Part shown: positions 1 through 64,000 of the stretch, piece by piece
Layout of the letters: each line of letters starts with the position of its first letter
Numbering within the stretch: position 1 is the stretch's first letter
Assembly (NCBI GenBank): GCA_022826485.1
Contig: JAJDUU010000034.1
Span: 1 to 64,000 of the forward strand
From: Chloroflexota bacterium
Lineage (GTDB): Bacteria; Chloroflexota; UBA11872
DNA length: 64,000 nt
Direction: 5' to 3'
Position numbers and translations under genes: made by a program
The notes under the pieces: model-generated
The model's database searches: none
Told to the model about the DNA's origin: nothing
What the model saw: only the letters and a program-made list of their open reading frames with translations

Positions 1-59
1 TAGACTCGCACCGGAGGCTCGGCGTAGAGCTCGCCCCGTACTCGATACGGGGGTGAGGG

Positions 60-150
60 CGATCCGGTTCCCTCTCCCCCAGGGAGAGGGCAGGGTGAGG
101 GTCCGGGGCGTGGGATATCGCCCCTTTATGCAAAGGTCTCCGTATGTCGG
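60..150. repeat. dispersed intergenic repeat (CTCTCCC...GGGAGAG palindrome plus tail)
   Basis: The segment holds a palindromic core, CCCTCTCCC facing GGGAGAGGG at about 71-92. It ends in a 'TTTATGCAAAGGTCTCC' tail at about 126-142. The same two elements recur near 7031-7260, 46290-46440 and 58655-58870. The rest of 1-245 shows no convincing gene; the short reading frame there is arginine-rich translation of the repeat. Confidence 0.6.
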
Positions 151-245
151 GATTGCCACTGAATGCCGCCGCGACCGTCTGCGACGACACGAGCATCGCG
201 AAGGGCCGGAGACCGCCCTACCGCAACGGTCTTAGAGCGACGGTG

Positions 246-470
246 CTAACAGCCGCAGGAACCGCCGCAGCAGCTTGCTCCGGCGTCGTAGGCGGGCTGC
301 GACTGGCCGCCGCCGGACGATGAGGCCCCGACCATGGCCACCGCGTGGTAGATGCGGCGCACACGGCTGCTGCGGCAGGACGTGCAAACGACCTGACTCT
401 CGTCCGTCATGCTGCGGCGGATATCAAACACGTCGCCGCACTTTTCGCATTCGTAGGTATAGGCCGGCAT
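246..470 (-). CDS. FmdB-family zinc-ribbon protein
   Basis: This is a 74-residue protein of the FmdB/CxxC_CxxC_SSSS family, small putative regulators or zinc carriers of unsettled function. It starts MPAYTYECEKCG. Two CxxC knuckles (Cys8/Cys11 and Cys29/Cys32) would bind one zinc ion. The C-terminus is Gly/Ser-rich and ends in a cysteine cluster (Cys67, 68, 72, 74), typical of the family. I chose the ATG at 470 because family members begin MP-Y-Y-C-C; the frame stays open upstream but looks like antisense of apt. It diverges from apt, 135 bases away. Family assignment is firm, cellular role is not. Confidence 0.85.
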   Translation of the reverse strand: MPAYTYECEKCGDVFDIRRSMTDESQVVCTSCRSSRVRRIYHAVAMVGASSSGGGQSQPAYDAGASCCGGSCGC

Positions 471-605
471 GCAAGTCCTCGGGGCGGGGCCGCTGACGCC
501 AGAGTATACGCGGGCGGAGCGGCTTCCAGTGGCGTGCCATGATGCCGGCTCGGAACCCTTGGGAGCCGCCGTTCGCGGGCGAGCGGTGATAGAGGAGCCA
601 CACGC

Positions 606-1121
606 ATGGACCTGGAGCGGTTCATTCGCGACATCCCGGACTTCCCCAAGCCCGGAATCATGTTCAAGGACATCACGCCGCTGCTGCTGCACCCGGACGC
701 GCTGCGCGAAGCTATCGACCAGCTCGTGGCGCCGTATCGGGCGGCGCCGCCGGACGCCCTGGTGGCGGTGGAGGCGCGGGGCTTCTTGTTTGCGGCAGCC
801 GCCGCGGTTGAGCTGGGCTGCGGCGTGGTGCCGGTGCGCAAGCCGGGGAAACTGCCCGCCGCGACCCACCAGATCACCTACGAGTTGGAATACGGCAGCG
901 ACGCGCTGGAGATTCACCGCGACGCGCTCCAAACCGGCGATCGCGTGGTGGTGATGGACGACCTGCTGGCGACCGGAGGGACCACGGCGGCGGCCGTGCA
1001 ACTGGTCCGCGAGCTCGGCGCCGAGGTGATTGGCAGCGCATTCCTGATCGAGCTTGTGTTCCTGAACGGCCGGGCGCAGCTCGACGACCACCCCGTGCAC
1101 AGCGTGATTCGCATCGAGTGA
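606..1121 (+). CDS. apt: adenine phosphoribosyltransferase
   Basis: The enzyme makes AMP from adenine and PRPP (purine salvage, cytosol). The 171-residue length is normal. The N-terminus IRDIPDFPKPGIMFKDITPL is the classic Apt opening. The PRPP loop VVVMDDLLATGGT is at about 114-126. The hood residues ARGF and RKPGKLP are at about 57-60 and 78-84. A GAGGAG Shine-Dalgarno-like stretch lies about 9 bases before the ATG. The stop overlaps the GTG of the next gene, so the two are probably co-transcribed. Confidence 0.96.
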   Translation: MDLERFIRDIPDFPKPGIMFKDITPLLLHPDALREAIDQLVAPYRAAPPDALVAVEARGFLFAAAAAVELGCGVVPVRKPGKLPAATHQITYELEYGSDALEIHRDALQTGDRVVVMDDLLATGGTTAAAVQLVRELGAEVIGSAFLIELVFLNGRAQLDDHPVHSVIRIE

Positions 1122-1807
1122 AGCTCCCCTCGCCGGCGGAGCTCAGCGACCGGCTGGAACCGCTGCTCGACGCGCTGGCGGAGCACTTTGGCCCGCAGCG
1201 CTGGTGGACCGATACCGACCCGTTCGAGGTGATCGCCGGCGCGTTGCTGGTGCAAAACACGGCGTGGACCGGGGCAGCCAGGGCCATCGAGAACCTGCGA
1301 ACCGCCGGCGCGCTGTCGATCGACGGCGTGTTGGCCCTGGACGAGCTGGGGTGCCAGGAGCTGGTGCGTCCGAGCGGATCGTTTCGGCAAAAGACGGCCA
1401 AGCTGCACGCCTTCGCCGGTCACGTGCGCGATGCACACGACGGCGACCTCGACCACATGCTGCGCGCCCCCATGGAGCCGCTGCGGCGCGAGCTGCTGGG
1501 CATCTGGGGCGTCGGACCCGAGACGGCGGACGCCATCCTGCTCTACGCCGCGCGCAAGCCGAGCTTCGTGGTCGACACGTACACGCAGCGGTCGCTGGAG
1601 CGGCTGGGCGTGATTCCGAGCAGCGCACCGCGGGCGGCGCTGCGGGCGCGGCTCCTAGAGGCGCTGCCGGAGGATGCCTGGCAGCTTGCCGAGGCTCACG
1701 GGCTGTTCGTACGGCTGGGCAAGGCGCATTGCCGCTCGACGCCGGATTGCGCGTCGTGCCCATTGCTCATGGGCTGCCGGTACGGCAGCGGCGGGCGCTT
1801 GAGGTAG
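1118..1807 (+). CDS. endonuclease III-like HhH-GPD DNA glycosylase with Fe-S motif
   Basis: This base-excision-repair glycosylase of the Nth/MutY superfamily has 229 residues. The helix-hairpin-helix LLGIWGVGPETADAI is followed by the catalytic Asp in VVDTYTQR. Near the C-terminus four cysteines are spaced Cx5Cx2Cx5C, a variant of the [4Fe-4S] loop. At the position where Nth has its catalytic lysine (GVGxKTA) this protein has Glu, so it is more likely a monofunctional glycosylase (MagIII or mismatch-glycosylase-like) than a true AP lyase; that is inference. The GTG start at 1118 overlaps the apt stop (GTGA). Confidence 0.85.
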   Translation: MKLPSPAELSDRLEPLLDALAEHFGPQRWWTDTDPFEVIAGALLVQNTAWTGAARAIENLRTAGALSIDGVLALDELGCQELVRPSGSFRQKTAKLHAFAGHVRDAHDGDLDHMLRAPMEPLRRELLGIWGVGPETADAILLYAARKPSFVVDTYTQRSLERLGVIPSSAPRAALRARLLEALPEDAWQLAEAHGLFVRLGKAHCRSTPDCASCPLLMGCRYGSGGRLR

Positions 1808-1864
1808 GCGGCTTTCATTCCCAGAGCATCTGAACAGACGGCGAGTCTCACGGCTGCTAAGGGT

Positions 1865-2045
1865 CTCTCCAACATGTCATTTCGAGCGCAGCGAGAAATC
1901 TCAGGCGTTTGTTCTCACGTGCTGGAATGAACCAGGGATACCGCCGGCAAGACATCCGGCTTGAGGCGTGAACGCCGTCGCGTCACCGGGGAGGTGTCTA
2001 CAGCGGCCGCAGATTCCTCGCTGGCGCTCGGAATGACAGGAGGGG
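1865..2045. repeat. dispersed intergenic repeat (CATTTCGAGCGCAGCGAGAAATCTC type)
   Basis: This lies in the gap between convergent genes. One arm, 'CATTTCGAGCGCAGCGAGAAA', starts at about 1877. A partially complementary arm, 'TTCCTCGCTGGCGCTCGGAATG', ends at about 2037. The arms face each other as an imperfect long inverted repeat that could act as a bidirectional terminator. This sequence type is common in intergenic regions of many bacteria. I see no gene here. Confidence 0.5.
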
Positions 2046-2047
2046 GT

Positions 2048-3121
2048 CTAAAGAACCGGCAGCGGCTCGGGCTTGGCGGCGTTTAGCTCGCTCAGTTGGG
2101 CCGTCATGCGCTGCGCGGCGTCGAAGTAGGCCGACCCGAGCGCGTCGTCGGCGCCGGCCGCGGCGGGCGGGCGGCCTTGATCGCCGCCAATCCGAATGCG
2201 CGGGTCCAGCGGGATCTCGCCCAGCAGCGGCACCCCGGCCGTCTCCGCGGCGCGCGCGGCGCCGCCATGGGCGAAGATCTCGTGCCGCTCCTGGCAGTTG
2301 CCGCAGACGAAGTAGGACATGTTTTCAATGACGCCGAGATTCGGCACGCGCAGCTTCTCGAACATGGCAATGCCGCGGCGAACGTCCTGCAGGGCCACCT
2401 CCTGCGGCGTGCTGACGATGACGGCGCCGGCCAGCGGAAGGATCTGCGCCAGCGACAAGGGCGCGTCGCCGGTGCCGGGCGGCAGGTCGACGATAAGGTA
2501 GTCCAACTGGCCCCAGTCGACGTCCTCGATGAGCTGTCGCAGGGCCTGCGCCACCATGGGCCCGCGCCAGATCATGGCGGTGCCCTCGTCAGCCAGGAAT
2601 CCCATGGACATGACGGGCACGCCGTAGCCGTAGAGCGGCTGAATCTTGTCGTTGGCGAGAATGGGCCGCCCGTCGACGCCGAGCATGCCCGGCACGTTGG
2701 GGCCGTAGATGTCGGCGTCGAGAATGCCGACGCGAGCACCCATGGCGTGCAGCGCGACGGTCAGGTTCACCGCCGCGGTGGACTTGCCCACGCCGCCCTT
2801 GCCGCTGGCCACGGCCACGGTGTTCTTGACGCCCTGGAGCGGTTGGCCCGACTGACCGAAGCCGGAGTTGGCGGTGACGTTGCTGGTCCAGTCGATATCG
2901 ACGCTGCCGACCCACGGCAACCCCGCCAGCCGCTCGCGAATGGCCGATTCGAGAGATTGCTTGACCGGTCCAAGCGGCACCGGCAGCACCAGCTGCAGGG
3001 CGACGGCTCCGCCATCGATCTGCACGTCTCGCGCGATGTTGTATTGGCTAAACGCCGCGCCCAGAAACGGGTCTTGAATCGTGCGCAGCGCCTCGCGCAC
3101 ATCCGCCGTGGGCTGATTCAT
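2048..3121 (-). CDS. mrp: Mrp/ApbC-type Fe-S cluster carrier ATPase
   Basis: This P-loop ATPase inserts iron-sulfur clusters into target proteins. It has 357 residues. A DUF59 (MIP18-like) domain covers about 1-85. A deviant Walker A, GKGGVGKS, is at 107-114. LDADIYGPNVPGMLG and the Walker B region DYLIVDLPPGTGD follow. A CxxC (CGNC) near residue 290 is the dimer-interface cluster site. The length is typical of bacterial Mrp. It is transcribed divergently from gpsA. A stand-alone DUF59 protein and a NifU-like protein occur elsewhere in the window, so Fe-S assembly genes are spread through it. Confidence 0.95.
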   Translation of the reverse strand: MNQPTADVREALRTIQDPFLGAAFSQYNIARDVQIDGGAVALQLVLPVPLGPVKQSLESAIRERLAGLPWVGSVDIDWTSNVTANSGFGQSGQPLQGVKNTVAVASGKGGVGKSTAAVNLTVALHAMGARVGILDADIYGPNVPGMLGVDGRPILANDKIQPLYGYGVPVMSMGFLADEGTAMIWRGPMVAQALRQLIEDVDWGQLDYLIVDLPPGTGDAPLSLAQILPLAGAVIVSTPQEVALQDVRRGIAMFEKLRVPNLGVIENMSYFVCGNCQERHEIFAHGGAARAAETAGVPLLGEIPLDPRIRIGGDQGRPPAAAGADDALGSAYFDAAQRMTAQLSELNAAKPEPLPVL

Positions 3122-3240
3122 GCTGATCCCCGCGTGCCGCCGCTCGGATTTCGGTCCGCTCCTGGCAAGGCTAACGCGGCGCGACCTGGATGCCCAACGG
3201 GTCGCCGCGCCGTGCCGCGCGTTCGCCCGCCTCTACACTG

Positions 3241-4338
3241 GTGCGGCCATTTGCCAGGGTCGGGGGCACTCCCACGCGCGTCACCGTCATCGGTTCGGGA
3301 AGCTGGGGCACCACGCTGGCGGCGCTGGTGGCCGACGTTGGCGGCGCGTGCGTGCTCTGGGTCCACGACGCGGTCGAGGCCGACGCGATGGCGCGGCGGC
3401 GCGAGAACACGCGCTTTCTCCCCGGGATTCCGCTGCCCGATACGCTGACCATCACCCACGACGCCGCCGCGGCGCTGGACGGCGCCGAGGTGGTGGTGCT
3501 GGCCGTTCCCATGCAGCGGCTGGCGGAAAACGTGGAGCACTTGGAGCGCTGGCTGCCGCCCGCGGCCATCCTGGTCAGCGGGATCAAGGGCCTGGACCCG
3601 CCGTCGGGCGCGCGGGTCTCGGAGGCCATGGCCGAGCTGGTGGGCGGCGACCTTTCGGAGCGCTTTGCCGTGGTTTCGGGTCCCAACTTCGCGCGTGAAA
3701 TCGCCGCCCGCGAGCCCGCGGCCACGGTCGTGGCGTCGGCGCAACCGGACGTGGCGCGGACGGTCCAGCGGGCCTTGCGCGCGCCGTGGTTTCGCGCCTA
3801 CACGAGCGACGACGTGATCGGCGTCGAGCTCGCGGGATCGCTCAAGAACGTCATCGCGATCGGCGCCGGCATGGCCGACGGCTTGCGCGCGAGCCAGAAC
3901 TCCAAAGCGGTCTTGATAACGCGGGGGCTCGCCGAGATGACCCGCCTCGGGGTCGCCGCCGGCGCCAATCCCCTGACGTTCAGCGGCCTGGCCGGCGTGG
4001 GCGATCTGATTGCGACGTGCAGCAGCGCCAGATCACGCAATCACTACGTGGGCAGCCAGCTGGCGCAGGGACGGCCGCTGGACGAGATCACCGCGCAGAT
4101 GGTGATGGTGGCGGAGGGCGTGGAGGCATCCCGCGGGGCGCTGCGGCTGGCCCAACGCCTGAAGGTGGAAATGCCGATCGTCGAGCTGATGAACGTGGTG
4201 CTCTTCGAGGGCCTGCCGGTGTCCGAGGCTGGCGAACGGCTCATGGCCCGGGAGCCGAGCCACGAGCTGTGGGGGATTGGCGGGCAAGATTCGTCCGCAG
4301 GCAAGCCGGCGGCTGGATTCACGCCTTCGCGGGAATGA
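3241..4338 (+). CDS. gpsA: glycerol-3-phosphate dehydrogenase [NAD(P)+]
   Basis: It reduces dihydroxyacetone phosphate to sn-glycerol 3-phosphate for phospholipid synthesis. The Rossmann motif VTVIGSGSWGTT, the VVSGPNFARE motif and the catalytic-lysine segment GSLKNVIAIGAG are present, as is GLAGVGDLIATC. The start is uncertain. The GTG at 3241 leaves 13 residues before the first beta strand; an in-frame ATG at 3190 would add 17 unusual residues. Neither has a good ribosome site. The last 15-20 codons run into the dispersed 'CGCCTTCGCGGGAATGACA' repeat, so the original C-terminus was apparently replaced by repeat sequence. Confidence 0.93.
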   Translation: MRPFARVGGTPTRVTVIGSGSWGTTLAALVADVGGACVLWVHDAVEADAMARRRENTRFLPGIPLPDTLTITHDAAAALDGAEVVVLAVPMQRLAENVEHLERWLPPAAILVSGIKGLDPPSGARVSEAMAELVGGDLSERFAVVSGPNFAREIAAREPAATVVASAQPDVARTVQRALRAPWFRAYTSDDVIGVELAGSLKNVIAIGAGMADGLRASQNSKAVLITRGLAEMTRLGVAAGANPLTFSGLAGVGDLIATCSSARSRNHYVGSQLAQGRPLDEITAQMVMVAEGVEASRGALRLAQRLKVEMPIVELMNVVLFEGLPVSEAGERLMAREPSHELWGIGGQDSSAGKPAAGFTPSRE

Positions 4339-4512
4339 CAGGACGGGGCGGGAATGGTGGACGGGGCGGGATTCGCGGACGGCCTGGACAACGACCCAAC
4401 GCAGCTTCGCCAACGTTCGCGCGACCACGCGCCACGGCGTGACGTACACTTGACCCACAACGGGCACCGGCTGCCGGCCGGAATATCCCGAAACGCGAAG
4501 GGGGTGATCTGT

Positions 4513-4566
4513 ATGGGCGATGCCAGTCCGAAGGGTCCCCGAACAGAGAAGGTGCGCGCGAGCTAG
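4513..4566 (+). CDS. possible 17-residue MGDxSPK microprotein
   Basis: A very short frame reads MGDASPKGPRTEKVRAS. It has an unusually strong ribosome site, GGGGGTGA, about 6 bases before the ATG, and a hairpin follows 55 bases after its stop. From memory, MGDKSPK-type small basic proteins of unknown function are widespread in bacterial genomes; that recollection could not be checked here. The product could be a truncated member. It is annotated because the translation signals are better than those of many long genes nearby, but coding is unproven. Confidence 0.4.
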   Translation: MGDASPKGPRTEKVRAS

Positions 4567-4620
4567 CGCGAGTCTTCGCCTGCGGCCAGCGGCTGCGGGC
4601 CTGACGTTCGGAGACGCAGA

Positions 4621-4646
4621 AACGGTCCGCCGTAGAGCGGGCCGTT
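4621..4646. terminator. hairpin, possible terminator
   Basis: AACGGTCCGC (4621-4630) pairs with GCGGGCCGTT (4637-4646) through ten base pairs including one G-T wobble, around a six-base loop. There is no T-run, only a short pyrimidine tail, so rho-independent termination is plausible but weak. It sits just after the 17-codon frame at 4513. Confidence 0.45.
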
Positions 4647-4659
4647 CCTGCTTAAGGGG

Positions 4660-4945
4660 ACCATTCCGTCATTCCGGCGGAAGCCGGAATCCAGTCCGGT
4701 CGAATCTGGGGGGCGCTCGGATGCCTGGCGGCGGGGCGGTTCGCGAACCGCCCCTGCCCGTGAGTCAACAGGTTGAGCGGCCGCTAGATTCCCGCCTTCG
4801 GAGACCTTTGAACAAAGAGGCAAGGGCGACGCATGCGTCGCCCCTACGCGTGGGCTAACAGGTTCAGCGTCCGGTAGATTCCCGCCTCCGCGGGAATGAC
4901 GGAGGGGTTACGCAAAGGTCTCCCTTCGCGGGAATGACGGAAGAG
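4660..4945. repeat. dispersed intergenic repeat block
   Basis: This block contains 'GTCATTCCGGCGGAAGCCGG', 'ATCCAGTCCGGTCGAA', two palindromes (GGGGCGGTTCGCGAACCGCCCC at about 4733-4754 and GGCGACGCATGCGTCGCC at 4828-4845) and several copies of 'TTCGCGGGAATGAC'. The same words recur at 4305-4340, 46245-46435 and 58730-58890. With the two short items above, this fills the 640-base gap between gpsA and the RidA gene. I see no other gene. Confidence 0.75.
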
Positions 4946-4980
4946 CTTCGCAAGCGCCCCACGCAGTGGTTGGGCGTCCG

Positions 4981-5433
4981 CTACGCGTCGAGTTCGAACA
5001 CGGCTTCGATCTCGACCGGGATGTTCACGGGCAGGGTGCTCGTGCCCACAGCTGAGCGCGCATGGCGGCCCGCGTCGCCGAAGACTTCCACCATCAGGTC
5101 CGAGCAGCCGTTGACCACCTGGTGGGCCTGGTCCATGCCTGGCGCCACGTTCACGAATCCCACGACCTTGATGACCTGCCGCACCCGGTCCAGCGAGCCG
5201 GCGGCCTGCCGCACCTGGGCCAGGATGTTCAGCCCGGCGGCGCGGGCCGCGGCCGCGCCCTGCGCGACCGTGTATTCCCGGCCAATTTGCCCGCCGCCCC
5301 AATCGGGACCCGGCGGCTGCCCCGCGATCCACAGCTGCGCCCCGCTGCGCACGGCCGGGACATAGCTGGCCATGGGCCGCGGCGCGTCGGGAAGTTCGAT
5401 GCCGAGCTCGGTCAGGCGATCTTCGAATGACAT
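4981..5433 (-). CDS. RidA/YjgF-family protein
   Basis: This 150-residue Rid-superfamily protein is probably an enamine/imine deaminase or a relative. Supporting motifs are LWIAGQPPGPDWGGGQIG, the AAARAAGLNILAQVRQA helix and VKVVGFVNVAPGMDQ. The C-terminus, VGTSTLPVNIPVEIEAVFELDA, is characteristic; the usual arginine of RidA appears as Ser/Thr-Leu-Pro, which suggests one of the Rid2-Rid7 or 'RidA-like' branches rather than canonical RidA. I chose the ATG at 5433 over an upstream in-frame ATG because AGAAGAGG lies about 7 bases before it. Confidence 0.88.
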   Translation of the reverse strand: MSFEDRLTELGIELPDAPRPMASYVPAVRSGAQLWIAGQPPGPDWGGGQIGREYTVAQGAAAARAAGLNILAQVRQAAGSLDRVRQVIKVVGFVNVAPGMDQAHQVVNGCSDLMVEVFGDAGRHARSAVGTSTLPVNIPVEIEAVFELDA

Positions 5434-5544
5434 GCGCGCGCCTCTTCTCGTGGCAGTCCGCGGGGGCGCATTGTAGGCATCAGCACTCGCGATGCCACAG
5501 CGTCGGTTGATCATCTCCGTACACAGACTCCCAGAAGTTGACGG

Positions 5545-5814
5545 ATGGGCGATGCCGTCGGAGATTCGTCAAACAGAGATCGACAATCGGGATTCCCTGG
5601 CAAGGCGGTAGCAGTGTTGCGGTTGGCGGCAGACGCTAGCGACTCGGAAGCTGGACATGACGGTGAACAGCCGAGCACGTTTCGGAGGTCCTTGCGGGAA
5701 TTGGCCCGGCGCCCGCTCGAGGAGCGCCATCGAGTGCTCGCCGATGCGCGGATCGCGGTCGAGCCAGACGTGACCGACGCTTGGGACGAGACGCTGGCTG
5801 ACCGAGCCCACTAG
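5545..5814 (+). CDS. possible orphan antitoxin-like protein
   Basis: The frame encodes up to 89 residues. Its second half (about 45-89) reads as a short acidic helical region with SLRELARRPLEERHRVLADA and DVTDAWDETLADRA. That pattern is typical of small antitoxin-like proteins that accompany RelE/PIN toxins; this is from memory of the style of such proteins. No toxin gene follows. The start is uncertain and there is no clear ribosome site. The 420-base gap between the RidA gene and the alcohol dehydrogenase holds nothing else I recognise. Confidence 0.35.
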   Translation: MGDAVGDSSNRDRQSGFPGKAVAVLRLAADASDSEAGHDGEQPSTFRRSLRELARRPLEERHRVLADARIAVEPDVTDAWDETLADRAH

Positions 5815-5853
5815 CCGCTGAGCGAGCCGTGGAGATCGCGATCGACTATCCCG

Positions 5854-6900
5854 TCAGCTCCCGCCGCGGCAGTCGAGCACGATCTTGCCGCCCTCGCCGG
5901 CTTTGGCTCGGCGCACGCCGGTGACGGCCTCGGTGAGCGGCAGCACCTCGGTGACGATGGGCTCCAGGTCCAGCAGCGACACGAGGTCCAGCGCGCGCTG
6001 GAACGTGTTGAGCCGGGTGTTGCTGCCCACGATGCGCAGCTCGTGCGAGAACAGGTCGTAGGGCTTGAGGTCGAAGGTGGCCTCCGGGTTGGCCAGGCTC
6101 AGCACCAGGATCGTGCCGCTGTCGCGCACGCTGTCGATGCAGGCCTGGAACGCCGGGTTCACACCGGCGGCCTCTATGCAGATGTCGGCGCCGAGGCCGC
6201 GCGTGGCGTCGCGCACCGCCGCGGGCACGTCGTCCGTGGTCGGGTCCAGGATGACGTCCGCTCCCAGCTCCGCCACCAGGTCGCGGCGCGAGGGATGGGG
6301 CTCGCTCACCAGCACCCGGGAGGCGCCGCTGTGCTTGGCCATTTGCATGGCCAGCAGACCGATCGGACCGGCCCCGGCCACGAACACGAAATCGCCGGCG
6401 CTGATGTCGATGCGGTCGAACCCGCGCAGCACGCAGCCCAGCGGCTCGGTGAGGCTGACCAACTGCGGGTCCAGGTGTTCAGGGAACCGAATGACGTTGC
6501 GGTGGTCCACGACGGTGTACTCGGCCCAGGCTCCGCTGCCGCGCATGCCGCGCATGTTGGTGCAAAAGTTGGTTATGCCCTTGCGGCAGGCCGCGCACAC
6601 CTGACAGGGCGTGCGCGGCTCGACGACCACGCAGTCGCCGACCTCGAGGTCCGGCACGGCGTCGCCGACCGCCACGACCGTGCCGGTGAACTCGTGGCCC
6701 GGCACCCAGGGCTGGTCGTAGTTGGGCAGCCAGGCGTCGAAAGTCCAGCCGTCCCAGTAGTGCAGGTCCGTGCCGCAGATGCCGCAGAACGCCACGTCCA
6801 CGGCCACGTCGGTGGGCTCGACGTCGGGGACGGGACGGGTTTCGATTCGCAAGTCGCCGGGGCCGTGGAGCACGGCGGCGGTCATCGTCGTCGGAAGCAT
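5854..6900 (-). CDS. zinc-dependent medium-chain alcohol dehydrogenase
   Basis: This 348-residue MDR-family oxidoreductase belongs to the sorbitol/threonine/butanediol dehydrogenase-like group. The catalytic zinc ligands lie in CGICGTDLH and GHEFTG. The structural zinc lobe has four cysteines (CQVCAACRKGITNFC). The Rossmann motif is VAGAGPIGLLAMQMAK. An acidic residue after the second beta strand (VSEPHPSRR) hints at NAD preference. The exact substrate cannot be read. It lies between an antitoxin-like frame and a tandem-repeat region and is not obviously in an operon. GlcNAc or polyol metabolism is possible but unsupported. Confidence 0.9.
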   Translation of the reverse strand: MLPTTMTAAVLHGPGDLRIETRPVPDVEPTDVAVDVAFCGICGTDLHYWDGWTFDAWLPNYDQPWVPGHEFTGTVVAVGDAVPDLEVGDCVVVEPRTPCQVCAACRKGITNFCTNMRGMRGSGAWAEYTVVDHRNVIRFPEHLDPQLVSLTEPLGCVLRGFDRIDISAGDFVFVAGAGPIGLLAMQMAKHSGASRVLVSEPHPSRRDLVAELGADVILDPTTDDVPAAVRDATRGLGADICIEAAGVNPAFQACIDSVRDSGTILVLSLANPEATFDLKPYDLFSHELRIVGSNTRLNTFQRALDLVSLLDLEPIVTEVLPLTEAVTGVRRAKAGEGGKIVLDCRGGS

Positions 6901-7030
6901 CGCGAGCGCCTCGGATTGGAGCCGTGGTGCAAGCTAGCCCGCCGCCACGTCGACGGCAACCGTGGGTGGTCGCGGGTCGGCCTGCGTATAGCAGCAGATG
7001 GCCGGTGAGCGTCGCTCGACTGCCCCTCAC

Positions 7031-7260
7031 CCGGACCCTCACCCTACCCTCTCCCTGAGGGAGAGGGAGCCGGACGGCAGGCGGCGTGCGACCCTCGCCC
7101 TGTGGGAGCGGGAGGCGGCCCCAGAGCCTCACCCTACCCTCTCCCCGAGGGAGAGGGAGCCGGACGGCAGGCGGCGTGCGACCCTCGCCCTGTGGGAGCG
7201 GGAGGCGGCCCCGGACCCTCGCCCTACCCTCTCCCCGGGGGAGAGGGAGCCGGACGGCAG
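7031..7260. repeat. 90-bp tandem repeat, about 2.5 copies
   Basis: A 90-base unit begins at 7041, 7131 and 7221. Each copy carries CTACCCTCTCCC facing GGGAGAGGGAGCC, then GGACGGCAGGCGGCGTGCGACCC... The first two copies differ at only a few positions; the third is truncated after 'CCGGACGGCAG'. The unit length is divisible by three, so it stays open in several frames, but the translation is low-complexity. It occupies most of the 520-base gap before recA. Confidence 0.85.
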
Positions 7261-7422
7261 AGACGTGCGCATGCGTCTGAGGTTTGTCGCTTGGCTAGAA
7301 ATGGCAGTGGGGATTCAGAGCCGCGAGCCCCGCAACTCCGGCGCCAAGCCGCATGCTGGGGCGCGGCCCCTCGGTTACCATGACGCGGCGCGGCGAGCGC
7401 CTCGTGCTCCGGGAGGAAATCC

Positions 7423-8448
7423 ATGTCTGACGAGCGCTCGGGCGCCATCGATTCCGCCATCGCGCAGATTGAGCGCAAGTTCGGCGCCGGCGCGGTCATG
7501 CGCATGGACGACCAGGCCCGCGAGCCGATTCCGGTCGTTTCTACCGGCTCGCTGAGCATCGATCTCGCCCTGGGCGTGGGCGGGCTACCGCGGGGCCGCG
7601 TGGTGGAAATCTTCGGCCCGGAGAGCTCCGGCAAGACCACGCTGGCGCTGCACGCGGTGGCCGAGGCGCAGCGCGCGGGCGGGACGGCGGTGTTCACCGA
7701 CGTGGAGCACGCCCTGGACCCGGCCTATGCCGAACAGCTCGGCGTCAACATCGCCGATCTGATCGTCTCGCAGCCCAATACGGGGGAAGAGGCGCTGGAG
7801 ATCACCGACGTGTTCGTGCGCAGCAACGCCGTGGACATCATCGTGGTGGACTCGGTGGCGGCCCTGGTGCCGCGGGCCGAGATCGAGGGCGACATGGGCG
7901 ACGTGCAGGTGGGGTTGCAGGCGCGGCTCATGTCGCAGGCCATGCGCAAGCTCACGGCCAACATCAACCGCTCGCGCGCCATCGTCATCTTCATCAACCA
8001 GCTGCGGGAGAAGATCGGCGTGATGTTCGGCAATCCGGAAACCACGCCCGGCGGGCGCGCCTTGAAGTTCTATTCCTCGGTGCGGCTCGACATTCGACGC
8101 ATCGGCACGATCAAGGTCGGCACGGAGAGCGTGGGCGCCCGCACGCGGGTGCGCGTGGTGAAGAATAAGGTCGCGCCGCCGTTTCGCACGGCGGAGTTCG
8201 ACATGATGTACGGCACCGGCATCTCTCGCGAGGGCGACCTGCTGGACCTCGGCGTCGACCAGGGGATCTTGACCAAGAGCGGCGCCCACTATTCCTACGA
8301 CGGCACGCGGCTGGGCATGGGACGCGAAAACGCCAAGACGTTCCTGCGTGAGAACGCGGATCTGGCCAACGACGTCGACCAGGCGGTGCGGGCGGCGATC
8401 TTGGGTCCGGCAGCCGCGGACGAGGCGGTGGCGGCGGCCGCCAGCTAG
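7423..8448 (+). CDS. recA: recombinase RecA
   Basis: This is the DNA strand-exchange and SOS co-protease protein, 341 residues. Walker A GPESSGKT is at 65-72. The L1/L2 region with [28 protein letters not shown]-type sequence and the VKNKVAPPF motif are intact. A strong GGGAGGAA precedes the ATG. One oddity: the highly conserved segment FIDAEHALDP reads [10 protein letters not shown] here. It heads a same-strand run (recA, USP, prs, ggt, nifU-like) with gaps of 15 and 24 bases and then overlaps. No SOS box was recognised, and the usual recX partner is absent. Confidence 0.98.
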
Positions 8449-8463
8449 GCGGCGCCGGCCAGC

Positions 8464-8898
8464 GTGGACGGAGACGGCCAGGGACCGGTTGCGGCGGCCG
8501 TCAACGGCGGGCATATGGACGAAATCGTCACGAGCACGGCGGCGCTGCTGGCGCGAAGGCGCCGTCGGCCGCTCTTGTTGCTGAATGTGATCGAGGTCGG
8601 CCATCAGCGACCGCTGGAGACCTCGGACGAACAGGCGGTGGTGCGGGCTGAATCCATCCTGGCGGCAGCCCAGAAACACGTCGGCGATCGACGCGTGAAG
8701 GTGGAAACCGAGGTGTGCCAGGCGCGCGCGGCCTCAACCGCGATCATCGCGGCGGCCCTGCGCCACGACGCCGCGTCGATCGTGATCGGCGCGCACCGCT
8801 TCCTGGGACAGCACGAGTGCGACCTGGGATTCACCGCGACCCATGTGCTGCGCCAGAGTCCCGTGCCGGTCACCGTGTGCTACGACCCCATCCGCTGA
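8464..8898 (+). CDS. universal-stress-protein-like (UspA fold) protein
   Basis: This 144-residue alpha/beta protein has a UspA layout. The first strand/helix is shortened (about 1-30). LLLLNVIEVG is followed by a long helix, and VETEVCQARAASTAIIAAALRHDAASIVIGAHR matches the Usp core. The C-terminus HVLRQSPVPVTVCYDP matches the Usp ending 'L....PVPVLVV'. The glycine-rich ATP loop (GxxGxxxxGS) is replaced by GAHRFLGQHECDLG, so ATP binding is doubtful. It starts at GTG 15 bases after recA and is probably co-transcribed with recA and prs. Confidence 0.7.
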   Translation: MDGDGQGPVAAAVNGGHMDEIVTSTAALLARRRRRPLLLLNVIEVGHQRPLETSDEQAVVRAESILAAAQKHVGDRRVKVETEVCQARAASTAIIAAALRHDAASIVIGAHRFLGQHECDLGFTATHVLRQSPVPVTVCYDPIR

Positions 8899-8922
8899 CC
8901 GGTGGCTCTCCATGGAAGTCGC

Positions 8923-9885
8923 ATGAGCCTGCACGACAACGGCCTGATGGTCTTTGGTTGCCGCGGGCATCCCGCGCTCACCGAGGGCATCTGCCGCGAG
9001 TTGGGATGCGCGACCGGCGCCATGGAGACCTTCGAGTACGGCAACGACAACACCTTCGTCCGCGTGCTGGAAAACGTGCGCGAAGCCGATGTATTCGTCG
9101 TCCAAACCGCGGGCCGCCCGGTCAACCAGTCCGTGATGGAGCTGTTCATCACGATCGACGCCCTGCGCCGCGCGTCGGCCGCGCGCGTGACGGCCGTCGT
9201 GCCGTATTTCCCCTATATGCGATCCGACAAGAAGGATCAGCCGCGGGTGGCGATCACGGCGCGCCTGGTCGCCGACCTGCTGGCCACGGCCGGCGCCAAC
9301 CGCGTGCTCACGCTGGACCTGCACGCCGAACAGATTGGCGGATTCTTCAGCATCCCCAGCGACCACCTCTCGGGAATGCCGCTGCTCACCCGGTACTTCG
9401 AAGACCTGGGGTTCAACGATCTGGTCGTCGTGGGCGATACCGGGCGCATCAAGACCGCCAGCGAGTGCGCGCGGCGGCTGCGAGCGCCGCTGGCCGTGCT
9501 GGACAAGTTCCGCGATCCCCTGACGGCGGAGGTCATGGTTCGCGGGCTGGTCGGCGACGTGCGCGGACGAACGGTGCTCTACGTGGAGGACGAGGTGGTG
9601 ACCGGGCAGTCCATTCGCGAGGGCTTGCGCGAAATCGTGAAGCAGAAGCCGCGGGCCGTCTACGCTGCGTGCGTTCATCCGGTGTTCACGGACGAGGCTT
9701 ACGAGATGGTCGACGCGTCGCCGCTCGAGGAGATGGTGGTGACCGATAGCATCCCGCTGGAATCGGGTCGGCCCCAGGACAAAATCCGCGTGCTGCCGGT
9801 TGCTCCCCTGCTGGCCGAGGCGATCCGGCGCATCCATACCGGCGAATCGGTGAGCGCGCTGTTCTCGGAATCGGTGGTGGCTTGA
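8923..9885 (+). CDS. prs: ribose-phosphate pyrophosphokinase
   Basis: It makes PRPP from ribose 5-phosphate and ATP, feeding purine, pyrimidine, His and Trp synthesis (and Apt at 606). It has 320 residues. The ATP-binding flap YFPYMRSDKKDQPRVAITAR, the catalytic TLDLHAEQIGGFF segment and the second catalytic lysine region LDKFRD are present. The ribose-phosphate loop reads VEDEVVTGQS rather than the usual D-D-x-x-D-T-[AG]-G-T, which is a divergent form. I chose the ATG at 8923 over an ATG at 8902 because GGAAG precedes it. The stop overlaps the ATG of ggt by one base. Confidence 0.92.
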   Translation: MSLHDNGLMVFGCRGHPALTEGICRELGCATGAMETFEYGNDNTFVRVLENVREADVFVVQTAGRPVNQSVMELFITIDALRRASAARVTAVVPYFPYMRSDKKDQPRVAITARLVADLLATAGANRVLTLDLHAEQIGGFFSIPSDHLSGMPLLTRYFEDLGFNDLVVVGDTGRIKTASECARRLRAPLAVLDKFRDPLTAEVMVRGLVGDVRGRTVLYVEDEVVTGQSIREGLREIVKQKPRAVYAACVHPVFTDEAYEMVDASPLEEMVVTDSIPLESGRPQDKIRVLPVAPLLAEAIRRIHTGESVSALFSESVVA

Positions 9886-11573
9886 TGAATCCCGCACGCA
9901 CGCAGGTATCGATCCAGAAGTCGGAGGTGGAAGGGTCGCGCGGTCTGGTTGCGACCAAGCATCCCGAGGCCAGCGCGATCGGCCTGGACACGCTGCAGGC
10001 CGGGGGCAATGCGGTGGACGCGGCGGTGGCGGCGGCCTTTGCCGTGGGCGTGGCCGAGCCCTGGTCGAGCGGCATCGGCGGCGGCGGGTATGCCGTGGTG
10101 GCCGGACCGGGCAGCGCCGACGTGGTGGCCTTTCCCATGCAGTCGCCCGCGCTGGCCACGCCCGATCGATACCCGCTGGACGGCCGGGACTCCCTGGGCG
10201 CCTTTCTGTGGCCGGGCGTGCTGGACGACGCGAACTTGATCGGCTGGTCGTCGATGTCGATTCCGGGCGCGGTCGCGGGACTGGCACTGCTGCATGAGCG
10301 GCACGGCCGCCTGCCGTGGCGGGAGCTGGTGGCGCCGGCGGTCGAGCTGGCGCGCCGCGGGTCGCGGCTGACATGGTTCGACCTGCTGCAGATGGGCCGC
10401 CATGCCGCCGTCGGCCGGCGTCGCGCGGAGCTGGGGCGCGTCTACTACGCCGACGGCGGGCCGCCTCGCGCCGAGGTAGGCGAAGAGCCGCTGCTGCTCC
10501 AGCCGGACCTGGCCGAAAGCCTCGACGCGGTGGCGCGCGATGGGCCGGACGCCTTCTACCGGGGCGACCTGGCCAAGGCCATCGTGGACGACTGCGTGGC
10601 GAACGGCGGCGCGCTGCGCCGCGACGACCTGGCGCAGTACCGCGCCTGGGCGATGGAGCCGCTCGAGACGGCCTATCGCGACGCCACGGTCATCACGCCC
10701 GGCCCGGGCTGCGCGGGGCCGACGACCGCCGGCACGCTCAACGTGTTCGAGCAGGCGTACGGCGGGGGCGGGGATCAGATCGACGCGGACCGCCTGCACG
10801 CCTACATCTGGGCGTCGCGGCTGGCGCAGGGCGACCGGTTCGAGCACATGGGCGATCCGAATTTTGCCGACGCGCCGTGGGCGGAGTTGGTCGGAAAGCC
10901 GCACGCGCGGGCAAGGGCGGCGTTGATTGACACGCAGAACGCTCCGGCTTCCGACAGCCCCGGCGATCCCTGGGCCTACATGGCGGCCGACCGCGAAATC
11001 GAGCGACTGAAGGGCGACTCCTCCACCACGCATCTGTGCACGGCGGACGGCGAGGGCAGGTTCGTGTCGCTGACCAACACGCTGGGCGGAGCCTGGGGCT
11101 CAGAGATCGTGCCGCGCGGCACCGGCATCTGCTGGAATGACGGCATGTGGTGGTTCGACCCGCGGCCCGGCCGCCCAAACTCCCTGCGGCCCCGTTCGTT
11201 CGGCCTCAACAACATGACGCCCGCCATCGTCACGCGGGATGGACGACCGCTGCTGGCCGTGGGCGCGTCCGGCGGACGCCGCATCACCAACTGCGTTTCA
11301 CAGATCATCTCGCACGTCGTGGACCACAAGATGGGCGCGCAGGAGGCCGTCTACGCGCCGCGCATCGACGCGAGCACTCCGTGGGTCACGGCCGACGCCC
11401 GGCTGGGCGACGCGGTGATCGAGGACCTGCGGGCGCGCGGCTGGGACGTGCAGGTGCCACCCTATCCGGAGCAGTCGGCATTCGCCAGCCCGGTGACGAT
11501 TCTGGCCGGGCCGGACGGCTCGCTGTTAGGCGGGGTTGACACGTTTCACTCGGCCGAGGCGCGAGCGTGGTAG
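9885..11573 (+). CDS. ggt: gamma-glutamyltransferase family protein
   Basis: This N-terminal-nucleophile hydrolase acts on glutathione-type gamma-glutamyl amides. It has 562 residues. The N-terminal lobe shows VATKHPEASAIGLDTLQAGG and NAVDAAVAAAFAVGVAEPWSSG. The autoprocessing site is the Thr of DSSTTHLCTAD (about residue 385), which becomes the new N-terminus of the small subunit. SLTNTLGGAWGSEIV and LNNMTPAIV follow. No signal peptide is visible, so it may be cytosolic, unlike the periplasmic enzyme of E. coli. It is translationally coupled to prs (TGATG) and overlaps the nifU-like gene by seven bases. Confidence 0.92.
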   Translation: MNPARTQVSIQKSEVEGSRGLVATKHPEASAIGLDTLQAGGNAVDAAVAAAFAVGVAEPWSSGIGGGGYAVVAGPGSADVVAFPMQSPALATPDRYPLDGRDSLGAFLWPGVLDDANLIGWSSMSIPGAVAGLALLHERHGRLPWRELVAPAVELARRGSRLTWFDLLQMGRHAAVGRRRAELGRVYYADGGPPRAEVGEEPLLLQPDLAESLDAVARDGPDAFYRGDLAKAIVDDCVANGGALRRDDLAQYRAWAMEPLETAYRDATVITPGPGCAGPTTAGTLNVFEQAYGGGGDQIDADRLHAYIWASRLAQGDRFEHMGDPNFADAPWAELVGKPHARARAALIDTQNAPASDSPGDPWAYMAADREIERLKGDSSTTHLCTADGEGRFVSLTNTLGGAWGSEIVPRGTGICWNDGMWWFDPRPGRPNSLRPRSFGLNNMTPAIVTRDGRPLLAVGASGGRRITNCVSQIISHVVDHKMGAQEAVYAPRIDASTPWVTADARLGDAVIEDLRARGWDVQVPPYPEQSAFASPVTILAGPDGSLLGGVDTFHSAEARAW

Positions 11574-11857
11574 GCGGCGCGGCGCCGGCAGTGGCGCAAG
11601 TCCTGGAGCATGCGGCCAGTCAGATGGCCATTGACGGCGGCGGGCTGCGGTACCTGGGCGACACGCCGGACGGCTATGTGCGGCTGGAACTCACCGGCGC
11701 CTGCGCGACCTGTCCGCGCCGCATGATGACGCTGGACCTCGCCATCGAGACGCCGTTGCGCACGCTTGGCGCCGCGCGTGGGGTCGAGTTGCTGCCGGCC
11801 GCAAGCAGGTCGGATACCATAGCCCTGCGACCCTCCAGCAGACCGTGTGTCGCGTGA
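11567..11857 (+). CDS. NifU C-terminal-domain (Nfu-like) Fe-S scaffold protein
   Basis: This 96-residue protein has the Nfu fold. Residues 10-62 include IDGGGLRYLG, VRLELTGACATCP with the cluster-binding Cys46/Cys49, and MMTLDLAIETPLR. It probably carries or delivers a [4Fe-4S] cluster. It starts at GTG inside the end of ggt. After about residue 73 the sequence (AASRSDTIALRPSSRPCVA) no longer looks like the family. A second, diverged copy of the last coding part (from RMMTLDLA) lies at 13200-13272, after the restriction-modification genes. Confidence 0.82.
   Translation: MVGGAAPAVAQVLEHAASQMAIDGGGLRYLGDTPDGYVRLELTGACATCPRRMMTLDLAIETPLRTLGAARGVELLPAASRSDTIALRPSSRPCVA
11719..11791 (+). repeat. 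direct repeat, left copy (nifU-like 3' end)
   Basis: This is the 3' part of the nifU-like gene, starting CCGCATGATGACGCT. It matches 13200-13272 at 42 of the first 50 aligned bases by eye, with similarity then fading. The two copies flank the restriction-modification pair. Confidence 0.75.
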
Positions 11858-11963
11858 TCCGACCAGATTCCAAGCTGCGAAACCGTGCCAACCGCGCGCC
11901 TGCGAGCCTTTCCATCGCCGCCCGAGACAAGACCTGTACTAGGCCGCGCCTTTGGGTGTTGGC

Positions 11964-12683
11964 ATGAAACTCGCGTGGGAAAGGGAGTTCGCGTCGCCTG
12001 GAAAGCGAGTGGTGCGCAATGGCTTTCCGACGAACGATCTCATTCTCAGCGCATATGGCGAGAGCAACGAGACCGTGTTTCCGAGAATCCTCGACCTCTA
12101 TGTGGCAGCAGGCAGCCTCGTTGCAGACGTCACCTTCGGCAAAGGCGTCTTTTGGAGAAACATCCCGCCCGACAAATACCGGCTCATGGCGACCGACTTG
12201 GAGAGCGGGGTTGATTGCCGGGACCTACCCTATGGGGACGGCGAGGTTGACTGCGTAGTCCTCGACCCGCCTTACATGCACTCGCCGGGTGGAACGGCAT
12301 ATTCGAGCCACCGGCCATATGAGGACTACTATAGAAATAATGGCACTGGTAATCTAACGGGTAGCAAATATCACGAAGCCGTGCTGGAGCTTTACTCCGA
12401 GGCCGGCAAAGAAGCACACCGAGTGCTGCGCGATCGTGGCGTGATGATCGTGAAATGCCAGGATGAGGTTTGCTCCAACAGGCAGAGATTCACACATGTC
12501 GAGATTATGCAAGAATACGAGAAACTTGGATTTATAGCGGAAGATCTGTTCGTGGTCATGCGCAATAACCGGCCGGGAGTCAGCCGGACGGCGAAGCAGG
12601 TTCACGCCCGAAAGAACCATTCCTATTTTCTCGTGTTCTGGAAGCGCGGAGAAACAAGCCGGATCTGGACGCCGCCTGAATGA
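11964..12683 (+). CDS. type II DNA methyltransferase (amino-methylating, DPPY)
   Basis: This 239-residue methyltransferase probably protects the recognition site of the endonuclease that follows. Motif IV, DPPY, is at 101-104. The SAM-binding motif I appears as ADVTFGKG at about 54-61, upstream of motif IV. A conserved end, ARKNHSYFLVFWKRG, is typical of N4/N6 DNA methyltransferases. DPPY suggests adenine-N6 or cytosine-N4 methylation; the target sequence cannot be read. Base composition is visibly more AT-rich (12300-12560) than that of its neighbours, which supports transfer. Its stop overlaps the endonuclease start (ATGA). Confidence 0.85.
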   Translation: MKLAWEREFASPGKRVVRNGFPTNDLILSAYGESNETVFPRILDLYVAAGSLVADVTFGKGVFWRNIPPDKYRLMATDLESGVDCRDLPYGDGEVDCVVLDPPYMHSPGGTAYSSHRPYEDYYRNNGTGNLTGSKYHEAVLELYSEAGKEAHRVLRDRGVMIVKCQDEVCSNRQRFTHVEIMQEYEKLGFIAEDLFVVMRNNRPGVSRTAKQVHARKNHSYFLVFWKRGETSRIWTPPE

Positions 12684-13183
12684 GCGCACTTGCGCTTATG
12701 CAGGAGGTCATAAGGAAACACACGCCGGCGACGATCTGGACGGGTTCTCCGTTGGAGTCGTTTCGGCAAGTGGCCAACACGAACCGCGGCGACATCGGCG
12801 AGGAGTTCGTCTACCGGTATCTGAAGCAGTCTGAAATACCTGTCTCGCAGAGCGAATCACGAGTCAAGGAATGGGACCTCCTGATTGCCAGCAAACGGTT
12901 CGAGGTCAAGACGGCGTCCGAGGATGTCGGCGGCTCGTTTCAGTTCAACCACATTCGGCTGGACAGGGACTATCAATACCTGCTGTGCCTCGGTGTGCGC
13001 CCAGCAGCGATCATGTTCGGCGTATGGCGCAAGGGTGCGGTCTCGGAAGGCCAAGCCGGACGCCTTGTGCGCATGGCGGAAGGTCAGAGCGTGACCTACA
13101 AGTTGACCAAGAAGCCTGACGGCATGATGAACATTGAAGCTCTGCCTGAGTGGGTACACGACACGCTGATGTCAGACGGGTAG
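12680..13183 (+). CDS. type II restriction endonuclease, PD-(D/E)XK type
   Basis: This 167-residue protein is most likely the nuclease partner of the methyltransferase. A catalytic core can be read as Glu42 (GDIGEEFV), Asp66 (KEWDLLI), then FEVKT with Glu75 and Lys77, giving D...ExK. QFNHIRLDRDYQYLLCLGV follows as the core beta strand/helix. No specificity can be inferred. Function is inferred from the motif order and from the four-base overlap with a DPPY methyltransferase; an alternative is a solitary nuclease. Confidence 0.72.
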   Translation: MSALALMQEVIRKHTPATIWTGSPLESFRQVANTNRGDIGEEFVYRYLKQSEIPVSQSESRVKEWDLLIASKRFEVKTASEDVGGSFQFNHIRLDRDYQYLLCLGVRPAAIMFGVWRKGAVSEGQAGRLVRMAEGQSVTYKLTKKPDGMMNIEALPEWVHDTLMSDG

Positions 13184-13199
13184 TGCCCCGTCCGGCCGG

Positions 13200-13272
13200 C
13201 CGCATGATGACGCTCGACCTCGCCACCGAAACGCCGCTGCGTTCTCTGGGCGTGCGCGGGGGATTGAACTGA
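13200..13272 (+). pseudogene. nifU-like gene 3'-end remnant (right copy of direct repeat)
   Basis: The translation RMMTLDLATETPLRSLGV matches the NifU-like protein's RMMTLDLAIETPLRTLGA. There is no start and no scaffold cysteines, so it is only a tail. A one-base deletion near 13263 appears to break the frame; restoring it would read on to a TAG near 13303. It lies 16 bases after the endonuclease stop. Divergence from the left copy (about 16% over 50 bases) means the two copies are old or came from different strains. Confidence 0.75.
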
Positions 13273-13348
13273 TGCGGTCGGTGCCAGCCTTCATACTGTA
13301 GACTGGGCGTCATCGCCCTCAAGAGCAGGTTGAAGGCAGGAGACCTCG

Positions 13349-15136
13349 GTGCTCACCACCAGCATCCTCAACCCTAAAGACCTCTTTCTGAAGTCTATTC
13401 GCTACACGATTCCAGAGTTTCAACGTCGTTACGTCTGGTCGCAGGACGATCAGTGGGAACCGCTGTGGCAGGACGTGCGAAACGTCGCCGAAAACTATCT
13501 TGAAGAGCTAGAACGTACAGGTGGCGACCGCGTCAAGGCCGAGAAACGGACAAAAGCGCACTTCCTTGGCGCACTCGTGCTGCAGCAAGTACCCACGGCT
13601 GCTCGTGACATCGAGCAGCGAGAGGTAATCGACGGTCAACAGCGAGTGACCACGCTTCAACTCTTACTAGATGCTATTCAACAGGTTTGCGAGGAAAAGG
13701 GACTGAAACCAACGGCCAAGCGCCTGTCAAAGCTCGTCATGAACGACGAGGATCTCATCGGCGACACGAGCCATCATGTGTTCAAGCTATGGCCAACCAG
13801 AATCGATAGAGATGCGTTCAGACACGCCATGGACAACGGTCTTGCCGTCAGCGATTTCGAAGAATCGCTGATTGTCATCGCGCATGAGTTCTTTCAGGAT
13901 TCGGTCAAGAAATGGCTCGAAGAGGCTGTCGCCTCGGAGGACGACTGCCTCGATGCATTGGAAACTGCGGTAACAGCAATGCTTCAGATGGTCGTGATCG
14001 ATCTGGACGCCGAAGACGATCCAAACATCATCTTTGAAACGCTGAACGCTCGCGGAACTCCGCTCGAGCAGTCCGATCTCATTAAGAATTTCGTCCTTTC
14101 CCGGTTCGCCGAAGAATCGGGTGGAGCAGGAGGCATTTGGGACGACTTGGACGACCAATGGTGGAGGAAGACCGTCAGACAGGGACGACTGTATCGACCA
14201 CGACTGGACATGCTATTCAACTACTGGCTTGCCATGCGCACCAGTGAAGAAGTGCCGCCGTCGAAGGTATTCGATGTGTTCCGTGCCCATACTAGCGAAC
14301 AGAAGATAAGCGCCCTAATGTTAGATGTAAAGCGGGACCTGGGAAACTACCGGAGTTATGAAACTGGTTCTCGCACACCAGAAGAAGACCTCTTCCACTA
14401 TCGCGCCGGTGTGATGCAGGCGGGGGCCATAACGCCGGTTCTTCTGCTCTTGCTCTCGGTGAAGCTCGAAACACGTATTCGCTGTCTGCATGCTCTGGAG
14501 AGCTTTCTCATCCGGCGGATGATATGCCGCCAAACTGGGAAGGACTACAACCGCCTGGCATTGGAGCTTGCATCCCGGATTCGAGAGGATCACTTGAACA
14601 GCGCCGACAAGGTGGTCACGGGCTTTCTCAAGGAGCAGGACGTCTACTCTCGAGAGTGGCCGACCGACGAAGCCGTGGCTGCCTCGCTGGAAACGACGCA
14701 GCTCTATCGATTGCTGTCAAGGGGACGACTGCGGTTGGTTCTCGAGGGAATCGAGAGCCGCCTGCGCTCGCAGAAGTCTGAGCAACTCGAAGTCCCGAAG
14801 GGTTTAACGATCGAGCACTTGATGCCGGTAAGCTGGGGACAACACTGGCCGCTTCCAAATGGTAGCGACGAGGAATCTGGTGCGGAGGTTCGCAAGCGCA
14901 TCGTGCATACCATCGGCAATCTCACGTTGGTGAACCAAAAGCTCAATTCGGCGGTGTCGAATGCCCCGTGGGAGCGCAAGCGACCCGAGTTGCTCAAGCA
15001 CAGCGTCATGACGCTCAACAAGGAATTGTCGGACTTTCCCGAATGGAACGAGGACACGATTCGTTCCCGAAGCAGGCGTATGGCGACGTTGATCGCAGAA
15101 TGCTGGCCTGGCCCGAATGCCAGTGATTGGGACTAA
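13349..15136 (+). CDS. GmrSD-like DUF262/DUF1524 (HNH) restriction protein
   Basis: This 595-residue defence protein resembles type IV modification-dependent restriction enzymes that attack modified phage DNA. The N-terminal DUF262 domain (ParB/Srx-like NTPase) shows IPEFQRRYVWS at about 21-31 and IDGQQRVTTLQLLL at about 94-107. The C-terminal DUF1524 HNH domain shows LTIEHLMPVSWGQHW and HTIGNLTLVNQKLNSAVSN, where the His and Asn are the nuclease residues. It starts at GTG with AGGAGA eight bases upstream. With the neighbouring restriction-modification pair it forms a small defence island. GC content is lower than that of the flanking core genes. Confidence 0.9.
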   Translation: MLTTSILNPKDLFLKSIRYTIPEFQRRYVWSQDDQWEPLWQDVRNVAENYLEELERTGGDRVKAEKRTKAHFLGALVLQQVPTAARDIEQREVIDGQQRVTTLQLLLDAIQQVCEEKGLKPTAKRLSKLVMNDEDLIGDTSHHVFKLWPTRIDRDAFRHAMDNGLAVSDFEESLIVIAHEFFQDSVKKWLEEAVASEDDCLDALETAVTAMLQMVVIDLDAEDDPNIIFETLNARGTPLEQSDLIKNFVLSRFAEESGGAGGIWDDLDDQWWRKTVRQGRLYRPRLDMLFNYWLAMRTSEEVPPSKVFDVFRAHTSEQKISALMLDVKRDLGNYRSYETGSRTPEEDLFHYRAGVMQAGAITPVLLLLLSVKLETRIRCLHALESFLIRRMICRQTGKDYNRLALELASRIREDHLNSADKVVTGFLKEQDVYSREWPTDEAVAASLETTQLYRLLSRGRLRLVLEGIESRLRSQKSEQLEVPKGLTIEHLMPVSWGQHWPLPNGSDEESGAEVRKRIVHTIGNLTLVNQKLNSAVSNAPWERKRPELLKHSVMTLNKELSDFPEWNEDTIRSRSRRMATLIAECWPGPNASDWD

Positions 15137-15290
15137 GAGCTGGGTTCAAGTCGATCCTGCCCAGGTTGTCTTCCACTTTCCGCGAGCAGGCTCGCTGTCG
15201 GCTGCGTCCGAATACTTCCCGACCGTCACGCCACCGCGCACGTAGAGTCGGGAGAACGAGACGGCCTCCGCCGCGAACCACGAGCACAGC

Positions 15291-16772
15291 ATGAACCGAG
15301 AGCCGGGACTCACCCGCCGCCGGTTGCTGGGCGGCGCCGCAGCCATAGCCCTGGGCGGTGGCGCGAGCGCGCTGCTGGCGGCCTGCGGCGAGTCTGAGCC
15401 GACGGCCGAGTCCGCGTCCACGTCCTCGGTGAGTCCGGCTGCTCCGGTGGTAACGACTGCCGCCCCCGCGCCTACTATTGGCGCCCCGGCAACACCAGCC
15501 CCAACGCCGCCGACGGCGTCGCCAACCGCCACCGCCCAGGCCGCATCCACGCCGGATACTCCCGCCCCGACCACAGCCACGGCGGCGCCCACCGCCGCGC
15601 CATCACCCACGGCCACGCCGGTGCAGGCGGCGGATGTCGTCCTGGCGGATGGGGCTATCACCCTGCCGGGGAGCGTCGTCGCTCGACGCGAGCCGCGCCT
15701 GATCGCGCCCGAGTCGCAGGACCGGGGGCAGATCGACATCTGGCGCAGCGGCGGCTGGAAGACCAACTTCGATCTCAGCGTGGTGTCCTACGGCGAGATT
15801 CTGTCCGGCGGCGTGCCGCGCGACGGCATCCCGCCGCTCGACGCGCCCACGTTCGTCGGCACGGGCGAGGCGGACGCCTGGCTCGACGACCGGGAACCCG
15901 TGGTGGTCTACGGCAACAACGGTGAGATTCGCGCCTATCCGCTCCAGATCCTGACCTGGCACGAGATTGCGAACGACGTGGTCGGTGGACGTCCAATCGC
16001 CGTGACCTTCTGCCCGCTGTGCAACTCGTCGTTGGTCTTCGACCGCGACGTGCTCGGGGCCACCATGCGCTTCGGCGTGTCGGGCAACCTGCGCAACAGC
16101 GACCTGATCATGTGGGATGACGTCACCGAGACCTGGTGGCAACAGCTCACCGGCGAGGGCATCGTGGGCGACCTGGCCGGGTACTTTCTCGACCCGCTGC
16201 CCTCGCAGCTCATTGGATATGGGGAGTTCAAGGCGTCCTTTCCCAATGGCATGGTGCTGGGGCGCGACACGGGATTCCGCCGCGACTACGGCCGCAATCC
16301 CTATCCCGGCTACGACGCGGCCGCCGGCAGCCCGTTCCTGTTCCGAGGGGACCTGGACGACCGGCTGCGGTCGGGGGAGCGCGTGGTGGCCATTGAAATC
16401 GGCGGCGAGGCCGTGGCCTACGCCTTCACCCATTTGCAAAGCGTGAAGGTCGTGAACGACGTGGTGGGCAGCGTGCCGGTGGTCGTGTTCTGGTCACCCG
16501 AGACGGCGAGCGCGCTGGACGCTCGCGCCATCGCCGAGGCGAAGGCCGTGGGGTCGGGGGTGGCGTTTGGGCGCGAGGTCTCCGGCCGCACCCTGACGTT
16601 CGAGCCCGGTGACGGGGCCTTCACCGACCGCGAGACCGGCTCGACGTGGTCAATTGCCGGCGAGGCGGTGGCGGGACCGCTGGAGGGCATCCAACTGCCG
16701 CCGGTCGTCCACGCCAATCACTTCTGGTTCGCGTGGGCCGCGTTCTACCCCGACACGCGCCTGGTGAAATAG
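15291..16772 (+). CDS. DUF3179-containing Tat lipoprotein
   Basis: This is a 493-residue exported protein. The N-terminus has a twin-arginine motif (TRRRLLGG), a hydrophobic stretch and a lipobox LLAAC at about residue 32. A Thr/Pro/Ala-rich linker follows to about 115. The rest is a DUF3179 domain (conserved PLQILTWHEIAND, VTFCPLCNSSLVFDR with a CxxC, and FGVSGNLRNSDLIMWD). The function of DUF3179 is unknown. The gene precedes the haem-A synthesis genes, but the 110-base gap does not prove a shared transcript. Confidence 0.88.
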   Translation: MNREPGLTRRRLLGGAAAIALGGGASALLAACGESEPTAESASTSSVSPAAPVVTTAAPAPTIGAPATPAPTPPTASPTATAQAASTPDTPAPTTATAAPTAAPSPTATPVQAADVVLADGAITLPGSVVARREPRLIAPESQDRGQIDIWRSGGWKTNFDLSVVSYGEILSGGVPRDGIPPLDAPTFVGTGEADAWLDDREPVVVYGNNGEIRAYPLQILTWHEIANDVVGGRPIAVTFCPLCNSSLVFDRDVLGATMRFGVSGNLRNSDLIMWDDVTETWWQQLTGEGIVGDLAGYFLDPLPSQLIGYGEFKASFPNGMVLGRDTGFRRDYGRNPYPGYDAAAGSPFLFRGDLDDRLRSGERVVAIEIGGEAVAYAFTHLQSVKVVNDVVGSVPVVVFWSPETASALDARAIAEAKAVGSGVAFGREVSGRTLTFEPGDGAFTDRETGSTWSIAGEAVAGPLEGIQLPPVVHANHFWFAWAAFYPDTRLVK

Positions 16773-16883
16773 CGGGCGCTTGGGGCTGACTCAGGGCCTC
16801 CCGCGCTTCGACATGCGCCGTACTCCCGGACTGCTCCAGTCCCAGGTCGTCACGGACCGGCCCTGCCTCGCTACTCTTGGCCT

Positions 16884-17084
16884 GTGAACGTCCCCGGATT
16901 CTGGCTCGTCGTCGGGCTCGTGGCCCTTGCCGAAGCCGCCATCATCGTCACCGCGCTGCGCATGCGCGTGCGCCCGATCGCGGACCGCAGCGTGATTGGC
17001 GGTCGGCGGGCCGAAGCGGCCTGGACCCTGCTTCCGGCGCTGCTGTTGGCGGCGCTGGCCGTGCTGTCATTTCAAGCCGGCTAG
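16884..17084 (+). CDS. CoxII-type transmembrane hairpin protein
   Basis: This 66-residue protein has two membrane segments (about 5-24 and 46-64). The intervening sequence ADRSVIGGRRAEAAWTLLPALLLAAL resembles the 'G....EIAWTxxPAxIL' signature before the second helix of cytochrome c oxidase subunit II. The periplasmic CuA cupredoxin domain is absent. It starts at GTG and lies 15 bases before ctaA, so a role in the haem-copper oxidase is likely. Whether it is a split subunit II or an assembly factor cannot be told from this window. Confidence 0.6.
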   Translation: MNVPGFWLVVGLVALAEAAIIVTALRMRVRPIADRSVIGGRRAEAAWTLLPALLLAALAVLSFQAG

Positions 17085-17099
17085 GAGCGTAGCGCCGTC

Positions 17100-17987
17100 G
17101 TGAAAGCATCCGGAAGCGCGCCCGCGGTACACGTTCGCCGCGCCGGGCAGTGGGCCATGGGCGCCGCCGTGCTCACCATTGGCCTGATCGCCTATGGCGC
17201 GTGGGTGCGCGTGTCGGGGGCGGGTTTGGGCTGTCCCGACTGGCCGCTGTGCGAAGGCGTGATCGTGCCCGAGCTGGAGGGCGCCACGGCCATCGAGTTC
17301 GGCCACCGCGTCTACGCCGGGGTCACGATGCTGGCGACCGCGGTGGCCGCCTGGTACGCCTTCCGGGGCCGGACCGTTGATGGGCAAGTGTCCCGACTGA
17401 TCCTTTGGGCGCTGGCGGCGATCCTCGTCCAGGCCGTGCTGGGCGGGATCACGGTGCTCACCGAGCTGCACGGCATGGTGCGGCTGGCCCATCTCACCTT
17501 CTCCCTGCTGACGCTGGCCCTGCTGACCGTCGGCGCACTTCGGGCGCTGGGCGCGCCCCGCGCGGCGCTGCCCGGCGTGCGGCGCACGCGGGCGCTGCTG
17601 GTCGCGACCGCGTTCGTGGTGCTGCTGGGCGGCTGGATCGTGGGCACCAACGCCAGCGCCGCCTGTCCCACGCTGCCGCTCTGTGACGGCAGCATCGGCC
17701 TCGAGGCCCTGTTCTTGCACACGCTGCATCGGGTCGGGGCCTCGGCGCTCGTGCTGACGTTCTTCTTGACCGCCTGGCAGGTGTGGCGGCGCGGCGGCCT
17801 CGGTCTTCCCTTCTATTTGTGCCTGGCCGCGGGCCTTTTCACGGCCGCGCAGTTTCCCGTTGGCATCCTCTCCATGGTGATCGGCCTGCGACCGGAGCTG
17901 CGCGTGATCCATCTGGCGCTGGCGGCCCTGCTCTGGTGGGTCGCCGTGATCCACTTCACCCTGGCGCTGCGACCGCGGCCACGCTGA
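17100..17987 (+). CDS. ctaA: haem A synthase (COX15/CtaA)
   Basis: This membrane enzyme oxidises the haem O methyl group to make haem A for cytochrome oxidase. It has 295 residues and about eight membrane helices. The two halves are internally similar. The first carries GAWVRVSGAGLGCPDWPLC and the second GGWIVGTNASAACPTLPLC. Haem-ligand histidines are in EFGHRVYAG, TELHGMVRLAH, FLHTLHRVGAS and RVIHLALA. The conserved cysteine pairs are present. The GTG start follows a short gap and the stop overlaps ctaB (TGATG). Confidence 0.95.
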   Translation: MKASGSAPAVHVRRAGQWAMGAAVLTIGLIAYGAWVRVSGAGLGCPDWPLCEGVIVPELEGATAIEFGHRVYAGVTMLATAVAAWYAFRGRTVDGQVSRLILWALAAILVQAVLGGITVLTELHGMVRLAHLTFSLLTLALLTVGALRALGAPRAALPGVRRTRALLVATAFVVLLGGWIVGTNASAACPTLPLCDGSIGLEALFLHTLHRVGASALVLTFFLTAWQVWRRGGLGLPFYLCLAAGLFTAAQFPVGILSMVIGLRPELRVIHLALAALLWWVAVIHFTLALRPRPR

Positions 17988-18856
17988 TGACCGCCCTGGT
18001 GCGGCACCTGTTGCCGCTCACCAAGCCGCGCATCGTCCTGCTGCTCGTCTTCACCGCCGCCGCCGGGGCCTGGAAGGCGGCCGCCGGCAGCCCCGAGCCC
18101 GCGGTGTTGCTGGCCGTCGTGCTCGCCGGCGCCGTGGCCGCCGCCGGGGCCAACGTGATCAACCAGGGGCTCGAGCCCGACATCGACGTCAAGATGCGCC
18201 GCACGCGCGAACGCGCGGTGGCCTCGCGTCAGGTCGGCGCCAACGCCGCCGTCATTGCCGGTCTGGCGCTGGTGGCGATTGCCGTCGTGGCGCTCGCGAT
18301 TACCACCAACATCCTCGCCGCGCTGCTCACGCTCGCGGCGGCGGCGGTATACGTGCTCGTCTACACCGTCCTGCTCAAGCGCCGCTCGTGGAACAACATC
18401 GTGATCGGCGGCGCCGCCGGGGCGTTTCCGCCGCTGATCGGCGCGGCCGCCGTATTGGGTCACGTCGACGCGGTGGGGCTGTATATGTTCGCCTTCGTGT
18501 TCTTTTGGACGCCGCCCCATTTCTGGACGCTTTCGCTGCTGCTCCGCGATGACTACGGAGACGCCAAGATCCCGATGCTGGGCGCAATCGCCAGCGCCGA
18601 AGACACCGCCGCGCAGATCATGCTCTACATCCTGCTGCTCACCGCCCTAGCGTGGCTGCCGCTGGTCGCCGGCTACGGTGGGTTGACGTTTGCCGTCGCG
18701 GCAACGCTGCTGAGCGCCTATTGGCTGCGCGTCTCGTGGCCCTTGCGCGGCAGTGGCTCCGAGCAGGCGTTGGCCGCCTACAAGTTTTCCCTGGTCTACC
18801 TCGCGCTGATATTTCTGGTTCTGGCCGTGGAGCCCATGCTCCCCTGGTATGCCTAG
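17987..18856 (+). CDS. ctaB: protohaem IX farnesyltransferase (haem O synthase)
   Basis: This is a UbiA-family prenyltransferase that attaches farnesyl to haem B. It has 289 residues and about nine membrane helices. The first Asp-rich motif is NQGLEPDIDVKMRRTRERA. The second region shows KRRSWNNIVIGGAAGAFPPLIG, FFWTPPHFWTLSLLLRDDYGDAKIPML; these are CtaB hallmarks. The ATG overlaps the ctaA stop. The pathway order (CtaB before CtaA) is reversed in the gene order, as in many bacteria. Confidence 0.95.
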   Translation: MTALVRHLLPLTKPRIVLLLVFTAAAGAWKAAAGSPEPAVLLAVVLAGAVAAAGANVINQGLEPDIDVKMRRTRERAVASRQVGANAAVIAGLALVAIAVVALAITTNILAALLTLAAAAVYVLVYTVLLKRRSWNNIVIGGAAGAFPPLIGAAAVLGHVDAVGLYMFAFVFFWTPPHFWTLSLLLRDDYGDAKIPMLGAIASAEDTAAQIMLYILLLTALAWLPLVAGYGGLTFAVAATLLSAYWLRVSWPLRGSGSEQALAAYKFSLVYLALIFLVLAVEPMLPWYA

Positions 18857-18990
18857 ACTCTAGCGGGCATCGGGCGAGTTGCGACGCCCCGAGACTGATG
18901 GAAGCCGGCGTCGCTGGTCCGCGTGAGGTGAGCTAACGCAAGCGTTCGGACGCTGCGTCCGATTGCAGGCGAAACCAATCCGGAGGAACG

Positions 18991-20262
18991 CTACTTGAGT
19001 TTCGTCGCAAGCTTGAGCGTCGCGACGATGGGAAGCGCCGCCAGGACCACGACGGCCGCCGTGTAGAACGGCAGGTCGACCAGGTTCTCGAACACCCCGG
19101 CCAGTCGCCCGCTGCCGGCCGCGCCGATGGCCACGCCCAGCGAATACACCGCGTAGAACACCCCGAAGACTCTCCCGCGGCGTGCGGCGCCGGTGGCCTC
19201 GGTGACCAGGGCCGTGGCCGCCGGGAATACCAGCCCGTAGCCGAGGCCGAAGACGGCCATGCCGATGACAACTCCGCCGTAGCCGGCGGACCATCCGACG
19301 ATGGCCAGCCCGCCGGCAACGCCGAGCAGGCCGACGACCAACGGGATAAAGCGGCCGATGCGGTCGCTGGCGCCGCCGACGGGACTCGCCATCACGAGCA
19401 TTGATACGAGCGCATAAACCGCGAAGCTGACACCGGACCGCGCGGCCGACTCGCCTTGGTTTTCGAGCACGAGCGGGAGGTGCGTGACGAGCACGCCGAC
19501 GCCGATGGTGATGGCGAACTGCGCGGCGTAGGCCGACCACAGCAGGCGGCTGCGCCACAGGGCGGGAAGCGGCTCGGCGTTGCCGGCGATCGTGCGCAAG
19601 TCCGTTGGACGCCACGTCTCGCGCGTGGTCGCCACGAAGACGATGAGCGTGGCGAATATGAAGGCGGCGTCGGCCAGGAAGACAGCATCGGCGCTCCAGG
19701 CGTCACGCAATAGCCCGGCCACCGGCGGCCCGATCATGGCCGGCACCGCGATCAGAGCGCCGGCAAGGGCCATGGCCCGACCGCGCTGCTCGGTCGCGGC
19801 GCGGTCGCCGATGATGGCGAAGGCCCCCGGCGTGAGCGCCGCCGCGCCGAGTCCGTGGATGGCGCGCACGGCCAGCAGCTGCTCCGGCGAGCGGACGAAT
19901 GCATAGCTGAGCACGGCGAGCGCCGTGATCGCCAAGCCGATGATCATCGGGCGGCGGCGGCCCCAGCGGTCGAGGACGAAGCCCGCGCCCAAGTTGCCAA
20001 AGAGGTTGGTGACGGAGTAGGCCGCGACGATCACACCAACCAAGGTCGCCGATGCGCCGAGGTCGCGAGCGTGCGGCGCCATGATTGGAAACTGCACGAA
20101 CAGATCGAAGAACGCCGCGAGCACGACCATCCGCGCGGCCCAGGTGGCGTAGCGCGTGACGCCCTCGGAGCGGTCGTTCCCAGAACTCGCACGTGCCACG
20201 GAGCTGATTTTCCAAAACCTCTCGACTAGGGAGTGAGTACGGCTAACTGCCGCACCGACCAC
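18991..20262 (-). CDS. MFS transporter
   Basis: This 12-helix major-facilitator permease has up to 423 residues. The inter-helix 2-3 motif GFVLDRWGRRRPMIIG is intact, and the second-half equivalent appears as GGASDRIGRFIPLVVG. LVFPAATALVTEATGAARRGRVFGVF is typical of drug or sugar efflux families. The substrate is unknown. The true start may be the GTG at 20199 (residue 22) because the first 20 residues are charged and poorly conserved-looking. It converges with ctaB and diverges from the ABC exporter gene. Confidence 0.88.
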   Translation of the reverse strand: MVGAAVSRTHSLVERFWKISSVARASSGNDRSEGVTRYATWAARMVVLAAFFDLFVQFPIMAPHARDLGASATLVGVIVAAYSVTNLFGNLGAGFVLDRWGRRRPMIIGLAITALAVLSYAFVRSPEQLLAVRAIHGLGAAALTPGAFAIIGDRAATEQRGRAMALAGALIAVPAMIGPPVAGLLRDAWSADAVFLADAAFIFATLIVFVATTRETWRPTDLRTIAGNAEPLPALWRSRLLWSAYAAQFAITIGVGVLVTHLPLVLENQGESAARSGVSFAVYALVSMLVMASPVGGASDRIGRFIPLVVGLLGVAGGLAIVGWSAGYGGVVIGMAVFGLGYGLVFPAATALVTEATGAARRGRVFGVFYAVYSLGVAIGAAGSGRLAGVFENLVDLPFYTAAVVVLAALPIVATLKLATKLK

Positions 20263-20318
20263 TCGCGGTTGCGCTGCTAGCCTCTAGTCTAGGTCGAAAC
20301 TCAGGTCCCATCGCCCTC

Positions 20319-22175
20319 ATGGATTTCGCGCACGGGCGGTCCTCGCCGCGGGGCTCCTTTAGCCCGCGCGAATTCGTGCGCGCCCTCGGCGCCACCTTTG
20401 CCTATACGCCGCGCGTGATGGCCATGGTGTGGCAGACCAGCCCCGGCCTTACCGCGGGCGTGGCCGCGGTGACCTTCGTGCGCGCCCTCATTCCCGCGGC
20501 GACGATCTGGCTCACGAAGCTGGTGATCGACGCGGTCGTCGAGGCCATTGCCGCCGGCGGGTCCGGCGACTCGGTCAACCGCGTGGTGGTGCTGGTGGTG
20601 CTGCAGCTGGCCCTTGCCCTGGCGGGCACGGCGCTCGATCACGGGGGCAACGCCCTGCGGGCCATGCTGGGCGACCGCTTCTCGAACCGGATCAACATCA
20701 TGATCCTGGAGAAGGCCGAGTCCCTGGATCTGGCCTACTTCGAGGACTCGACCTTCTACGACATGCTGGAGCGCGCCCGCCGCGAGGCCAACATGCGCCC
20801 GACCGGGCTGGTCACCAACGTGTTCTCGCTGGCCAGCAGCTTCATCCAGTTGGTGACGGTGGCGGCGCTGCTGGCGGCGCTGGCGTGGTGGATTCTGCTG
20901 GTGGTGGCAGTCACCTCTATCCCCTACCTGGCCTCGGACATGTGGTTTGCCCGCGCGCGCTATCGGATGAATTGGCGGCGCGCGCCCGACGCCCGCCGGC
21001 TCTGGTATCTGGGCTACGTGATGACCTCGGACGAGACGGTCAAGGAGGTGCGGCTCTTCGATCTGGGCGGCCATCTGCTGGAGCAATACCGCCGCACCTT
21101 CGCCCGCTTCTACCGAGAGAACCGCAAGCTCACGCTTTCGCGGGAGAGCGTCACCTTCGCGCTGGGCATCGTGTCGGCGGGGACGGCGTCGGGGCTCTAC
21201 ATCTTCGTGGCCCTGGCCACCATTGCGGGACGTCTGACGCTGGGCGACCTCACCCTCTACCACCAGGCGTTGGTGCAGACCCAGGATCGGCTGCGGCAGA
21301 TCTTCGGCGGTGTGAACTCGATGTACGAGGCCAACCTGTTCCTCACCAATCTGTTTGACTTCCTGGCCTTCGAGCCGACCATCAGACCCGATCCCGGGCG
21401 GCGGCCCGTACCGCGGCCAATCCGGGAGGGGATGGCGTTTCACGACGTGCACTTCAGCTATCCAGGCGTGCGCGAGTCGGTGCTGCGCGGCATCGATCTC
21501 AAGATCGACCGCGGCGAGACCATCGCGCTTGTCGGGGCCAACGGCGCGGGCAAGACCACCATCGTCAAGCTGCTCACCCGCCTCTACGATCCATCCCATG
21601 GACGGGTCACGCTGGACGGCGCGGACCTGCGCGAGTACGACGTGGCCAGCGTGCGCAGCCAGATCGGTGTGACCTTTCAGGATTTCGTGCAGTTCCACGC
21701 CACGGCGAACGACAACATCGGCTACGGCAACTTGCCGCTCAAGGACGTGCGTGCGCTGGTGGAGTCGGCCGCGCGACGCAGCGGCGCGGCAGAGACCATC
21801 GAGGGCCTGCCCGAGACTTACGACACCACGCTGGGGCGCTGGTGGGGCAACGGCACCGAGCTGTCGGGCGGCGAGTGGCAGAAGATCGCGCTGGCGCGCG
21901 GCTACATGCGCGACGCCCAGCTGCTGATCCTCGACGAGCCCACCGCATCGCTCGATGCGCGCACGGAGTACGAGGTCTTCCAGCGCTTCCGGGAGCTGAC
22001 CGCGGACCACATGGCGGTGCTGATCTCGCACCGGTTCTCGACCGTGCGCATGGCCGACCGCATCTACGTGATCGAGGACGGCCGGGTATCCGAGCACGGC
22101 ACGCACGACGAGCTGCTGGCCCGCGGCGGAACCTACGCCACCTGGTTCGGCATGCAGGCGTCGGCCTATCGCTAG
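20319..22175 (+). CDS. ABC exporter, fused permease-ATPase
   Basis: This 618-residue half-transporter has six predicted membrane helices in the first 330 residues and one ATPase domain. Walker A GANGAGKTT is at about 406-414, signature LSGGEWQ at about 514, Walker B LLILDEPTAS at about 537, and the switch His in LISHRFSTVR. It probably works as a homodimer and exports lipids, peptides or drugs; the substrate cannot be read. The last codons, encoding TWFGMQASAYR, are duplicated exactly at 22734-22768 and in diverged form at 23352-23400. Confidence 0.93.
   Translation: MDFAHGRSSPRGSFSPREFVRALGATFAYTPRVMAMVWQTSPGLTAGVAAVTFVRALIPAATIWLTKLVIDAVVEAIAAGGSGDSVNRVVVLVVLQLALALAGTALDHGGNALRAMLGDRFSNRINIMILEKAESLDLAYFEDSTFYDMLERARREANMRPTGLVTNVFSLASSFIQLVTVAALLAALAWWILLVVAVTSIPYLASDMWFARARYRMNWRRAPDARRLWYLGYVMTSDETVKEVRLFDLGGHLLEQYRRTFARFYRENRKLTLSRESVTFALGIVSAGTASGLYIFVALATIAGRLTLGDLTLYHQALVQTQDRLRQIFGGVNSMYEANLFLTNLFDFLAFEPTIRPDPGRRPVPRPIREGMAFHDVHFSYPGVRESVLRGIDLKIDRGETIALVGANGAGKTTIVKLLTRLYDPSHGRVTLDGADLREYDVASVRSQIGVTFQDFVQFHATANDNIGYGNLPLKDVRALVESAARRSGAAETIEGLPETYDTTLGRWWGNGTELSGGEWQKIALARGYMRDAQLLILDEPTASLDARTEYEVFQRFRELTADHMAVLISHRFSTVRMADRIYVIEDGRVSEHGTHDELLARGGTYATWFGMQASAYR
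22137..22171 (+). repeat. direct repeat copy A (ABC exporter 3' end)
   Basis: This 35-base segment at the very end of the ABC exporter gene is identical to 22734-22768. A third, diverged copy lies at 23352-23400. The coiled-coil gene lies between copies A and B, and the peroxiredoxin gene between B and C. Confidence 0.85.
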
Positions 22176-22302
22176 CGGGTCCGCTTCCCAGCGGTCGCGA
22201 TTGTTGCGAGAATAATCGCAACGCGCAGGAGAGCCAGCGCCGCGCAGCTCGCCAGACGCGGCGGAGGGATCGAGTGACGAGCAACCGCCTCGCGGCAGCC
22301 AA

Positions 22303-22638
22303 ATGACGCCCGAGTTGATCGGCATTCTGGGCGTTGGCGCGGCCCTGGCGACCCTCAATATCGCCATCGCCGCCTGGCTGCGTGCGGACATCCGAGACGT
22401 GCGCACCGAGCTGCGCGCCGAAATTCACGCCGTGCGGACCGAGTTGAAGACCGATATCCAAGCTGTGCGGAACGACTTGGGGGCAGAGATTCGTGAATTG
22501 CGGGCGGACGTGCACGGACTGGACCAACGGACCTCGCGCATCGAAGGTGTGATCGAAGGGCTGTTCGTCGGCATGAACGGACGCGGGCGTGCGACCCCGG
22601 ACGACGCCGGACAGGAACGCGGCGAAGAAGCAGCCTGA
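22303..22638 (+). CDS. membrane-anchored coiled-coil protein with 11-residue repeats
   Basis: The protein has 111 residues. One membrane helix (about 4-25) is followed by a charged coiled coil made of four 11-residue repeats of the form L-R-A-[DE]-I-x-x-V/L-R-[TA]-[ED] (about 28-71). The tail is acidic and polar. No enzyme motif is visible. Such small anchored hendecad coiled coils are common in Chloroflexota and Cyanobacteria, where they are annotated only as hypothetical. It sits between two copies of the ABC exporter tail, so it may be cargo of an insertion. Confidence 0.7.
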   Translation: MTPELIGILGVGAALATLNIAIAAWLRADIRDVRTELRAEIHAVRTELKTDIQAVRNDLGAEIRELRADVHGLDQRTSRIEGVIEGLFVGMNGRGRATPDDAGQERGEEAA

Positions 22639-22733
22639 CGCCGCTCGGCGGCAAGCCCAAGCCCCGCTCTGCCTCCAACCCGCGCCCGTCCGTCATTCCG
22701 GCGGAGGCCATCAAGGGGCTGCCCTAAACCCTT

Positions 22734-22772
22734 GCCACCTGGTTCGGCATGCAGGCGTCGGCCTATCGGTAG
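22734..22772 (+). repeat. direct repeat copy B (ABC exporter 3' end remnant)
   Basis: GCCACCTGGTTCGGCATGCA and the following 15 bases are identical to the end of the ABC exporter gene, and the copy also ends in a TAG. It is preceded by a fragment of the dispersed repeat ('CGTCATTCCGGCGGAGGCC'). It has no start codon of its own. Confidence 0.85.
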
Positions 22773-22841
22773 TCGGACCCGTGTTGTGGGCGGGGACGGT
22801 CGCCCGTACGATCGCGGTAGCTACTTCGCGGGAGGCGTGTG

Positions 22842-23309
22842 ATGTCTGAAACAGCGACTTTGAAGGTGGGCGACGAGGCCCCGGACTTTGAGCTACCGAC
22901 GGCCCCAAGGGACGCAGAGCCATTCAAGCTGAGCGACCATCGCGGGTCCACGGTGGTGATCAACTTCGTGCCGGCGGCGTTTTCGCCGGTGTGCAGCGAC
23001 CAGCTCCCGATCATCGAGGAGAAGCTGGGCGGGCTCGCCGGGACGGTGACGGTCGCGATCTCGACGGATAACACGTGGACGCTGAAGGCCTGGGCCGAGC
23101 AGTCGGGCGTGACCTATCCGGTGCTGAGCGACTTCAACCCGCTCGGGGCGACGGCGAGCGCGTACGGGGTGCTGATCGAGGACATGAACATCGCGAACCG
23201 CGTGGTCGTGGTGGTCGACGGGGACGGCAAGGTCGCGCATATCGAGAAGGCGCCCGAGGTGGTGGAGCTGCCCGACTACGACCCCGTGATGGCGTGCCTA
23301 TCGGGCTGA
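22842..23309 (+). CDS. AhpE/AhpC-type peroxiredoxin
   Basis: This thiol peroxidase has 155 residues. The thioredoxin-fold N-terminus VGDEAPDFELPT is followed by VPAAFSPVCSDQLP with the peroxidatic Cys51 in the PxxxSxxC motif. No obvious resolving cysteine appears in the AhpC position (the only other Cys is near the C-terminus, MACLSG), so it may be a 1-Cys enzyme. The ATG at 22842 has GGGAGG eight bases upstream. It lies between two remnants of the ABC exporter tail. Confidence 0.92.
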   Translation: MSETATLKVGDEAPDFELPTAPRDAEPFKLSDHRGSTVVINFVPAAFSPVCSDQLPIIEEKLGGLAGTVTVAISTDNTWTLKAWAEQSGVTYPVLSDFNPLGATASAYGVLIEDMNIANRVVVVVDGDGKVAHIEKAPEVVELPDYDPVMACLSG

Positions 23310-23351
23310 GGGACAGGGGCCTGAGTCAGGCCGTGTCGCAGGCCCGGCACG

Positions 23352-23400
23352 CGGAACCTTCGCCACCAAATTCGAAGTCGAGCCGTCGGCTTACCGGTAG
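23352..23400 (+). repeat. diverged copy C of the ABC exporter 3' end
   Basis: GCGGAACCTTCGCCACC..., ending CGTCGGCTTACCGGTAG, aligns with the end of the ABC exporter gene and keeps the stop codon. Its translation, RGTFATKFEVEPSAYR, matches the pattern of GGTYATWFGMQASAYR. It follows the peroxiredoxin by about 45 bases. Confidence 0.6.
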
Positions 23401-23437
23401 CGGCTCGGCAAGGGACCTGATGTGTGACGGACGCCGG

Positions 23438-24048
23438 CTACGGGGCGGTGTAGTCGGTACGGTCGTGAATCGAGCGATAGTCGGCGTCATAGAGCCAGTG
23501 GCACCACGTTCTCCTCGGTGCATCTACCGGAATGGCGCTATTGCTCGTCGAGCTTCGCCAGGCTGCGAGTTCCACGCGTGGGAGCGGACCGGCACGCCGG
23601 GCGACCCATTCAATCGCTGGGCGCAAGTCGGTATCGGTTGAGAAGACGATTCGACATCAAATCTCCGGCTCATCGCGTGCGTCACGAGGTCCACCGCCAA
23701 CTGGACATCCACGCCCTTCTCTTCCGGCTTGGACACAGGAAAGTCAGGCGGGTATCGCAGCGGCTTCCAGACGACGCGACCTCCCGCTGACTCCCACGCG
23801 GCGCACTGGCGCATGTGTGGCCAGTAGGTCTGCGGCTGCTTCGTGGCGTCGGGACGCCCCGTCTAGATGCGGACCTGCTTCAACTCTCGGTTGAATCCAG
23901 CCGGCGTCCTGCGCAGCAGAAGCGTGCCTAACGCGAGAGGGTCAATCTGGCCTGCCGCGAAGTGTGGCGTTTGACCGGGATAGAACGCACTACGCGCACC
24001 CTTGTAGGTGTTCTGAGCATCGATGTAGACAACGACTTGGTCAGGCAT
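23438..24048 (-). pseudogene. broken NYN-domain (PIN-like nuclease) gene
   Basis: The reading starts MPDQVVVYIDAQNTYKGAR, a typical NYN-domain opening with the first acidic metal ligand. It continues to residue 61 and meets an in-frame TAG at 23863-23865 where the line reads VRI-stop-TGRPDATKQ. The same frame resumes as a clear continuation (QTYWPHMRQCAAWESAGGRV, EEKGVDVQLAVDLVTHAM). A frameshift near 23650 then moves it to a frame reading VFSTDTDLRPAIEWVARRAG and ending DYTAP at 23438. The acidic catalytic pattern D...D...DTD is recoverable only after fixing both lesions. It was probably an RNA-degrading or toxin-like nuclease and is now inactive. Confidence 0.8.
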
Positions 24049-24277
24049 GGGTGACTGAGCGCCAATGAATATCCCCGCCAGTTCATCGCCCGGAGGCAAT
24101 GCACGGCGGGGAGCATTGGCTATAGGTTCGGCTCTGCGTGGCTGGATGTCAAGACCTCATTGGCGCGGTCGTCACCAATTCCTGGGCCTTGGCTCGCATG
24201 GACTGACGCCCACTCCACGGATGCCCTACGGTGCGTCACAATCGGGTCAGTGAGTCCGCGTTGAACGGAGGGCGTTC

Positions 24278-25033
24278 GTGAGATTTCCGAATCCGGTCTT
24301 GGCCACGCTGCGCCGAGGCGAAGTGTCCATTGGCTCCTGGCTCAACCTGGCGTCGCCGCTGGCCGCCGAGGTGATGGCGGTGGGCGGCTGCGAGTGGCTG
24401 GTGATCGACGCTGAGCATGCACCGTGGGACTTGGGGATGATCACGGAAGGGCTCCGGGCCATCGAATCGCAGGAGTGCGTGCCGCTGGTGCGGCCCTGGA
24501 CCAACGATCCGGCGTGCTTCGGGCAGATTCTGGACGCCGGCGCCATGGGGCTGGTGGTCCCGCACGTGAGCACGGTCGAGCAGGCCGAGGCCATCGCCGA
24601 AGCCGTGCGTTATCCGCCCCGCGGGCATCGCTCGTCCGGCACCTCGCGCGCCACCATCGACCGCGCTTGGACCGCGCAGGCCAACGACAACCTGATCATT
24701 TGCCCCCAGATCGAGGATCTGGAAGGCGTGGCCAACACCCAGGCGATCATGGAGGTCGACGGCATGGACGTGGCCTACATCGGGCCGTCCGATCTGGCGC
24801 TGTCCATGGGGCTCACCAGCGCCGACATGTTCACGAACGCCGACCACGCGGACGCCATCGCCAGGATCCTGGCCGGGGCGCAGGCCGCCGGCAAGCCGGC
24901 CGGGCTCCCGGCGCCAAACGTGGACCGGGCGCGCGAGCTCATCGCGCAGGGCTTCACGATGATCGACTACTCGAGCGACTACCGCATCTTGCAGGCGGCG
25001 CTAGCGGAGCAACTCGCCGCGGTGCGGGCCTAG
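24278..25033 (+). CDS. HpcH/HpaI-family aldolase/citrate lyase
   Basis: This 251-residue class II pyruvate-type aldolase (metal-dependent TIM barrel) starts at GTG. Motifs include GSWLNLASPLAAEVMA, WLVIDAEHAPWD (metal/His), a PQIEDLEGVAN stretch with the metal-binding Glu, and DVAYIGPSDLALSMG with the second acidic ligand. It likely cleaves or forms 2-keto-3-deoxy acids from plant- or algae-type sugars or aromatics; the exact substrate is unknown. It is followed 18 bases later by a malate/lactate dehydrogenase-like gene, suggesting a short catabolic operon that processes the aldolase product. Confidence 0.92.
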   Translation: MRFPNPVLATLRRGEVSIGSWLNLASPLAAEVMAVGGCEWLVIDAEHAPWDLGMITEGLRAIESQECVPLVRPWTNDPACFGQILDAGAMGLVVPHVSTVEQAEAIAEAVRYPPRGHRSSGTSRATIDRAWTAQANDNLIICPQIEDLEGVANTQAIMEVDGMDVAYIGPSDLALSMGLTSADMFTNADHADAIARILAGAQAAGKPAGLPAPNVDRARELIAQGFTMIDYSSDYRILQAALAEQLAAVRA

Positions 25034-25050
25034 TGGGCGCGGGGGGCGAC

Positions 25051-26073
25051 GTGAGCTACCTGACCACCGACAAGGTCGCCGTGATGGGCGCGGCGGGCGC
25101 CGTGGGCTCGAACCTGGTCCAGGCGCTGCTGTCCACCGGCACGGCCAACACCGTCGCCATGTACGACCCGTACGGGCCGGGCCTGGAGGGCGCGGCGGAG
25201 GAGATCTACCACTGCGCCTTTCCCGAGGCGCAGGTGACCTGGACGACGGACGCGGGCGAGGCGCTGGACGGCGCGGCCTATGTGCTCAGCTCCGGCGGAG
25301 CGCCGCGGCGCGAGGGCATGACGCGCGAGGACCTGCTGCGCGGCAACGCGGAGATCGCGGCGCAGCTGGGACGCGACATCAACGCCCACGCGCCCGAGGC
25401 CAAGCTGGTGGTGATCGTGTTCAACCCGGCCGACGTCACCGGGCTGGTGACCCTGGTGCACTCGGGACTGCGGCCACAGTGCGTGACCACGTTGGCGGCG
25501 CTGGATAGCACCCGCTTGCAGACGCGCCTGGCGCAGCATTTCGGCGTGCCCCAGCACCGCATCGTCGGCTGCCGCACCTATGGCGGACACGGCCAGGAGA
25601 TGGCGCTCTACAAGGGCGCGATTCAGATCGACGGGGTGCCGCTCAACGCCATCGTGAACGACGGCGCTGAGGCTAACGGCGTGGGGTTGGACGCCGACGG
25701 CTGGCAGGCGATCCGCGAGCATGTGCTCGGCGGCGGGGCGCGCGTGATCAAGCTGCGGGGACGCTCGTCGTTCCAATCGCCGGCGCACCTCACCGCGATG
25801 ATGGTGCGGGCGGCCTGCGGCGGCGAGCCGTTCGATTGGCCCTGCGGCGCCTTCGTGACCGGCGAGCCGTACACCAACGTCATGATGGCCATGCCCACGA
25901 CGCTCGGTCCGGGCGGGGTCGCCTGGCGGCTGCCCGAAGGCGACCCGGACGAACGGGCGGAACTCGACGCGGCCTACGCGCACCTACAGCATCTGCGCGA
26001 CGAGACGATCGGCATGGGCCTGATCCCGGCCATCGCCGATTGGGGCTCGGTGAACCCGCACCTGGCGGGCTGA
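25051..26073 (+). CDS. malate/lactate dehydrogenase-family oxidoreductase
   Basis: This 340-residue LDH/MDH-superfamily NAD enzyme starts with KVAVMGAAGAVGSNLVQALL (Rossmann). GAPRREGMTREDLL carries the substrate-loop arginine. NPADVTGLV replaces the usual NPVDxxT. GGHGQEMALY carries the catalytic His. The sequence is divergent enough that the true 2-hydroxy-acid substrate is uncertain. The GTG at 25051 is preferred because a G-run lies four bases upstream; an alternative GTG at 25033 overlaps the aldolase stop. It is convergent with the redoxin gene that follows. Confidence 0.87.
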   Translation: MSYLTTDKVAVMGAAGAVGSNLVQALLSTGTANTVAMYDPYGPGLEGAAEEIYHCAFPEAQVTWTTDAGEALDGAAYVLSSGGAPRREGMTREDLLRGNAEIAAQLGRDINAHAPEAKLVVIVFNPADVTGLVTLVHSGLRPQCVTTLAALDSTRLQTRLAQHFGVPQHRIVGCRTYGGHGQEMALYKGAIQIDGVPLNAIVNDGAEANGVGLDADGWQAIREHVLGGGARVIKLRGRSSFQSPAHLTAMMVRAACGGEPFDWPCGAFVTGEPYTNVMMAMPTTLGPGGVAWRLPEGDPDERAELDAAYAHLQHLRDETIGMGLIPAIADWGSVNPHLAG

Positions 26074-26080
26074 CGCGGGG

Positions 26081-26539
26081 TCAGCCGTAGGTGCGCATCA
26101 GCTCTTCAGGCGTGAGGCGGCCGGCGTTGGTGGCCGAGTAGACGGCCGCCTCGACGCGGCGGTCGGCGTCCAGCACAAAGGCCGTGGCCTGGAAGGCGCG
26201 GCGCCGCTCGAAACGGTAGGCGCCCACCGCGTCGAGGGCGTCGGGATAGGCCAGCTCGCCCACCAGCGGGAATTCAAGCCCCAGGCGCTCCGTCAGCGCC
26301 GCGATGTCCTCGCGCGAGTCGACGGAGAGGCCCACCACGTCGACGCCGATCGCGTCAAGGGTGTCGAGCAACCAGTTGTAGCCGGCCAACTGCCGGCGAC
26401 AGTGCGATCACCAGTGCCCGCGGTAGAACAGCAACGCCGTGCGCCGGTCCCCGAGATCGTCGGGGATTCGGAACGGCGTGCCATCGCCCAGCACGCCCTC
26501 GAGCGTTGGAAACGCATCGCCGAGGTTCAGTCTTGCCAT
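26081..26539 (-). CDS. probable selenocysteine-containing peroxiredoxin/redoxin (UxxC)
   Basis: A 152-residue AhpC/TSA-family redoxin is recovered only if the in-frame UGA at 26408-26410 is read through. The N-terminal part (MARLNLGDAFPTLEGVLGDG) and the C-terminal part (GVDVVGLSVDSREDIAALTE to the end) share one frame with no shift. The UGA falls at residue 44 in FYRGHW-U-SHCRRQLAGY. Cysteine homologues have FYRG.WCPxC there, so UGA replaces the redox-active cysteine and Cys47 remains as partner. A hairpin meeting bacterial SECIS rules follows directly (26381-26397). An AGGGGAG ribosome site lies seven bases before the ATG at 26539. The alternative is a nonsense mutation or sequencing error. 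It is divergent from a glutaredoxin gene. Confidence 0.75.
26381..26397 (-). promoter_or_regulatory. putative bacterial SECIS element
   Basis: On the minus strand GCCGGC pairs with GCCGGC around the loop AGTTG. A further TGT/ACA extension pairs beyond one mismatch. The loop begins 16 bases after the UGA and has a G in its first two positions. These are features expected of a bacterial selenocysteine insertion element that SelB would bind; the match is by eye only. Confidence 0.5.
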
Positions 26540-26700
26540 GTCGATGCTCCCCTTTCGTTCGCCACAGTATGACCGACCGCCGTTCGTGGTGAGCCAGTCG
26601 AACCACGAACGAATTCACCGCCATTACCGGCGGCGGTCCCGATTTGACACAATTGGGCGACGACCTTCCCGGTCCGCCGGGATTCTCCTGGAGACAAGCC

Positions 26701-27048
26701 ATGGCAACGCAGTCCACACCCGAGATCGTGGCGTATCTGAAGCCCGTATGCGGCTGGAGCGCCGGCGTCCGCGCCGTCTTCGACAAGTACGAGCTGGCCT
26801 ACGAGGACCGGGACATCATCAACAACCCGCTGAACTACCAGGAAATGGTGATCAAGAGCGGCCAGCCGCTGTCGCCGTGCGTGGTGGTGGACGACCGCAT
26901 GCTGGCCGACGTCAGCGGCGAAGAGGTCGAGGCCTGGCTGGCCGACAAGGGCTACATCGCCAAGAACAACCTGCCCACCCCAGTCCCCATCGACCGCGCC
27001 TGCGCCGACGAGGTTCACGCGGCCAACGTCTCGTTCGAGGACATGTAG
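26701..27048 (+). CDS. monothiol-type glutaredoxin
   Basis: This 115-residue thioredoxin-fold protein has the active site CGWS (Cys17, Ser20) and the glutathione-site segment GQPLSPCVVVDDRMLADVSGEEVEAWL. Monothiol glutaredoxins often carry Fe-S clusters or reduce glutathionylated proteins. The C-terminal extension NLPTPVPIDRACADEVHAANVSFEDM is unusual. The DNA encoding its last 20 residues is duplicated at 29019-29082, beyond the toxin-antitoxin genes. The ATG has GGAGA about eight bases upstream. Confidence 0.88.
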   Translation: MATQSTPEIVAYLKPVCGWSAGVRAVFDKYELAYEDRDIINNPLNYQEMVIKSGQPLSPCVVVDDRMLADVSGEEVEAWLADKGYIAKNNLPTPVPIDRACADEVHAANVSFEDM

Positions 27049-27052
27049 CGCC
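26989..27052 (+). repeat. direct repeat, left copy (glutaredoxin 3' end)
   Basis: These 64 bases run from the IDRACADEV codons through the stop. They match 29019-29082 with two differences seen by eye. The two copies bracket the ImmA/IrrE and DUF4411 genes. Confidence 0.88.
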
Positions 27053-27212
27053 CGAGCGGCTCACTGCCTGGCGGATGCGAATCGCTGGGGGCCGGGTGTC
27101 CGGCTAGCCCGACGCCGGGAAGAACTACAACCGTCGGAGTTCGGTTGCGGGCGGCTGCTTTCTATAATTTCGGCCAGCCTGACGCCGATTGCCGGTGGGG
27201 AGTAGGAGCGCA

Positions 27213-28370
27213 TTGAGCAGGCTAAGGGTTACCTTGCAGCCCGCCGTGCTGCGTTGGGCCAGAGAGCGGGCGGGACTAGATGTGGCCAAGCTCGCCGCGA
27301 AGTTTCCTGTCCGGCCGGAGCGTGTGACCGACTGGGAGACCTCGGGCAGCATCACGATGGCTCAGGCCGACAAGCTAGCTCGCTGCACCTACACCCCGGT
27401 GGGTTACCTGTACCTGAGCGAACCACCCGAGGACCGTTTGCCAATAGCCGACTTCCGCACCCCCAGCGCCGAATCACACCGCCGGCCAAGTCCGAATCTT
27501 CTAGAAACCGTGCATCTCATGCAGCGCCGCCAGGCGTGGATGCGCGATGACATCATTGAGGAAGGCGGCGAATCGCTGCGATTTGTTGCGTCCCACGACC
27601 TGGATTCTTCACCAGAGCACGTGGCAGCGGCTATGCACGACGCCCTCGGCCTCGCGCGCGGTTGGGCGGCAGCCGACGGTGCGTGGTCCGGCGCCCTCAG
27701 ACGTCTCCGGAACCAGGTTGAGCGTGCTGGTGTACTGGTGGCCTTCAATGGAATTGTAGGGAACAACACCCACCGCAAACTCGACCGTGATGAATTTCAA
27801 GGATTTGCGCTTGTGGACGAATATGCTCCACTTGTCTTTGTTAACAGTGCGGACTTTGTGGCTGCTCAGATGTTCACGCTTTGCCACGAATTGGCGCATA
27901 TCTTCATCGGGGAAGCTGGCATATCCAAGTTTGAAGCGCTTCAACCATCGGATCATGTCATCGAAGAGTTCTGCAATCAGACTGCCGCCGAGTTTCTGGT
28001 GCCTAGCGACGACCTTCGCCGGTTGTGGAGCGAGGCCAGTTACCGGGACGACACATACGACGCCATAGCCCGGCACTTCAAGGTCAGTCAATTGGTGGCC
28101 GCGCGGCGGGCGCAGGACGTCGAATTGATCAGTCGGAATGAGTTTCTCGACTTTTACGAACGCTTTCGGGCAGGTGAGCGCCAGCGGGGTCGTCCCAGTG
28201 GGGGGAACTTCTGGAACACCCAAAACACCCGAATCGGGCGCCGGTTTGAGGAGGCCATAGTCCGAGCCGTTCGTGAAGACCGCCTGCTGTACCGCGAGGC
28301 TTACGCTCTCACGGGGCTCAAAGGCGAGACATTCGAGCGGTTGATCGCGAGGAACAGCACACAGCTGTGA
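27213..28370 (+). CDS. XRE-type HTH / ImmA-IrrE metallopeptidase (antitoxin-regulator)
   Basis: This 385-residue protein combines a DNA-binding N-terminus with a zinc peptidase domain. A helix-turn-helix lies at about 10-50 (RWARERAGLDVAKLAAKF...VTDWE). The peptidase motif FTLCHELAHIFIG is at about 220-232, with HExxH-type ligands as HELAH. A downstream acidic ligand is likely in EEFCNQTAAEFLVP. I chose the TTG at 27213 with TAGGAG five bases upstream; earlier in-frame alternatives exist. Its stop overlaps the DUF4411 start (GTGA), a classic toxin-antitoxin arrangement. The gene is more AT-rich than its neighbours. Confidence 0.85.
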   Translation: MSRLRVTLQPAVLRWARERAGLDVAKLAAKFPVRPERVTDWETSGSITMAQADKLARCTYTPVGYLYLSEPPEDRLPIADFRTPSAESHRRPSPNLLETVHLMQRRQAWMRDDIIEEGGESLRFVASHDLDSSPEHVAAAMHDALGLARGWAAADGAWSGALRRLRNQVERAGVLVAFNGIVGNNTHRKLDRDEFQGFALVDEYAPLVFVNSADFVAAQMFTLCHELAHIFIGEAGISKFEALQPSDHVIEEFCNQTAAEFLVPSDDLRRLWSEASYRDDTYDAIARHFKVSQLVAARRAQDVELISRNEFLDFYERFRAGERQRGRPSGGNFWNTQNTRIGRRFEEAIVRAVREDRLLYREAYALTGLKGETFERLIARNSTQL

Positions 28371-28885
28371 CCGAGCGCGCAGGAGCAGGATTTCTGGTCG
28401 ACTCCAGTGTGCTCATCGAGGCGTATCGCCGCTACTACGGCTTGGACATTTGCCCAGGATTCTGGGACTGCTTGCTCCATCACTGCAGTGATCAGCGCTT
28501 GCTGAGCATCGACCGAGTTCGTGAAGAACTCAAGCAGGGTGGAGGTCCGTTGGCCGATTGGGCAAACCTGAGGGCGAGCGACTTGTTCGCCTCGTCCAGA
28601 GAGCCGCCAGTCGTCACCGAGTATGGAAACGTCATGGCTTGGGTCTACGGAAGCGGCCAGTTCCTTGGTCAGGCGAAGGCTGACTTCGCCTCAGGTGCCG
28701 ACGGCTGGCTTGTTGCATATGCGAGGGTTCACGGGAGAACCTTGGTGACGCAGGAGGTCTATAACCCAAGTATCAAGAAGAGAGTGCCCTTACCCAATGT
28801 CTGTCGCGAGTTCGGAGTAGACACTACCCATACGTTCAGGATGCTACGGGTGCTTGACGCGGCGTTCCATTGGGCGACGCCGTGA
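28367..28885 (+). CDS. DUF4411 PIN-like toxin
   Basis: This 172-residue PIN-fold-like protein begins FLVDSSVLIEAYRRYYGLDICPGFWD, the DUF4411 signature with the first catalytic Asp12. Other acidic residues are in DRVREELKQGG and ADGWLVAYARVHG, and VTQEVYNPSIKKRVPLPNVCREF matches the family end. DUF4411 proteins are treated as ribonuclease toxins, paired with ImmA/IrrE-type HTH partners. The GTG start overlaps the antitoxin stop. The pair lies between two copies of the glutaredoxin gene end. Confidence 0.85.
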   Translation: MTERAGAGFLVDSSVLIEAYRRYYGLDICPGFWDCLLHHCSDQRLLSIDRVREELKQGGGPLADWANLRASDLFASSREPPVVTEYGNVMAWVYGSGQFLGQAKADFASGADGWLVAYARVHGRTLVTQEVYNPSIKKRVPLPNVCREFGVDTTHTFRMLRVLDAAFHWATP

Positions 28886-29018
28886 GCGCGACCAGCGACA
28901 AGGGCGCACCGCGCATCGCACAGTTGTGCGAATTGCCTGTAGTCGCCTGGCATGGAGTGACGGCGCGTTCCCTGCAGCTCGGCTGCCACAGCTATATGAC
29001 TTGCCGACGCTGATCCTG

Positions 29019-29082
29019 ATCGACCGCGCCTGCGCCGACGAGGTCCACGCGGCCAACGTCTCGTTCGAGGACCTGTAGCGCC
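29019..29082 (+). repeat. direct repeat, right copy (glutaredoxin 3'-end remnant)
   Basis: The translation LPTLILIDRACADEVHAANVSFEDL repeats the glutaredoxin C-terminus with few changes and keeps its stop codon; similarity begins near 29001. It has no active-site part. The rest of the 28886-29296 gap shows no gene I recognise. Confidence 0.88.
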
Positions 29083-29335
29083 GGACGCACAACCCAATCC
29101 GCCTCGCGCGGCTTGGCGCGTCGGCTCCTGCTCCGAGTCGAAGCCGCGCGAGACGATTGGCGCAATCTGACGCCGCATCCCCGAGCAGCGGGCATCCGGC
29201 CGCGTCGTTACCCTAGTGATCGATTCGTTGCCGCGTGTACGCTAGGCGGGCCGGCCGGCAGAGTCGGCCCGCGTTTCCCGGATCGAGACTTCTTTCCTGC
29301 GCCCCATTCGCCCCTTCGTCGTAGCCGTCGCCTTA

Positions 29336-31315
29336 TTGCTCGTGGCGGTCTTCTCGGCTCCCGCCGCCGCGCGGGAGCTGGGATTCGGCGTTTCGGCCAC
29401 GGCTCAGGTGACGGCGGTTCGCTACTACGGCGAGCTGCGGCACAACATCCTGGACCTATCGGGAACGTTCACCAACGGCGCCTCCTATGAGGCCAACTTC
29501 CTGGCGAACTTCGATCGGACCGGCGGCGTCGAGCGCTGGGGGTTCCCGACGTCGGAGATCTTCGAGGAGACCCGCGGCACGCTGACGCAGTACTACCAGC
29601 GCGGCGTCGTCGATTGGCGGCCGCCGCCGCAGGGTGGACGCCACACGTTCCAGCGCCGCCTGGCGTGGGACCACCTGGGCGGCGGTCTCGGCGGGTCGGT
29701 GGACCAAGGCGTGGAGCCGGGCTTGACCAACCCACATGCGGGCGAGGTCCTGGGTCCGTGGGGCCACAAGGTGGCGAACGTTTCGGTGGAGGGCGTCGAA
29801 ATCGGGTTCGCGGACTTCTTCCACCGGCTGGGCGGCGTGCACTCCTTCGGCTATCCCAAGACGGACGCGCGACGCGACAATCACGACCAGGCCGTGCTGC
29901 ACGACCCCGGCCGTCCGGTGGACGGCCGCATTCGCCAGTACTTCCAGGCGGCCGTGCTGGAGTTCCACCCGGAGTCTGAGGTGGCGCCGGTCAAGCTCCG
30001 CCTACTCGGGGACACCCTGCGCAATCGAAAGTACCCCGACAACGCGTGGGAGCAATATCGGGCGTTCACGTCCAAGCCGCCCTTCAGCGTCGGCGACCAC
30101 GCGCGCCTCCACCTGCTCGGGGAGGGCGCCGCGGACGCGGAGGTCGGAACCGTGTCCGGCACCGTGGAGTCCCTGCAACCGTCGTTGCTGCGCATCGAGA
30201 CCGACCGGGGCTGTGGCTCCGGCTTCTTCGTCACCGACGACGGCTATGCCGTCACCAACTGGCATGTGATCGAGGGCGCCCAGTCGATCATGACCACGAC
30301 CTTCAGCCAGCAGCGGGCCACGGCCACGGTGGTGGCCGCCGATGCCGAGGTCGACCTGGCGCTGCTGGCCGTCGACGGGCTGACCAGCTCGGCGCCGGTC
30401 ACCTGGGGCAGCTCGGCCAGCGTGGCGCTCGGGTCGCAACTCGTCGCCATGGGCTACGGCGCCACGCTGACGGGCGAAGGACCGACCTGCGCGGTCAGTC
30501 CAACCGTGACCACGGGCTTGCTGTCGAACCGCATCGACCTTCCCGGCGGGAGCTACCTGCAGACCGACGCCGCACTCAATCCGGGCAACAGCGGCGGGCC
30601 GGTCGCGACCCTGGACGGCAACGTGGTCGGGATTACGCTCGGGTCGCTGCGCGGCCTGCAAAACACCAACTTCCTGATCCCGAGCGAGCGCGCCGTGCCT
30701 CTGATTGTCTCCTGGCTGGAGACCATCAGCAGCGGCGGCGAGGCATCCATTCCGTCTCCGCGGCCCACTCTGCTCTTCAGTCGATCCCGCCTTGAATGTC
30801 ACGACAGCTACGAGGACGATACGCCGCCCGCCTATGCCTATGGCCGCGAGCTGACGCTACAGGCAACGGTCGTGCTGCACGAGAAGCCAGGCAAGAAGGT
30901 TCCGATCATCGATATCAATCTGCGCAGCGCCCATGATGAAGGCTGGGAACGCCACGACCGCATCACCATTGGCAAACATGGCAGACAGAGCATCCCGGAC
31001 ACCGAGAGCTTTGCCCTGACGTGGGACCGGCATGCCAACGACGCGAGCGACATCGTTGGCGCGTGGGCCTGGGGGGAGATTCCCGCCATCGCCTACGGCA
31101 CGCCGTTTTCAGTTCGCTTCACCTATAACGACGGCTGGGTCAGCCTTTCGATAGACGGTGTGACCGTGCTGTTGGGGGAAGACCTGCCCTATGGCGCCGA
31201 GGCATTCGTGAGCTTGGAATGCCTGAACTGGGGGGAAGGCGGCCGCGTCACCTTCACGAACGTGCGGCTGGAGGGCTATCCGCTGGCACCGCCAACGGCG
31301 TTGCGGGCTGCCTAG
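29336..31315 (+). CDS. secreted trypsin-like serine protease with N-terminal YF/FEF-type modules
   Basis: This 659-residue exported protein has a signal peptide ending SAPAAARE. Residues 45-220 hold two modules with ERWGFPTSE...LTQYYQRG and HSFGYPKTD...RQYFQAAVLEFHPES, of a type frequent in Chloroflexota secreted proteins. A trypsin domain follows with His in TNWHVIEG, Asp in EVDLALLAVDG and Ser in PGNSGGPV. The C-terminal 180 residues look like a beta-sandwich (lectin-like). The annotated TTG start cuts the signal peptide; the full one (LRPIRPFVVAVALLLVAVFS) would need CTG at 29297, since no ATG, GTG or TTG exists upstream. It converges with pheT, and the stops share CTAG. Confidence 0.87.
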   Translation: MLVAVFSAPAAARELGFGVSATAQVTAVRYYGELRHNILDLSGTFTNGASYEANFLANFDRTGGVERWGFPTSEIFEETRGTLTQYYQRGVVDWRPPPQGGRHTFQRRLAWDHLGGGLGGSVDQGVEPGLTNPHAGEVLGPWGHKVANVSVEGVEIGFADFFHRLGGVHSFGYPKTDARRDNHDQAVLHDPGRPVDGRIRQYFQAAVLEFHPESEVAPVKLRLLGDTLRNRKYPDNAWEQYRAFTSKPPFSVGDHARLHLLGEGAADAEVGTVSGTVESLQPSLLRIETDRGCGSGFFVTDDGYAVTNWHVIEGAQSIMTTTFSQQRATATVVAADAEVDLALLAVDGLTSSAPVTWGSSASVALGSQLVAMGYGATLTGEGPTCAVSPTVTTGLLSNRIDLPGGSYLQTDAALNPGNSGGPVATLDGNVVGITLGSLRGLQNTNFLIPSERAVPLIVSWLETISSGGEASIPSPRPTLLFSRSRLECHDSYEDDTPPAYAYGRELTLQATVVLHEKPGKKVPIIDINLRSAHDEGWERHDRITIGKHGRQSIPDTESFALTWDRHANDASDIVGAWAWGEIPAIAYGTPFSVRFTYNDGWVSLSIDGVTVLLGEDLPYGAEAFVSLECLNWGEGGRVTFTNVRLEGYPLAPPTALRAA

Positions 31316-33834
31316 CCGCGTAACTCCGCGCCCAACCGATGTTGCAGGGCTCGGACGACGCGGTTGTGCGCCTTGTCCGCTTGCTTGTCCGTGAGCGTGC
31401 GGTCGGGAGCGGCGTAGCTGAGGGCGTAGGCCAGGCTGCGCTTGCCGGCGGCGATCTGCTCGCCGCGATATTCGTCGAACATGCGCACGGATGCCAGGAG
31501 CGGCCGTCCGGCGCGCTGGATGGTCTCCAGCACCTCGGCCTGGGTCACGCCCTCGTCGACGACGACGGCCAGATCGCGCAGCGCGGCGGGGTACTCCGAC
31601 CAGGCCGTGAAGGACGGCGGGCCGGCCGAGGCTTCCCGCAGCGCGCCCACGTCCACGAGCAGCGCCCAGGCGCGCTCGTCCAGGTCATAGGCGGCGGCCA
31701 CCGCGGGCTCGATCGCACCATAGGCGGCCAGCGCCAGTCGGCCCTGCGTCGCAGCAGCCGCCTGACCTGCGGCAAACGTCGGGTGAACCACCTCGTCGTG
31801 GCTGACGGTGGACAGGTCAACGCCTGACCGGGCCAGCACTTCGTCGACGATGCCGCGGACGAACGGCAGCTCGACGGTCGCCGTCTCGTCCCAGCGTCCC
31901 GCGCTCAGGCGCTCACCGATTACGGCCGTGAGCAGCAGCGGTTCGTCCGGCAGATCGTCCTCGCGCGGCAGGAACGTCGGCTGGCACTCGAAGAGCAGCA
32001 GGTCGCGGTCGGTGTGGCGGCGATTCGCGCGCAGGGTCTCGAGCATCGTCGCCAGGCCGGTGAGCCGCAGCGTCGACTCGTCGGACGAGAGGGGATTGCG
32101 AATCTGCAGCGGCTCCCGGTGCAGCGGCAGCAGGCGGTCGGTGAGCGCGCGGCCGGCATCGTTCATGGCGGAGCCGTGGATGACTTCCCAGGTCTCGGCG
32201 TCGCCCAGCGGCGTGTCGGAATCGGCGTCCAGGAGGTCGGGCGACACCAGACGCGCCAGGCGGGCCTCGCTGGTGAGCGCATAGGTGACGCACTCGGTGA
32301 ATCCAAGGCCAATCATCACGTCCCGCAGCTCGTCGTCGCGCGGGTCGAGCTCGCCGGGCACCACGTCCGTCACGCCGCCGGTGGGCAGTGTGTTGGGAAT
32401 GCGGTCGTAGCCGAGCAGGCGGGCCACCTCTTCCACCACGTCGGCGGGCGTCGTCACGTCGCGACGCCAGAACGGCGGCTGCACGTGCAACAGGTCGCCA
32501 GATTCAGTCACGGTGAAGGCCAGCGCCTCCAGCGCGCGCCGCACCTCGGCGCGCTCGTACGCCAGGCCCATCAGCCGCTCGATGCGGTCGAAATGGAGCG
32601 CAACCGGCTCGGGCCGGCTGGGCGCCGGGTAGGCGTCGGCGGAGAGGAACTCGCCGCATCCGGCGCCGATTTCCTCGATGAACTGCACGCAGCGTCGCAG
32701 CGCGGGTTCGGTGAGCTCCGGCGGCAGGCCCTTTTCGAATCGGCGCGACGCCTCGCTGCGCAGCGCCAGCCGGTGCGCCGTCCGGCGAATGCTCACGGGG
32801 TCGAATGTGGCCGATTCCAAGAGCACGGTTGACGTGGCGTCGGTGACCTCGGTCGCCAGCCCGCCCATCACGCCCGCCAGCGCCACCGGGCCCTCGCCGT
32901 CCACGATGCAGAGCGTCTCGCCGGTGAGCTCCCGGTCCTGGCCGTCCAGCGTCACCAGCCGCTCGCCCGGTCGGGCCGTGCGGACGCCGATCAGACCGCC
33001 GCGAATGGTCTCCCAGTCGAACGCGTGCAGCGGCTGCCCGGTTTCGAGCATCACGTAGTTGGTCACGTCCACGATCGTGTTGATCGGCCGCATGCCCGCC
33101 AGCTCCAGCCGCTTGCGCAGCCAGGCGGGCGACTCGGCCACCTGGACGTCGCGGACGAACGCCGCGGAGTACCGGGCGCAGAGCGCCGGGTCGTCAATCT
33201 CGAGCTCGACCGTCGGCCACGGCTCACCGTCGCCGGCCCGAGCGGGGGGGATCGGCGAGCGGACATCGGCGCCGAACAGCGCGGCGGCCTCGCGCGCGAT
33301 GCCCAGCACCGAGAGGGCGTCGGGTCGGTTGGCCTTGAGCTCGAACTCGATCACCTCGTCGCCCAGGATCTCGGTCAAGGGCCGACCAACCGGGGCGTCG
33401 GGTTCCAGAATCAGGATGCCCTCGTGGTCGTCGCTCAGCCCCAGCTCGCGGTTGGAGCAGAGCATGCCGCGCGACACGACGCCGCGAATCTTCGTGGGCT
33501 TGAGCTCCTTGAGCCGCGGTTCGTCCGAGTAGGCGTCCCACAGCCGGGCGCCCTCGTGCGCGAAGGCGATCTTGTCGCCGACATTGAAGTTCCACGCGCC
33601 GCAGACGACCTGAAGCTCAGATTCGCCGGTGGTGACCGTGGGCAGGTTGAGCCGGTCGGCATTGGGATGCGGATCGATGCGCACGACCTCGCCCACCACC
33701 ACGCGGTCCCAGTGCTCGCCGGCGCGATGGATCTCAGCGACCTCGAAGCCAGCGTCGGTCAACCGCTGCGCGACCTGGTCAACCGGCGCGCCGACGCCGG
33801 CCAGCTCACACAGCCACTCAAATGGGACGCGCAC
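31312..33834 (-). CDS. pheT: phenylalanine-tRNA ligase beta subunit
   Basis: This is the 840-residue beta chain of the alpha2-beta2 PheRS. The tRNA-binding (EMAP-like) domain occupies about 40-155 (VVVGEVVRIDPHPNADRLNL). B3/B4 editing, B5 and catalytic-like domains follow. The C-terminal FDX-ACB anticodon domain has FDEYRGEQIAAGKRSLAYALSY. GTG start, with four bases between the pheS stop and it. It is the last gene of the rpmI-rplT-methyltransferase-pheS-pheT string. Confidence 0.97.
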   Translation of the reverse strand: MRVPFEWLCELAGVGAPVDQVAQRLTDAGFEVAEIHRAGEHWDRVVVGEVVRIDPHPNADRLNLPTVTTGESELQVVCGAWNFNVGDKIAFAHEGARLWDAYSDEPRLKELKPTKIRGVVSRGMLCSNRELGLSDDHEGILILEPDAPVGRPLTEILGDEVIEFELKANRPDALSVLGIAREAAALFGADVRSPIPPARAGDGEPWPTVELEIDDPALCARYSAAFVRDVQVAESPAWLRKRLELAGMRPINTIVDVTNYVMLETGQPLHAFDWETIRGGLIGVRTARPGERLVTLDGQDRELTGETLCIVDGEGPVALAGVMGGLATEVTDATSTVLLESATFDPVSIRRTAHRLALRSEASRRFEKGLPPELTEPALRRCVQFIEEIGAGCGEFLSADAYPAPSRPEPVALHFDRIERLMGLAYERAEVRRALEALAFTVTESGDLLHVQPPFWRRDVTTPADVVEEVARLLGYDRIPNTLPTGGVTDVVPGELDPRDDELRDVMIGLGFTECVTYALTSEARLARLVSPDLLDADSDTPLGDAETWEVIHGSAMNDAGRALTDRLLPLHREPLQIRNPLSSDESTLRLTGLATMLETLRANRRHTDRDLLLFECQPTFLPREDDLPDEPLLLTAVIGERLSAGRWDETATVELPFVRGIVDEVLARSGVDLSTVSHDEVVHPTFAAGQAAAATQGRLALAAYGAIEPAVAAAYDLDERAWALLVDVGALREASAGPPSFTAWSEYPAALRDLAVVVDEGVTQAEVLETIQRAGRPLLASVRMFDEYRGEQIAAGKRSLAYALSYAAPDRTLTDKQADKAHNRVVRALQHRLGAELRG

Positions 33835-33837
33835 GGG

Positions 33838-34860
33838 TCAGTGGAACTGCCGGAGGAACCGCAGATCGTTGCGGTAGAAGCTGCGGATGTCGGTGACGCC
33901 GTACTTCAGCATGGCGATCCGCTCCACGCCCATGCCGAAGGCGAAGCCCTGGTACACCTCGGGGTCGTAGCCGACGTTCGCCAGCACCGTGGGGTGCACC
34001 ATGCCGGCGCCGAGGATCTCGATCCAGCCACTGCCGCCGCAGACCGAGCAACCGCTGCCGTCGCAGGCGTGACACGACATCTCGGCTTCGGCGCTGGGCT
34101 CGGTGAAGGGGAAATAGCTGGCGCGAATCCGCAGGTCGCGGTCGGGGCCGAACATCGCGCGCACGAAGTGAGTGAGCGTGCCGCGCAGGTCGGCCATGGT
34201 GATGCGCTCATCGATGGCCAGCCCCTCGACCTGCATGAACTCGGACTCGTGCGAGGCGTCGCGGTTCTCGTAGCGATAGACCTTGCCGGGCACGATCACG
34301 CGCACCGGCGGGCGCACCTGCTCCATCACGCGCGCCTGCACCGGCGAGGTATGGGTCCGCAGCAGCAAGTCGCCGGGACGCGCCTGCTGCTGGAGATGGA
34401 AGGTGTCCCACATGTCGCGGGCGGGGTGGTCGGCGGGAATGTTGAGCAGCTCGAAGTTGTAGCGATCCCACTCGACCTCGGGTCCGCTGACGGCGCGGAA
34501 ACCCAGCGGCGCGAACACCGCGCGGATCTCGCGCAGGGTGCGTGTGAGGGGATGCAGCCGTCCCAGGCGCACCGGATAGCCGGGCATGGTGACGTCGGCG
34601 CCGGTCTCGTCCGCCGGACGGCTCAGTCTGTCGCGGTGGGCGGCAAGCGCTTCCTCGAGGGCTTGGCGCGCGGCGTTGGCGGCCTGGCCGGCGGCGCGGC
34701 GCTCCTCCGAGGGCAAATCCCGAATCGACCGCAGGATGCCGGTGAGCGCACTGCGCCGACCCAGGTGCGCCACGCGCCACGCTTCCAACGCGGCGTCGGA
34801 GCCGGCCTGCGACAGCTCGGCCCGCGCCTCGGCCAGCAGCTCGTCAATGCGCTCGTGCAC
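33838..34860 (-). CDS. pheS: phenylalanine-tRNA ligase alpha subunit
   Basis: This 340-residue catalytic chain charges tRNA-Phe. An N-terminal coiled coil (1-85) precedes the class II core. Motif 2 is YRYENRDASHESEFMQVEGL. Motif 3 is GFAFGMGVERIAMLKYGVTDIR. A CxxC/CxxC zinc-like cluster (SCHACDGSGCSVCGGSGW) is present, as in many bacterial PheS. I chose the GTG at 34860, giving the usual MHERIDEL-like beginning. The start overlaps the methyltransferase gene end by 17 bases. Confidence 0.96.
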   Translation of the reverse strand: MHERIDELLAEARAELSQAGSDAALEAWRVAHLGRRSALTGILRSIRDLPSEERRAAGQAANAARQALEEALAAHRDRLSRPADETGADVTMPGYPVRLGRLHPLTRTLREIRAVFAPLGFRAVSGPEVEWDRYNFELLNIPADHPARDMWDTFHLQQQARPGDLLLRTHTSPVQARVMEQVRPPVRVIVPGKVYRYENRDASHESEFMQVEGLAIDERITMADLRGTLTHFVRAMFGPDRDLRIRASYFPFTEPSAEAEMSCHACDGSGCSVCGGSGWIEILGAGMVHPTVLANVGYDPEVYQGFAFGMGVERIAMLKYGVTDIRSFYRNDLRFLRQFH

Positions 34861-35662
34861 CGGGCTCCTTGGTGGTGGAACCGGCCGCGCGCTGCCGCGC
34901 GGCCTCGAACAGGATAACGGCGGCCGCGGCAGCGGCGTTGAGCGATTCGACCTCGGCGTGCATGGGCACGCGGACGGCGGCGCGGCTGGCGGCGCGCCAC
35001 TCGGGCGACACGCCGGCGGCTTCGGCGCCGACGACGAGTCCGCTGGGACCGGTCCAGTCGATGTCGTGATAGACCAGATCGGCGTCGGCGCTGGCCGCGT
35101 AAATGTCGATCCCGGCGGCGAACGACTCGAGGTCCGCCGGATTCGCCACCTTGCGGATCGGCACTCGGAACTGACCGCCGGCGCCCGCGCGCATGGTCTT
35201 TGGGCTGTGAGCATCGGCGGTGCCGGGAGTGCAGATCACATTCGTGGCCCCCGCGGCGGCGGCGCTGCGCACCATGGCCCCGACGTTGCCCGGGTCTTGC
35301 ACGCCGTCAAGGACCAGCAGCAGTGCGGGTCCGGGGAGCGGCGGCGGGTCCGGCGCGGCGATCACGGCCAGGATTCCCTGCGGCGTCTCGGTGTCGGCGG
35401 CGGCGTTGAATACCCCATCGGTGCAACGGCGAATCGTGATGCCCTGCGCTGCGGCGTCGTTGACAACGGCCGCCGCGGCCGGAGACGGCTCCGCCACGCA
35501 CAGCACCGAATCGACCACCCCGGCGTGCAAGGCCTCGGCCACGAGCTTCGGGCCCTCAACGATGGTGTGACCGGTGCGGCGGCGCACGCTGCCCCGCTGG
35601 AGCGAACGGATATGGGCAACCGCCGGGTTGCGGGCACTGCGAATGAGCGGCGCTGGAGCCAC
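34844..35662 (-). CDS. TrmH/SpoU-family RNA 2'-O-methyltransferase
   Basis: This 272-residue rRNA or tRNA methyltransferase has an N-terminal L30e-like substrate domain (SARNPAVAHIRSLQRGS, IVEGPKLVAEAL). A trefoil-knot SPOUT domain follows with LVLDGVQDPGNVGAMVRSAAAAGA (motif 1), LVVGAEAAGVS (motif 2) and VPMHAEVESLNAAAAAAVILFEA (motif 3). The layout matches TsnR/RlmB-like enzymes. It sits between rplT and pheS, a position common in many bacteria. The target nucleotide is unknown. Confidence 0.92.
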   Translation of the reverse strand: MAPAPLIRSARNPAVAHIRSLQRGSVRRRTGHTIVEGPKLVAEALHAGVVDSVLCVAEPSPAAAAVVNDAAAQGITIRRCTDGVFNAAADTETPQGILAVIAAPDPPPLPGPALLLVLDGVQDPGNVGAMVRSAAAAGATNVICTPGTADAHSPKTMRAGAGGQFRVPIRKVANPADLESFAAGIDIYAASADADLVYHDIDWTGPSGLVVGAEAAGVSPEWRAASRAAVRVPMHAEVESLNAAAAAAVILFEAARQRAAGSTTKEPGARAH

Positions 35663-35675
35663 GGCCCCACCGCGC

Positions 35676-36029
35676 CTAGGCGGCGGCTTGCGCCGCCTTC
35701 ACCAGGTCCTCGAAGGCCTCGGGCTCGTTGAGCGCCAGGTCCGCCAGCACCTTGCGGTCGAGGTCGATGTTGGCTCGCCGCAGCCCGTGCATGAACTGGC
35801 TGTAGGTCATGCCCAGCGCGCGAGCGCGGGCGTTGATGCGCAGAATCCAGCCGCGCCGCATGTCGCGGCGCCGCGTGCGCCGGTGGGCGTAGGCATATTG
35901 CCGCGCGTGCATCAGGTCTTCGTTGGCGGCCTTGAACTGGCGGCTGCGCGCGCCCTTGTGACCGCGGACGGCCTTGAGGACGCGACGGCGGCGCTTGCGG
36001 CTGGCGACGCTGCGCTTGACTCGTGCCAT
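35676..36029 (-). CDS. rplT: 50S ribosomal protein L20
   Basis: This 117-residue large-subunit assembly protein has the conserved basic N-terminus VKRSVASRKRRRRVLKAVRGHKGARSR and later ARQYAYAHRRTRRRDMRRGWILRINARAR. In many bacteria L20 represses its own operon by binding the leader mRNA; no clear mimic was recognised here. It lies 12 bases after rpmI. Confidence 0.98.
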   Translation of the reverse strand: MARVKRSVASRKRRRRVLKAVRGHKGARSRQFKAANEDLMHARQYAYAHRRTRRRDMRRGWILRINARARALGMTYSQFMHGLRRANIDLDRKVLADLALNEPEAFEDLVKAAQAAA

Positions 36030-36041
36030 CGGCGACTCGTC

Positions 36042-36236
36042 CTAGCCGGCGAGCAGGCGCTTGGCCTGCTTGAGCTGTCCGCCGGTGATCGGTTGCTCGT
36101 GGCCCTTGGCGCGTCGCGAGCGGCGGCTCTTCTTGCGCCGCAGCGTCTGCGCCGTGCTCTTGGCGCACGTCACCTTGCCGTTGGCGGTCTTGCGCAGCCG
36201 CTTAACGGCCGCTTTGCGAGTTTTGAGTTTTGGCAT
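36042..36236 (-). CDS. rpmI: 50S ribosomal protein L35
   Basis: This 64-residue protein starts MPKLKTRKAAVKRLRKTANGK. The start is the ATG at 36236; an upstream extension in frame is not conserved-looking. It opens the translation operon. infC, which usually precedes it, is not in the window; instead a converging LRR lipoprotein gene ends 82 bases upstream. Confidence 0.97.
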   Translation of the reverse strand: MPKLKTRKAAVKRLRKTANGKVTCAKSTAQTLRRKKSRRSRRAKGHEQPITGGQLKQAKRLLAG

Positions 36237-36317
36237 AGGACAAGAAAACCGCGGCGCTGCACGCCGCGTTGCTTCAGGGTAGCACGAGCCAACCCACACC
36301 TCAGCGTCGCTCGAACT

Positions 36318-38096
36318 TCAGTTTGCCCCACAGAATGGCAGACCAAGCGTGTCGAGGTCGTTGTCGGAGACTTCGCGCAATCCCTCGTGGAGACAGCCCG
36401 TGAACCGGTTGTAGGCGAGCTGGAGCGCGCGCAGATTGGTGAGCCGGCCGAGCTCGGGTGGAACCGGTCCACTGAGAACATTGTGGTCGAGCCTCAGGAC
36501 CGCCAGATTGGCGAGGCTGCCGAACTCGGATGGGATCGGACCGTGCAGGCGGTTCGCCGAGAGATCCAGCACGCGCAGCTCGGACATACGGCCCAGCTCG
36601 GTCGGGATCGGCCCGCTGAGTTGGTTTTCCGCAAGTACCAGCGCCGTGACGCGACCGCTGTCGTCCGTGATGGCGCCGGCCCATTCACCCAGGGGCGCCT
36701 CGCTGAGCCAGTTGGCGCTGTGCACCCAGTTCGGCCCGTCGGTGGCGTGGTAGAGCGCGACGAGTGCCGCCCGGTCGGCGGCGATCGCGGACCGCAATCC
36801 CCCAGCCGACGCCTGATCCGCGACGGTGCAAAACGGCAGGCTGAGCTCGTGGAGGTCGCTGCGCGGCAACTCGCCCAGGGTAACCGGGATGCAGCCCCTG
36901 AACCGGTTGCCACCGGCGAGGTGCAGCAACGTCAAGTTGGCGAGACGACCGAGCTCCGCAGGTATCGCTCCGCGCAGCCGGTTGCCGCTCAGCCACAGCT
37001 CGTCCAAATCGGTGAGGCGGCCGAGCTCGGCAGGGATTGCCCCGCTGAGGCGGTTGTCCCTCAGGTCCAGCCCGACCAGATTGGCGAGCCCGCCCAATTG
37101 GGGTGGGATGCTCCCGCTGAGTTGGTTGGAACCAAGCATCAGCCCGACGAGATTTGCGAGCCGGCCCAATTCGGGCGGGATTGGCCCGCTGAGCTGGTTG
37201 GAACCAAGCACCAGCCAATACAGCTCGGTGAGCTCACCCAACTCGGGCGGGATCGGCCCGCTCAACCGGTTGTGGGAGAGGTCCAATCCCTCCAGACTGC
37301 CCAGCCGGCCCAACTCCGGCGGGATCAGCCCGGCGAAGTCGTTCCCCGCGAGCGACAGCTCGCGGAGATTGGCCAGACGGCCGAGGGCTGACGGTATCGC
37401 CCCGCTGAGTTGGTTGTCGCCGAGGTTCAGCCCGACCAGGCTCGAAAGCTCTCCCAATTCGGGCGGGATCGGCCCGTGCAGCCGATTGCCACGAAGATCC
37501 AGGAACTCCAGGTTGGCGAGCCGGCCCAACGCAGGCGGAATGGCTCCACGCAACTGGTTGAAACGAATCTCCAGCCGTCGCAGCCGGGAAAGATTGCCCA
37601 ATTCCGGCGGGATCGCCCCCATGAGCTGATTCCCAGAGAGCCACAGCGCTTCGAGACTGGCGAGGCGTCCCAGCGCAGCCGGGATTTCCCCGATCAGCCC
37701 ATTGTCTTCGAGCGCCAGTCGCGTGACGCGGCCAACCTCATCCGTGGTGACGCCGCGCCAATCCCCGAGCGGGGCGTCGCTCAGCCAGTTGGCGCTGTTC
37801 GCCCAGTTCGGTCCGTCGGTCGCGTGATAGAGCGCGGCCAGCACCTCCCGGCCCTGGTCGGCAGCGGACGCGGGCCTGCCGGTCGGCGCTGCCGTCGTGC
37901 GGGGCGTTGAGGTCGGCGGCGGGATGACCCGCGGAATCGCGGTGTGGTCGGGCGGGGGAACCGGGGTGAACGGCTCGGACGGGGCTGTCGTCGGCGTCGG
38001 GTCTGCCCTATCAGCCGTGTCGGCGGGAGCGTCGCACGCCATCGCCATCAGTACGCACGCGAGCAGAGAAGCGAGCGCGGCGGCGCGGATGTTCAT
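36318..38096 (-). CDS. secreted leucine-rich-repeat lipoprotein (plant-type LRR)
   Basis: This 592-residue exported protein has a signal peptide with lipobox LMAMACD (Cys21). A Thr/Pro-rich linker runs to about 80. The rest has two blocks. Each opens with ALYHATDGPNWxxSANWLS, then carries 24-residue repeats of the form LxxLxLxxNxLxGxIPxELGxL. The first block has about a dozen repeats, the second four. Each block ends in a similar Cys-bracketed cap (GCIPVTLGELPRSDLHELSLPFC-like and GCLHEGLREVSDNDLDTLGLPFC-like). GGAGG lies eight bases before the ATG. It is probably involved in surface recognition; the ligand is unknown. Confidence 0.92.
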   Translation of the reverse strand: MNIRAAALASLLACVLMAMACDAPADTADRADPTPTTAPSEPFTPVPPPDHTAIPRVIPPPTSTPRTTAAPTGRPASAADQGREVLAALYHATDGPNWANSANWLSDAPLGDWRGVTTDEVGRVTRLALEDNGLIGEIPAALGRLASLEALWLSGNQLMGAIPPELGNLSRLRRLEIRFNQLRGAIPPALGRLANLEFLDLRGNRLHGPIPPELGELSSLVGLNLGDNQLSGAIPSALGRLANLRELSLAGNDFAGLIPPELGRLGSLEGLDLSHNRLSGPIPPELGELTELYWLVLGSNQLSGPIPPELGRLANLVGLMLGSNQLSGSIPPQLGGLANLVGLDLRDNRLSGAIPAELGRLTDLDELWLSGNRLRGAIPAELGRLANLTLLHLAGGNRFRGCIPVTLGELPRSDLHELSLPFCTVADQASAGGLRSAIAADRAALVALYHATDGPNWVHSANWLSEAPLGEWAGAITDDSGRVTALVLAENQLSGPIPTELGRMSELRVLDLSANRLHGPIPSEFGSLANLAVLRLDHNVLSGPVPPELGRLTNLRALQLAYNRFTGCLHEGLREVSDNDLDTLGLPFCGAN

Positions 38097-38351
38097 GAGC
38101 GTTGCCTCCCACGGAGGCGCATGCACGGCGCACCGCGCGATGCCCGCAGCCCTATCCAACTGGTGGACGCGGGCAAGCATCACGCAAGCCCCGGTGACGG
38201 GCAACCGGGGGCGATCGCAGGCCCTGGGACAATCCCGTCACCTAGCGCCCGCGTGGTGACCCATGCCGATGACGCCGTGCGGTACAGTCGCCAACGAGGG
38301 AGGCCGGCCGCTGCGGTGTCGCGCGCCGCGACTCCCCGCTCAACGCGCCTC

Positions 38352-39080
38352 ATGCACATTGCCGTCTTTGCCGATGTCCACGCCAATCTGACCGCGCTGC
38401 GCGCGGTGCTCCGGGACATCGACGCCCGTGCTCCCTTCGATCTGATCGTGTCCAATGGCGACCAGATTCTGGGGGGGCCGCGGCCGCTGGAGACTTGGCG
38501 GGAGCTGCAGCGTATCGGCGCCTATTGCCTCTGCGGCAACACCGAGCGCGATCTTGAGACGGGCAAGTTCCCGCCGGAGCCCGCCGGCGGGAGGTGGCGC
38601 GATCGCATTCTCGAAGTCTTCGACTGGACAATCGCGGTGCTGCCGGATGACATCATCGCGAGCGCGGCGGCGCTGCCGCGTCGCCTGGAGCTGGACATCG
38701 AAGGTGGGCCGCTGCTGGTCATCAGCCACGCCAACGGCGTCAATCTGGATGAGTTCATCTGGGCCGACACCGACCCCGCGGAGCTCGACCGCTTGATGGG
38801 CACGCCACGCCCGGCGCTGCTGGTCGTCGGGCACATCCACGCCCCGCTGGATTTGCAGGTCGGGCCCACGCGCGTGCTGCGGGCGGGCAGCGTGGGATTG
38901 ATGTATGAAGCCAACGCCTTCAACCAGGCCCATTGGACCGAGATCACCTGGGATGCGACCGGATGCGCGTGGCACGCCACGCCGCACGCCGTGACCTGGG
39001 ACCACACAGCCGAGATCGCCGCGGGTCGCGCGGTTGGATATCCGGGTACGGAAATCCTGCCGGGATACGAGCGCGCGTAG
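38352..39080 (+). CDS. calcineurin-like metallophosphoesterase (YfcE/MPP class)
   Basis: This 242-residue phosphoesterase starts MHIAVFADVHANLTALRAVL (motif DxH), then VSNGDQILGG (GDxxx), YCLCGNTERD (GNxE/D), VISHANG and VVGHIHAPL (GHxH). All five metal-ligand blocks are present. Similar proteins are annotated as phosphodiesterases or diadenosine tetraphosphatase-like enzymes; the substrate is unknown. I chose the ATG at 38352; a longer upstream frame is antisense to the LRR gene. Confidence 0.9.
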   Translation: MHIAVFADVHANLTALRAVLRDIDARAPFDLIVSNGDQILGGPRPLETWRELQRIGAYCLCGNTERDLETGKFPPEPAGGRWRDRILEVFDWTIAVLPDDIIASAAALPRRLELDIEGGPLLVISHANGVNLDEFIWADTDPAELDRLMGTPRPALLVVGHIHAPLDLQVGPTRVLRAGSVGLMYEANAFNQAHWTEITWDATGCAWHATPHAVTWDHTAEIAAGRAVGYPGTEILPGYERA

Positions 39081-39149
39081 CGGGCGTCTTGTTCGCGGGG
39101 GCAATGGCTGCGATGCTTGCGGGTGAGAGGCATCGCGCTGGAGGCGACC

Positions 39150-39476
39150 ATGGGCGCACCGCTGGCGGAAGACACGATTCGCGACTCCCTGCGCGAGGTG
39201 ATCGACCCTGAGATTGGCATCAACATCGTTGACCTGGGGCTGATCTACGAGATCGAGCTTGCCCCCGCCGAGGCCGAGCCCGATGCCCACGACGTGTCGG
39301 TAACCATGACCCTGACGACGCCCGGATGCCCGGCCGGACCGCAAATCCTGCAGCAGGTGAAGCAGGTGGTCGAAGGCGTGCCCGGCGTGCACAGCATGGA
39401 GCTCGATCTCACGTTCAGCCCCCTATGGAACGAGGAGATGCTGAGCGAGGACGTCCGCTGGATTCTGGGCCGCTAG
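39150..39476 (+). CDS. DUF59 (MIP18/SufT-like) Fe-S assembly protein
   Basis: This 108-residue stand-alone DUF59 protein has REVIDPEIGINIVDLGLIYE and VTMTLTTPGCPAGPQI with the conserved Cys. DUF59 proteins (SufT, PaaD-like) help mature Fe-S proteins. I chose the ATG at 39150 with GGAGG six bases upstream; an alternative TTG at 39117 exists. The same domain is found at the N-terminus of Mrp at 2048-3121. Confidence 0.93.
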   Translation: MGAPLAEDTIRDSLREVIDPEIGINIVDLGLIYEIELAPAEAEPDAHDVSVTMTLTTPGCPAGPQILQQVKQVVEGVPGVHSMELDLTFSPLWNEEMLSEDVRWILGR

Positions 39477-39510
39477 ACCGACGGCGGCGGGCGGAGCTTG
39501 AGGCCGGGTA

Positions 39511-39530
39511 GGGCGGGTCGCGACCCGCCC
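39511..39530. repeat. perfect 20-bp palindrome (GGGCGGGT/ACCCGCCC family)
   Basis: GGGCGGGTCGCGACCCGCCC is its own reverse complement. Related palindromes lie at about 4733-4754, 46382-46405 and 58818-58840, with variable centres. It could fold into a hairpin terminator for the DUF59 gene. Confidence 0.8.
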
Positions 39531-39563
39531 CCACACGCGCCCCACCCGGGCTGAGGCGTCGGA

Positions 39564-40310
39564 ATGGCCGCACGCCGCGTGACTCGGCTCAGCTTCACCA
39601 AGCTGTCCCTGTTCGAGTTCTGCCCCACGGCCTATCGCTATCGCTACGTCGAGCGCGTGCCCACGCCCTTCGTGCCCCGCATCGTCGTCGGCTCGATCGT
39701 CCACTCGGTGCTCCACCGGCTCTTCGAGCGGCTGGTGGATCGCCGGCGGGTCGACAAGCAAGTCCTGGACCGGCTGCATGCGGACTACTGGGACCAGGCG
39801 CCTCAGCTTGACCGGGAGCGATTCCCGGACATGTGGCGGGACGGAAAGGCGCTTCTCGACGGGTACTGGTCGGCCAATCACGCCGACCTGGGCCGGCCGC
39901 TGCTGCTTGAATCGCGGTTTCGCTTTCGCCCGGACCCCGCGGCCGGCTTTTCCATCGAGGGCGTGATCGATCGGGTGGACGAGACGCCGTCAGGCGCGGC
40001 CATCATCGACTACAAGAGCGGTCGCCGCCCCGAGCGGCTGCCGGACCGCCTGCGCGCGCAACTGCACACCTACGCCTTGGGCGTGGAGCAGGTGCACCAG
40101 CGGCGCGTCGAACGCCTCGACGCCTACTTCCTGGCTGACAACGCCGGCATCTCGGTCACGCCGGATCCCGACTACAGCGACGCGTTGCTCGGACGGTATG
40201 CGGCGACGGCGGACAGCGTGGCGGCCGGGAGCTTTACGGCCACGCCCGGGCCGCACTGTGCCTGGTGCGACTTTCGCGACCGGTGCCCGTTTCGGGCGAC
40301 GGACGCCTAA
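39564..40310 (+). CDS. RecB-family PD-(D/E)XK nuclease with Fe-S cysteines
   Basis: This 248-residue nuclease resembles the C-terminal domain of AddB/RecB (PDDEXK_1) or Cas4. It has SFTKLSLFEFCPTAYRYRYVE with the first Cys, GSIVHSVLHRLFE (catalytic His), EGVIDRVDE (Asp), IIDYKSG (D-x-K) and QLHTYALGVEQV. The C-terminal CAWCDFRDRCPF gives three more cysteines, completing a four-Cys Fe-S arrangement. No cas genes are nearby, so a repair role is more likely than CRISPR adaptation. Confidence 0.9.
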   Translation: MAARRVTRLSFTKLSLFEFCPTAYRYRYVERVPTPFVPRIVVGSIVHSVLHRLFERLVDRRRVDKQVLDRLHADYWDQAPQLDRERFPDMWRDGKALLDGYWSANHADLGRPLLLESRFRFRPDPAAGFSIEGVIDRVDETPSGAAIIDYKSGRRPERLPDRLRAQLHTYALGVEQVHQRRVERLDAYFLADNAGISVTPDPDYSDALLGRYAATADSVAAGSFTATPGPHCAWCDFRDRCPFRATDA

Positions 40311-40361
40311 CGCTCAGCCCGCGCGGCCGTTGCCGTTCGCGCCGAAAATGGAGCCCGAGGG

Positions 40362-41612
40362 TCAGTTGCGGCCGCGGATGTAGGCCTCGAACTCGTCGCG
40401 GAAGCGGCTGACCGCGCCGCGCACCGGCTGGTGCGCGAAGTGCCCCAGTCCGCAGAACGACGCCATCATGCTGGCGCCGAGCTCCTCCAGCAGGTCAAGG
40501 TCGTCCATCGTGCCCTGGCCGTGCAAGATGCGCTCGCAAATCTGGACCAGATTCGGCGTGCCCTCGCGGCAGGGAATGCAGAAGCCGCAACTCTCGTCCT
40601 CGAAGAACAGCGCGTCGCGATAGGCCACGTCGACCATGCAGGTCGTGTCGTCGAATACGACCACGCCGCCGGTGCCCATGATCGTGCCCAAGGCGGCCAT
40701 GGATTTGGGTTCGAGCGCCGCGTCGAGCTCGGCCGGGGTCAGGGGCGCCGACGACGCTCCGCCGGGCTTGAATCCCTTCAAGGTCCGTCCCTCCGGAACC
40801 CCGCCGCCGTGCTCCATGATCACCTCGCGGGCACTGACGCCCAGGGGCAGCTCGACGCAGACCGGGTTCACGACATTGCCCGAGAGGCAGTACATCTTGG
40901 TGCCCGCCGCGTCGCCGATGCCAAGGTCCTTGAACCACTCGGCGCCGTTCATAACGATCGCCGGCGCGGCGGCGAGCGTCTCCACGTTGTTGATGGCGGT
41001 TGGCAGGCCCCACACGCCGAAGTTGGTGGGGAAGGGCGGCTTGAACCGCGGGTTGCCGCGCTTGCCTTCCAGGGAATTGAAGAGCGCCGTCTCCTCGCCG
41101 ACGATGTAGGCGCCGGCGCCGCGCCGGAACTCGACCTCGAGATTGAAGTCGCTCCGGCCGCAAATGCCCTGCCCGAGATACCCGGCTTCGTAGGCCTCGC
41201 GCAGGGCGGCCTTGACTCGCTCGTGCGACAGGCCGTACTCGCCGCGAATGTAGAAGTAGCCGCGCTCGGCGTTGGAGGCGTACGCGGCGATGATCATGCC
41301 CTCGATGGTCATGTGCGGGTCCAACTCGAGGGACAGGCGGTTGACGTAGGTGCCCGGCTCGCTCTCGTCGGCGTTCACCACCACGTATCGTGGCGTCTTG
41401 GGGTCCTTGCGCACGAACTCCCACTTGAGACCGGTTGGGAAGAAGGCGCCGCCGCGGCCGGTGAGGTCGGACGCCTTGATGAGGTCGGTCACCTCCTCGG
41501 GAGTCATCTCCTTGAGGACGCGCTCGAGAGCTTCATAGCCCCCGGCCTCGCGGTAGCTGGCCAACGTCCAAGACTCCGGACGGCCGAAGTTGCGCGTGAC
41601 GACCAGCTCCAT
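40362..41612 (-). CDS. nuoF: NADH dehydrogenase subunit F-like flavoprotein (51-kDa)
   Basis: This 416-residue NADH-binding, FMN and [4Fe-4S] protein has GRGGAFFPTGLKWEF (FMN/NADH glycine loop), NADESEPGTYVNR (NADH), GAYIVGEETALFNSLEGKRGNPR (FMN) and the cluster ligands CGFCIPCREGT plus SFCGLG. It forms an overlapping pair (ATGA) with nuoE. No other complex I genes are adjacent, so it may serve complex I encoded elsewhere, a soluble NAD-dependent formate dehydrogenase or a bidirectional hydrogenase. Confidence 0.94.
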   Translation of the reverse strand: MELVVTRNFGRPESWTLASYREAGGYEALERVLKEMTPEEVTDLIKASDLTGRGGAFFPTGLKWEFVRKDPKTPRYVVVNADESEPGTYVNRLSLELDPHMTIEGMIIAAYASNAERGYFYIRGEYGLSHERVKAALREAYEAGYLGQGICGRSDFNLEVEFRRGAGAYIVGEETALFNSLEGKRGNPRFKPPFPTNFGVWGLPTAINNVETLAAAPAIVMNGAEWFKDLGIGDAAGTKMYCLSGNVVNPVCVELPLGVSAREVIMEHGGGVPEGRTLKGFKPGGASSAPLTPAELDAALEPKSMAALGTIMGTGGVVVFDDTTCMVDVAYRDALFFEDESCGFCIPCREGTPNLVQICERILHGQGTMDDLDLLEELGASMMASFCGLGHFAHQPVRGAVSRFRDEFEAYIRGRN

Positions 41613-42142
41613 CAGCCCGCGCCGTTCCGAATGCCGTCGAGCAGGTCGGGCACGTCGTCGGGCATCACCGGTCCGTGCTGGTCCAGGTTTACCAGCATGG
41701 CCGGCTGCATGTCGCACAGGCCCAGGCAGGAGACCACTTTAAGGGTGAACTGGCCATCCGGGCTGTTGTGTCCGTGCCGCACGCCCAGCGCGTCTTCCAG
41801 CGCGCCGATCAGCTTGGGCGCGCCGGCCAGGTGACAGCTCAAGTCGCGGCACACGCGCAGCACGTTGGGCGCCTGCGGCTCCAGGGAGAACATGGTGTAG
41901 AAGGTCACCACGCCGAAGACCTGGCTCTCGGGAATATTCAGCTCCTCGGCGATCATGGTGATGGCTTCGGGCGGCACGTAGGAGAACAACTCCTGGGCCG
42001 CATACAGCGCTTCGATCGACGAACCGGGCAGCTCCTTGAGGGGCTGCAGCTGCTCCCGCAGCGTCTCGAGCTTGGGTCGCTCGGCCTCCGGCAAGGGCTG
42101 GCGTCCGGGCGGCGTCTCGAGCTCGGTGTGGTGAATGGCCAT
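41612..42142 (-). CDS. nuoE: NADH dehydrogenase subunit E-like [2Fe-2S] protein (24-kDa)
   Basis: This 176-residue thioredoxin-like ferredoxin has the four cluster ligands as CRDLSC and CLGLC. YVPPEAITMIAEELNIPESQVFGVVTFYTMF is the standard N-terminal helical part. I chose the ATG at 42142; a GTG at 42202 would add 20 residues. It is the first gene of the E-F pair and diverges from a small hypothetical gene. Confidence 0.93.
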   Translation of the reverse strand: MAIHHTELETPPGRQPLPEAERPKLETLREQLQPLKELPGSSIEALYAAQELFSYVPPEAITMIAEELNIPESQVFGVVTFYTMFSLEPQAPNVLRVCRDLSCHLAGAPKLIGALEDALGVRHGHNSPDGQFTLKVVSCLGLCDMQPAMLVNLDQHGPVMPDDVPDLLDGIRNGAG

Positions 42143-42285
42143 GCGATAAGGGCGCGCGTCGGCGCGATTGTTCACCTGGAAAATGGCGGGTGAGTTTAGC
42201 ACCCATCCTTGCGGCGGCTGGTGACGGACGCCCCCGGCCGCCAGTGGAAAACGCGTGGTGCTAGCGTGGCGCGTGGGGAGGCCCT

Positions 42286-42498
42286 ATGGCACTGACGGAA
42301 CGGCAAGCCCGCGAGCTGCGCAGCCTGGTGGCGAGCTGGAATCGCGCCTCGATGGCGGTCGGCAACCTACTGCGCGACGGCGCCGTCACCACGGAGGGCA
42401 TCGACATGCAGGCGCTGCGCGACGCAACCGACCGGCGCGCCCAGGCGGAGCACCTGCTGGTCAACTTCTGGATCAGCGCCGCGCAGGACGAATCCTGA
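42286..42498 (+). CDS. small helical hypothetical protein
   Basis: The 70-residue product is predicted to be mostly helical, with charged and hydrophobic residues alternating (LTERQARELRSLVASWNRAS...LRDATDRRAQAEHLLVNFWI). No domain recognised. It begins at ATG with a GGGAGG-like stretch about eight bases upstream and lies 55 bases before folC on the same strand. Codon use is like its neighbours, so a real gene is likely. Confidence 0.6.
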   Translation: MALTERQARELRSLVASWNRASMAVGNLLRDGAVTTEGIDMQALRDATDRRAQAEHLLVNFWISAAQDES

Positions 42499-42553
42499 CG
42501 CCGCCAGCCGGCTGACGGGCGCCGCATGGTCCAGCGGATGGAGCAACCAGGCG

Positions 42554-43921
42554 ATGGGTGACGCGACGCGCCGGTCGAACGCGCCGGTCGGTGAGGCGGA
42601 ATTGGCGGCCGGCCGCGCGGCCGCTGCCTACATCAACGGCCTCATCCGCGGTCCTGCCGGCCCCACGCAGGCCCGCGCGCCGGGAGATCAACGTCAGCGA
42701 GGACGGGAACGATTGGCGCGAATGCGGCGCTTCCTGGATGCGCTCGGCAACCCGCAAGCCAGGTTGCCCGTGGTGTTGGTGGCGGGAACCTCGGGCAAGG
42801 GGTCGGTGGCGGTCAAGATCGCCGAGGGGCTCCGGGCGGCCGGCTATCTGGCCGGTCTGCACGTCACGCCGTATCTGCAAACGCCGCTGGAGAAGTTCTG
42901 GCTCGATGGGCAGTTGGCCCGGCCCGGCGAGCTGGCCGACCTGGCGGCGTGGGTCCGACCGGTCGTCGAGCGCGCCGATCCGCGGCAACCGCCGACCTAC
43001 GGCATGGTCTGGGTGGCGCTGACCTTCGAGTATTTCCGCCGCGCCCGTGTGGACGCGCTGGTCCTCGAGGTCGGCGCCGGCGGACGCTTCGACCTCACCA
43101 ACGTCTGCGAGCCGCTGCTCAACGTGATCACCACGGTCGGGATGGACCACGAGAAGAGCCTGGGCCCCTCGCTGGCCGACATCGCCTGGCACAAGGCCGG
43201 AATCGCGCGAGCCGGAGTGCCCACGGTCATCGGCAAGATGCCGGCGGAGGCGCGGGAGGTGGTCATCGACGAGGTGCAGCGTGTCGGAGCGCCTCTCATC
43301 GAAGCCCCGACGACGTCGCCAAACGACTTCCGCGCCACGAATGACCGGCTGGCGTTCGCAACTCTGGAGGCGCTGGCGGCGAGCGGATTCGGTCGCATCG
43401 ACCGCGCGGCCCACGACGCCGCGCGTGCCGCCGCGCTTCCCGGTCGCTACGAACGCATGCCGTCCGGCGACGGCCCGTCCGTCATCCTCGACGGCGCCCA
43501 CAATCCCGACAAGGCCCGAGCCCTGGCCAACCTGTGGCGGCGGGAGTGTCCAGCCGAGTCCGGCGTGCTCGTGGCGGGCACGGTGGGCTACCGGTCGCCG
43601 GCTGCCGTCCTGACGCCACTGTGGCCCGCGGTAAAGGCGTGGATCGCCACCGAGCCCCGGGTGCTGGGCAAGCCGCCCACGCCGGCGGCGGTCGCCGCCC
43701 AGGCCGGCAGAGACGCTGGGTCGCCGCCCGCCGCCGCCGAACCGAACCCGCTGCGGGCCCTGGACCGTGCATTGGCCATCTGTCCGCCCGGCGAGCGCGT
43801 GCTCGTGGCGGGGTCGTTGTATCTGGTGGGCAACGTCCGGTCGCGCTGGTATCCCACCGAGGAGATCGAGCGCCAGCGCACCATGTGGCCGCTGCGCCAT
43901 ACTGCGCCCGACCATGTATGA
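42554..43921 (+). CDS. folC: folylpolyglutamate synthase-like Mur ligase
   Basis: This 455-residue ATP-dependent ligase of the FolC/MurC superfamily has the P-loop VAGTSGKGSVAVKIAEGL at about 75-92, HVTPYLQTPLEKFWLDG, LEVGAGGRFDLTNV, NVITTVGMDHEKSLG and SVILDGAHNPDKARAL. It probably adds glutamates to folates and may also make dihydrofolate. The centre (about 365-400) has a Pro/Ala-rich insert. The stop overlaps the DUF2203 start by eight bases. Confidence 0.92.
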   Translation: MGDATRRSNAPVGEAELAAGRAAAAYINGLIRGPAGPTQARAPGDQRQRGRERLARMRRFLDALGNPQARLPVVLVAGTSGKGSVAVKIAEGLRAAGYLAGLHVTPYLQTPLEKFWLDGQLARPGELADLAAWVRPVVERADPRQPPTYGMVWVALTFEYFRRARVDALVLEVGAGGRFDLTNVCEPLLNVITTVGMDHEKSLGPSLADIAWHKAGIARAGVPTVIGKMPAEAREVVIDEVQRVGAPLIEAPTTSPNDFRATNDRLAFATLEALAASGFGRIDRAAHDAARAAALPGRYERMPSGDGPSVILDGAHNPDKARALANLWRRECPAESGVLVAGTVGYRSPAAVLTPLWPAVKAWIATEPRVLGKPPTPAAVAAQAGRDAGSPPAAAEPNPLRALDRALAICPPGERVLVAGSLYLVGNVRSRWYPTEEIERQRTMWPLRHTAPDHV

Positions 43922-44348
43922 CGAACCCGAAGCGCTCCACGGCGACGAACCCGAAGAGCCGGAGCTTCGCCGCTACACGCTGCGCGAGGCCAACGAGCTG
44001 CTGGTCGAGGCGCGGCCGGTGCTGGCGAAGCTACGTCGCATCTGGCTGGAGGCCGACCCGGACCGCCAGGCCTTCGAGCGCGTCCAGGAGTCCGACGCGG
44101 GCGCGGTGGACGTGAGCCTGGCCCACCAACGGCTCATCGCCGGGCTCTGGGACGTGCAGCCGTTGGTGGCCTGGTTGCGCGCCCGCGACATTCTGCTGCG
44201 CGACCCCGCCACCGGGCTGATCGACTTCCTCTCCGAGATCGACGGCGAGGACTGCTACCTCTGCTGGCGCCTGGGTGAGGAGGACATCGCCTACTGGCAC
44301 GGCACCGACGAGGGCTTCGACAACCGCAAGCCGCTGCCCGGCGTCTAG
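43914..44348 (+). CDS. DUF2203 family protein
   Basis: This 144-residue acidic protein has RRYTLREANELLVEARPVLAKLR and the family end GEDCYLCWRLGEEDIAYWHG...GFDNRKPL, which is the DUF2203 signature. The function is unknown. The start overlaps folC, and recQ follows two bases after the stop, so these three genes are probably one transcript. Confidence 0.88.
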   Translation: MYDEPEALHGDEPEEPELRRYTLREANELLVEARPVLAKLRRIWLEADPDRQAFERVQESDAGAVDVSLAHQRLIAGLWDVQPLVAWLRARDILLRDPATGLIDFLSEIDGEDCYLCWRLGEEDIAYWHGTDEGFDNRKPLPGV

Positions 44349-44349
44349 C

Positions 44350-46221
<1,872 letters not shown>

Positions 46222-46244
46222 TCGGAGGGATTTCGTCGGAGTGG

Positions 46245-46435
46245 ATTCCCGCCTCCGGAGACCCTTGCGTAATCCCACCATCATTCCCGCGAAGGGAGAC
46301 CTTTGCGTAAACCCCTCCGTCATTCCGGCGGAGGTCGGAATCCAGTCCGGTCGAACCTGGAAGCACACCGGATGCTCGGCGTCGGGCGAGTCTCAGACCC
46401 GCCCCTAAAGACTCTTTTCAAAGGTCTCCATAGGC
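46245..46435. repeat. dispersed intergenic repeat block
   Basis: About 70 bases (from GAGACCTTTGCGTAAACCCC near 46297) are nearly identical to 58732-58802, differing at one base. They are followed by the GGGCGAGTCTCAGACCCGCC palindrome-like element and an 'AAAGGTCTCC' tail. It fills the 293-base gap between recQ and relB. No gene is seen. Confidence 0.85.
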
Positions 46436-46514
46436 GGCATCCCGTCTCCCGAGTTCCTGCCGTCGCCTGCGATACGCTGCATACTTGTATTCACTGCATT
46501 CAGGGAGAGCGTTC

Positions 46515-46742
46515 GTGGCGACATCAATCCGCTTGGCTCCGGAAACCGAGCAGCGGCTGCGCTTCCTCGCCGCCCAAACCGGACGCTCCAAGGCCTACTA
46601 CCTGCGTGAGCTCATCGAAAACGGCATCGATGACCTCGAGGACTACTACCTGGCCGCCGACGTGCTCGAGCGCGTGCGCCAGGGGCGGGAGCGGCTGCAT
46701 CCGGCCGCGGACGTGAAAGCCGACCTTGATCTGGACGGTTGA
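46515..46742 (+). CDS. RelB/CopG-type antitoxin
   Basis: This 75-residue antitoxin has a ribbon-helix-helix N-terminus (ATSIRLAPETEQRLRFLAAQTGRSKAYYLRELIENGI), which should bind the operator and repress the operon. The acidic C-terminus would neutralise the toxin. GTG start with GGGAGAG about eight bases upstream. It overlaps the RelE-like gene by 17 bases. Confidence 0.9.
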   Translation: MATSIRLAPETEQRLRFLAAQTGRSKAYYLRELIENGIDDLEDYYLAADVLERVRQGRERLHPAADVKADLDLDG

Positions 46743-46992
46743 GTACACCGACACGGCGCTACGAGAACTCCGCAAGCTCGACCGCCGCATGGCGCGTCGC
46801 GTGGTCGAGTACCTGGACGAGCTCGTGGCGGTCCTCGACGACCTGCGACAGCGCGGCAAGGCCCTGACCGGTCCCATGGGCGGCCTGTGGCGCTATCGCA
46901 TCGGGCGATGCCGTTTCATCTGTGACGTTCAAGATCAGGTGCTGCGGGTTCTGGTGCTGCGGGTGGCCGGACGCGATCAGGTCTATCGTTGA
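46726..46992 (+). CDS. RelE/ParE-family toxin
   Basis: This 88-residue RelE-fold protein has VEYTDTALRELRKLDRRMARRVVEYLDEL and then GLWRYRIGRCRFICDVQDQVLRVLVLRVAGRDQVYR, which includes the conserved basic and tyrosine residues of the ribosome-dependent mRNA interferase. The start is a TTG inside the antitoxin gene. Intact length and motifs suggest it is active. Confidence 0.9.
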   Translation: MIWTVEYTDTALRELRKLDRRMARRVVEYLDELVAVLDDLRQRGKALTGPMGGLWRYRIGRCRFICDVQDQVLRVLVLRVAGRDQVYR

Positions 46993-47070
46993 CCCGCCGA
47001 ACTGCAACCTCGCCACAGCTTGACGCGTCAACACCCAAACGCCTGAGCCACATTCAGACTCAGCGAGCTT

Positions 47071-47163
47071 GGAGGAACCGCGTCGTTAGTCTCGCGCGGC
47101 CGCCTGCTAAGCGGTTACCGGGGGTGCTCCCCTCGGTCGTGGGTTCGAATCCCACCTCCTCCG
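47071..47163 (+). tRNA. tRNA-Ser(GCT), degenerate 5' half
   Basis: The anticodon stem-loop (47099-47115) with anticodon GCT, a long variable arm, a perfect T arm (GTGGG-TTCGAAT-CCCAC) and a 3' acceptor strand CTCCTCC are canonical for tRNA-Ser. The 5' acceptor GGAGGAA pairs at six of seven positions. The D arm is abnormal: its loop (TCGTTAGTCT) lacks the conserved GG and there are three bases before the anticodon stem. It may be a decayed tRNA, or a 3' tRNA fragment left by integration (attachment-site remnant). The 3' end of a minus-strand antitoxin-like gene overlaps it. Confidence 0.5.
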
Positions 47164-47441
47164 CCGGCAGCATCGCCGCGTCCTAGCGCGGGTCCTCGCC
47201 GCGCAGCATTGATGTCCGCGACTATCGCCTCGATCTCGCGGTCGTCGAAGTCTCCCAATGCGCCCAATAGGGATAGCGCGCCAGGCAGCGCATGACCTGC
47301 GCGCGCAATGTCGTTGAGCGCGGCGCGAATCAGACTGCCGTCGCCCGGATCCTCCTCCGCGCAGGCTTCGAGGTATAGGCGAGCGTCCTCTTTGCTCCGC
47401 AGGTGATCCGCCAGATCCCAACGGGTGAATGTCTCAGCCAT
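47115..47441 (-). CDS. addiction-module antidote-like protein, C-terminus overlapping tRNA
   Basis: The 108-residue frame begins MAETFTRWDLADHLRSKEDARLYLEACAEE and GDGSLIRAALNDIARA, like the N-terminus of HigA-type 'antidote' proteins (TIGR02684 style), but the HTH part is missing and replaced by a short acidic helix. The last 20 residues (GGGGGIRTHDRGEHPR) are antisense translation of the tRNA-Ser. That means the original 3' end was lost when the tRNA-containing sequence arrived, or the reverse. Confidence 0.55.
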   Translation of the reverse strand: MAETFTRWDLADHLRSKEDARLYLEACAEEDPGDGSLIRAALNDIARAGHALPGALSLLGALGDFDDREIEAIVADINAARRGPALGRGDAAGGGGGIRTHDRGEHPR

Positions 47442-47511
47442 GGGTCACTTCCACTTCAGCACCAGCTCTGCTCGGTAGCCGAGCGTCGGACAATTGACTG
47501 TCAGCCTGGCG

Positions 47512-47805
47512 TCATTGCGCCGGAGCAAGGATAGGCTCCACGCGAATCTCATCCGACCGCTTCAGCGCTTGCGCCATATCGTAAGCGGCTTGCAGCTGGT
47601 ACCACGTGGCGGCGCCGCCACCGAAGGCCTTGTCCAGGCGGATGGCCATCTCGGGTGAGATCCCGGATCGACCGTTGACGGCGTCCGACAGCTGCTTGCG
47701 GCTGATGCCGAGCCGCCTGGCCGCCTCCGTGACGCTCAGGTCCAGCGGCTCAAGGCAGTCGAACCGCACCGACAGTCCCGGATGCGGCAGATTCTTCATC
47801 GGCAT
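47512..47805 (-). CDS. HigA-type XRE antitoxin
   Basis: This 97-residue HTH protein has [41 protein letters not shown] (helix-turn-helix) and the typical C-terminal [13 protein letters not shown]. HigA antitoxins repress their operon and neutralise HigB. No HigB is adjacent, so it is an orphan here. The start at 47805 (MPMKN) is chosen because a pseudogene copy at 56216-56509 begins identically. It lies 34 bases downstream of the aspartic protease gene on the same strand. Confidence 0.88.
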
Positions 47806-47839
47806 GTGTCCGTGTCGATATGCGCCGGGCAATCGGCCG

Positions 47840-48196
47840 TCAGACCATCAGCCCTTCGACGGGCACGAGCCGCTTGGCCACCGGGTTGACGCCCATGAAC
47901 ACTCCTTCGAGCGCCAGCGCACCGAGCAATGGCAGGGTTCCCTCTTCGTTGAACAGCACGAGGGTAACGACCTCACGCCCTTCGATCCGCACCCATGTCT
48001 GCCCAACGTCCATACGCCGAACCTCGCCCTGCCCGAACTGAAAGCTCTGACGGGTCAGCGGCTCCACGCCCAATTCACGCAGCACGGACCCAGGGACCGA
48101 GGTTATCGACGCGCCCGTGTCTACCAGCGCGTCAAGCGTCGTCCAACGCTCGCGGTCCTGGTCGCCGATGCCGATCGGGATGCTGAGCGTTCCCAT
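47840..48196 (-). CDS. retropepsin-like aspartic protease
   Basis: This 118-residue single-domain aspartic protease has the active site [15 protein letters not shown] (D-T-G) and a second hydrophobic motif [18 protein letters not shown]. It would dimerise to form the catalytic site. Such small clan AA proteases are common in bacteria that carry toxin-antitoxin clusters and are of unknown biological role. It probably shares a transcript with the HigA-type gene. Confidence 0.85.
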
Positions 48197-48286
48197 GTGT
48201 TGATGGTGTCAGACGATGCACAGGCCAGCAACCCTGCGACACCGCGTCGGCGGGGCGACCGATAGGCACTTCGCGTTGAGGCCAGG

Positions 48287-49306
48287 CTACGCCTTGTAGC
48301 AGGCCGCCAGCTGGCCGGAGCCCTTGTCTTTGAGCGGCGGGTGGTCGTTGTCGCGGCAGTGGTCGTCGGCGATGGGGCAGCGGTCGTAGAAGCGGCAGCG
48401 GGGCGGCGGGTCCACCGGCATCGAGACGCCGCCCGCGATTCGGACCGGGGCGCGGGTGACGGTTGGGTCGGGGATCGGGACGGCCGATAGCAGCGCCTGG
48501 GTATAGGGGTGCTTGGGCTGCTGCAGCACGGCCTCGGTCTCGCCCATCTCCACGATCTTGCCGAGGTACATCACGGCGATGCGGGAGCACATGTAGCGGG
48601 CCACGGCCAGGTCGTGGGTGATGTAGAGGTAGCTGATGCCCAGGCGGTCGCCGAGGCTCTGCATCAGCTGCATGACGCCGGTTCGGATCGAGACGTCGAG
48701 CATCGAGGTGGGCTCGTCGGCGACGACGAAGATCGGCTCGATGACCAGCGCCCGCGCGATGGCGGCGCGCTGCCGCTGCCCGCCCGACAGCTCGTGGGGA
48801 TAGCGGAACAGGTAGGTCGCCGCAGGCGTGAGTCCGACCAGCTCCAGCATGCGGGACACGCGCTCCAGGCACTCGTGCGGCGCGCAGGCGTTTTGGACTT
48901 TCAGCGGCTCGGCGACGGTGTCGAAGATCGTGCGGCGCGGGTTGAGCGACTCGTAGGGGTCCTGAAATATCATCTGCGCTCGGCGTCGAAAGGCCTTGAG
49001 GTTCGGCCCGCTGAGGTGGGTGATGTCGGTTGCCGCTCCGGCGCCGTCGTCGAAGAGCACGCGACCGTCGCTCGGCTCGGCCAGCCGTACCAGGAGCCGG
49101 CCGGTCGTCGTCTTGCCGCAGCCCGACTCGCCTACGAGGCCAAAGCTCTCGCCGCGCGCCAGCTCGAACGAGACGCCGTCCACGGCGTGAACGAAGCTGT
49201 GGTTGCGCTCGAACAGGCCGCCGGAGACCGGAAAGCGTTTCCGGAGGTCCTCGACCCTGACCAGGGGGCTGGTCCCGACGGCCGAGGCCGGTGCGGCGGT
49301 GGCCAT
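48287..49306 (-). CDS. oligopeptide ABC transporter ATPase (OppF-type)
   Basis: This 339-residue ATPase has Walker [18 protein letters not shown], signature ELSGGQRQRAAIARAL and Walker B FVVADEPTSMLD. The C-terminal OppF extension has a CxxxxxxC-type Fe-S/zinc-like motif (CRFYDRCPIADDHC). ATG start, overlapping the OppD-like gene stop (ATGA). It is the last gene of the importer operon. Confidence 0.94.
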   Translation of the reverse strand: MATAAPASAVGTSPLVRVEDLRKRFPVSGGLFERNHSFVHAVDGVSFELARGESFGLVGESGCGKTTTGRLLVRLAEPSDGRVLFDDGAGAATDITHLSGPNLKAFRRRAQMIFQDPYESLNPRRTIFDTVAEPLKVQNACAPHECLERVSRMLELVGLTPAATYLFRYPHELSGGQRQRAAIARALVIEPIFVVADEPTSMLDVSIRTGVMQLMQSLGDRLGISYLYITHDLAVARYMCSRIAVMYLGKIVEMGETEAVLQQPKHPYTQALLSAVPIPDPTVTRAPVRIAGGVSMPVDPPPRCRFYDRCPIADDHCRDNDHPPLKDKGSGQLAACYKA

Positions 49307-50328
49307 CAGACCGCCTCTCCGTCCAGGGGGTGCCAGCAGTCGGCCCAGTGCGAGCCGGAGCGCACCGTGGGCGGCTCCTCCGAGCGGCAGACGTCGGTGG
49401 CATAGGGACAGCGCGGGTGGAAGCGGCAGCCGGGAGGCGGCGCGAGCAGGTTGGGAGGCTCGCCCGAGAGCATCCCCAGCTCGTGCTTGGGGCCGGTGAC
49501 GCTGGGAAAGGCCGACATCAGCGTCTGCGTATAGGGGTGGATCGGGCGATGGAAGACGTCCACCGTCTCGCCCCACTCGACAATCCGGCCGGCGTACATG
49601 ACGCCGACGGTGTGGCTGACTTCGGCGATGACCGCCATGTCGTGCGAGATATAGATCAGGCTCATGTTCAGAGCCTCTTGGACCTTCCGCAGCTCCTTGA
49701 GGATGCGGTCCTGCACGATGACGTCGAGCGCCGTGGTCGGCTCGTCGGCGATCAGGAGGTCCGGCTCGCAGGCCAGGGCCATGGCGATGCCGGCGCGCTG
49801 CTTCATGCCGCCGCTGTACTCGTGGGGATAGCGCGGGATGAAGCCAGGGTCGAGGCTCACGAGGTCGAAGAGCTCGCGCACGCGCTCCATGGAGATTTCC
49901 GGGGTTGACCTGATGTGCGCGTCCAGGGCCTCGATGATCTGGTCGCCGACCCGGTAGACGGGATTGAGCGCGTTCATGGCCGCCTGGAACACCATGGCGA
50001 TGTGGTTCCAGCGGTGCTCCCGCATCTCGTCATCGGAGAGCGGGGCGAGGTCGGCGCCGTTCAGCAGGATCTTGCCCCGGATGAGGCGGGCGTTCTCCGG
50101 CAGCAGCTTGAGCAGGGCCATGGCGATGGACGACTTGCAGCAGCCGGACTCGCCGACCAGCCCGACGGATTGCCCCCGCTGGACCGCGAAGGAGACCCCA
50201 TCGACGGCGCGCACGTCGCCCGCCCGCGTCGCGTAGTACATGGCGAGGTCCTCGACGGCGAGCACCGGATCGGGGCTGGCGAGGCTGTTCGTCGGCTCGG
50301 CGACCGTTGGTTCGGCGTTGCTGTCCAC
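49306..50328 (-). CDS. oligopeptide ABC transporter ATPase (OppD-type) with altered Walker A
   Basis: This 340-residue ATPase has signature [16 protein letters not shown], Walker [13 protein letters not shown] and the OppD C-terminal CxxxCP motif ([14 protein letters not shown]). The P-loop reads GESGCCKS at 59-66: the invariant glycine before the lysine is a cysteine (residue 64, codon at 50137-50139). OppD/OppF usually work as a heterodimer, so a crippled site on one subunit could be tolerated. Ten bases separate it from the sulfite-oxidase-like gene. Confidence 0.92.
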
Positions 50329-50337
50329 GGCGGTTCG

Positions 50338-51552
50338 CTAGGTGACCTGAACCGGATGCGGGACCGGCTGATTGAAGAGGTAGCCCTTCTCGTTGAAGGG
50401 GATCTGGTCCGGCTGAGTGGCGCCTGCCGCGTCGGTGGCGCGGGTCATGACGGTGTGGTTGCCCGGCGGCGCGTCCCACTCGAAGTCGAAGCGCGCCCAC
50501 GAGTACTGCACCTGTGAGTCGAGCACCGAGGCGTCGCGCCAGGTCTGCCCGGCATCGAGGCTCCATTCGACGCGGCGCATGGGACCGTCGGGCGACTGCG
50601 CGTAGCCGTGGATCCAGTGCGTCCCGGCGTTCAGGCGGGCCGGCCAGGGGAGGGCCAATGCGCTCTTGACGACCTGGGTGGTGGTGACCCTGCCCAGGGC
50701 CTGGCCTTCCGGCGCATAGTCGTCGCCGATGAGCACGTAGGACGTGGTGTTGTTGCGGGTCCAGAGGCGCTCCCGGGAGACGACGATGCGGCCCAGCCAC
50801 TTGACGTTGCTGCTGCCGACCCAGCCGGGCACCAATGCGCGGAGGGGAAAGCCGTGGTCGCGCGGCAGGTCCTCGCCGTTGAGCGAGTAGGCGAGCAGCG
50901 TGTCCGGGTGCAGCGCCTTGGCCACCGGAAGCACGCGGCGAAAGCCCCGCTCCGGCGACTCGGCGTCCAGGCCGATGAGCAGCACGCTGACCGCGTCGTC
51001 GGTGATGCCGGCCGACGCGAGCACGTCGCGCAGCGGTACGCCCACCCATTCGCCGTTACCTACGCCGCCGGTCATCCACTGGGTGCCCGTGGACTGCCGG
51101 CCCTGCACCAGGCCGAACATGGCGCGGTGGTTGCCGGCGCATTCCAGGTAGCAGACGAGCGTGCGGCTGGGCAGCTTGCGGATGTCGTCGTAGCTGAACG
51201 ACAGGGGGTTGGTGACGCCGTCGCCCTCGATGGAGAGCCGCCACGTATCCGGGTCCACCTCGAGGCTGACGGAGTTGTTGCGCACGAAGAAGAGCCGGCT
51301 GGGCGTGATCAGCGCGTCCATGTGTTCCAGGCGGGCTTCCAGGCTCTTGCCGTCGTCGTGGACGATGAACGGCGTCGTGTCCTTGAACCACGCCGAGGGC
51401 GGTTGAGGCGCCGCGTCGGTGACCGGCGCGGAGTCCGCCGGCGGCGACGCCAGATCGCCCGAGTCACCGCACGCGGCCAACACTGCCGCCGCGCCTGCGA
51501 CCGAAAGCGCCTGGAGGAAGCGTCGCCGATTGAGGCTTGCGCGGCCGCTCAT
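50338..51552 (-). CDS. sulfite oxidase-like molybdopterin protein (Tat lipoprotein)
   Basis: This 404-residue exported oxidoreductase has a twin-arginine signal (NRRRFLQAL) and a lipobox-like LAAC at Cys28. The molybdopterin domain has VCYLECAGNHR with the Mo-ligand Cys, GFPLRALVPGWVGSSNVKWL and a C-terminal Ig-like dimerisation domain (RRVEWSLDAGQTW). Relatives oxidise sulfite or reduce protein methionine sulfoxide. The gene is inside an Opp-type operon: its ATG overlaps the upstream permease stop (ATGA). This suggests a substrate-related role. Confidence 0.9.
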   Translation of the reverse strand: MSGRASLNRRRFLQALSVAGAAAVLAACGDSGDLASPPADSAPVTDAAPQPPSAWFKDTTPFIVHDDGKSLEARLEHMDALITPSRLFFVRNNSVSLEVDPDTWRLSIEGDGVTNPLSFSYDDIRKLPSRTLVCYLECAGNHRAMFGLVQGRQSTGTQWMTGGVGNGEWVGVPLRDVLASAGITDDAVSVLLIGLDAESPERGFRRVLPVAKALHPDTLLAYSLNGEDLPRDHGFPLRALVPGWVGSSNVKWLGRIVVSRERLWTRNNTTSYVLIGDDYAPEGQALGRVTTTQVVKSALALPWPARLNAGTHWIHGYAQSPDGPMRRVEWSLDAGQTWRDASVLDSQVQYSWARFDFEWDAPPGNHTVMTRATDAAGATQPDQIPFNEKGYLFNQPVPHPVQVT

Positions 51553-52499
51553 GTCCGCCGCAGCCGCGGGTTCACGACTTCGTCCAGCGAACGACCGAGG
51601 AGGTAAAACGACGAGCACAGGAGGGTGATGGACAGGCTGGCCGGGAATATGAGCCACCAGTATTCGGTGACTTGCAACAGATATCCGGCGGATTCGGTGG
51701 TGTGAATCATCAGGCCCCAGCTCATGCGCACGTCCAGCAGGCCCAGGAAGCTCAGCACGGCTTCCGAAAATATGGCGCTGGTGACGGTGAACATCATGTA
51801 GAGGAATGAGAGCGGCAGCAGGTTGGGGACGACGTGGACGAGCAGGATGTGCAGCGTGCCGCCGCCCGCGGCCCGGGCGGCCTCGATGTAGGGCTTGACG
51901 ACGACGGACAGCGCCTGGGACTTGAGCACCACGCCGGTGCCGCCGAATCCCGAGAGCAGGCCGATGAGCACGGCCAGCTCCAGGTGCCCGACCTCGAAAA
52001 GGGCGCTCAGCACGATGAGAATGCTGATCGCCGGCATCATGATCATGATGTCGGCCAGCCGCATCAGCAGCGTGTCCACCCAGCCGCCGTAGTAGGCGGC
52101 GATGGCCCCGACCATGGTGCCGATGCACACGGTCATGAGCGCCGCGAGCAATCCGAGCAGGAACTCGGACCGCGTGCTGAACATGAGCTGGCTCAGGATG
52201 TCGCGGCCCAGCGGGTCGGTGCCCAGCGGATGGCTCAGGCTTGGCGGCGCGGGCTGGACGGGCTCGTCGAAGGCGTAGCCGATGATCGGGTCGTAGGTGC
52301 GCTCGTCCCAGATCGTGTGCATCAGGATCGGATGCGCTGCGGCCAGCAGCAGGTAGAAGACGATGATCGCCAGCCCCAACAGGCCGATGCGCGTGCCCAG
52401 AAACAGCGACCAGTTCTGCTTGAGGCTGCGGCCCGCCAGCGTGAGGCGCATCTTCCACAGCGACGGCGCGGCGGCGACGGGCGCGGCTTCGGTCGTCAT
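51549..52499 (-). CDS. oligopeptide ABC transporter permease (OppC-type)
   Basis: This 316-residue inner-membrane permease has about six helices, the periplasmic HPLGTDPLGRDILSQ motif typical of OppC and DppC, and the EAA loop EAARAAGGGTLHILLVHVVPN. It overlaps both the upstream permease and the downstream gene by four bases each. Confidence 0.95.
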   Translation of the reverse strand: MTTEAAPVAAAPSLWKMRLTLAGRSLKQNWSLFLGTRIGLLGLAIIVFYLLLAAAHPILMHTIWDERTYDPIIGYAFDEPVQPAPPSLSHPLGTDPLGRDILSQLMFSTRSEFLLGLLAALMTVCIGTMVGAIAAYYGGWVDTLLMRLADIMIMMPAISILIVLSALFEVGHLELAVLIGLLSGFGGTGVVLKSQALSVVVKPYIEAARAAGGGTLHILLVHVVPNLLPLSFLYMMFTVTSAIFSEAVLSFLGLLDVRMSWGLMIHTTESAGYLLQVTEYWWLIFPASLSITLLCSSFYLLGRSLDEVVNPRLRRT

Positions 52500-53647
52500 C
52501 GGTAGCGGACCCTCGGGTCGAGGTAGGCGTAGAGCACGTCGGCCGCCAGATGCGCCACGAGCACGAAGATGCCGACGAAGACAAAGGCCCCCACCGCGAG
52601 CGGCAGGTCTTCGCTCACCGTGGCCGACACGAGCGTCTGTCCCATGCCGGGCCAGGAGAAGATGGACTCGATGATGACCCCGCCGTCGATGGCGAAGGCC
52701 AGGCTGAAGACGAAGCTGGTCACGACCGGCAGCAGGGCGTTGCGGGCGACGTGCTTGTCGCGCACGACCTTTTCGGGCAGTCCCTTGGCCCGGGCCACCA
52801 TCACGTGGTCCTCGCGAATGACCTCCAACATGCTGTTGCGGGTCAGGAGCATGGTTCCCGCGAAGCTGATCAGCGTGAGCGTGGCGATCGGCAGGATCAT
52901 GTGCCGCACCAGGTCGAACGCGAGGTGCCCAACGCCCGACGCCAGCCAGACGCCGACAACCGCCGCGACTGCCGCGGCGATGGTTCCCACGTGAATGAGC
53001 GGCGCCTTGGCGAGGCGCTTCCGGCTCGTCGCTAGAACTACCGCGAACACGACCACCGTCAGGACGGCGGCGGTCGCCAACATGAGATTGAAGATCGTGT
53101 TCGAGTCGGTCGGCGCGTCACGCCACACCACCGGATCCAGGAACTTGCCGATCGGCAGCCAGCCGGCCTTGAAGGCGAACAGCCAGATCATCATCAGGCC
53201 GAACCAGGGCGTGAACACGGTGTACAGCGAGACGCCGCCGATGGTCGAGGTGTATTCGACCCAGCCGCCGCGGCGCCAGGCGATGATCTTGCCCAGCGCG
53301 AACCCGAGATAGAAGGAGATCACGGTTGCGGTCACGAACAGCACCAGCGTGCGCGGCAGGCGTTCCAGGATCACGTCGCCGACGGTTCGCGGATAGAGGC
53401 TGAACGAAACGCCGAAGTTACCGGTGACCGTGTTCTTGAGGTGGACCAGGTACTGCTTCCACAGCGGCTCGTTGACGCCAAAGAGCTCCTGGAGGTTCGC
53501 GCGCGTCTCCGGCGGGAGGCTGGGGTCCATCGAATACAGGCGGGTGATGTCGCCGGGCTGGGCGTTCACCAGAAAGAACACGATGGTCAGGAAGACGAAG
53601 AGCGTGAGCAGGATCTGGACGGTGCGGCGCAGGAGGTATCCGGCCAA
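52496..53647 (-). CDS. oligopeptide ABC transporter permease (OppB-type)
   Basis: This 383-residue permease begins MAGYLLRRTVQILLTLFVFLTIVFFLV, typical of OppB/DppB. QELFGVNEPLWKQYLVHLKN and the EAA loop VARAKGLPEKVVRDKHVARNALLP are conserved. An insertion of about 40 residues with two hydrophobic segments (about 190-240) makes it longer than the 310-335 residues usual for DppB. It overlaps OppC by four bases. Confidence 0.94.
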   Translation of the reverse strand: MAGYLLRRTVQILLTLFVFLTIVFFLVNAQPGDITRLYSMDPSLPPETRANLQELFGVNEPLWKQYLVHLKNTVTGNFGVSFSLYPRTVGDVILERLPRTLVLFVTATVISFYLGFALGKIIAWRRGGWVEYTSTIGGVSLYTVFTPWFGLMMIWLFAFKAGWLPIGKFLDPVVWRDAPTDSNTIFNLMLATAAVLTVVVFAVVLATSRKRLAKAPLIHVGTIAAAVAAVVGVWLASGVGHLAFDLVRHMILPIATLTLISFAGTMLLTRNSMLEVIREDHVMVARAKGLPEKVVRDKHVARNALLPVVTSFVFSLAFAIDGGVIIESIFSWPGMGQTLVSATVSEDLPLAVGAFVFVGIFVLVAHLAADVLYAYLDPRVRYR

Positions 53648-53730
53648 CTAGGTCACCCGCCGGGGTCGTCGTTTGGCCGCCGATGCCGCGACCTCGCCCA
53701 TGCAGCCCGCCTCATTCCCGCGGCCAAGCG

Positions 53731-55836
53731 CTACTTGATCAGCACGACGTGCTGCAGCCCCTGCTGCTGCGCCATTCCGCCGAGCACCGAGGTGTAGGGG
53801 TATTCGACCCGCGAGGGTCGGAACACATCGATTTTCGGCGTGGTGAACAGCGTCACATAGGGCAGGTCTTCGGCGAGCAGCTCCTGCATCTGGTAGACCA
53901 ATGCCCGCGCGCCGTCGATGGTGGTCTCGGACAGCAGGGCGAAGGCCAGATCGTCGAACTCCGGGTTGGCGTAGCCTCCCCAGTTGTAGCCACCCTCCTC
54001 GTTCTCGGGCGCGTGGCGGCTGTGGAAGATGTTCTCCAGGTAGTTGGGGAACACGCTGAGGCCCCAGCCCAGGATCCAAATGTCGAGGTCTTCGGCCACC
54101 GTTTCACTGAACAGGCGGTCGACGAGGACGTTGAACCCGACCAGCTGCGCCCGCACCGGAATGCCCAGGTCGTTGAGCCAGCGCTCGATCCAGATGGCGA
54201 AGGTGGACCGCAGCGGATCGTAGCCGGCGCTGGGCGCAATCAGCTCGAGCTGTGGAATCTCCGAGCCGTCGGGCAGGCGCAGGCCCCGGCCGGGCGTGGA
54301 GACGAAGTCGCCGTCCTCGCTGACCTCGGGCTCCTGCTCATAGGTGAACCCGGCGCTCGTCAGCAGCTCGACGGCCTGTGCGATCCGCTCGCTCAGGCTC
54401 AGCCCCTGGCCGATCTTGGGCGCCGCATCGTTGTGCCAGAAGGCATTGCCCTCGGGAACCATGGCGTACATGGGAATCGCGGCGTCCTGCAGAATCGACT
54501 GCGCCACGAACTCCTTGTCGATCATGGTCGCCACGGCTTGCCGGAACTCCTGGAAGCTCATGGGGCCCTTGCGGGTGTTGAACCCCAGGTAGAACGTGCC
54601 GTTGTCGAGATTGGTCACCACCTCGAGGTCCGGCGCCTGGCGGACGCGGTCGAGGAAGCCCTTCTCGAGACCCAGCGGGTTGAAGAGGAAGTCGATGTCG
54701 CCGGTGGTCAGGGCGAGGATCGCCGAATCCTGGTTGCCGTAGATGCTGAAGATCTCGGTTTCGAAGTGCGGACCGACCTCGAATTCCAACACCGTGTCGC
54801 CGGTGGCCTCGCCGTAGACCACCTCGGTGTAGCCGAGTTGTTCGTTGGTCTCCCGGTAGGCGCCGTTCGCGAACTGCGTGACGACGGCGCCCATCTGGAA
54901 GTGGCTCGGCACCGTCTCGTTTTCGAAGAAGGCGCCCGGCTCCCACTGGCGAAACGCGAGACCGCCGGCGGTGGGCTCGCCGTCGGGCACGTGGGCGAAC
55001 AGGGCTTCGATCTGCTGGGGCGTGGGGCCGGCCTTCTTGGCTTCCTCGACCACCGGCGCCCAGTAGTGCTCAGGGAGCAGCGGCATGAACGCCAGCCCGA
55101 ATTGCCACACGCTGAGGCCGGGCGTCTGCGGATTCCCGTCGGCGTCGGTCGACTTGAAATAGAACTTGAGTCGATGGCTGTCGAGAGCCTCCACCCGGTC
55201 GACGAACGCGGAATCTACCAGTTGGGCCCAATTGCCGCCGAGCTGCAGGTCCATGACGGTGTTGACCGTGAAGACGAAGTCATCCGCCGTCACTTCCTCG
55301 CCGTCGCTCCAGGTCACGCCTTGCTTGAGCGAGACTTCGGTGGTCCAGAACTCCGTGCCGTCGACCGTCTCCTTCTCCAACGGCGTCGGGAAGCCGTCGG
55401 CGGCCACCGGGACCCAGTCGAATCGCTGGGCGGAATAGCCGTAGAGCTGCGTGGCGTAACCGCCGATGACATAGCCGGTCCAAACCGATCCGGCCGGTCC
55501 GCCCAGGTAGTTCCACACGTTCCGCGAAATCGGGTCCTCGAACAGCCCCATCTTGTAGATGGCCGGTCCGGTGGGAGCCTGAGTTTCAGCCGCCGGCGCA
55601 GGGGTCGGGGTGGCCTCGACGATGCGCTCGACCTCGACGACCTTCTCAACCTCCACGACCTTCTCGACTTCGACGACTCTCTCGACCTCAACCGGGACTT
55701 CGACCGTGACGGTGACGACCCTCTCAACGGGCGGCGGCTCGTCGGTGTCGCCGCAGGCCAGCGCCGCCACGGCGACGCCCAGAGTCAGAAGGAGAAGAAA
55801 CAGCCGTCCGCGCATGAAACCGCCCATGACACTCAC
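53731..55836 (-). CDS. oligopeptide ABC transporter substrate-binding lipoprotein
   Basis: This 701-residue SBP_bac_5-family lipoprotein has a signal peptide with lipobox VAALAC. A stalk of Val/Glu heptads (VEKVVEV-type, about 38-75) and a Thr/Pro linker follow, then the binding domain with LKQGVTWSDGEEVTADDFVFTVN, a family hallmark. The heptad stalk is a style I associate with Chloroflexota binding proteins. The peptide or other ligand is unknown. A start at 55815 (MRGRLF) is an alternative. It is the first gene of the importer operon and lies 83 bases before OppB. Confidence 0.93.
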   Translation of the reverse strand: MSVMGGFMRGRLFLLLLTLGVAVAALACGDTDEPPPVERVVTVTVEVPVEVERVVEVEKVVEVEKVVEVERIVEATPTPAPAAETQAPTGPAIYKMGLFEDPISRNVWNYLGGPAGSVWTGYVIGGYATQLYGYSAQRFDWVPVAADGFPTPLEKETVDGTEFWTTEVSLKQGVTWSDGEEVTADDFVFTVNTVMDLQLGGNWAQLVDSAFVDRVEALDSHRLKFYFKSTDADGNPQTPGLSVWQFGLAFMPLLPEHYWAPVVEEAKKAGPTPQQIEALFAHVPDGEPTAGGLAFRQWEPGAFFENETVPSHFQMGAVVTQFANGAYRETNEQLGYTEVVYGEATGDTVLEFEVGPHFETEIFSIYGNQDSAILALTTGDIDFLFNPLGLEKGFLDRVRQAPDLEVVTNLDNGTFYLGFNTRKGPMSFQEFRQAVATMIDKEFVAQSILQDAAIPMYAMVPEGNAFWHNDAAPKIGQGLSLSERIAQAVELLTSAGFTYEQEPEVSEDGDFVSTPGRGLRLPDGSEIPQLELIAPSAGYDPLRSTFAIWIERWLNDLGIPVRAQLVGFNVLVDRLFSETVAEDLDIWILGWGLSVFPNYLENIFHSRHAPENEEGGYNWGGYANPEFDDLAFALLSETTIDGARALVYQMQELLAEDLPYVTLFTTPKIDVFRPSRVEYPYTSVLGGMAQQQGLQHVVLIK

Positions 55837-55890
55837 TCCGCCATTGGAGCCGGGGACCGTGCGCCCATAGTACGGAGTCTGGTTAGTTCG

Positions 55891-56047
55891 TCACGAACTG
55901 CGCTGACAAATCTCCCTGTCGCCAGCGCGCTCGATGGCCTCGGTCGTGGCGGTATTCGGGTCGCGGAAGCTTGCCCCTGCCGCTTGGCTCAGTTGGGGTC
56001 GTCGGCCGCCAGCCATAAGAAGTGCAGGTCCCCACCAGCAGCTTCAC
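55891..56047 (-). pseudogene. VapC-like PIN toxin remnant
   Basis: From a GTG overlapping the antitoxin-like stop (GTGA) the line reads KLLVGTCT, then in a second frame FLWLAADDPN, then in a third LSQAAGASFRDPNTATTEAIE, which together resemble the first 40-45 residues of a VapC/PIN toxin (KLLLDTHxxLWLAADDPxLS). Two frameshifts and loss of the C-terminal two-thirds make it inactive. The first catalytic Asp is replaced by Gly. Confidence 0.65.
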
Positions 56048-56256
56048 GCCGGGTCAGCGTCTCCTCGAAAGGCGTCAATCAGGTGCTGGGGAAGCGGCTC
56101 GAAGAAGCTGGCCGGAATCGACATCCCGCGGTCGATGCCTACCGTCCGTGGCTTCCGCGCCGGCTTGGACGCGGACGGAGCCCGGCGACGGGGGCGCTGC
56201 GGCGTTAGGTTGTCGTCACTTCGCCGGGGCGAGAATTGGTTCGACATGGATTTCAT
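56044..56256 (-). CDS. VapB/Phd-like antitoxin C-terminal fragment
   Basis: The 70-residue frame ends KPRTVGIDRGMSIPASFFEPLPQHLIDAFRGDADPA, which is the pattern of antitoxin tails that precede VapC toxins (xxG..G...I..DFDEPLP..(I/L)..F). The first 40 residues are basic and unconserved-looking and overlap the end of the HigA pseudogene. The DNA-binding part appears to be missing, so this is probably a relic. Confidence 0.5.
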   Translation of the reverse strand: MKSMSNQFSPRRSDDNLTPQRPRRRAPSASKPARKPRTVGIDRGMSIPASFFEPLPQHLIDAFRGDADPA

Positions 56257-56509
56257 CCGACCGCCTGAGAGCCTACGCCAGATCGTATACGGCCTGTAGT
56301 GGGCACCAGGCTGCGCTGCCGCCGCCGAGAGCCTTGTCCAAGCGGATGGCCATCTCGGGCGAGATCCTGGCACCACCGGTCACGACGTCCGACAGCTACT
56401 TACGGCTGACGTTCAGGCGTCTTGCCGCCGCTGCGACGCTCAGGTCCAGCGGCTCAACGAAGTCGAAATGCACGGACAGTCTCGGATGCGGCGGGTTTTT
56501 CATGGGCAT
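56216..56509 (-). pseudogene. HigA-type antitoxin pseudogene with two TAG stops
   Basis: The frame aligns end to end with the intact 97-residue HigA-type protein at 47512-47805, starting MPMKNPPHPRLSVHFDFVEP and ending [12 protein letters not shown]. Two in-frame TAG codons (56396-56398 and 56273-56275) fall exactly where the intact copy has glutamine (Gln38 and Gln79), so each can be explained by one C-to-T change. The HTH is otherwise conserved. Confidence 0.85.
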
Positions 56510-56627
56510 GGGGCAATCCTTTTAGTGGTAGTCAACGAGATTGACATCAGGGGCGTCCGCCCGCCAGCGGGTTAAGCTTCGGACCAGGCTCAGCGTTGCA
56601 AACGCGACAGGCGCGCGGTGTCAGCTA

Positions 56628-57254
56628 TCAGGCGGTCTCTCGCCGCGAAAGATCCAACTCCGCCGAATCACGGGCTTGCGCCAATTCGAATCCGGGCCGG
56701 GACGGCTCCGTGAACGTGATCGCGTCGTAGAAATCGTCCAGTGCGATGAACACACCGTTGCGCTCGGCCCAGCCGCGCATTCGCTGGTTGCACGAATGTG
56801 CCCATGACAGGATTTCTACTCGCCATCCGCGTTCGTGCATTTGCTCTAAGTCTCGATGGAAGCCGGCGCCTTCCAGATAGCCCGCGCCGTCGCCCGTCAG
56901 CAGCACCACGATGCCAGGATGGCCGTTGTACGTGAGCGCGTCTCGCAGCATGCAGAGTTGCAACATCTGGTCAGGCATTCCTTGTTCACCGCGGTCGGCG
57001 CTGCCGCGGTCAAATAGCCGCACTTCCACTCCAGCGCCTTCCATGCGGTTCCATAGGTGCCGCATTTCCGGCGGGATGGATCCAGCCGCAACCGCGCGCT
57101 CCATCGGCCGGTCGGCATTTGCCAGACGCAGCAGGTTCTCGAAGTGAATGCGCACCCGATAGCGCGCGCCAGGGCCCTCGCACCGGGCGTCCGCGAGACG
57201 CTGCGCCTCGTGAAAGATATTGGAGTTGTCCCAATAGATGAACACGTGGTCCAT
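56628..57254 (-). CDS. NYN-domain protein (PIN-like nuclease fold)
   Basis: This 208-residue protein begins MDHVFIYWDNSNIFHEAQRLAD with the first acidic ligand, and VVLLTGDGAGYLEGAGFHRDLEQMHERGWRVEILSW gives the second Asp pair and the typical NYN strand-helix. Acidic residues are consistent with metal-dependent RNA cleavage. Start ATG at 57254; an upstream ATG at 57269 is less likely. A broken NYN gene of a different subtype lies at 23438-24048. Confidence 0.85.
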   Translation of the reverse strand: MDHVFIYWDNSNIFHEAQRLADARCEGPGARYRVRIHFENLLRLANADRPMERAVAAGSIPPEMRHLWNRMEGAGVEVRLFDRGSADRGEQGMPDQMLQLCMLRDALTYNGHPGIVVLLTGDGAGYLEGAGFHRDLEQMHERGWRVEILSWAHSCNQRMRGWAERNGVFIALDDFYDAITFTEPSRPGFELAQARDSAELDLSRRETA

Positions 57255-57350
57255 GGATGATCGCCTCAAGACGCTCGAGCAATTCTATGCAAACCGCAGT
57301 GCTGCGGCGGCGGATAGATCATCCAGCGTCCGCGAAACCGGCTGCGCGCG

Positions 57351-58262
57351 TCAGACCTCCCCCTCCGCCCACGCCCGGATGAGGTGGTGGGCGATGGCGT
57401 ACTCGCCAGGGACTCGGAGGTCGGGGTCGGCGCCGGCGAGGGCGCGGAGGACCTGGGGCCGCTCGAACCAGCGGACGGCTTGCATTTCGACGTCGTCGGG
57501 GCGCAGGTCGACGGTGAGCGCGTCGGCGTGGCAGCCGATCATGAGCGAGGAGGGGAACGGCCACGGCTGCGACGAGTGGTAGCGCACCTCGCCGACCTGG
57601 ACGCCGGCTTCCTCGGCCACCTCGCGCCGCACGGCTTCCTCGATGGACTCGCCCTGGTCCATGAACCCGGCCAGGGCCGAGAACATGCGCCGGCTCGCGA
57701 GCCGGCCGCGCGACTGCCCCAGCAGGCAGCGGTCGCCGTCGCTGACCACCACGATCACCACCGGGTCGGTGCGCGGGAAGTGCTCGGCGCCGCAGTGCCC
57801 GCAGCGGCGCGACTGACCGCCGCGCTGCGGCTCGGTGGGGTGGCCGCAGACGCTGCAATACCGATGGCGCGCGTGCCAGTCGACGTTGGCTCGCGCCTGC
57901 GCCGCGATGCCGGCCTCGGCCGCCGGCAGCAGCACGGCAGCCTCGCGCAGCTCGGCGAAGCGCTGCTCGCGGTCCTGGTCGAGGTCGTCGGGGTGATCCG
58001 AGACGTCCACCGCAAAGTGCGCCACGCCGCCCGCGAGCCCGAGCAGATAGCGCGGGCCGTCCACCCGCATCTCGGCCAGCCAGCGGCCCGTGCGCCAGTC
58101 CAGGCGCGTGGCAGCGGTTTCGCGCACCAGCACGTCGAGTCGTCGCAGCGGCAGGAAGACGCTGGCCGGATCCCGCTCCCGTCGCGCGATCCAGTCCGGG
58201 TCGCGCCGCTCGCGCTCGGCGCGGTCCAGCCGGTTGCCGCTGAAGGTGTGTGGACGAGTCAC
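57351..58262 (-). CDS. nudC: NADH pyrophosphatase / RNA decapping hydrolase
   Basis: This 303-residue Nudix hydrolase cleaves NAD(H) and NAD-capped RNA. It has the zinc ribbon CSVCG...CGHCG, the Nudix box GFMDQGESIEEAVRREVAEEAG and the NudC signature SQPWPFPSSLMIG just after it. GTG start. It is divergent from rhaM, 50 bases away. Confidence 0.95.
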   Translation of the reverse strand: MTRPHTFSGNRLDRAERERRDPDWIARRERDPASVFLPLRRLDVLVRETAATRLDWRTGRWLAEMRVDGPRYLLGLAGGVAHFAVDVSDHPDDLDQDREQRFAELREAAVLLPAAEAGIAAQARANVDWHARHRYCSVCGHPTEPQRGGQSRRCGHCGAEHFPRTDPVVIVVVSDGDRCLLGQSRGRLASRRMFSALAGFMDQGESIEEAVRREVAEEAGVQVGEVRYHSSQPWPFPSSLMIGCHADALTVDLRPDDVEMQAVRWFERPQVLRALAGADPDLRVPGEYAIAHHLIRAWAEGEV

Positions 58263-58312
58263 GGGCGGCGACGCATGCTGCTCATCGTCCCTGTCGCCGT
58301 CTGGAGAACATC

Positions 58313-58627
58313 ATGGCGCGCATCGCCTTTGCCCTGCCGATCAAGCCCGACAAGATCGACGCCTACCGGGAAACCCACGCCAACGTGTGGCCCGAGTTGC
58401 TGGCCGAGAATACCGCCGCGGGCATCCGCAACTACACCATCGTGCTCTTCGGCCACCACGCCATCGGCCTCCTCGAATGCGACGACTGGGACGCGGCGAC
58501 GGCCTACCTGGCGAAGTCGGAACCCCAGTTGCGCTGGCAAGAGCTGCACACGGACATCCTGGACGTGGACATGAGCACGGGCCTGGTGCCGCTGGAGATG
58601 CTGGACGAGCTGTTCCACCAGGATTGA
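58313..58627 (+). CDS. rhaM: L-rhamnose mutarotase
   Basis: This 104-residue dimeric ferredoxin-like-fold protein interconverts alpha- and beta-L-rhamnose. It has IKPDKIDAYRETHANVWPELLAENTAAGIRNYTIVLFG (catalytic His in ETHANVWPE) and LLECDDWDAATAYLAKSE. Start ATG at 58313 with GGAG seven bases upstream. No other rhamnose genes are nearby; an aldolase of HpcH type lies far away at 24278. Confidence 0.92.
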   Translation: MARIAFALPIKPDKIDAYRETHANVWPELLAENTAAGIRNYTIVLFGHHAIGLLECDDWDAATAYLAKSEPQLRWQELHTDILDVDMSTGLVPLEMLDELFHQD

Positions 58628-58654
58628 CGGGGGGCGGTCGGCGGGGCTGGGGGT

Positions 58655-58890
58655 GGGGAGCCCCTCTCCCTATCCCTCTCCCCGTGGGAGAGGGGATCGG
58701 ACCACGTGCAAGGGGCTGGATTCCCGCCTTCGGAGACCTTTGCGTAAACCCCTCCGTCATTCCGGCGGAGGCCGGAATCCAGTCCGGTCGAACCTGGAAG
58801 CGCCCTGGATGCTTGGCGTCGGGCGGGTCTCGGACCCGCCTCTACAGACTTATGCAAAGGTCTCCCTTCGCGGGAATGACGGAGTCGGAG
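58655..58890. repeat. dispersed intergenic repeat block
   Basis: This block contains the CCTCTCCC...GGGAGAGG palindrome (about 58661-58694), about 70 bases nearly identical to 46297-46367, the GGGCGGGT-ACCCGCC palindrome and a 'TATGCAAAGGTCTCCCTTCGCGGGAATGACGG' tail. It fills most of the 411-base gap before ilvD. No gene is seen. Confidence 0.88.
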
Positions 58891-59038
58891 TTACCCACTA
58901 GGGGGATCCGCGCGGTTTTGTGCGGGGACGCGCCATCGCGCGCTGCGGGATATATCATTCGTGACGGTGCGACTCAGCGCGCCGCCGGTCGCGGGGCTCT
59001 GCCCGCGGCCATTTTCCTGACTCTTCGAAGGACCTGCC

Positions 59039-60727
59039 ATGCCTCCGCTGCCGCGACCCAACAGCGCCGCCATGACCGAGGGCCCGGCGCGCGCCCCCGC
59101 ACGCTCCATGCTCAAGGCCATCGGCTTCAGCGACGAGGACCTGCGGCGTCCGATCATCGGCGTGGCGCACCAGTGGATCGAGACCATGCCGTGCAACTTC
59201 AACCACCGCGAGATGGCCGAGCACGTCAAGGCCGGGGTGCGGGCGGCGGGCGGCACGCCGGTGGAGATCAACACCATCTCAGTCTCGGACGGCGTGGCGA
59301 TGGGCACCGAGGGTATGCGCGCATCGCTCGTCAGCCGCGAGGTGATTGCCGATTCCATCGAGCTGGCGGCGCGCGGCCACTGCGTCGACGCGCTGGTGGT
59401 GCTGGTCGGCTGTGACAAGACCATTCCCGCCGGCGCGATGGTGCTGGCGCGGCTGAACCTGCCGGGATTGGCGCTCTACACCGGCAGCATCGCTCCGGGC
59501 ATTCACCGCGGGCGCGACGTGACCATCCAGGATGTGTTCGAAGGCGTGGGCACGCACGCGGCGGGGCGCATCGACGACGCCGAGCTGCTGGCCATCGAGG
59601 ACGCGGCTTGCCCCGGCGCCGGCGCCTGCGGGGGACAGTTCACGGCCAACACCATGGCCACGGCGCTGGAGTTTCTGGGCATCAGCCCGGCCGGGGCCAA
59701 CGCGGTTCCGGCCACCAACGCCGCTAAGGCCCAGGCGGCGGTTGCCGCCGGCGAGCTGGCGGTCGACCTGCTGCGGCGCGACGTGCGCCCGCGCGAGGTC
59801 ATCACCCGCGCCTCCATGGAGAACGCCATCGCCTCGTTAGCGGCCACCGGCGGCTCCACCAACGCCGTGCTGCACCTCATGGCCATTGCCCACGAGGCTG
59901 GCGTTGAGTTGGAGATCGAGGACTTCGACCGCATCGCCGAGCGCACGCCGATCATCACCGACCTCAAGCCCACCGGACGCTTCGTGGCGTCGGACGTCTA
60001 TGCGGCCGGCGGCCTGGCCGTCATCGCCGCCGAGCTGGCGTCGCGCGACCTGCTGCATGCGGACGCGCGGAACGTGGACGGACGAACCGTGTCAGAGATT
60101 GCCGCCGACGCGCAGCGGTCGGACGCCGCCGGCGACGTGATCACGAGCATCGACACGCCGGTGAAGGCCAGCGGCGGGATTGCCATTCTGCGCGGGAATC
60201 TGGCGCCGGACGGCTGCGTGGCGAAGGTCTCGGGCCAGGAGCAGACGCCCTTCAGCGGACCGGCGCGGGTCTTCGACGGCGAGGCCGCGTGCTACGCGGC
60301 GCTGGAGGCGGGCGAGATTGCGCCAGGCGACTTCGTAGTGATTCGCTACGAGGGGCCGGTGGGCGGACCCGGCATGCGCGAGATGCTGCAGGTGACCGGC
60401 GCGCTGCAGGGCGCGGGCCTGGGCGACTCGGTGGCCCTGATGACGGACGGGCGGTTTTCGGGCGCCTCGCACGGTCGCATGGTCGGGCACGTGGCGCCCG
60501 AGGCCGCGCACGGCGGGGCCATTGCGATCGTGCGCGACGGCGAGCGCATCACCCTCGATCCCGTGGGCCGCCGGCTGGACGTGGCGCTATCGGACGAGGA
60601 GATCGCCGAGCGACTGGCGGCCTGGTCCCCGCCGCCGCCGCGCTATCCCGGCGGGGTGATGGCCAAGTACGCCGCGCAGGTCTCGTCGGCGAGCGCGGGC
60701 GCCGTGACGAGCGTCTTTACGCCGTAG
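59039..60727 (+). CDS. ilvD: dihydroxy-acid dehydratase
   Basis: This 562-residue Fe-S dehydratase makes the keto acids for Val, Ile and Leu. The cluster cysteines are in [18 protein letters not shown] and [17 protein letters not shown]. The C-terminal substrate region has [14 protein letters not shown] and [12 protein letters not shown]. The ATG follows a GGACC stretch with no strong ribosome site. No other ilv genes are nearby and no leader peptide with Ile/Val/Leu codons was seen. Confidence 0.97.
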
Positions 60728-60761
60728 GAAAGGTCTGACTTAGGCCGTCGGCTCTGTCCCA

Positions 60762-60805
60762 ATCCGTTCGCCCTGAGCTTGTCGAAGGGGTTTCCGAACG
60801 GATCG
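60762..60805. repeat. 'GTTCGCCCTGAGCTTGTCGAAGGGG' intergenic repeat
   Basis: The palindrome-flanked element reads CCGTTCG...CGAACGG around a CCCTGAGCTTGTCGAAGGG core, a sequence type known from intergenic regions of many bacteria. It lies between the convergent ilvD and GPP34 genes and may act as a bidirectional terminator. Confidence 0.6.
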
Positions 60806-60816
60806 CGGCGCGGCTG

Positions 60817-61467
60817 CTACATGGGCGGGTGCATGGCCATGGCCAGTGACGTCTCGATGTCCCACACGGCCTGCGAGATGGCCTGGCCGATCAGGTCCAG
60901 CTTGCGCACCTGCTCGATGCGCGCCGAGGCGGTCGCCAGCTCGCGCGCGGACAGCAGCGCCTGGAAGATGCCGCAGGCCTCGGCCAGGCAGACGATGACG
61001 ATGTCGCGCGGGTCGGGAATCTCGTCGCTGAACAGCACGCCCATGATCCGCAGCTTGACTTCGCGGTCGGCCTTGCCGTCCACGGCGGGATAGCGCCGCG
61101 ACTTGAATACCCACAGAAAGTTCTCGTCCCGGCGCTCGAGAATGCCGTGGTCGATGAGCCGAGCGAGCGCGCGGTCGCGGATCTGGTCGGATTGGCGGGC
61201 CGTCTGGTGGACCCAGTGGGCGGCGTCGTGCGTCTCGTCGGCCGCCGCGATTCTGGCCAGCGTCGGGTCGAGCAGGTCGTCGCCGACGGGCGTCGCATCG
61301 ATCAGGACAAGCTGCTTGAGGTCGGTGTCGATGCGGTTCTCCAAGGCCAGGTCCATGAGCACCGCGCCCGCCAACGCGCAGCGCATCGACCAGTCGGAAA
61401 CGTGCAGGAAGTCCCCGCCCTCGTCGTCGAGCAGGAGCAGCATGATCTCTTCGGCGAATCTCAGCAC
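60817..61467 (-). CDS. GPP34 (Golgi phosphoprotein 3-like) protein
   Basis: This 216-residue all-helical protein has LRFAEEIMLLLLDDEGGDFLHVSDWSMRCALAGAVLMDLALENRI, the GPP34/Vps74 N-terminal signature. Eukaryotic homologues bind phosphoinositide and retain Golgi glycosyltransferases; bacterial members are of unknown function. ATG start. The gene faces away from the tandem array and Fic gene. Confidence 0.85.
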   Translation of the reverse strand: MLRFAEEIMLLLLDDEGGDFLHVSDWSMRCALAGAVLMDLALENRIDTDLKQLVLIDATPVGDDLLDPTLARIAAADETHDAAHWVHQTARQSDQIRDRALARLIDHGILERRDENFLWVFKSRRYPAVDGKADREVKLRIMGVLFSDEIPDPRDIVIVCLAEACGIFQALLSARELATASARIEQVRKLDLIGQAISQAVWDIETSLAMAMHPPM

Positions 61468-61640
61468 CGGACACGCTCCTTTGCGTGCTTCACAAAGCTC
61501 GCAAGCCTGCCGCTAGCATATCGCTCTACCCGCGGCGGTGTCCGAGGTGGGCGCGGCGGGAAGGACCGGGGCGATCGTGCGATCGCGCCCTGAGCCTCGA
61601 TGTCGTCGGTCAGGCGACGGTGCGCGCGTTCCATAGTGTC

Positions 61641-62000
61641 GGCTGGCGACAATATGGCGGCTGCAGGCTTCCATATGTGCTCCTACCGATAATATGGACG
61701 GCGAAGCCCCGCATATGTGCTCCTGCCGATAATATGGCGGCTGTAGGCTTCCATATGTGCGCTTACCGATAATATGGATGGCGCAGGCTTCCATATGTGC
61801 TCTTACCGATAATATGGACGGCGAAGCCCCGCATATGTGCGCCTGCCGATAATATGGATGGCGCAGCCGCCCATACGTGCGGCTGCCGATAATATGGCCG
61901 CCGCAGCTCTCCATATGCTCAGCTGACAGTAATAAGGCCGTCGAATTCGTCCATATTGCGTGCTGGCAGTAATATGGATCCATCCCGGCCGCATATGACT
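61641..62000. repeat. nine-unit, 40-bp tandem array upstream of fic
   Basis: Units start at 61641, 61681, 61721, 61761, 61801, 61841, 61881, 61921 and 61961, with an exact period of 40. The core of each is CCGATAATATGG, followed about 13 bases later by CCATATGTGC (or GCATATGTGC). The last two units are more diverged. ATATGG and CCATAT alternate at spacings of about 19 and 21 bases, so each unit is an inverted repeat and the array is a ladder of alternating motifs. Forty is not a multiple of three, so it is not a repeated peptide. The gap 61468-61640 before it shows no gene. Confidence 0.9.
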
Positions 62001-62040
62001 GGTTTGGAACATACGAAGCGTGCCAGCGCAGCGAGGTGAA

Positions 62041-63225
62041 ATGACCCCGGCCAAAAACGCTCCCGCCACCGCCAGTCGGCGAGCCGGGCATTACGTCGCC
62101 CAGCCGCAGGACTACCGGGCGTTTATACCGTCCCCGCTGCCACCGGAACCGCCGGTACGGCTGGAGGGCAAGATTCAAGCTCGGCTCTCGCAGGCTGATC
62201 TGGCGCTTGGACGCCTTGACGGATCTATTCAGACGCTACCGGACCCGGACCTGTTCGTGCTCATGTACGTGCGCAAGGAGGCCGTGCTCTCCAGCCAAAT
62301 CGAGGGCACGCAGAGTTCGCTGCAAGACGTGCTGGCCGCCGAGGCCAGCATTCGGTCGCCGAAACAGCCGCGGGACGTCGGCGAGGTCATCAACTACGTA
62401 ACCGCCATGAACTACGGCCTCGATCGCTTGGAGACGCTGCCGATTTCGGTCCGCTTGATCCGGGAGATCCATACCCGGCTGCTGCACGGCGTCCGCGGGT
62501 CCCAGACGCAGCCGGGTGAGTTGCGCACCCGCCAGAATTGGATCGGCCCCGCTGGATGCACGCTCAATGAGGCCACGTTCGTGCCACCGCCGCACCACGA
62601 GGTACCCAACGCCCTGGGCGCGTTGGAAACGTTTATCCATAACCCCAGCGAGTTGCCGGTGTTGGTCCAGGTTGGGTTGATCCACGCCCAGTTCGAGACG
62701 ATCCATCCGTTCTTGGACGGGAACGGACGCGTCGGCCGGCTGCTCATTACGTTTCTGCTGTGCCAACGGGGCATCCTGAAACAACCGGTGCTCTATCTTT
62801 CGCACTTCTTCAGGCAGCACCGCAGCGACTACTACGACCGGCTGCAGGCCGTGCGTGACGGCGGCGATTGGGAGGGCTGGCTGGCCTTCTTCCTACGCGG
62901 CGTGGCGGAGGTCAGTGCCGTGGCCGTCGACACCGTGCGCCGCGTCCTGACCCTGCGGGAGGAGCATCGAACCCTGGTAACCGAGCAACTGGGCCGCGCC
63001 GCCGCCAATGGCCACCGCGTGCTCGACTACCTATACCGACGGCCACTTGTTTCCGTCGCCAGCGTTCAGGCAATCACGGGGACCGCGTACTCGTCGGCCA
63101 ATGACTTGGTCGCCCGGCTGGTTCGGATCGGGGTGCTTGAGGAGGTCACCGGCAACCAGCGCAACCGCGTGTTCCGCTACGGCCATTACCTGAAGGCACT
63201 CGAAGGCGGGGAGATAGCCGAGTAG
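62041..63225 (+). CDS. Fic-family AMP transferase with C-terminal winged helix
   Basis: This 394-residue protein would transfer AMP (or another nucleotide) to target proteins. The N-terminal domain carries the inhibitory motif SSQIEGT (S-x-x-x-E-G) at about 84-90, which blocks ATP until released. The catalytic loop is HPFLDGNGRVGR at about 221-232. The C-terminus (about 325-385) has a winged-helix domain (SVASVQAITGTAYSSANDLVARLVRIGVLEEVTGNQRNRVFRY). I chose the ATG at 62041 with GAGGTGA just upstream; a GTG at 62020 is possible. The tandem array ends 40 bases before it. Confidence 0.93.
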   Translation: MTPAKNAPATASRRAGHYVAQPQDYRAFIPSPLPPEPPVRLEGKIQARLSQADLALGRLDGSIQTLPDPDLFVLMYVRKEAVLSSQIEGTQSSLQDVLAAEASIRSPKQPRDVGEVINYVTAMNYGLDRLETLPISVRLIREIHTRLLHGVRGSQTQPGELRTRQNWIGPAGCTLNEATFVPPPHHEVPNALGALETFIHNPSELPVLVQVGLIHAQFETIHPFLDGNGRVGRLLITFLLCQRGILKQPVLYLSHFFRQHRSDYYDRLQAVRDGGDWEGWLAFFLRGVAEVSAVAVDTVRRVLTLREEHRTLVTEQLGRAAANGHRVLDYLYRRPLVSVASVQAITGTAYSSANDLVARLVRIGVLEEVTGNQRNRVFRYGHYLKALEGGEIAE

Positions 63226-63311
63226 CCCACCCTCGTCTCCTCCGCCGGCACCGGCGTGATCACGAGGTCACTCACGCCCTAGCGGTCCCCGAACCAAGCG
63301 AGCCGGCCGGG

Positions 63312-64000
63312 TCAGCGTCCGGCGAGGGTGAGGGAGTCGAGGATCCCGTCGAGGCTGGTGAGATCGAACTCGTTGCCGTCCTCGGTCACCGCGACCATCC
63401 GCCGTGAGTAGTCGCCGGGCGGCAGCGGGCCGCCGCTGGTCTCGGAGACCTGGTCATCCGGCAGCGGCAAGCCGAACTCGTGCGATGGCGGGTCGAAATG
63501 AAACACCTCCGTGTACGTCCGAGCGCCGTCGTCCAGGGTCAGCAAGACTCGCGCGATCGGCTTGTTGAACCGGCAACCGCCGCGGTTGGCGCTGTCGATA
63601 GCCGTGCGCAGCCGGTCGTCGAGCGAGTGCAACGTGATGCTCAGGTCGCCGCCGATTTGCGTCATATCGCACCCGCCGATCAACGCGACCGCGCCAGGGA
63701 CGTGCAGGCCAAACTCGTAGGCGACTTCGTTGTAGCGCCGACCGAGGGGAGCGCTGGGATCGCTGTATGGCCATTGCCCGATCACACGAATGTGATAGTC
63801 GCCGGGGTCCAGGTCGAGATCGAGCGCGGGATAGTTCGGTCCTAGTCGCAGGAACTCCACCATGAGGCCCCCGCGTCGGGTGAAGACCTGAGCGAACACA
63901 TTGTCTGGCGGGGTGTCGGACTCGATTCTGATGGGGATTCGCTCGCCAGGGACAGCCTCGGGGTACGCATTCACCCCCGACCAGATGTTGTATTCCTCGC
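63312..64000 (-). CDS. hypothetical beta-rich protein (partial, runs off the window)
   Basis: The reading frame is open to the right edge, so the true start lies beyond base 64000. The visible 230 residues look like beta-sandwich/jelly-roll sequence (VPGERIPIRIESDTPPDNVFAQVFTRRGGL, YPALDLDLDPGDYHIRVIGQWPYS) with no catalytic motif. It could be a secreted or surface domain. The GTG at 63974 is unlikely to be the start because coding appears to continue upstream (EEYNIWSG). Confidence 0.6.
   Translation of the reverse strand, partial: EEYNIWSGVNAYPEAVPGERIPIRIESDTPPDNVFAQVFTRRGGLMVEFLRLGPNYPALDLDLDPGDYHIRVIGQWPYSDPSAPLGRRYNEVAYEFGLHVPGAVALIGGCDMTQIGGDLSITLHSLDDRLRTAIDSANRGGCRFNKPIARVLLTLDDGARTYTEVFHFDPPSHEFGLPLPDDQVSETSGGPLPPGDYSRRMVAVTEDGNEFDLTSLDGILDSLTLAGR

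Follow-up and report, generated by a model that had tools for sequence, protein, structure and literature searches.

A redoxin gene on the minus strand of a Chloroflexota contig is interrupted by a UGA at codon 44, and comparison of sequences argues that this codon is read as selenocysteine (Sec) and that the gene is a genuine bacterial selenoprotein gene, with a probability that we put at about 0.96. A preliminary description of the window (the whole 64-kb stretch of DNA analyzed here) had already named a probable selenoprotein at this site, and the proposal was strengthened by the Sec machinery in the genome, the conservation of the UGA, selection downstream of it, and covariation in a hairpin. 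Sec insertion itself at codon 44 we infer from this comparative evidence: SelB with Sec-tRNA(Sec) would insert selenocysteine at the UGA, steered by a SECIS hairpin within the coding sequence, just 3′ of that codon. Gene calling with table 11 would truncate or miss the gene at 26081-26539. The features are collected in Table 1.

Table 1. Features of the predicted selenoprotein locus (window coordinates)
Feature	Position	Strand	Evidence or remark
Predicted Prx-like selenoprotein gene	26081..26539	minus	ATG 26539-26537, terminal TGA 26083-26081
In-frame TGA, codon 44 (predicted Sec44), first position of U-S-H-C	26408..26410	minus	codon kept in 19/19 family loci; 9/9 outside homologues carry Cys
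Shine-Dalgarno-like AGGGGAG ahead of the start codon	26547..26553	minus	sequence
Codon of Cys47, which closes the UxxC motif and occupies the column of the peroxidatic Cys in true peroxiredoxins	26399..26401	minus	alignment
Core SECIS-like hairpin GCCGGC-AGUUG-GCCGGC	26381..26397	minus	stem 26397-26392 with 26386-26381, loop 26391-26387
Possible lower helix around the core hairpin, GCA (26405-26403) with UGC (26370-26368)	26368..26405	minus	in MFE folds of most rows
Divergent glutaredoxin-domain gene, CGWS (CxxS)	26701..27048	plus	PF00462; tblastn 78-100% identity
Convergent malate/lactate-dehydrogenase-like gene	25054..26073	plus	tblastn 74-100% identity; name from sequence

Reading frame, active site and proposed chemistry

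The minus-strand frame 26539-26081 encodes 152 residues (153 codons counting the terminal TGA), and the TGA at 26410-26408, in the residue context FYRGHW-U-SHCRRQL, is the single interruption between its ATG and its terminal TGA. With Cys placed at the UGA, the protein matched Pfam AhpC-TSA (E 2.3e-15; 57.1 bits against a gathering cut-off of 26) and Redoxin (E 3.1e-7; 30.7 bits against a cut-off of 26.6). Because these matches run unbroken over residues 7 to 130, a single domain lies on both sides of the TGA, and the AhpC/TSA-like frame is continuous across it, as had been noticed from the letters. Frame openness was dropped as evidence for Sec, since the G+C-rich window holds 463 TGAs that are flanked on each side by 25 or more open codons. 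Such TGAs are common by chance, so that openness proves nothing on its own, and comparative data have to carry the argument. Further TGAs of the window that lie close to a Cys were assessed by eye; one of them, at 5482 on the minus strand, was followed further and lies ahead of a separate open reading frame that has its own start.

Alignment with peroxiredoxins of Aeropyrum and Sulfolobus placed U44 on the Thr, C47 on the peroxidatic Cys and R40 on the Pro of the catalytic motif PxxxTxxC. With Sec44 in the Thr column and Cys47 in that of the peroxidatic Cys, the motif takes the thioredoxin-like form UxxC, and U44-S-H-C47 was found in all 19 loci of the family described below. The preliminary description had set the UGA at a peroxidatic/redox cysteine; it does take the place of the N-terminal redox Cys of a thioredoxin-like CxxC, whereas the peroxidatic position belongs to Cys47. 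AlphaFold2 predicted, with confidence (mean pLDDT, 92.7), a thioredoxin/peroxiredoxin fold resembling peroxiredoxins and ResA, and 685 PDB matches to the model were obtained at E <= 0.001, the best of them Bcp-type peroxiredoxins (3hjp; TM 0.87), with ResA lower in the list.

Its domain and motif make a Prx-like thiol:disulfide oxidoreductase selenoprotein the best reading of the protein. The Sec of a UxxC motif, being the more reactive residue, is expected to be the one that attacks, according to established selenoenzyme chemistry. Most likely, the Sec44 selenolate would act as the nucleophile and Cys47 would resolve the selenenyl-sulfide, and the product would most likely serve either as a thiol:disulfide oxidoreductase or as a thiol-dependent peroxide reductase, which a thioredoxin or glutaredoxin might recycle; we infer both the nucleophile role and the redox partner. 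Sec might also be inserted into a true peroxiredoxin in which Cys47 is peroxidatic and Sec44 resolving, a rather unlikely arrangement that would suit the column occupied by Cys47 and the Bcp-type proteins as nearest solved folds. However, it fits poorly with RGHWUSHC, in which both the Pro and the Thr of PxxxTxxC are replaced, and with the attack expected from Sec.

Selenocysteine machinery, conservation of the UGA and selection

The genome that holds the window (3.17 Mb, 52 contigs, 96% complete) contains selA, selB, tRNA-Sec and selD, all on contigs of 127 to 210 kb. Scores above the cut-off were obtained for selA (492.7 bits; contig C44) and for selB (312 bits with its two pieces; a 629-aa frame on contig C30), and contig C30 also carries the tRNA-Sec gene selC (71.3 bits; anticodon UCA). 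The selD gene (378.9 bits; contig C17, L019 1420-2583) has its own UGA in SPGAGUACK, at the usual Sec position of SelD; with this active-site UGA, table 11 would annotate selD as truncated. A search for these four genes had been proposed in the preliminary description, and finding them all excludes the absence of selB and selC, which had been named there as a ground for refutation. Among 41 genomes of the class, selA was above the cut-off in 39 and tRNA-Sec in 34. Every genome carrying the Sec redoxin had selA, and 1 of these 18 genomes (G016) gave no tRNA-Sec match in its draft assembly.

Searching the 41 class genomes recovered 19 full-length loci in 18 genomes (63 to 99% identity), confined to the window's own GTDB family and each interrupted just once, by a TGA at codon 44. 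All nine outside homologues in the alignment (30 to 48% identity), from Thermomicrobiales, Actinoallomurus, Ktedonobacter (Ktedonobacteria), Dehalococcoidia, a gammaproteobacterium and others, have Cys in this column, as C-P-Y/F-C. Its preservation in all 19 family loci lifts the TGA above chance. The earlier claim that the UGA stands for the Cys of homologues and leaves UxxC thus holds, and the alignment suggested as a check on it gave TGA in all family loci against Cys outside the family. Across 400 genomes of the phylum, a search revealed a close Cys form in a single family with large genomes (f21; L087, L092, L093 and L094, of which L087 and L092 were read directly), and three more distant families with their own TGA in an FYRxxW-U-xxC context (L098, L099 and L100). 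Since f21 has Cys and the latter three have their own TGA, Sec and Cys would have been exchanged in this column more than once. The redoxins of L098, L099 and L100 carry the TGA in FYRAYW-U-SHC or FYRGDW-U-PYC, apparently further Sec residues in the same column.

Within two genera, the nonsynonymous/synonymous ratio was 0.08 and 0.14 upstream of the UGA and 0.05 and 0.08 downstream of it, a sign of purifying selection on either side. The values of 0.05 to 0.08 indicate that translation continues past the UGA. Between genera, upstream dS reached ~1.2 to 1.9, near saturation, yet the TGA was unchanged. The 12 codons 42 to 53 showed zero nucleotide changes among six genus members (codon-shuffle P of ~0.0007 for a stretch selected post hoc), in agreement with a SECIS that lies in the coding sequence and overlaps the active site. 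Near the 3′ end, codons 131 to 143 form another run, 13 codons in length and as long as the SECIS run, in which the genus members likewise show no nucleotide change.

These data bear on three other explanations of the UGA. A single substitution, from TGC or TGT to TGA, would suffice to turn a Cys redoxin into a pseudogene with a stop at its redox codon, but such a pseudogene is highly improbable: the TGA is kept in 19 loci from two genera at the dS given above, the Sec machinery is present, and the scarcity of nonsynonymous change after the TGA, a mark of purifying selection, refutes this reading. We give just as little credence to a genome-wide reassignment of UGA to Trp, Gly or Cys in place of local recoding; an in-frame UGA inside a conserved protein could be taken that way, but we rejected it on the terminal TGA of the gene itself in genus g1 (in those g2 copies that were checked, the stop is TAG or TAA) and on the presence of tRNA-Sec(UCA), selA, selB and selD. 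Least credible, to the point of being negligible, is a sequencing or assembly error at 26408-26410, which the 52 contigs of the source assembly might have suggested and which is refuted by the same codon in 18 separate assemblies, one of them (G018) a single contig.

A hairpin downstream of the UGA

The six pairs of the core hairpin form in every row (100% of cells paired), and sliding the partners cuts core pairing to 17 to 56%. Covariation was 0.214 versus 0.099 after shuffling, a value that comes from two pairs changed on both sides and few independent events in sequences that fall into two close groups. Pair two is C-G in genus 1 and G018 and G-C in the remaining rows, and pair five is G-C, G-U or A-U. 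These changes are coordinated with the protein: the codon of Gly-53 changes from GGC to GCC (Ala), and that of Arg-48 changes synonymously from CGC to CGG. The possible lower helix is invariant in all rows and is thus uninformative on pairing.

A published model of the bacterial SECIS describes a loop of 3 to 9 nt with a G within its first two bases, a stem of 4 to 16 bp, a distance of 16 to 37 nt from the UGA and an MFE of <= -7.5 kcal/mol (PMC13188914). The core hairpin has a 5-nt loop beginning with AG, a 6-bp stem, 16 nt between the UGA and the loop, the smallest spacing that the model allows, and an MFE of -8.8 to -11.5 kcal/mol across variants, within its limit. The preliminary description had given this spacing correctly; the stem had been said to start nine bases after the UGA, and the actual gap to GCCGGC is ten. 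Of the G residues claimed for both first loop positions, the second is present and the first is an A, an arrangement that the published rule still allows. Folding energy was dropped as SECIS evidence (z of -0.93, not unusual for the composition); because it is unexceptional on its own, support for the SECIS comes from position and covariation. An Rfam search at the hairpin site returned no known RNA family; a single family could not cover the diversity of bacterial SECIS elements.

Gene neighborhood, further redoxins and known selenoproteins

The glutaredoxin and malate/lactate-dehydrogenase-like genes flank the predicted selenoprotein gene in each of the 19 loci of the family. Divergence from a glutaredoxin gene, as first described, was confirmed by the PF00462 match, and the active site of this glutaredoxin is CxxS, not CxxC. 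A regulatory region shared by the two divergent genes is plausible; the divergent arrangement alone is no proof of joint function. That the U-S-H-C redoxin represents a distinct subfamily forming a dedicated redox pair with the CxxS glutaredoxin is a doubtful idea, to which we attach a low probability; if true, the pair would be of a type for which Prx-like selenoproteins offer no described example. A second AhpC/TSA protein, 3 kb away (22839-23309), has an ordinary SPVC site and no UGA.

The glutaredoxin gene region ends in 67 bp (~26989-27055) that are repeated at 29019-29085 with 95.5% identity, and the repeats bracket a gene for an M78/IrrE-type peptidase (27189-28370) and a DUF4411 gene (28367-28885). 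In a relative (L033, genome G004), the sequence from window position ~28999 joins the glutaredoxin end directly and the module is missing; a similar module occupies the same place in several sister-genus genomes (L037, L038, L042 and L044). The segment 27053-29085 looks like a small mobile module inserting at the glutaredoxin 3′ end, and it is probably toxin-antitoxin-like.

The same assembly holds a second copy of the three-gene block on a contig of 5,690 bases (L025, contig C8). Its DNA is 89 to 95% identical over ~2.4 kb to 11 loci of the sister genus g2, and its protein is ~64% identical to the window copy; mis-binning of a g2 organism's contig is therefore a more probable origin than paralogy. 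Tandem redoxins with a UGA in FYRAFW-U-xxC (L026, C39:142439-142762; L027, C39:143574-143921) are probable further selenoproteins. Similar pairs occur in other genus members, and the family seems to be selenoprotein rich.

Prx-like and Prx-like thiol:disulfide oxidoreductase selenoproteins with pfam00578 and UxxC have already been published (PMC1088965, PMC2398784, PMC9312934, PMC13188914). Like them, the predicted protein has an AhpC-TSA domain, a Sec in a thioredoxin-like UxxC, a SECIS shortly after the UGA, and common Cys homologues; it differs in having U-S-H-C where most Cys homologues have C-P-Y/F-C. Its subfamily may be Prx-like 1 or 3, the Redoxin family or cd02970. The FYRGxW motif may be shared by the cd02970 protein, which is reported under the name peroxiredoxin-like family (AhpC/TSA). 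That protein is listed with UxxS (PMC13188914), in contrast to UxxC here. The Sec-containing peroxiredoxin (TxxU) belongs to the same fold superfamily but has its Sec at the peroxidatic Cys, whereas here Sec would lie three residues earlier, at the Thr position. Weak similarity to the SelL-related redox protein NF040769 extends over residues 16 to 90 (20.5 bits, far below the curated cut-off of 120), and the double-Sec UxxU motif of SelL is absent. No dedicated study of the Chloroflexota selenoproteome was found in the open-access literature searched. This kind of selenoprotein has been catalogued since 2005 and what is known of selenocysteine itself is unchanged; the Chloroflexota gene adds a well-supported member, with a conserved neighborhood and a covarying SECIS, for an uncultured family.
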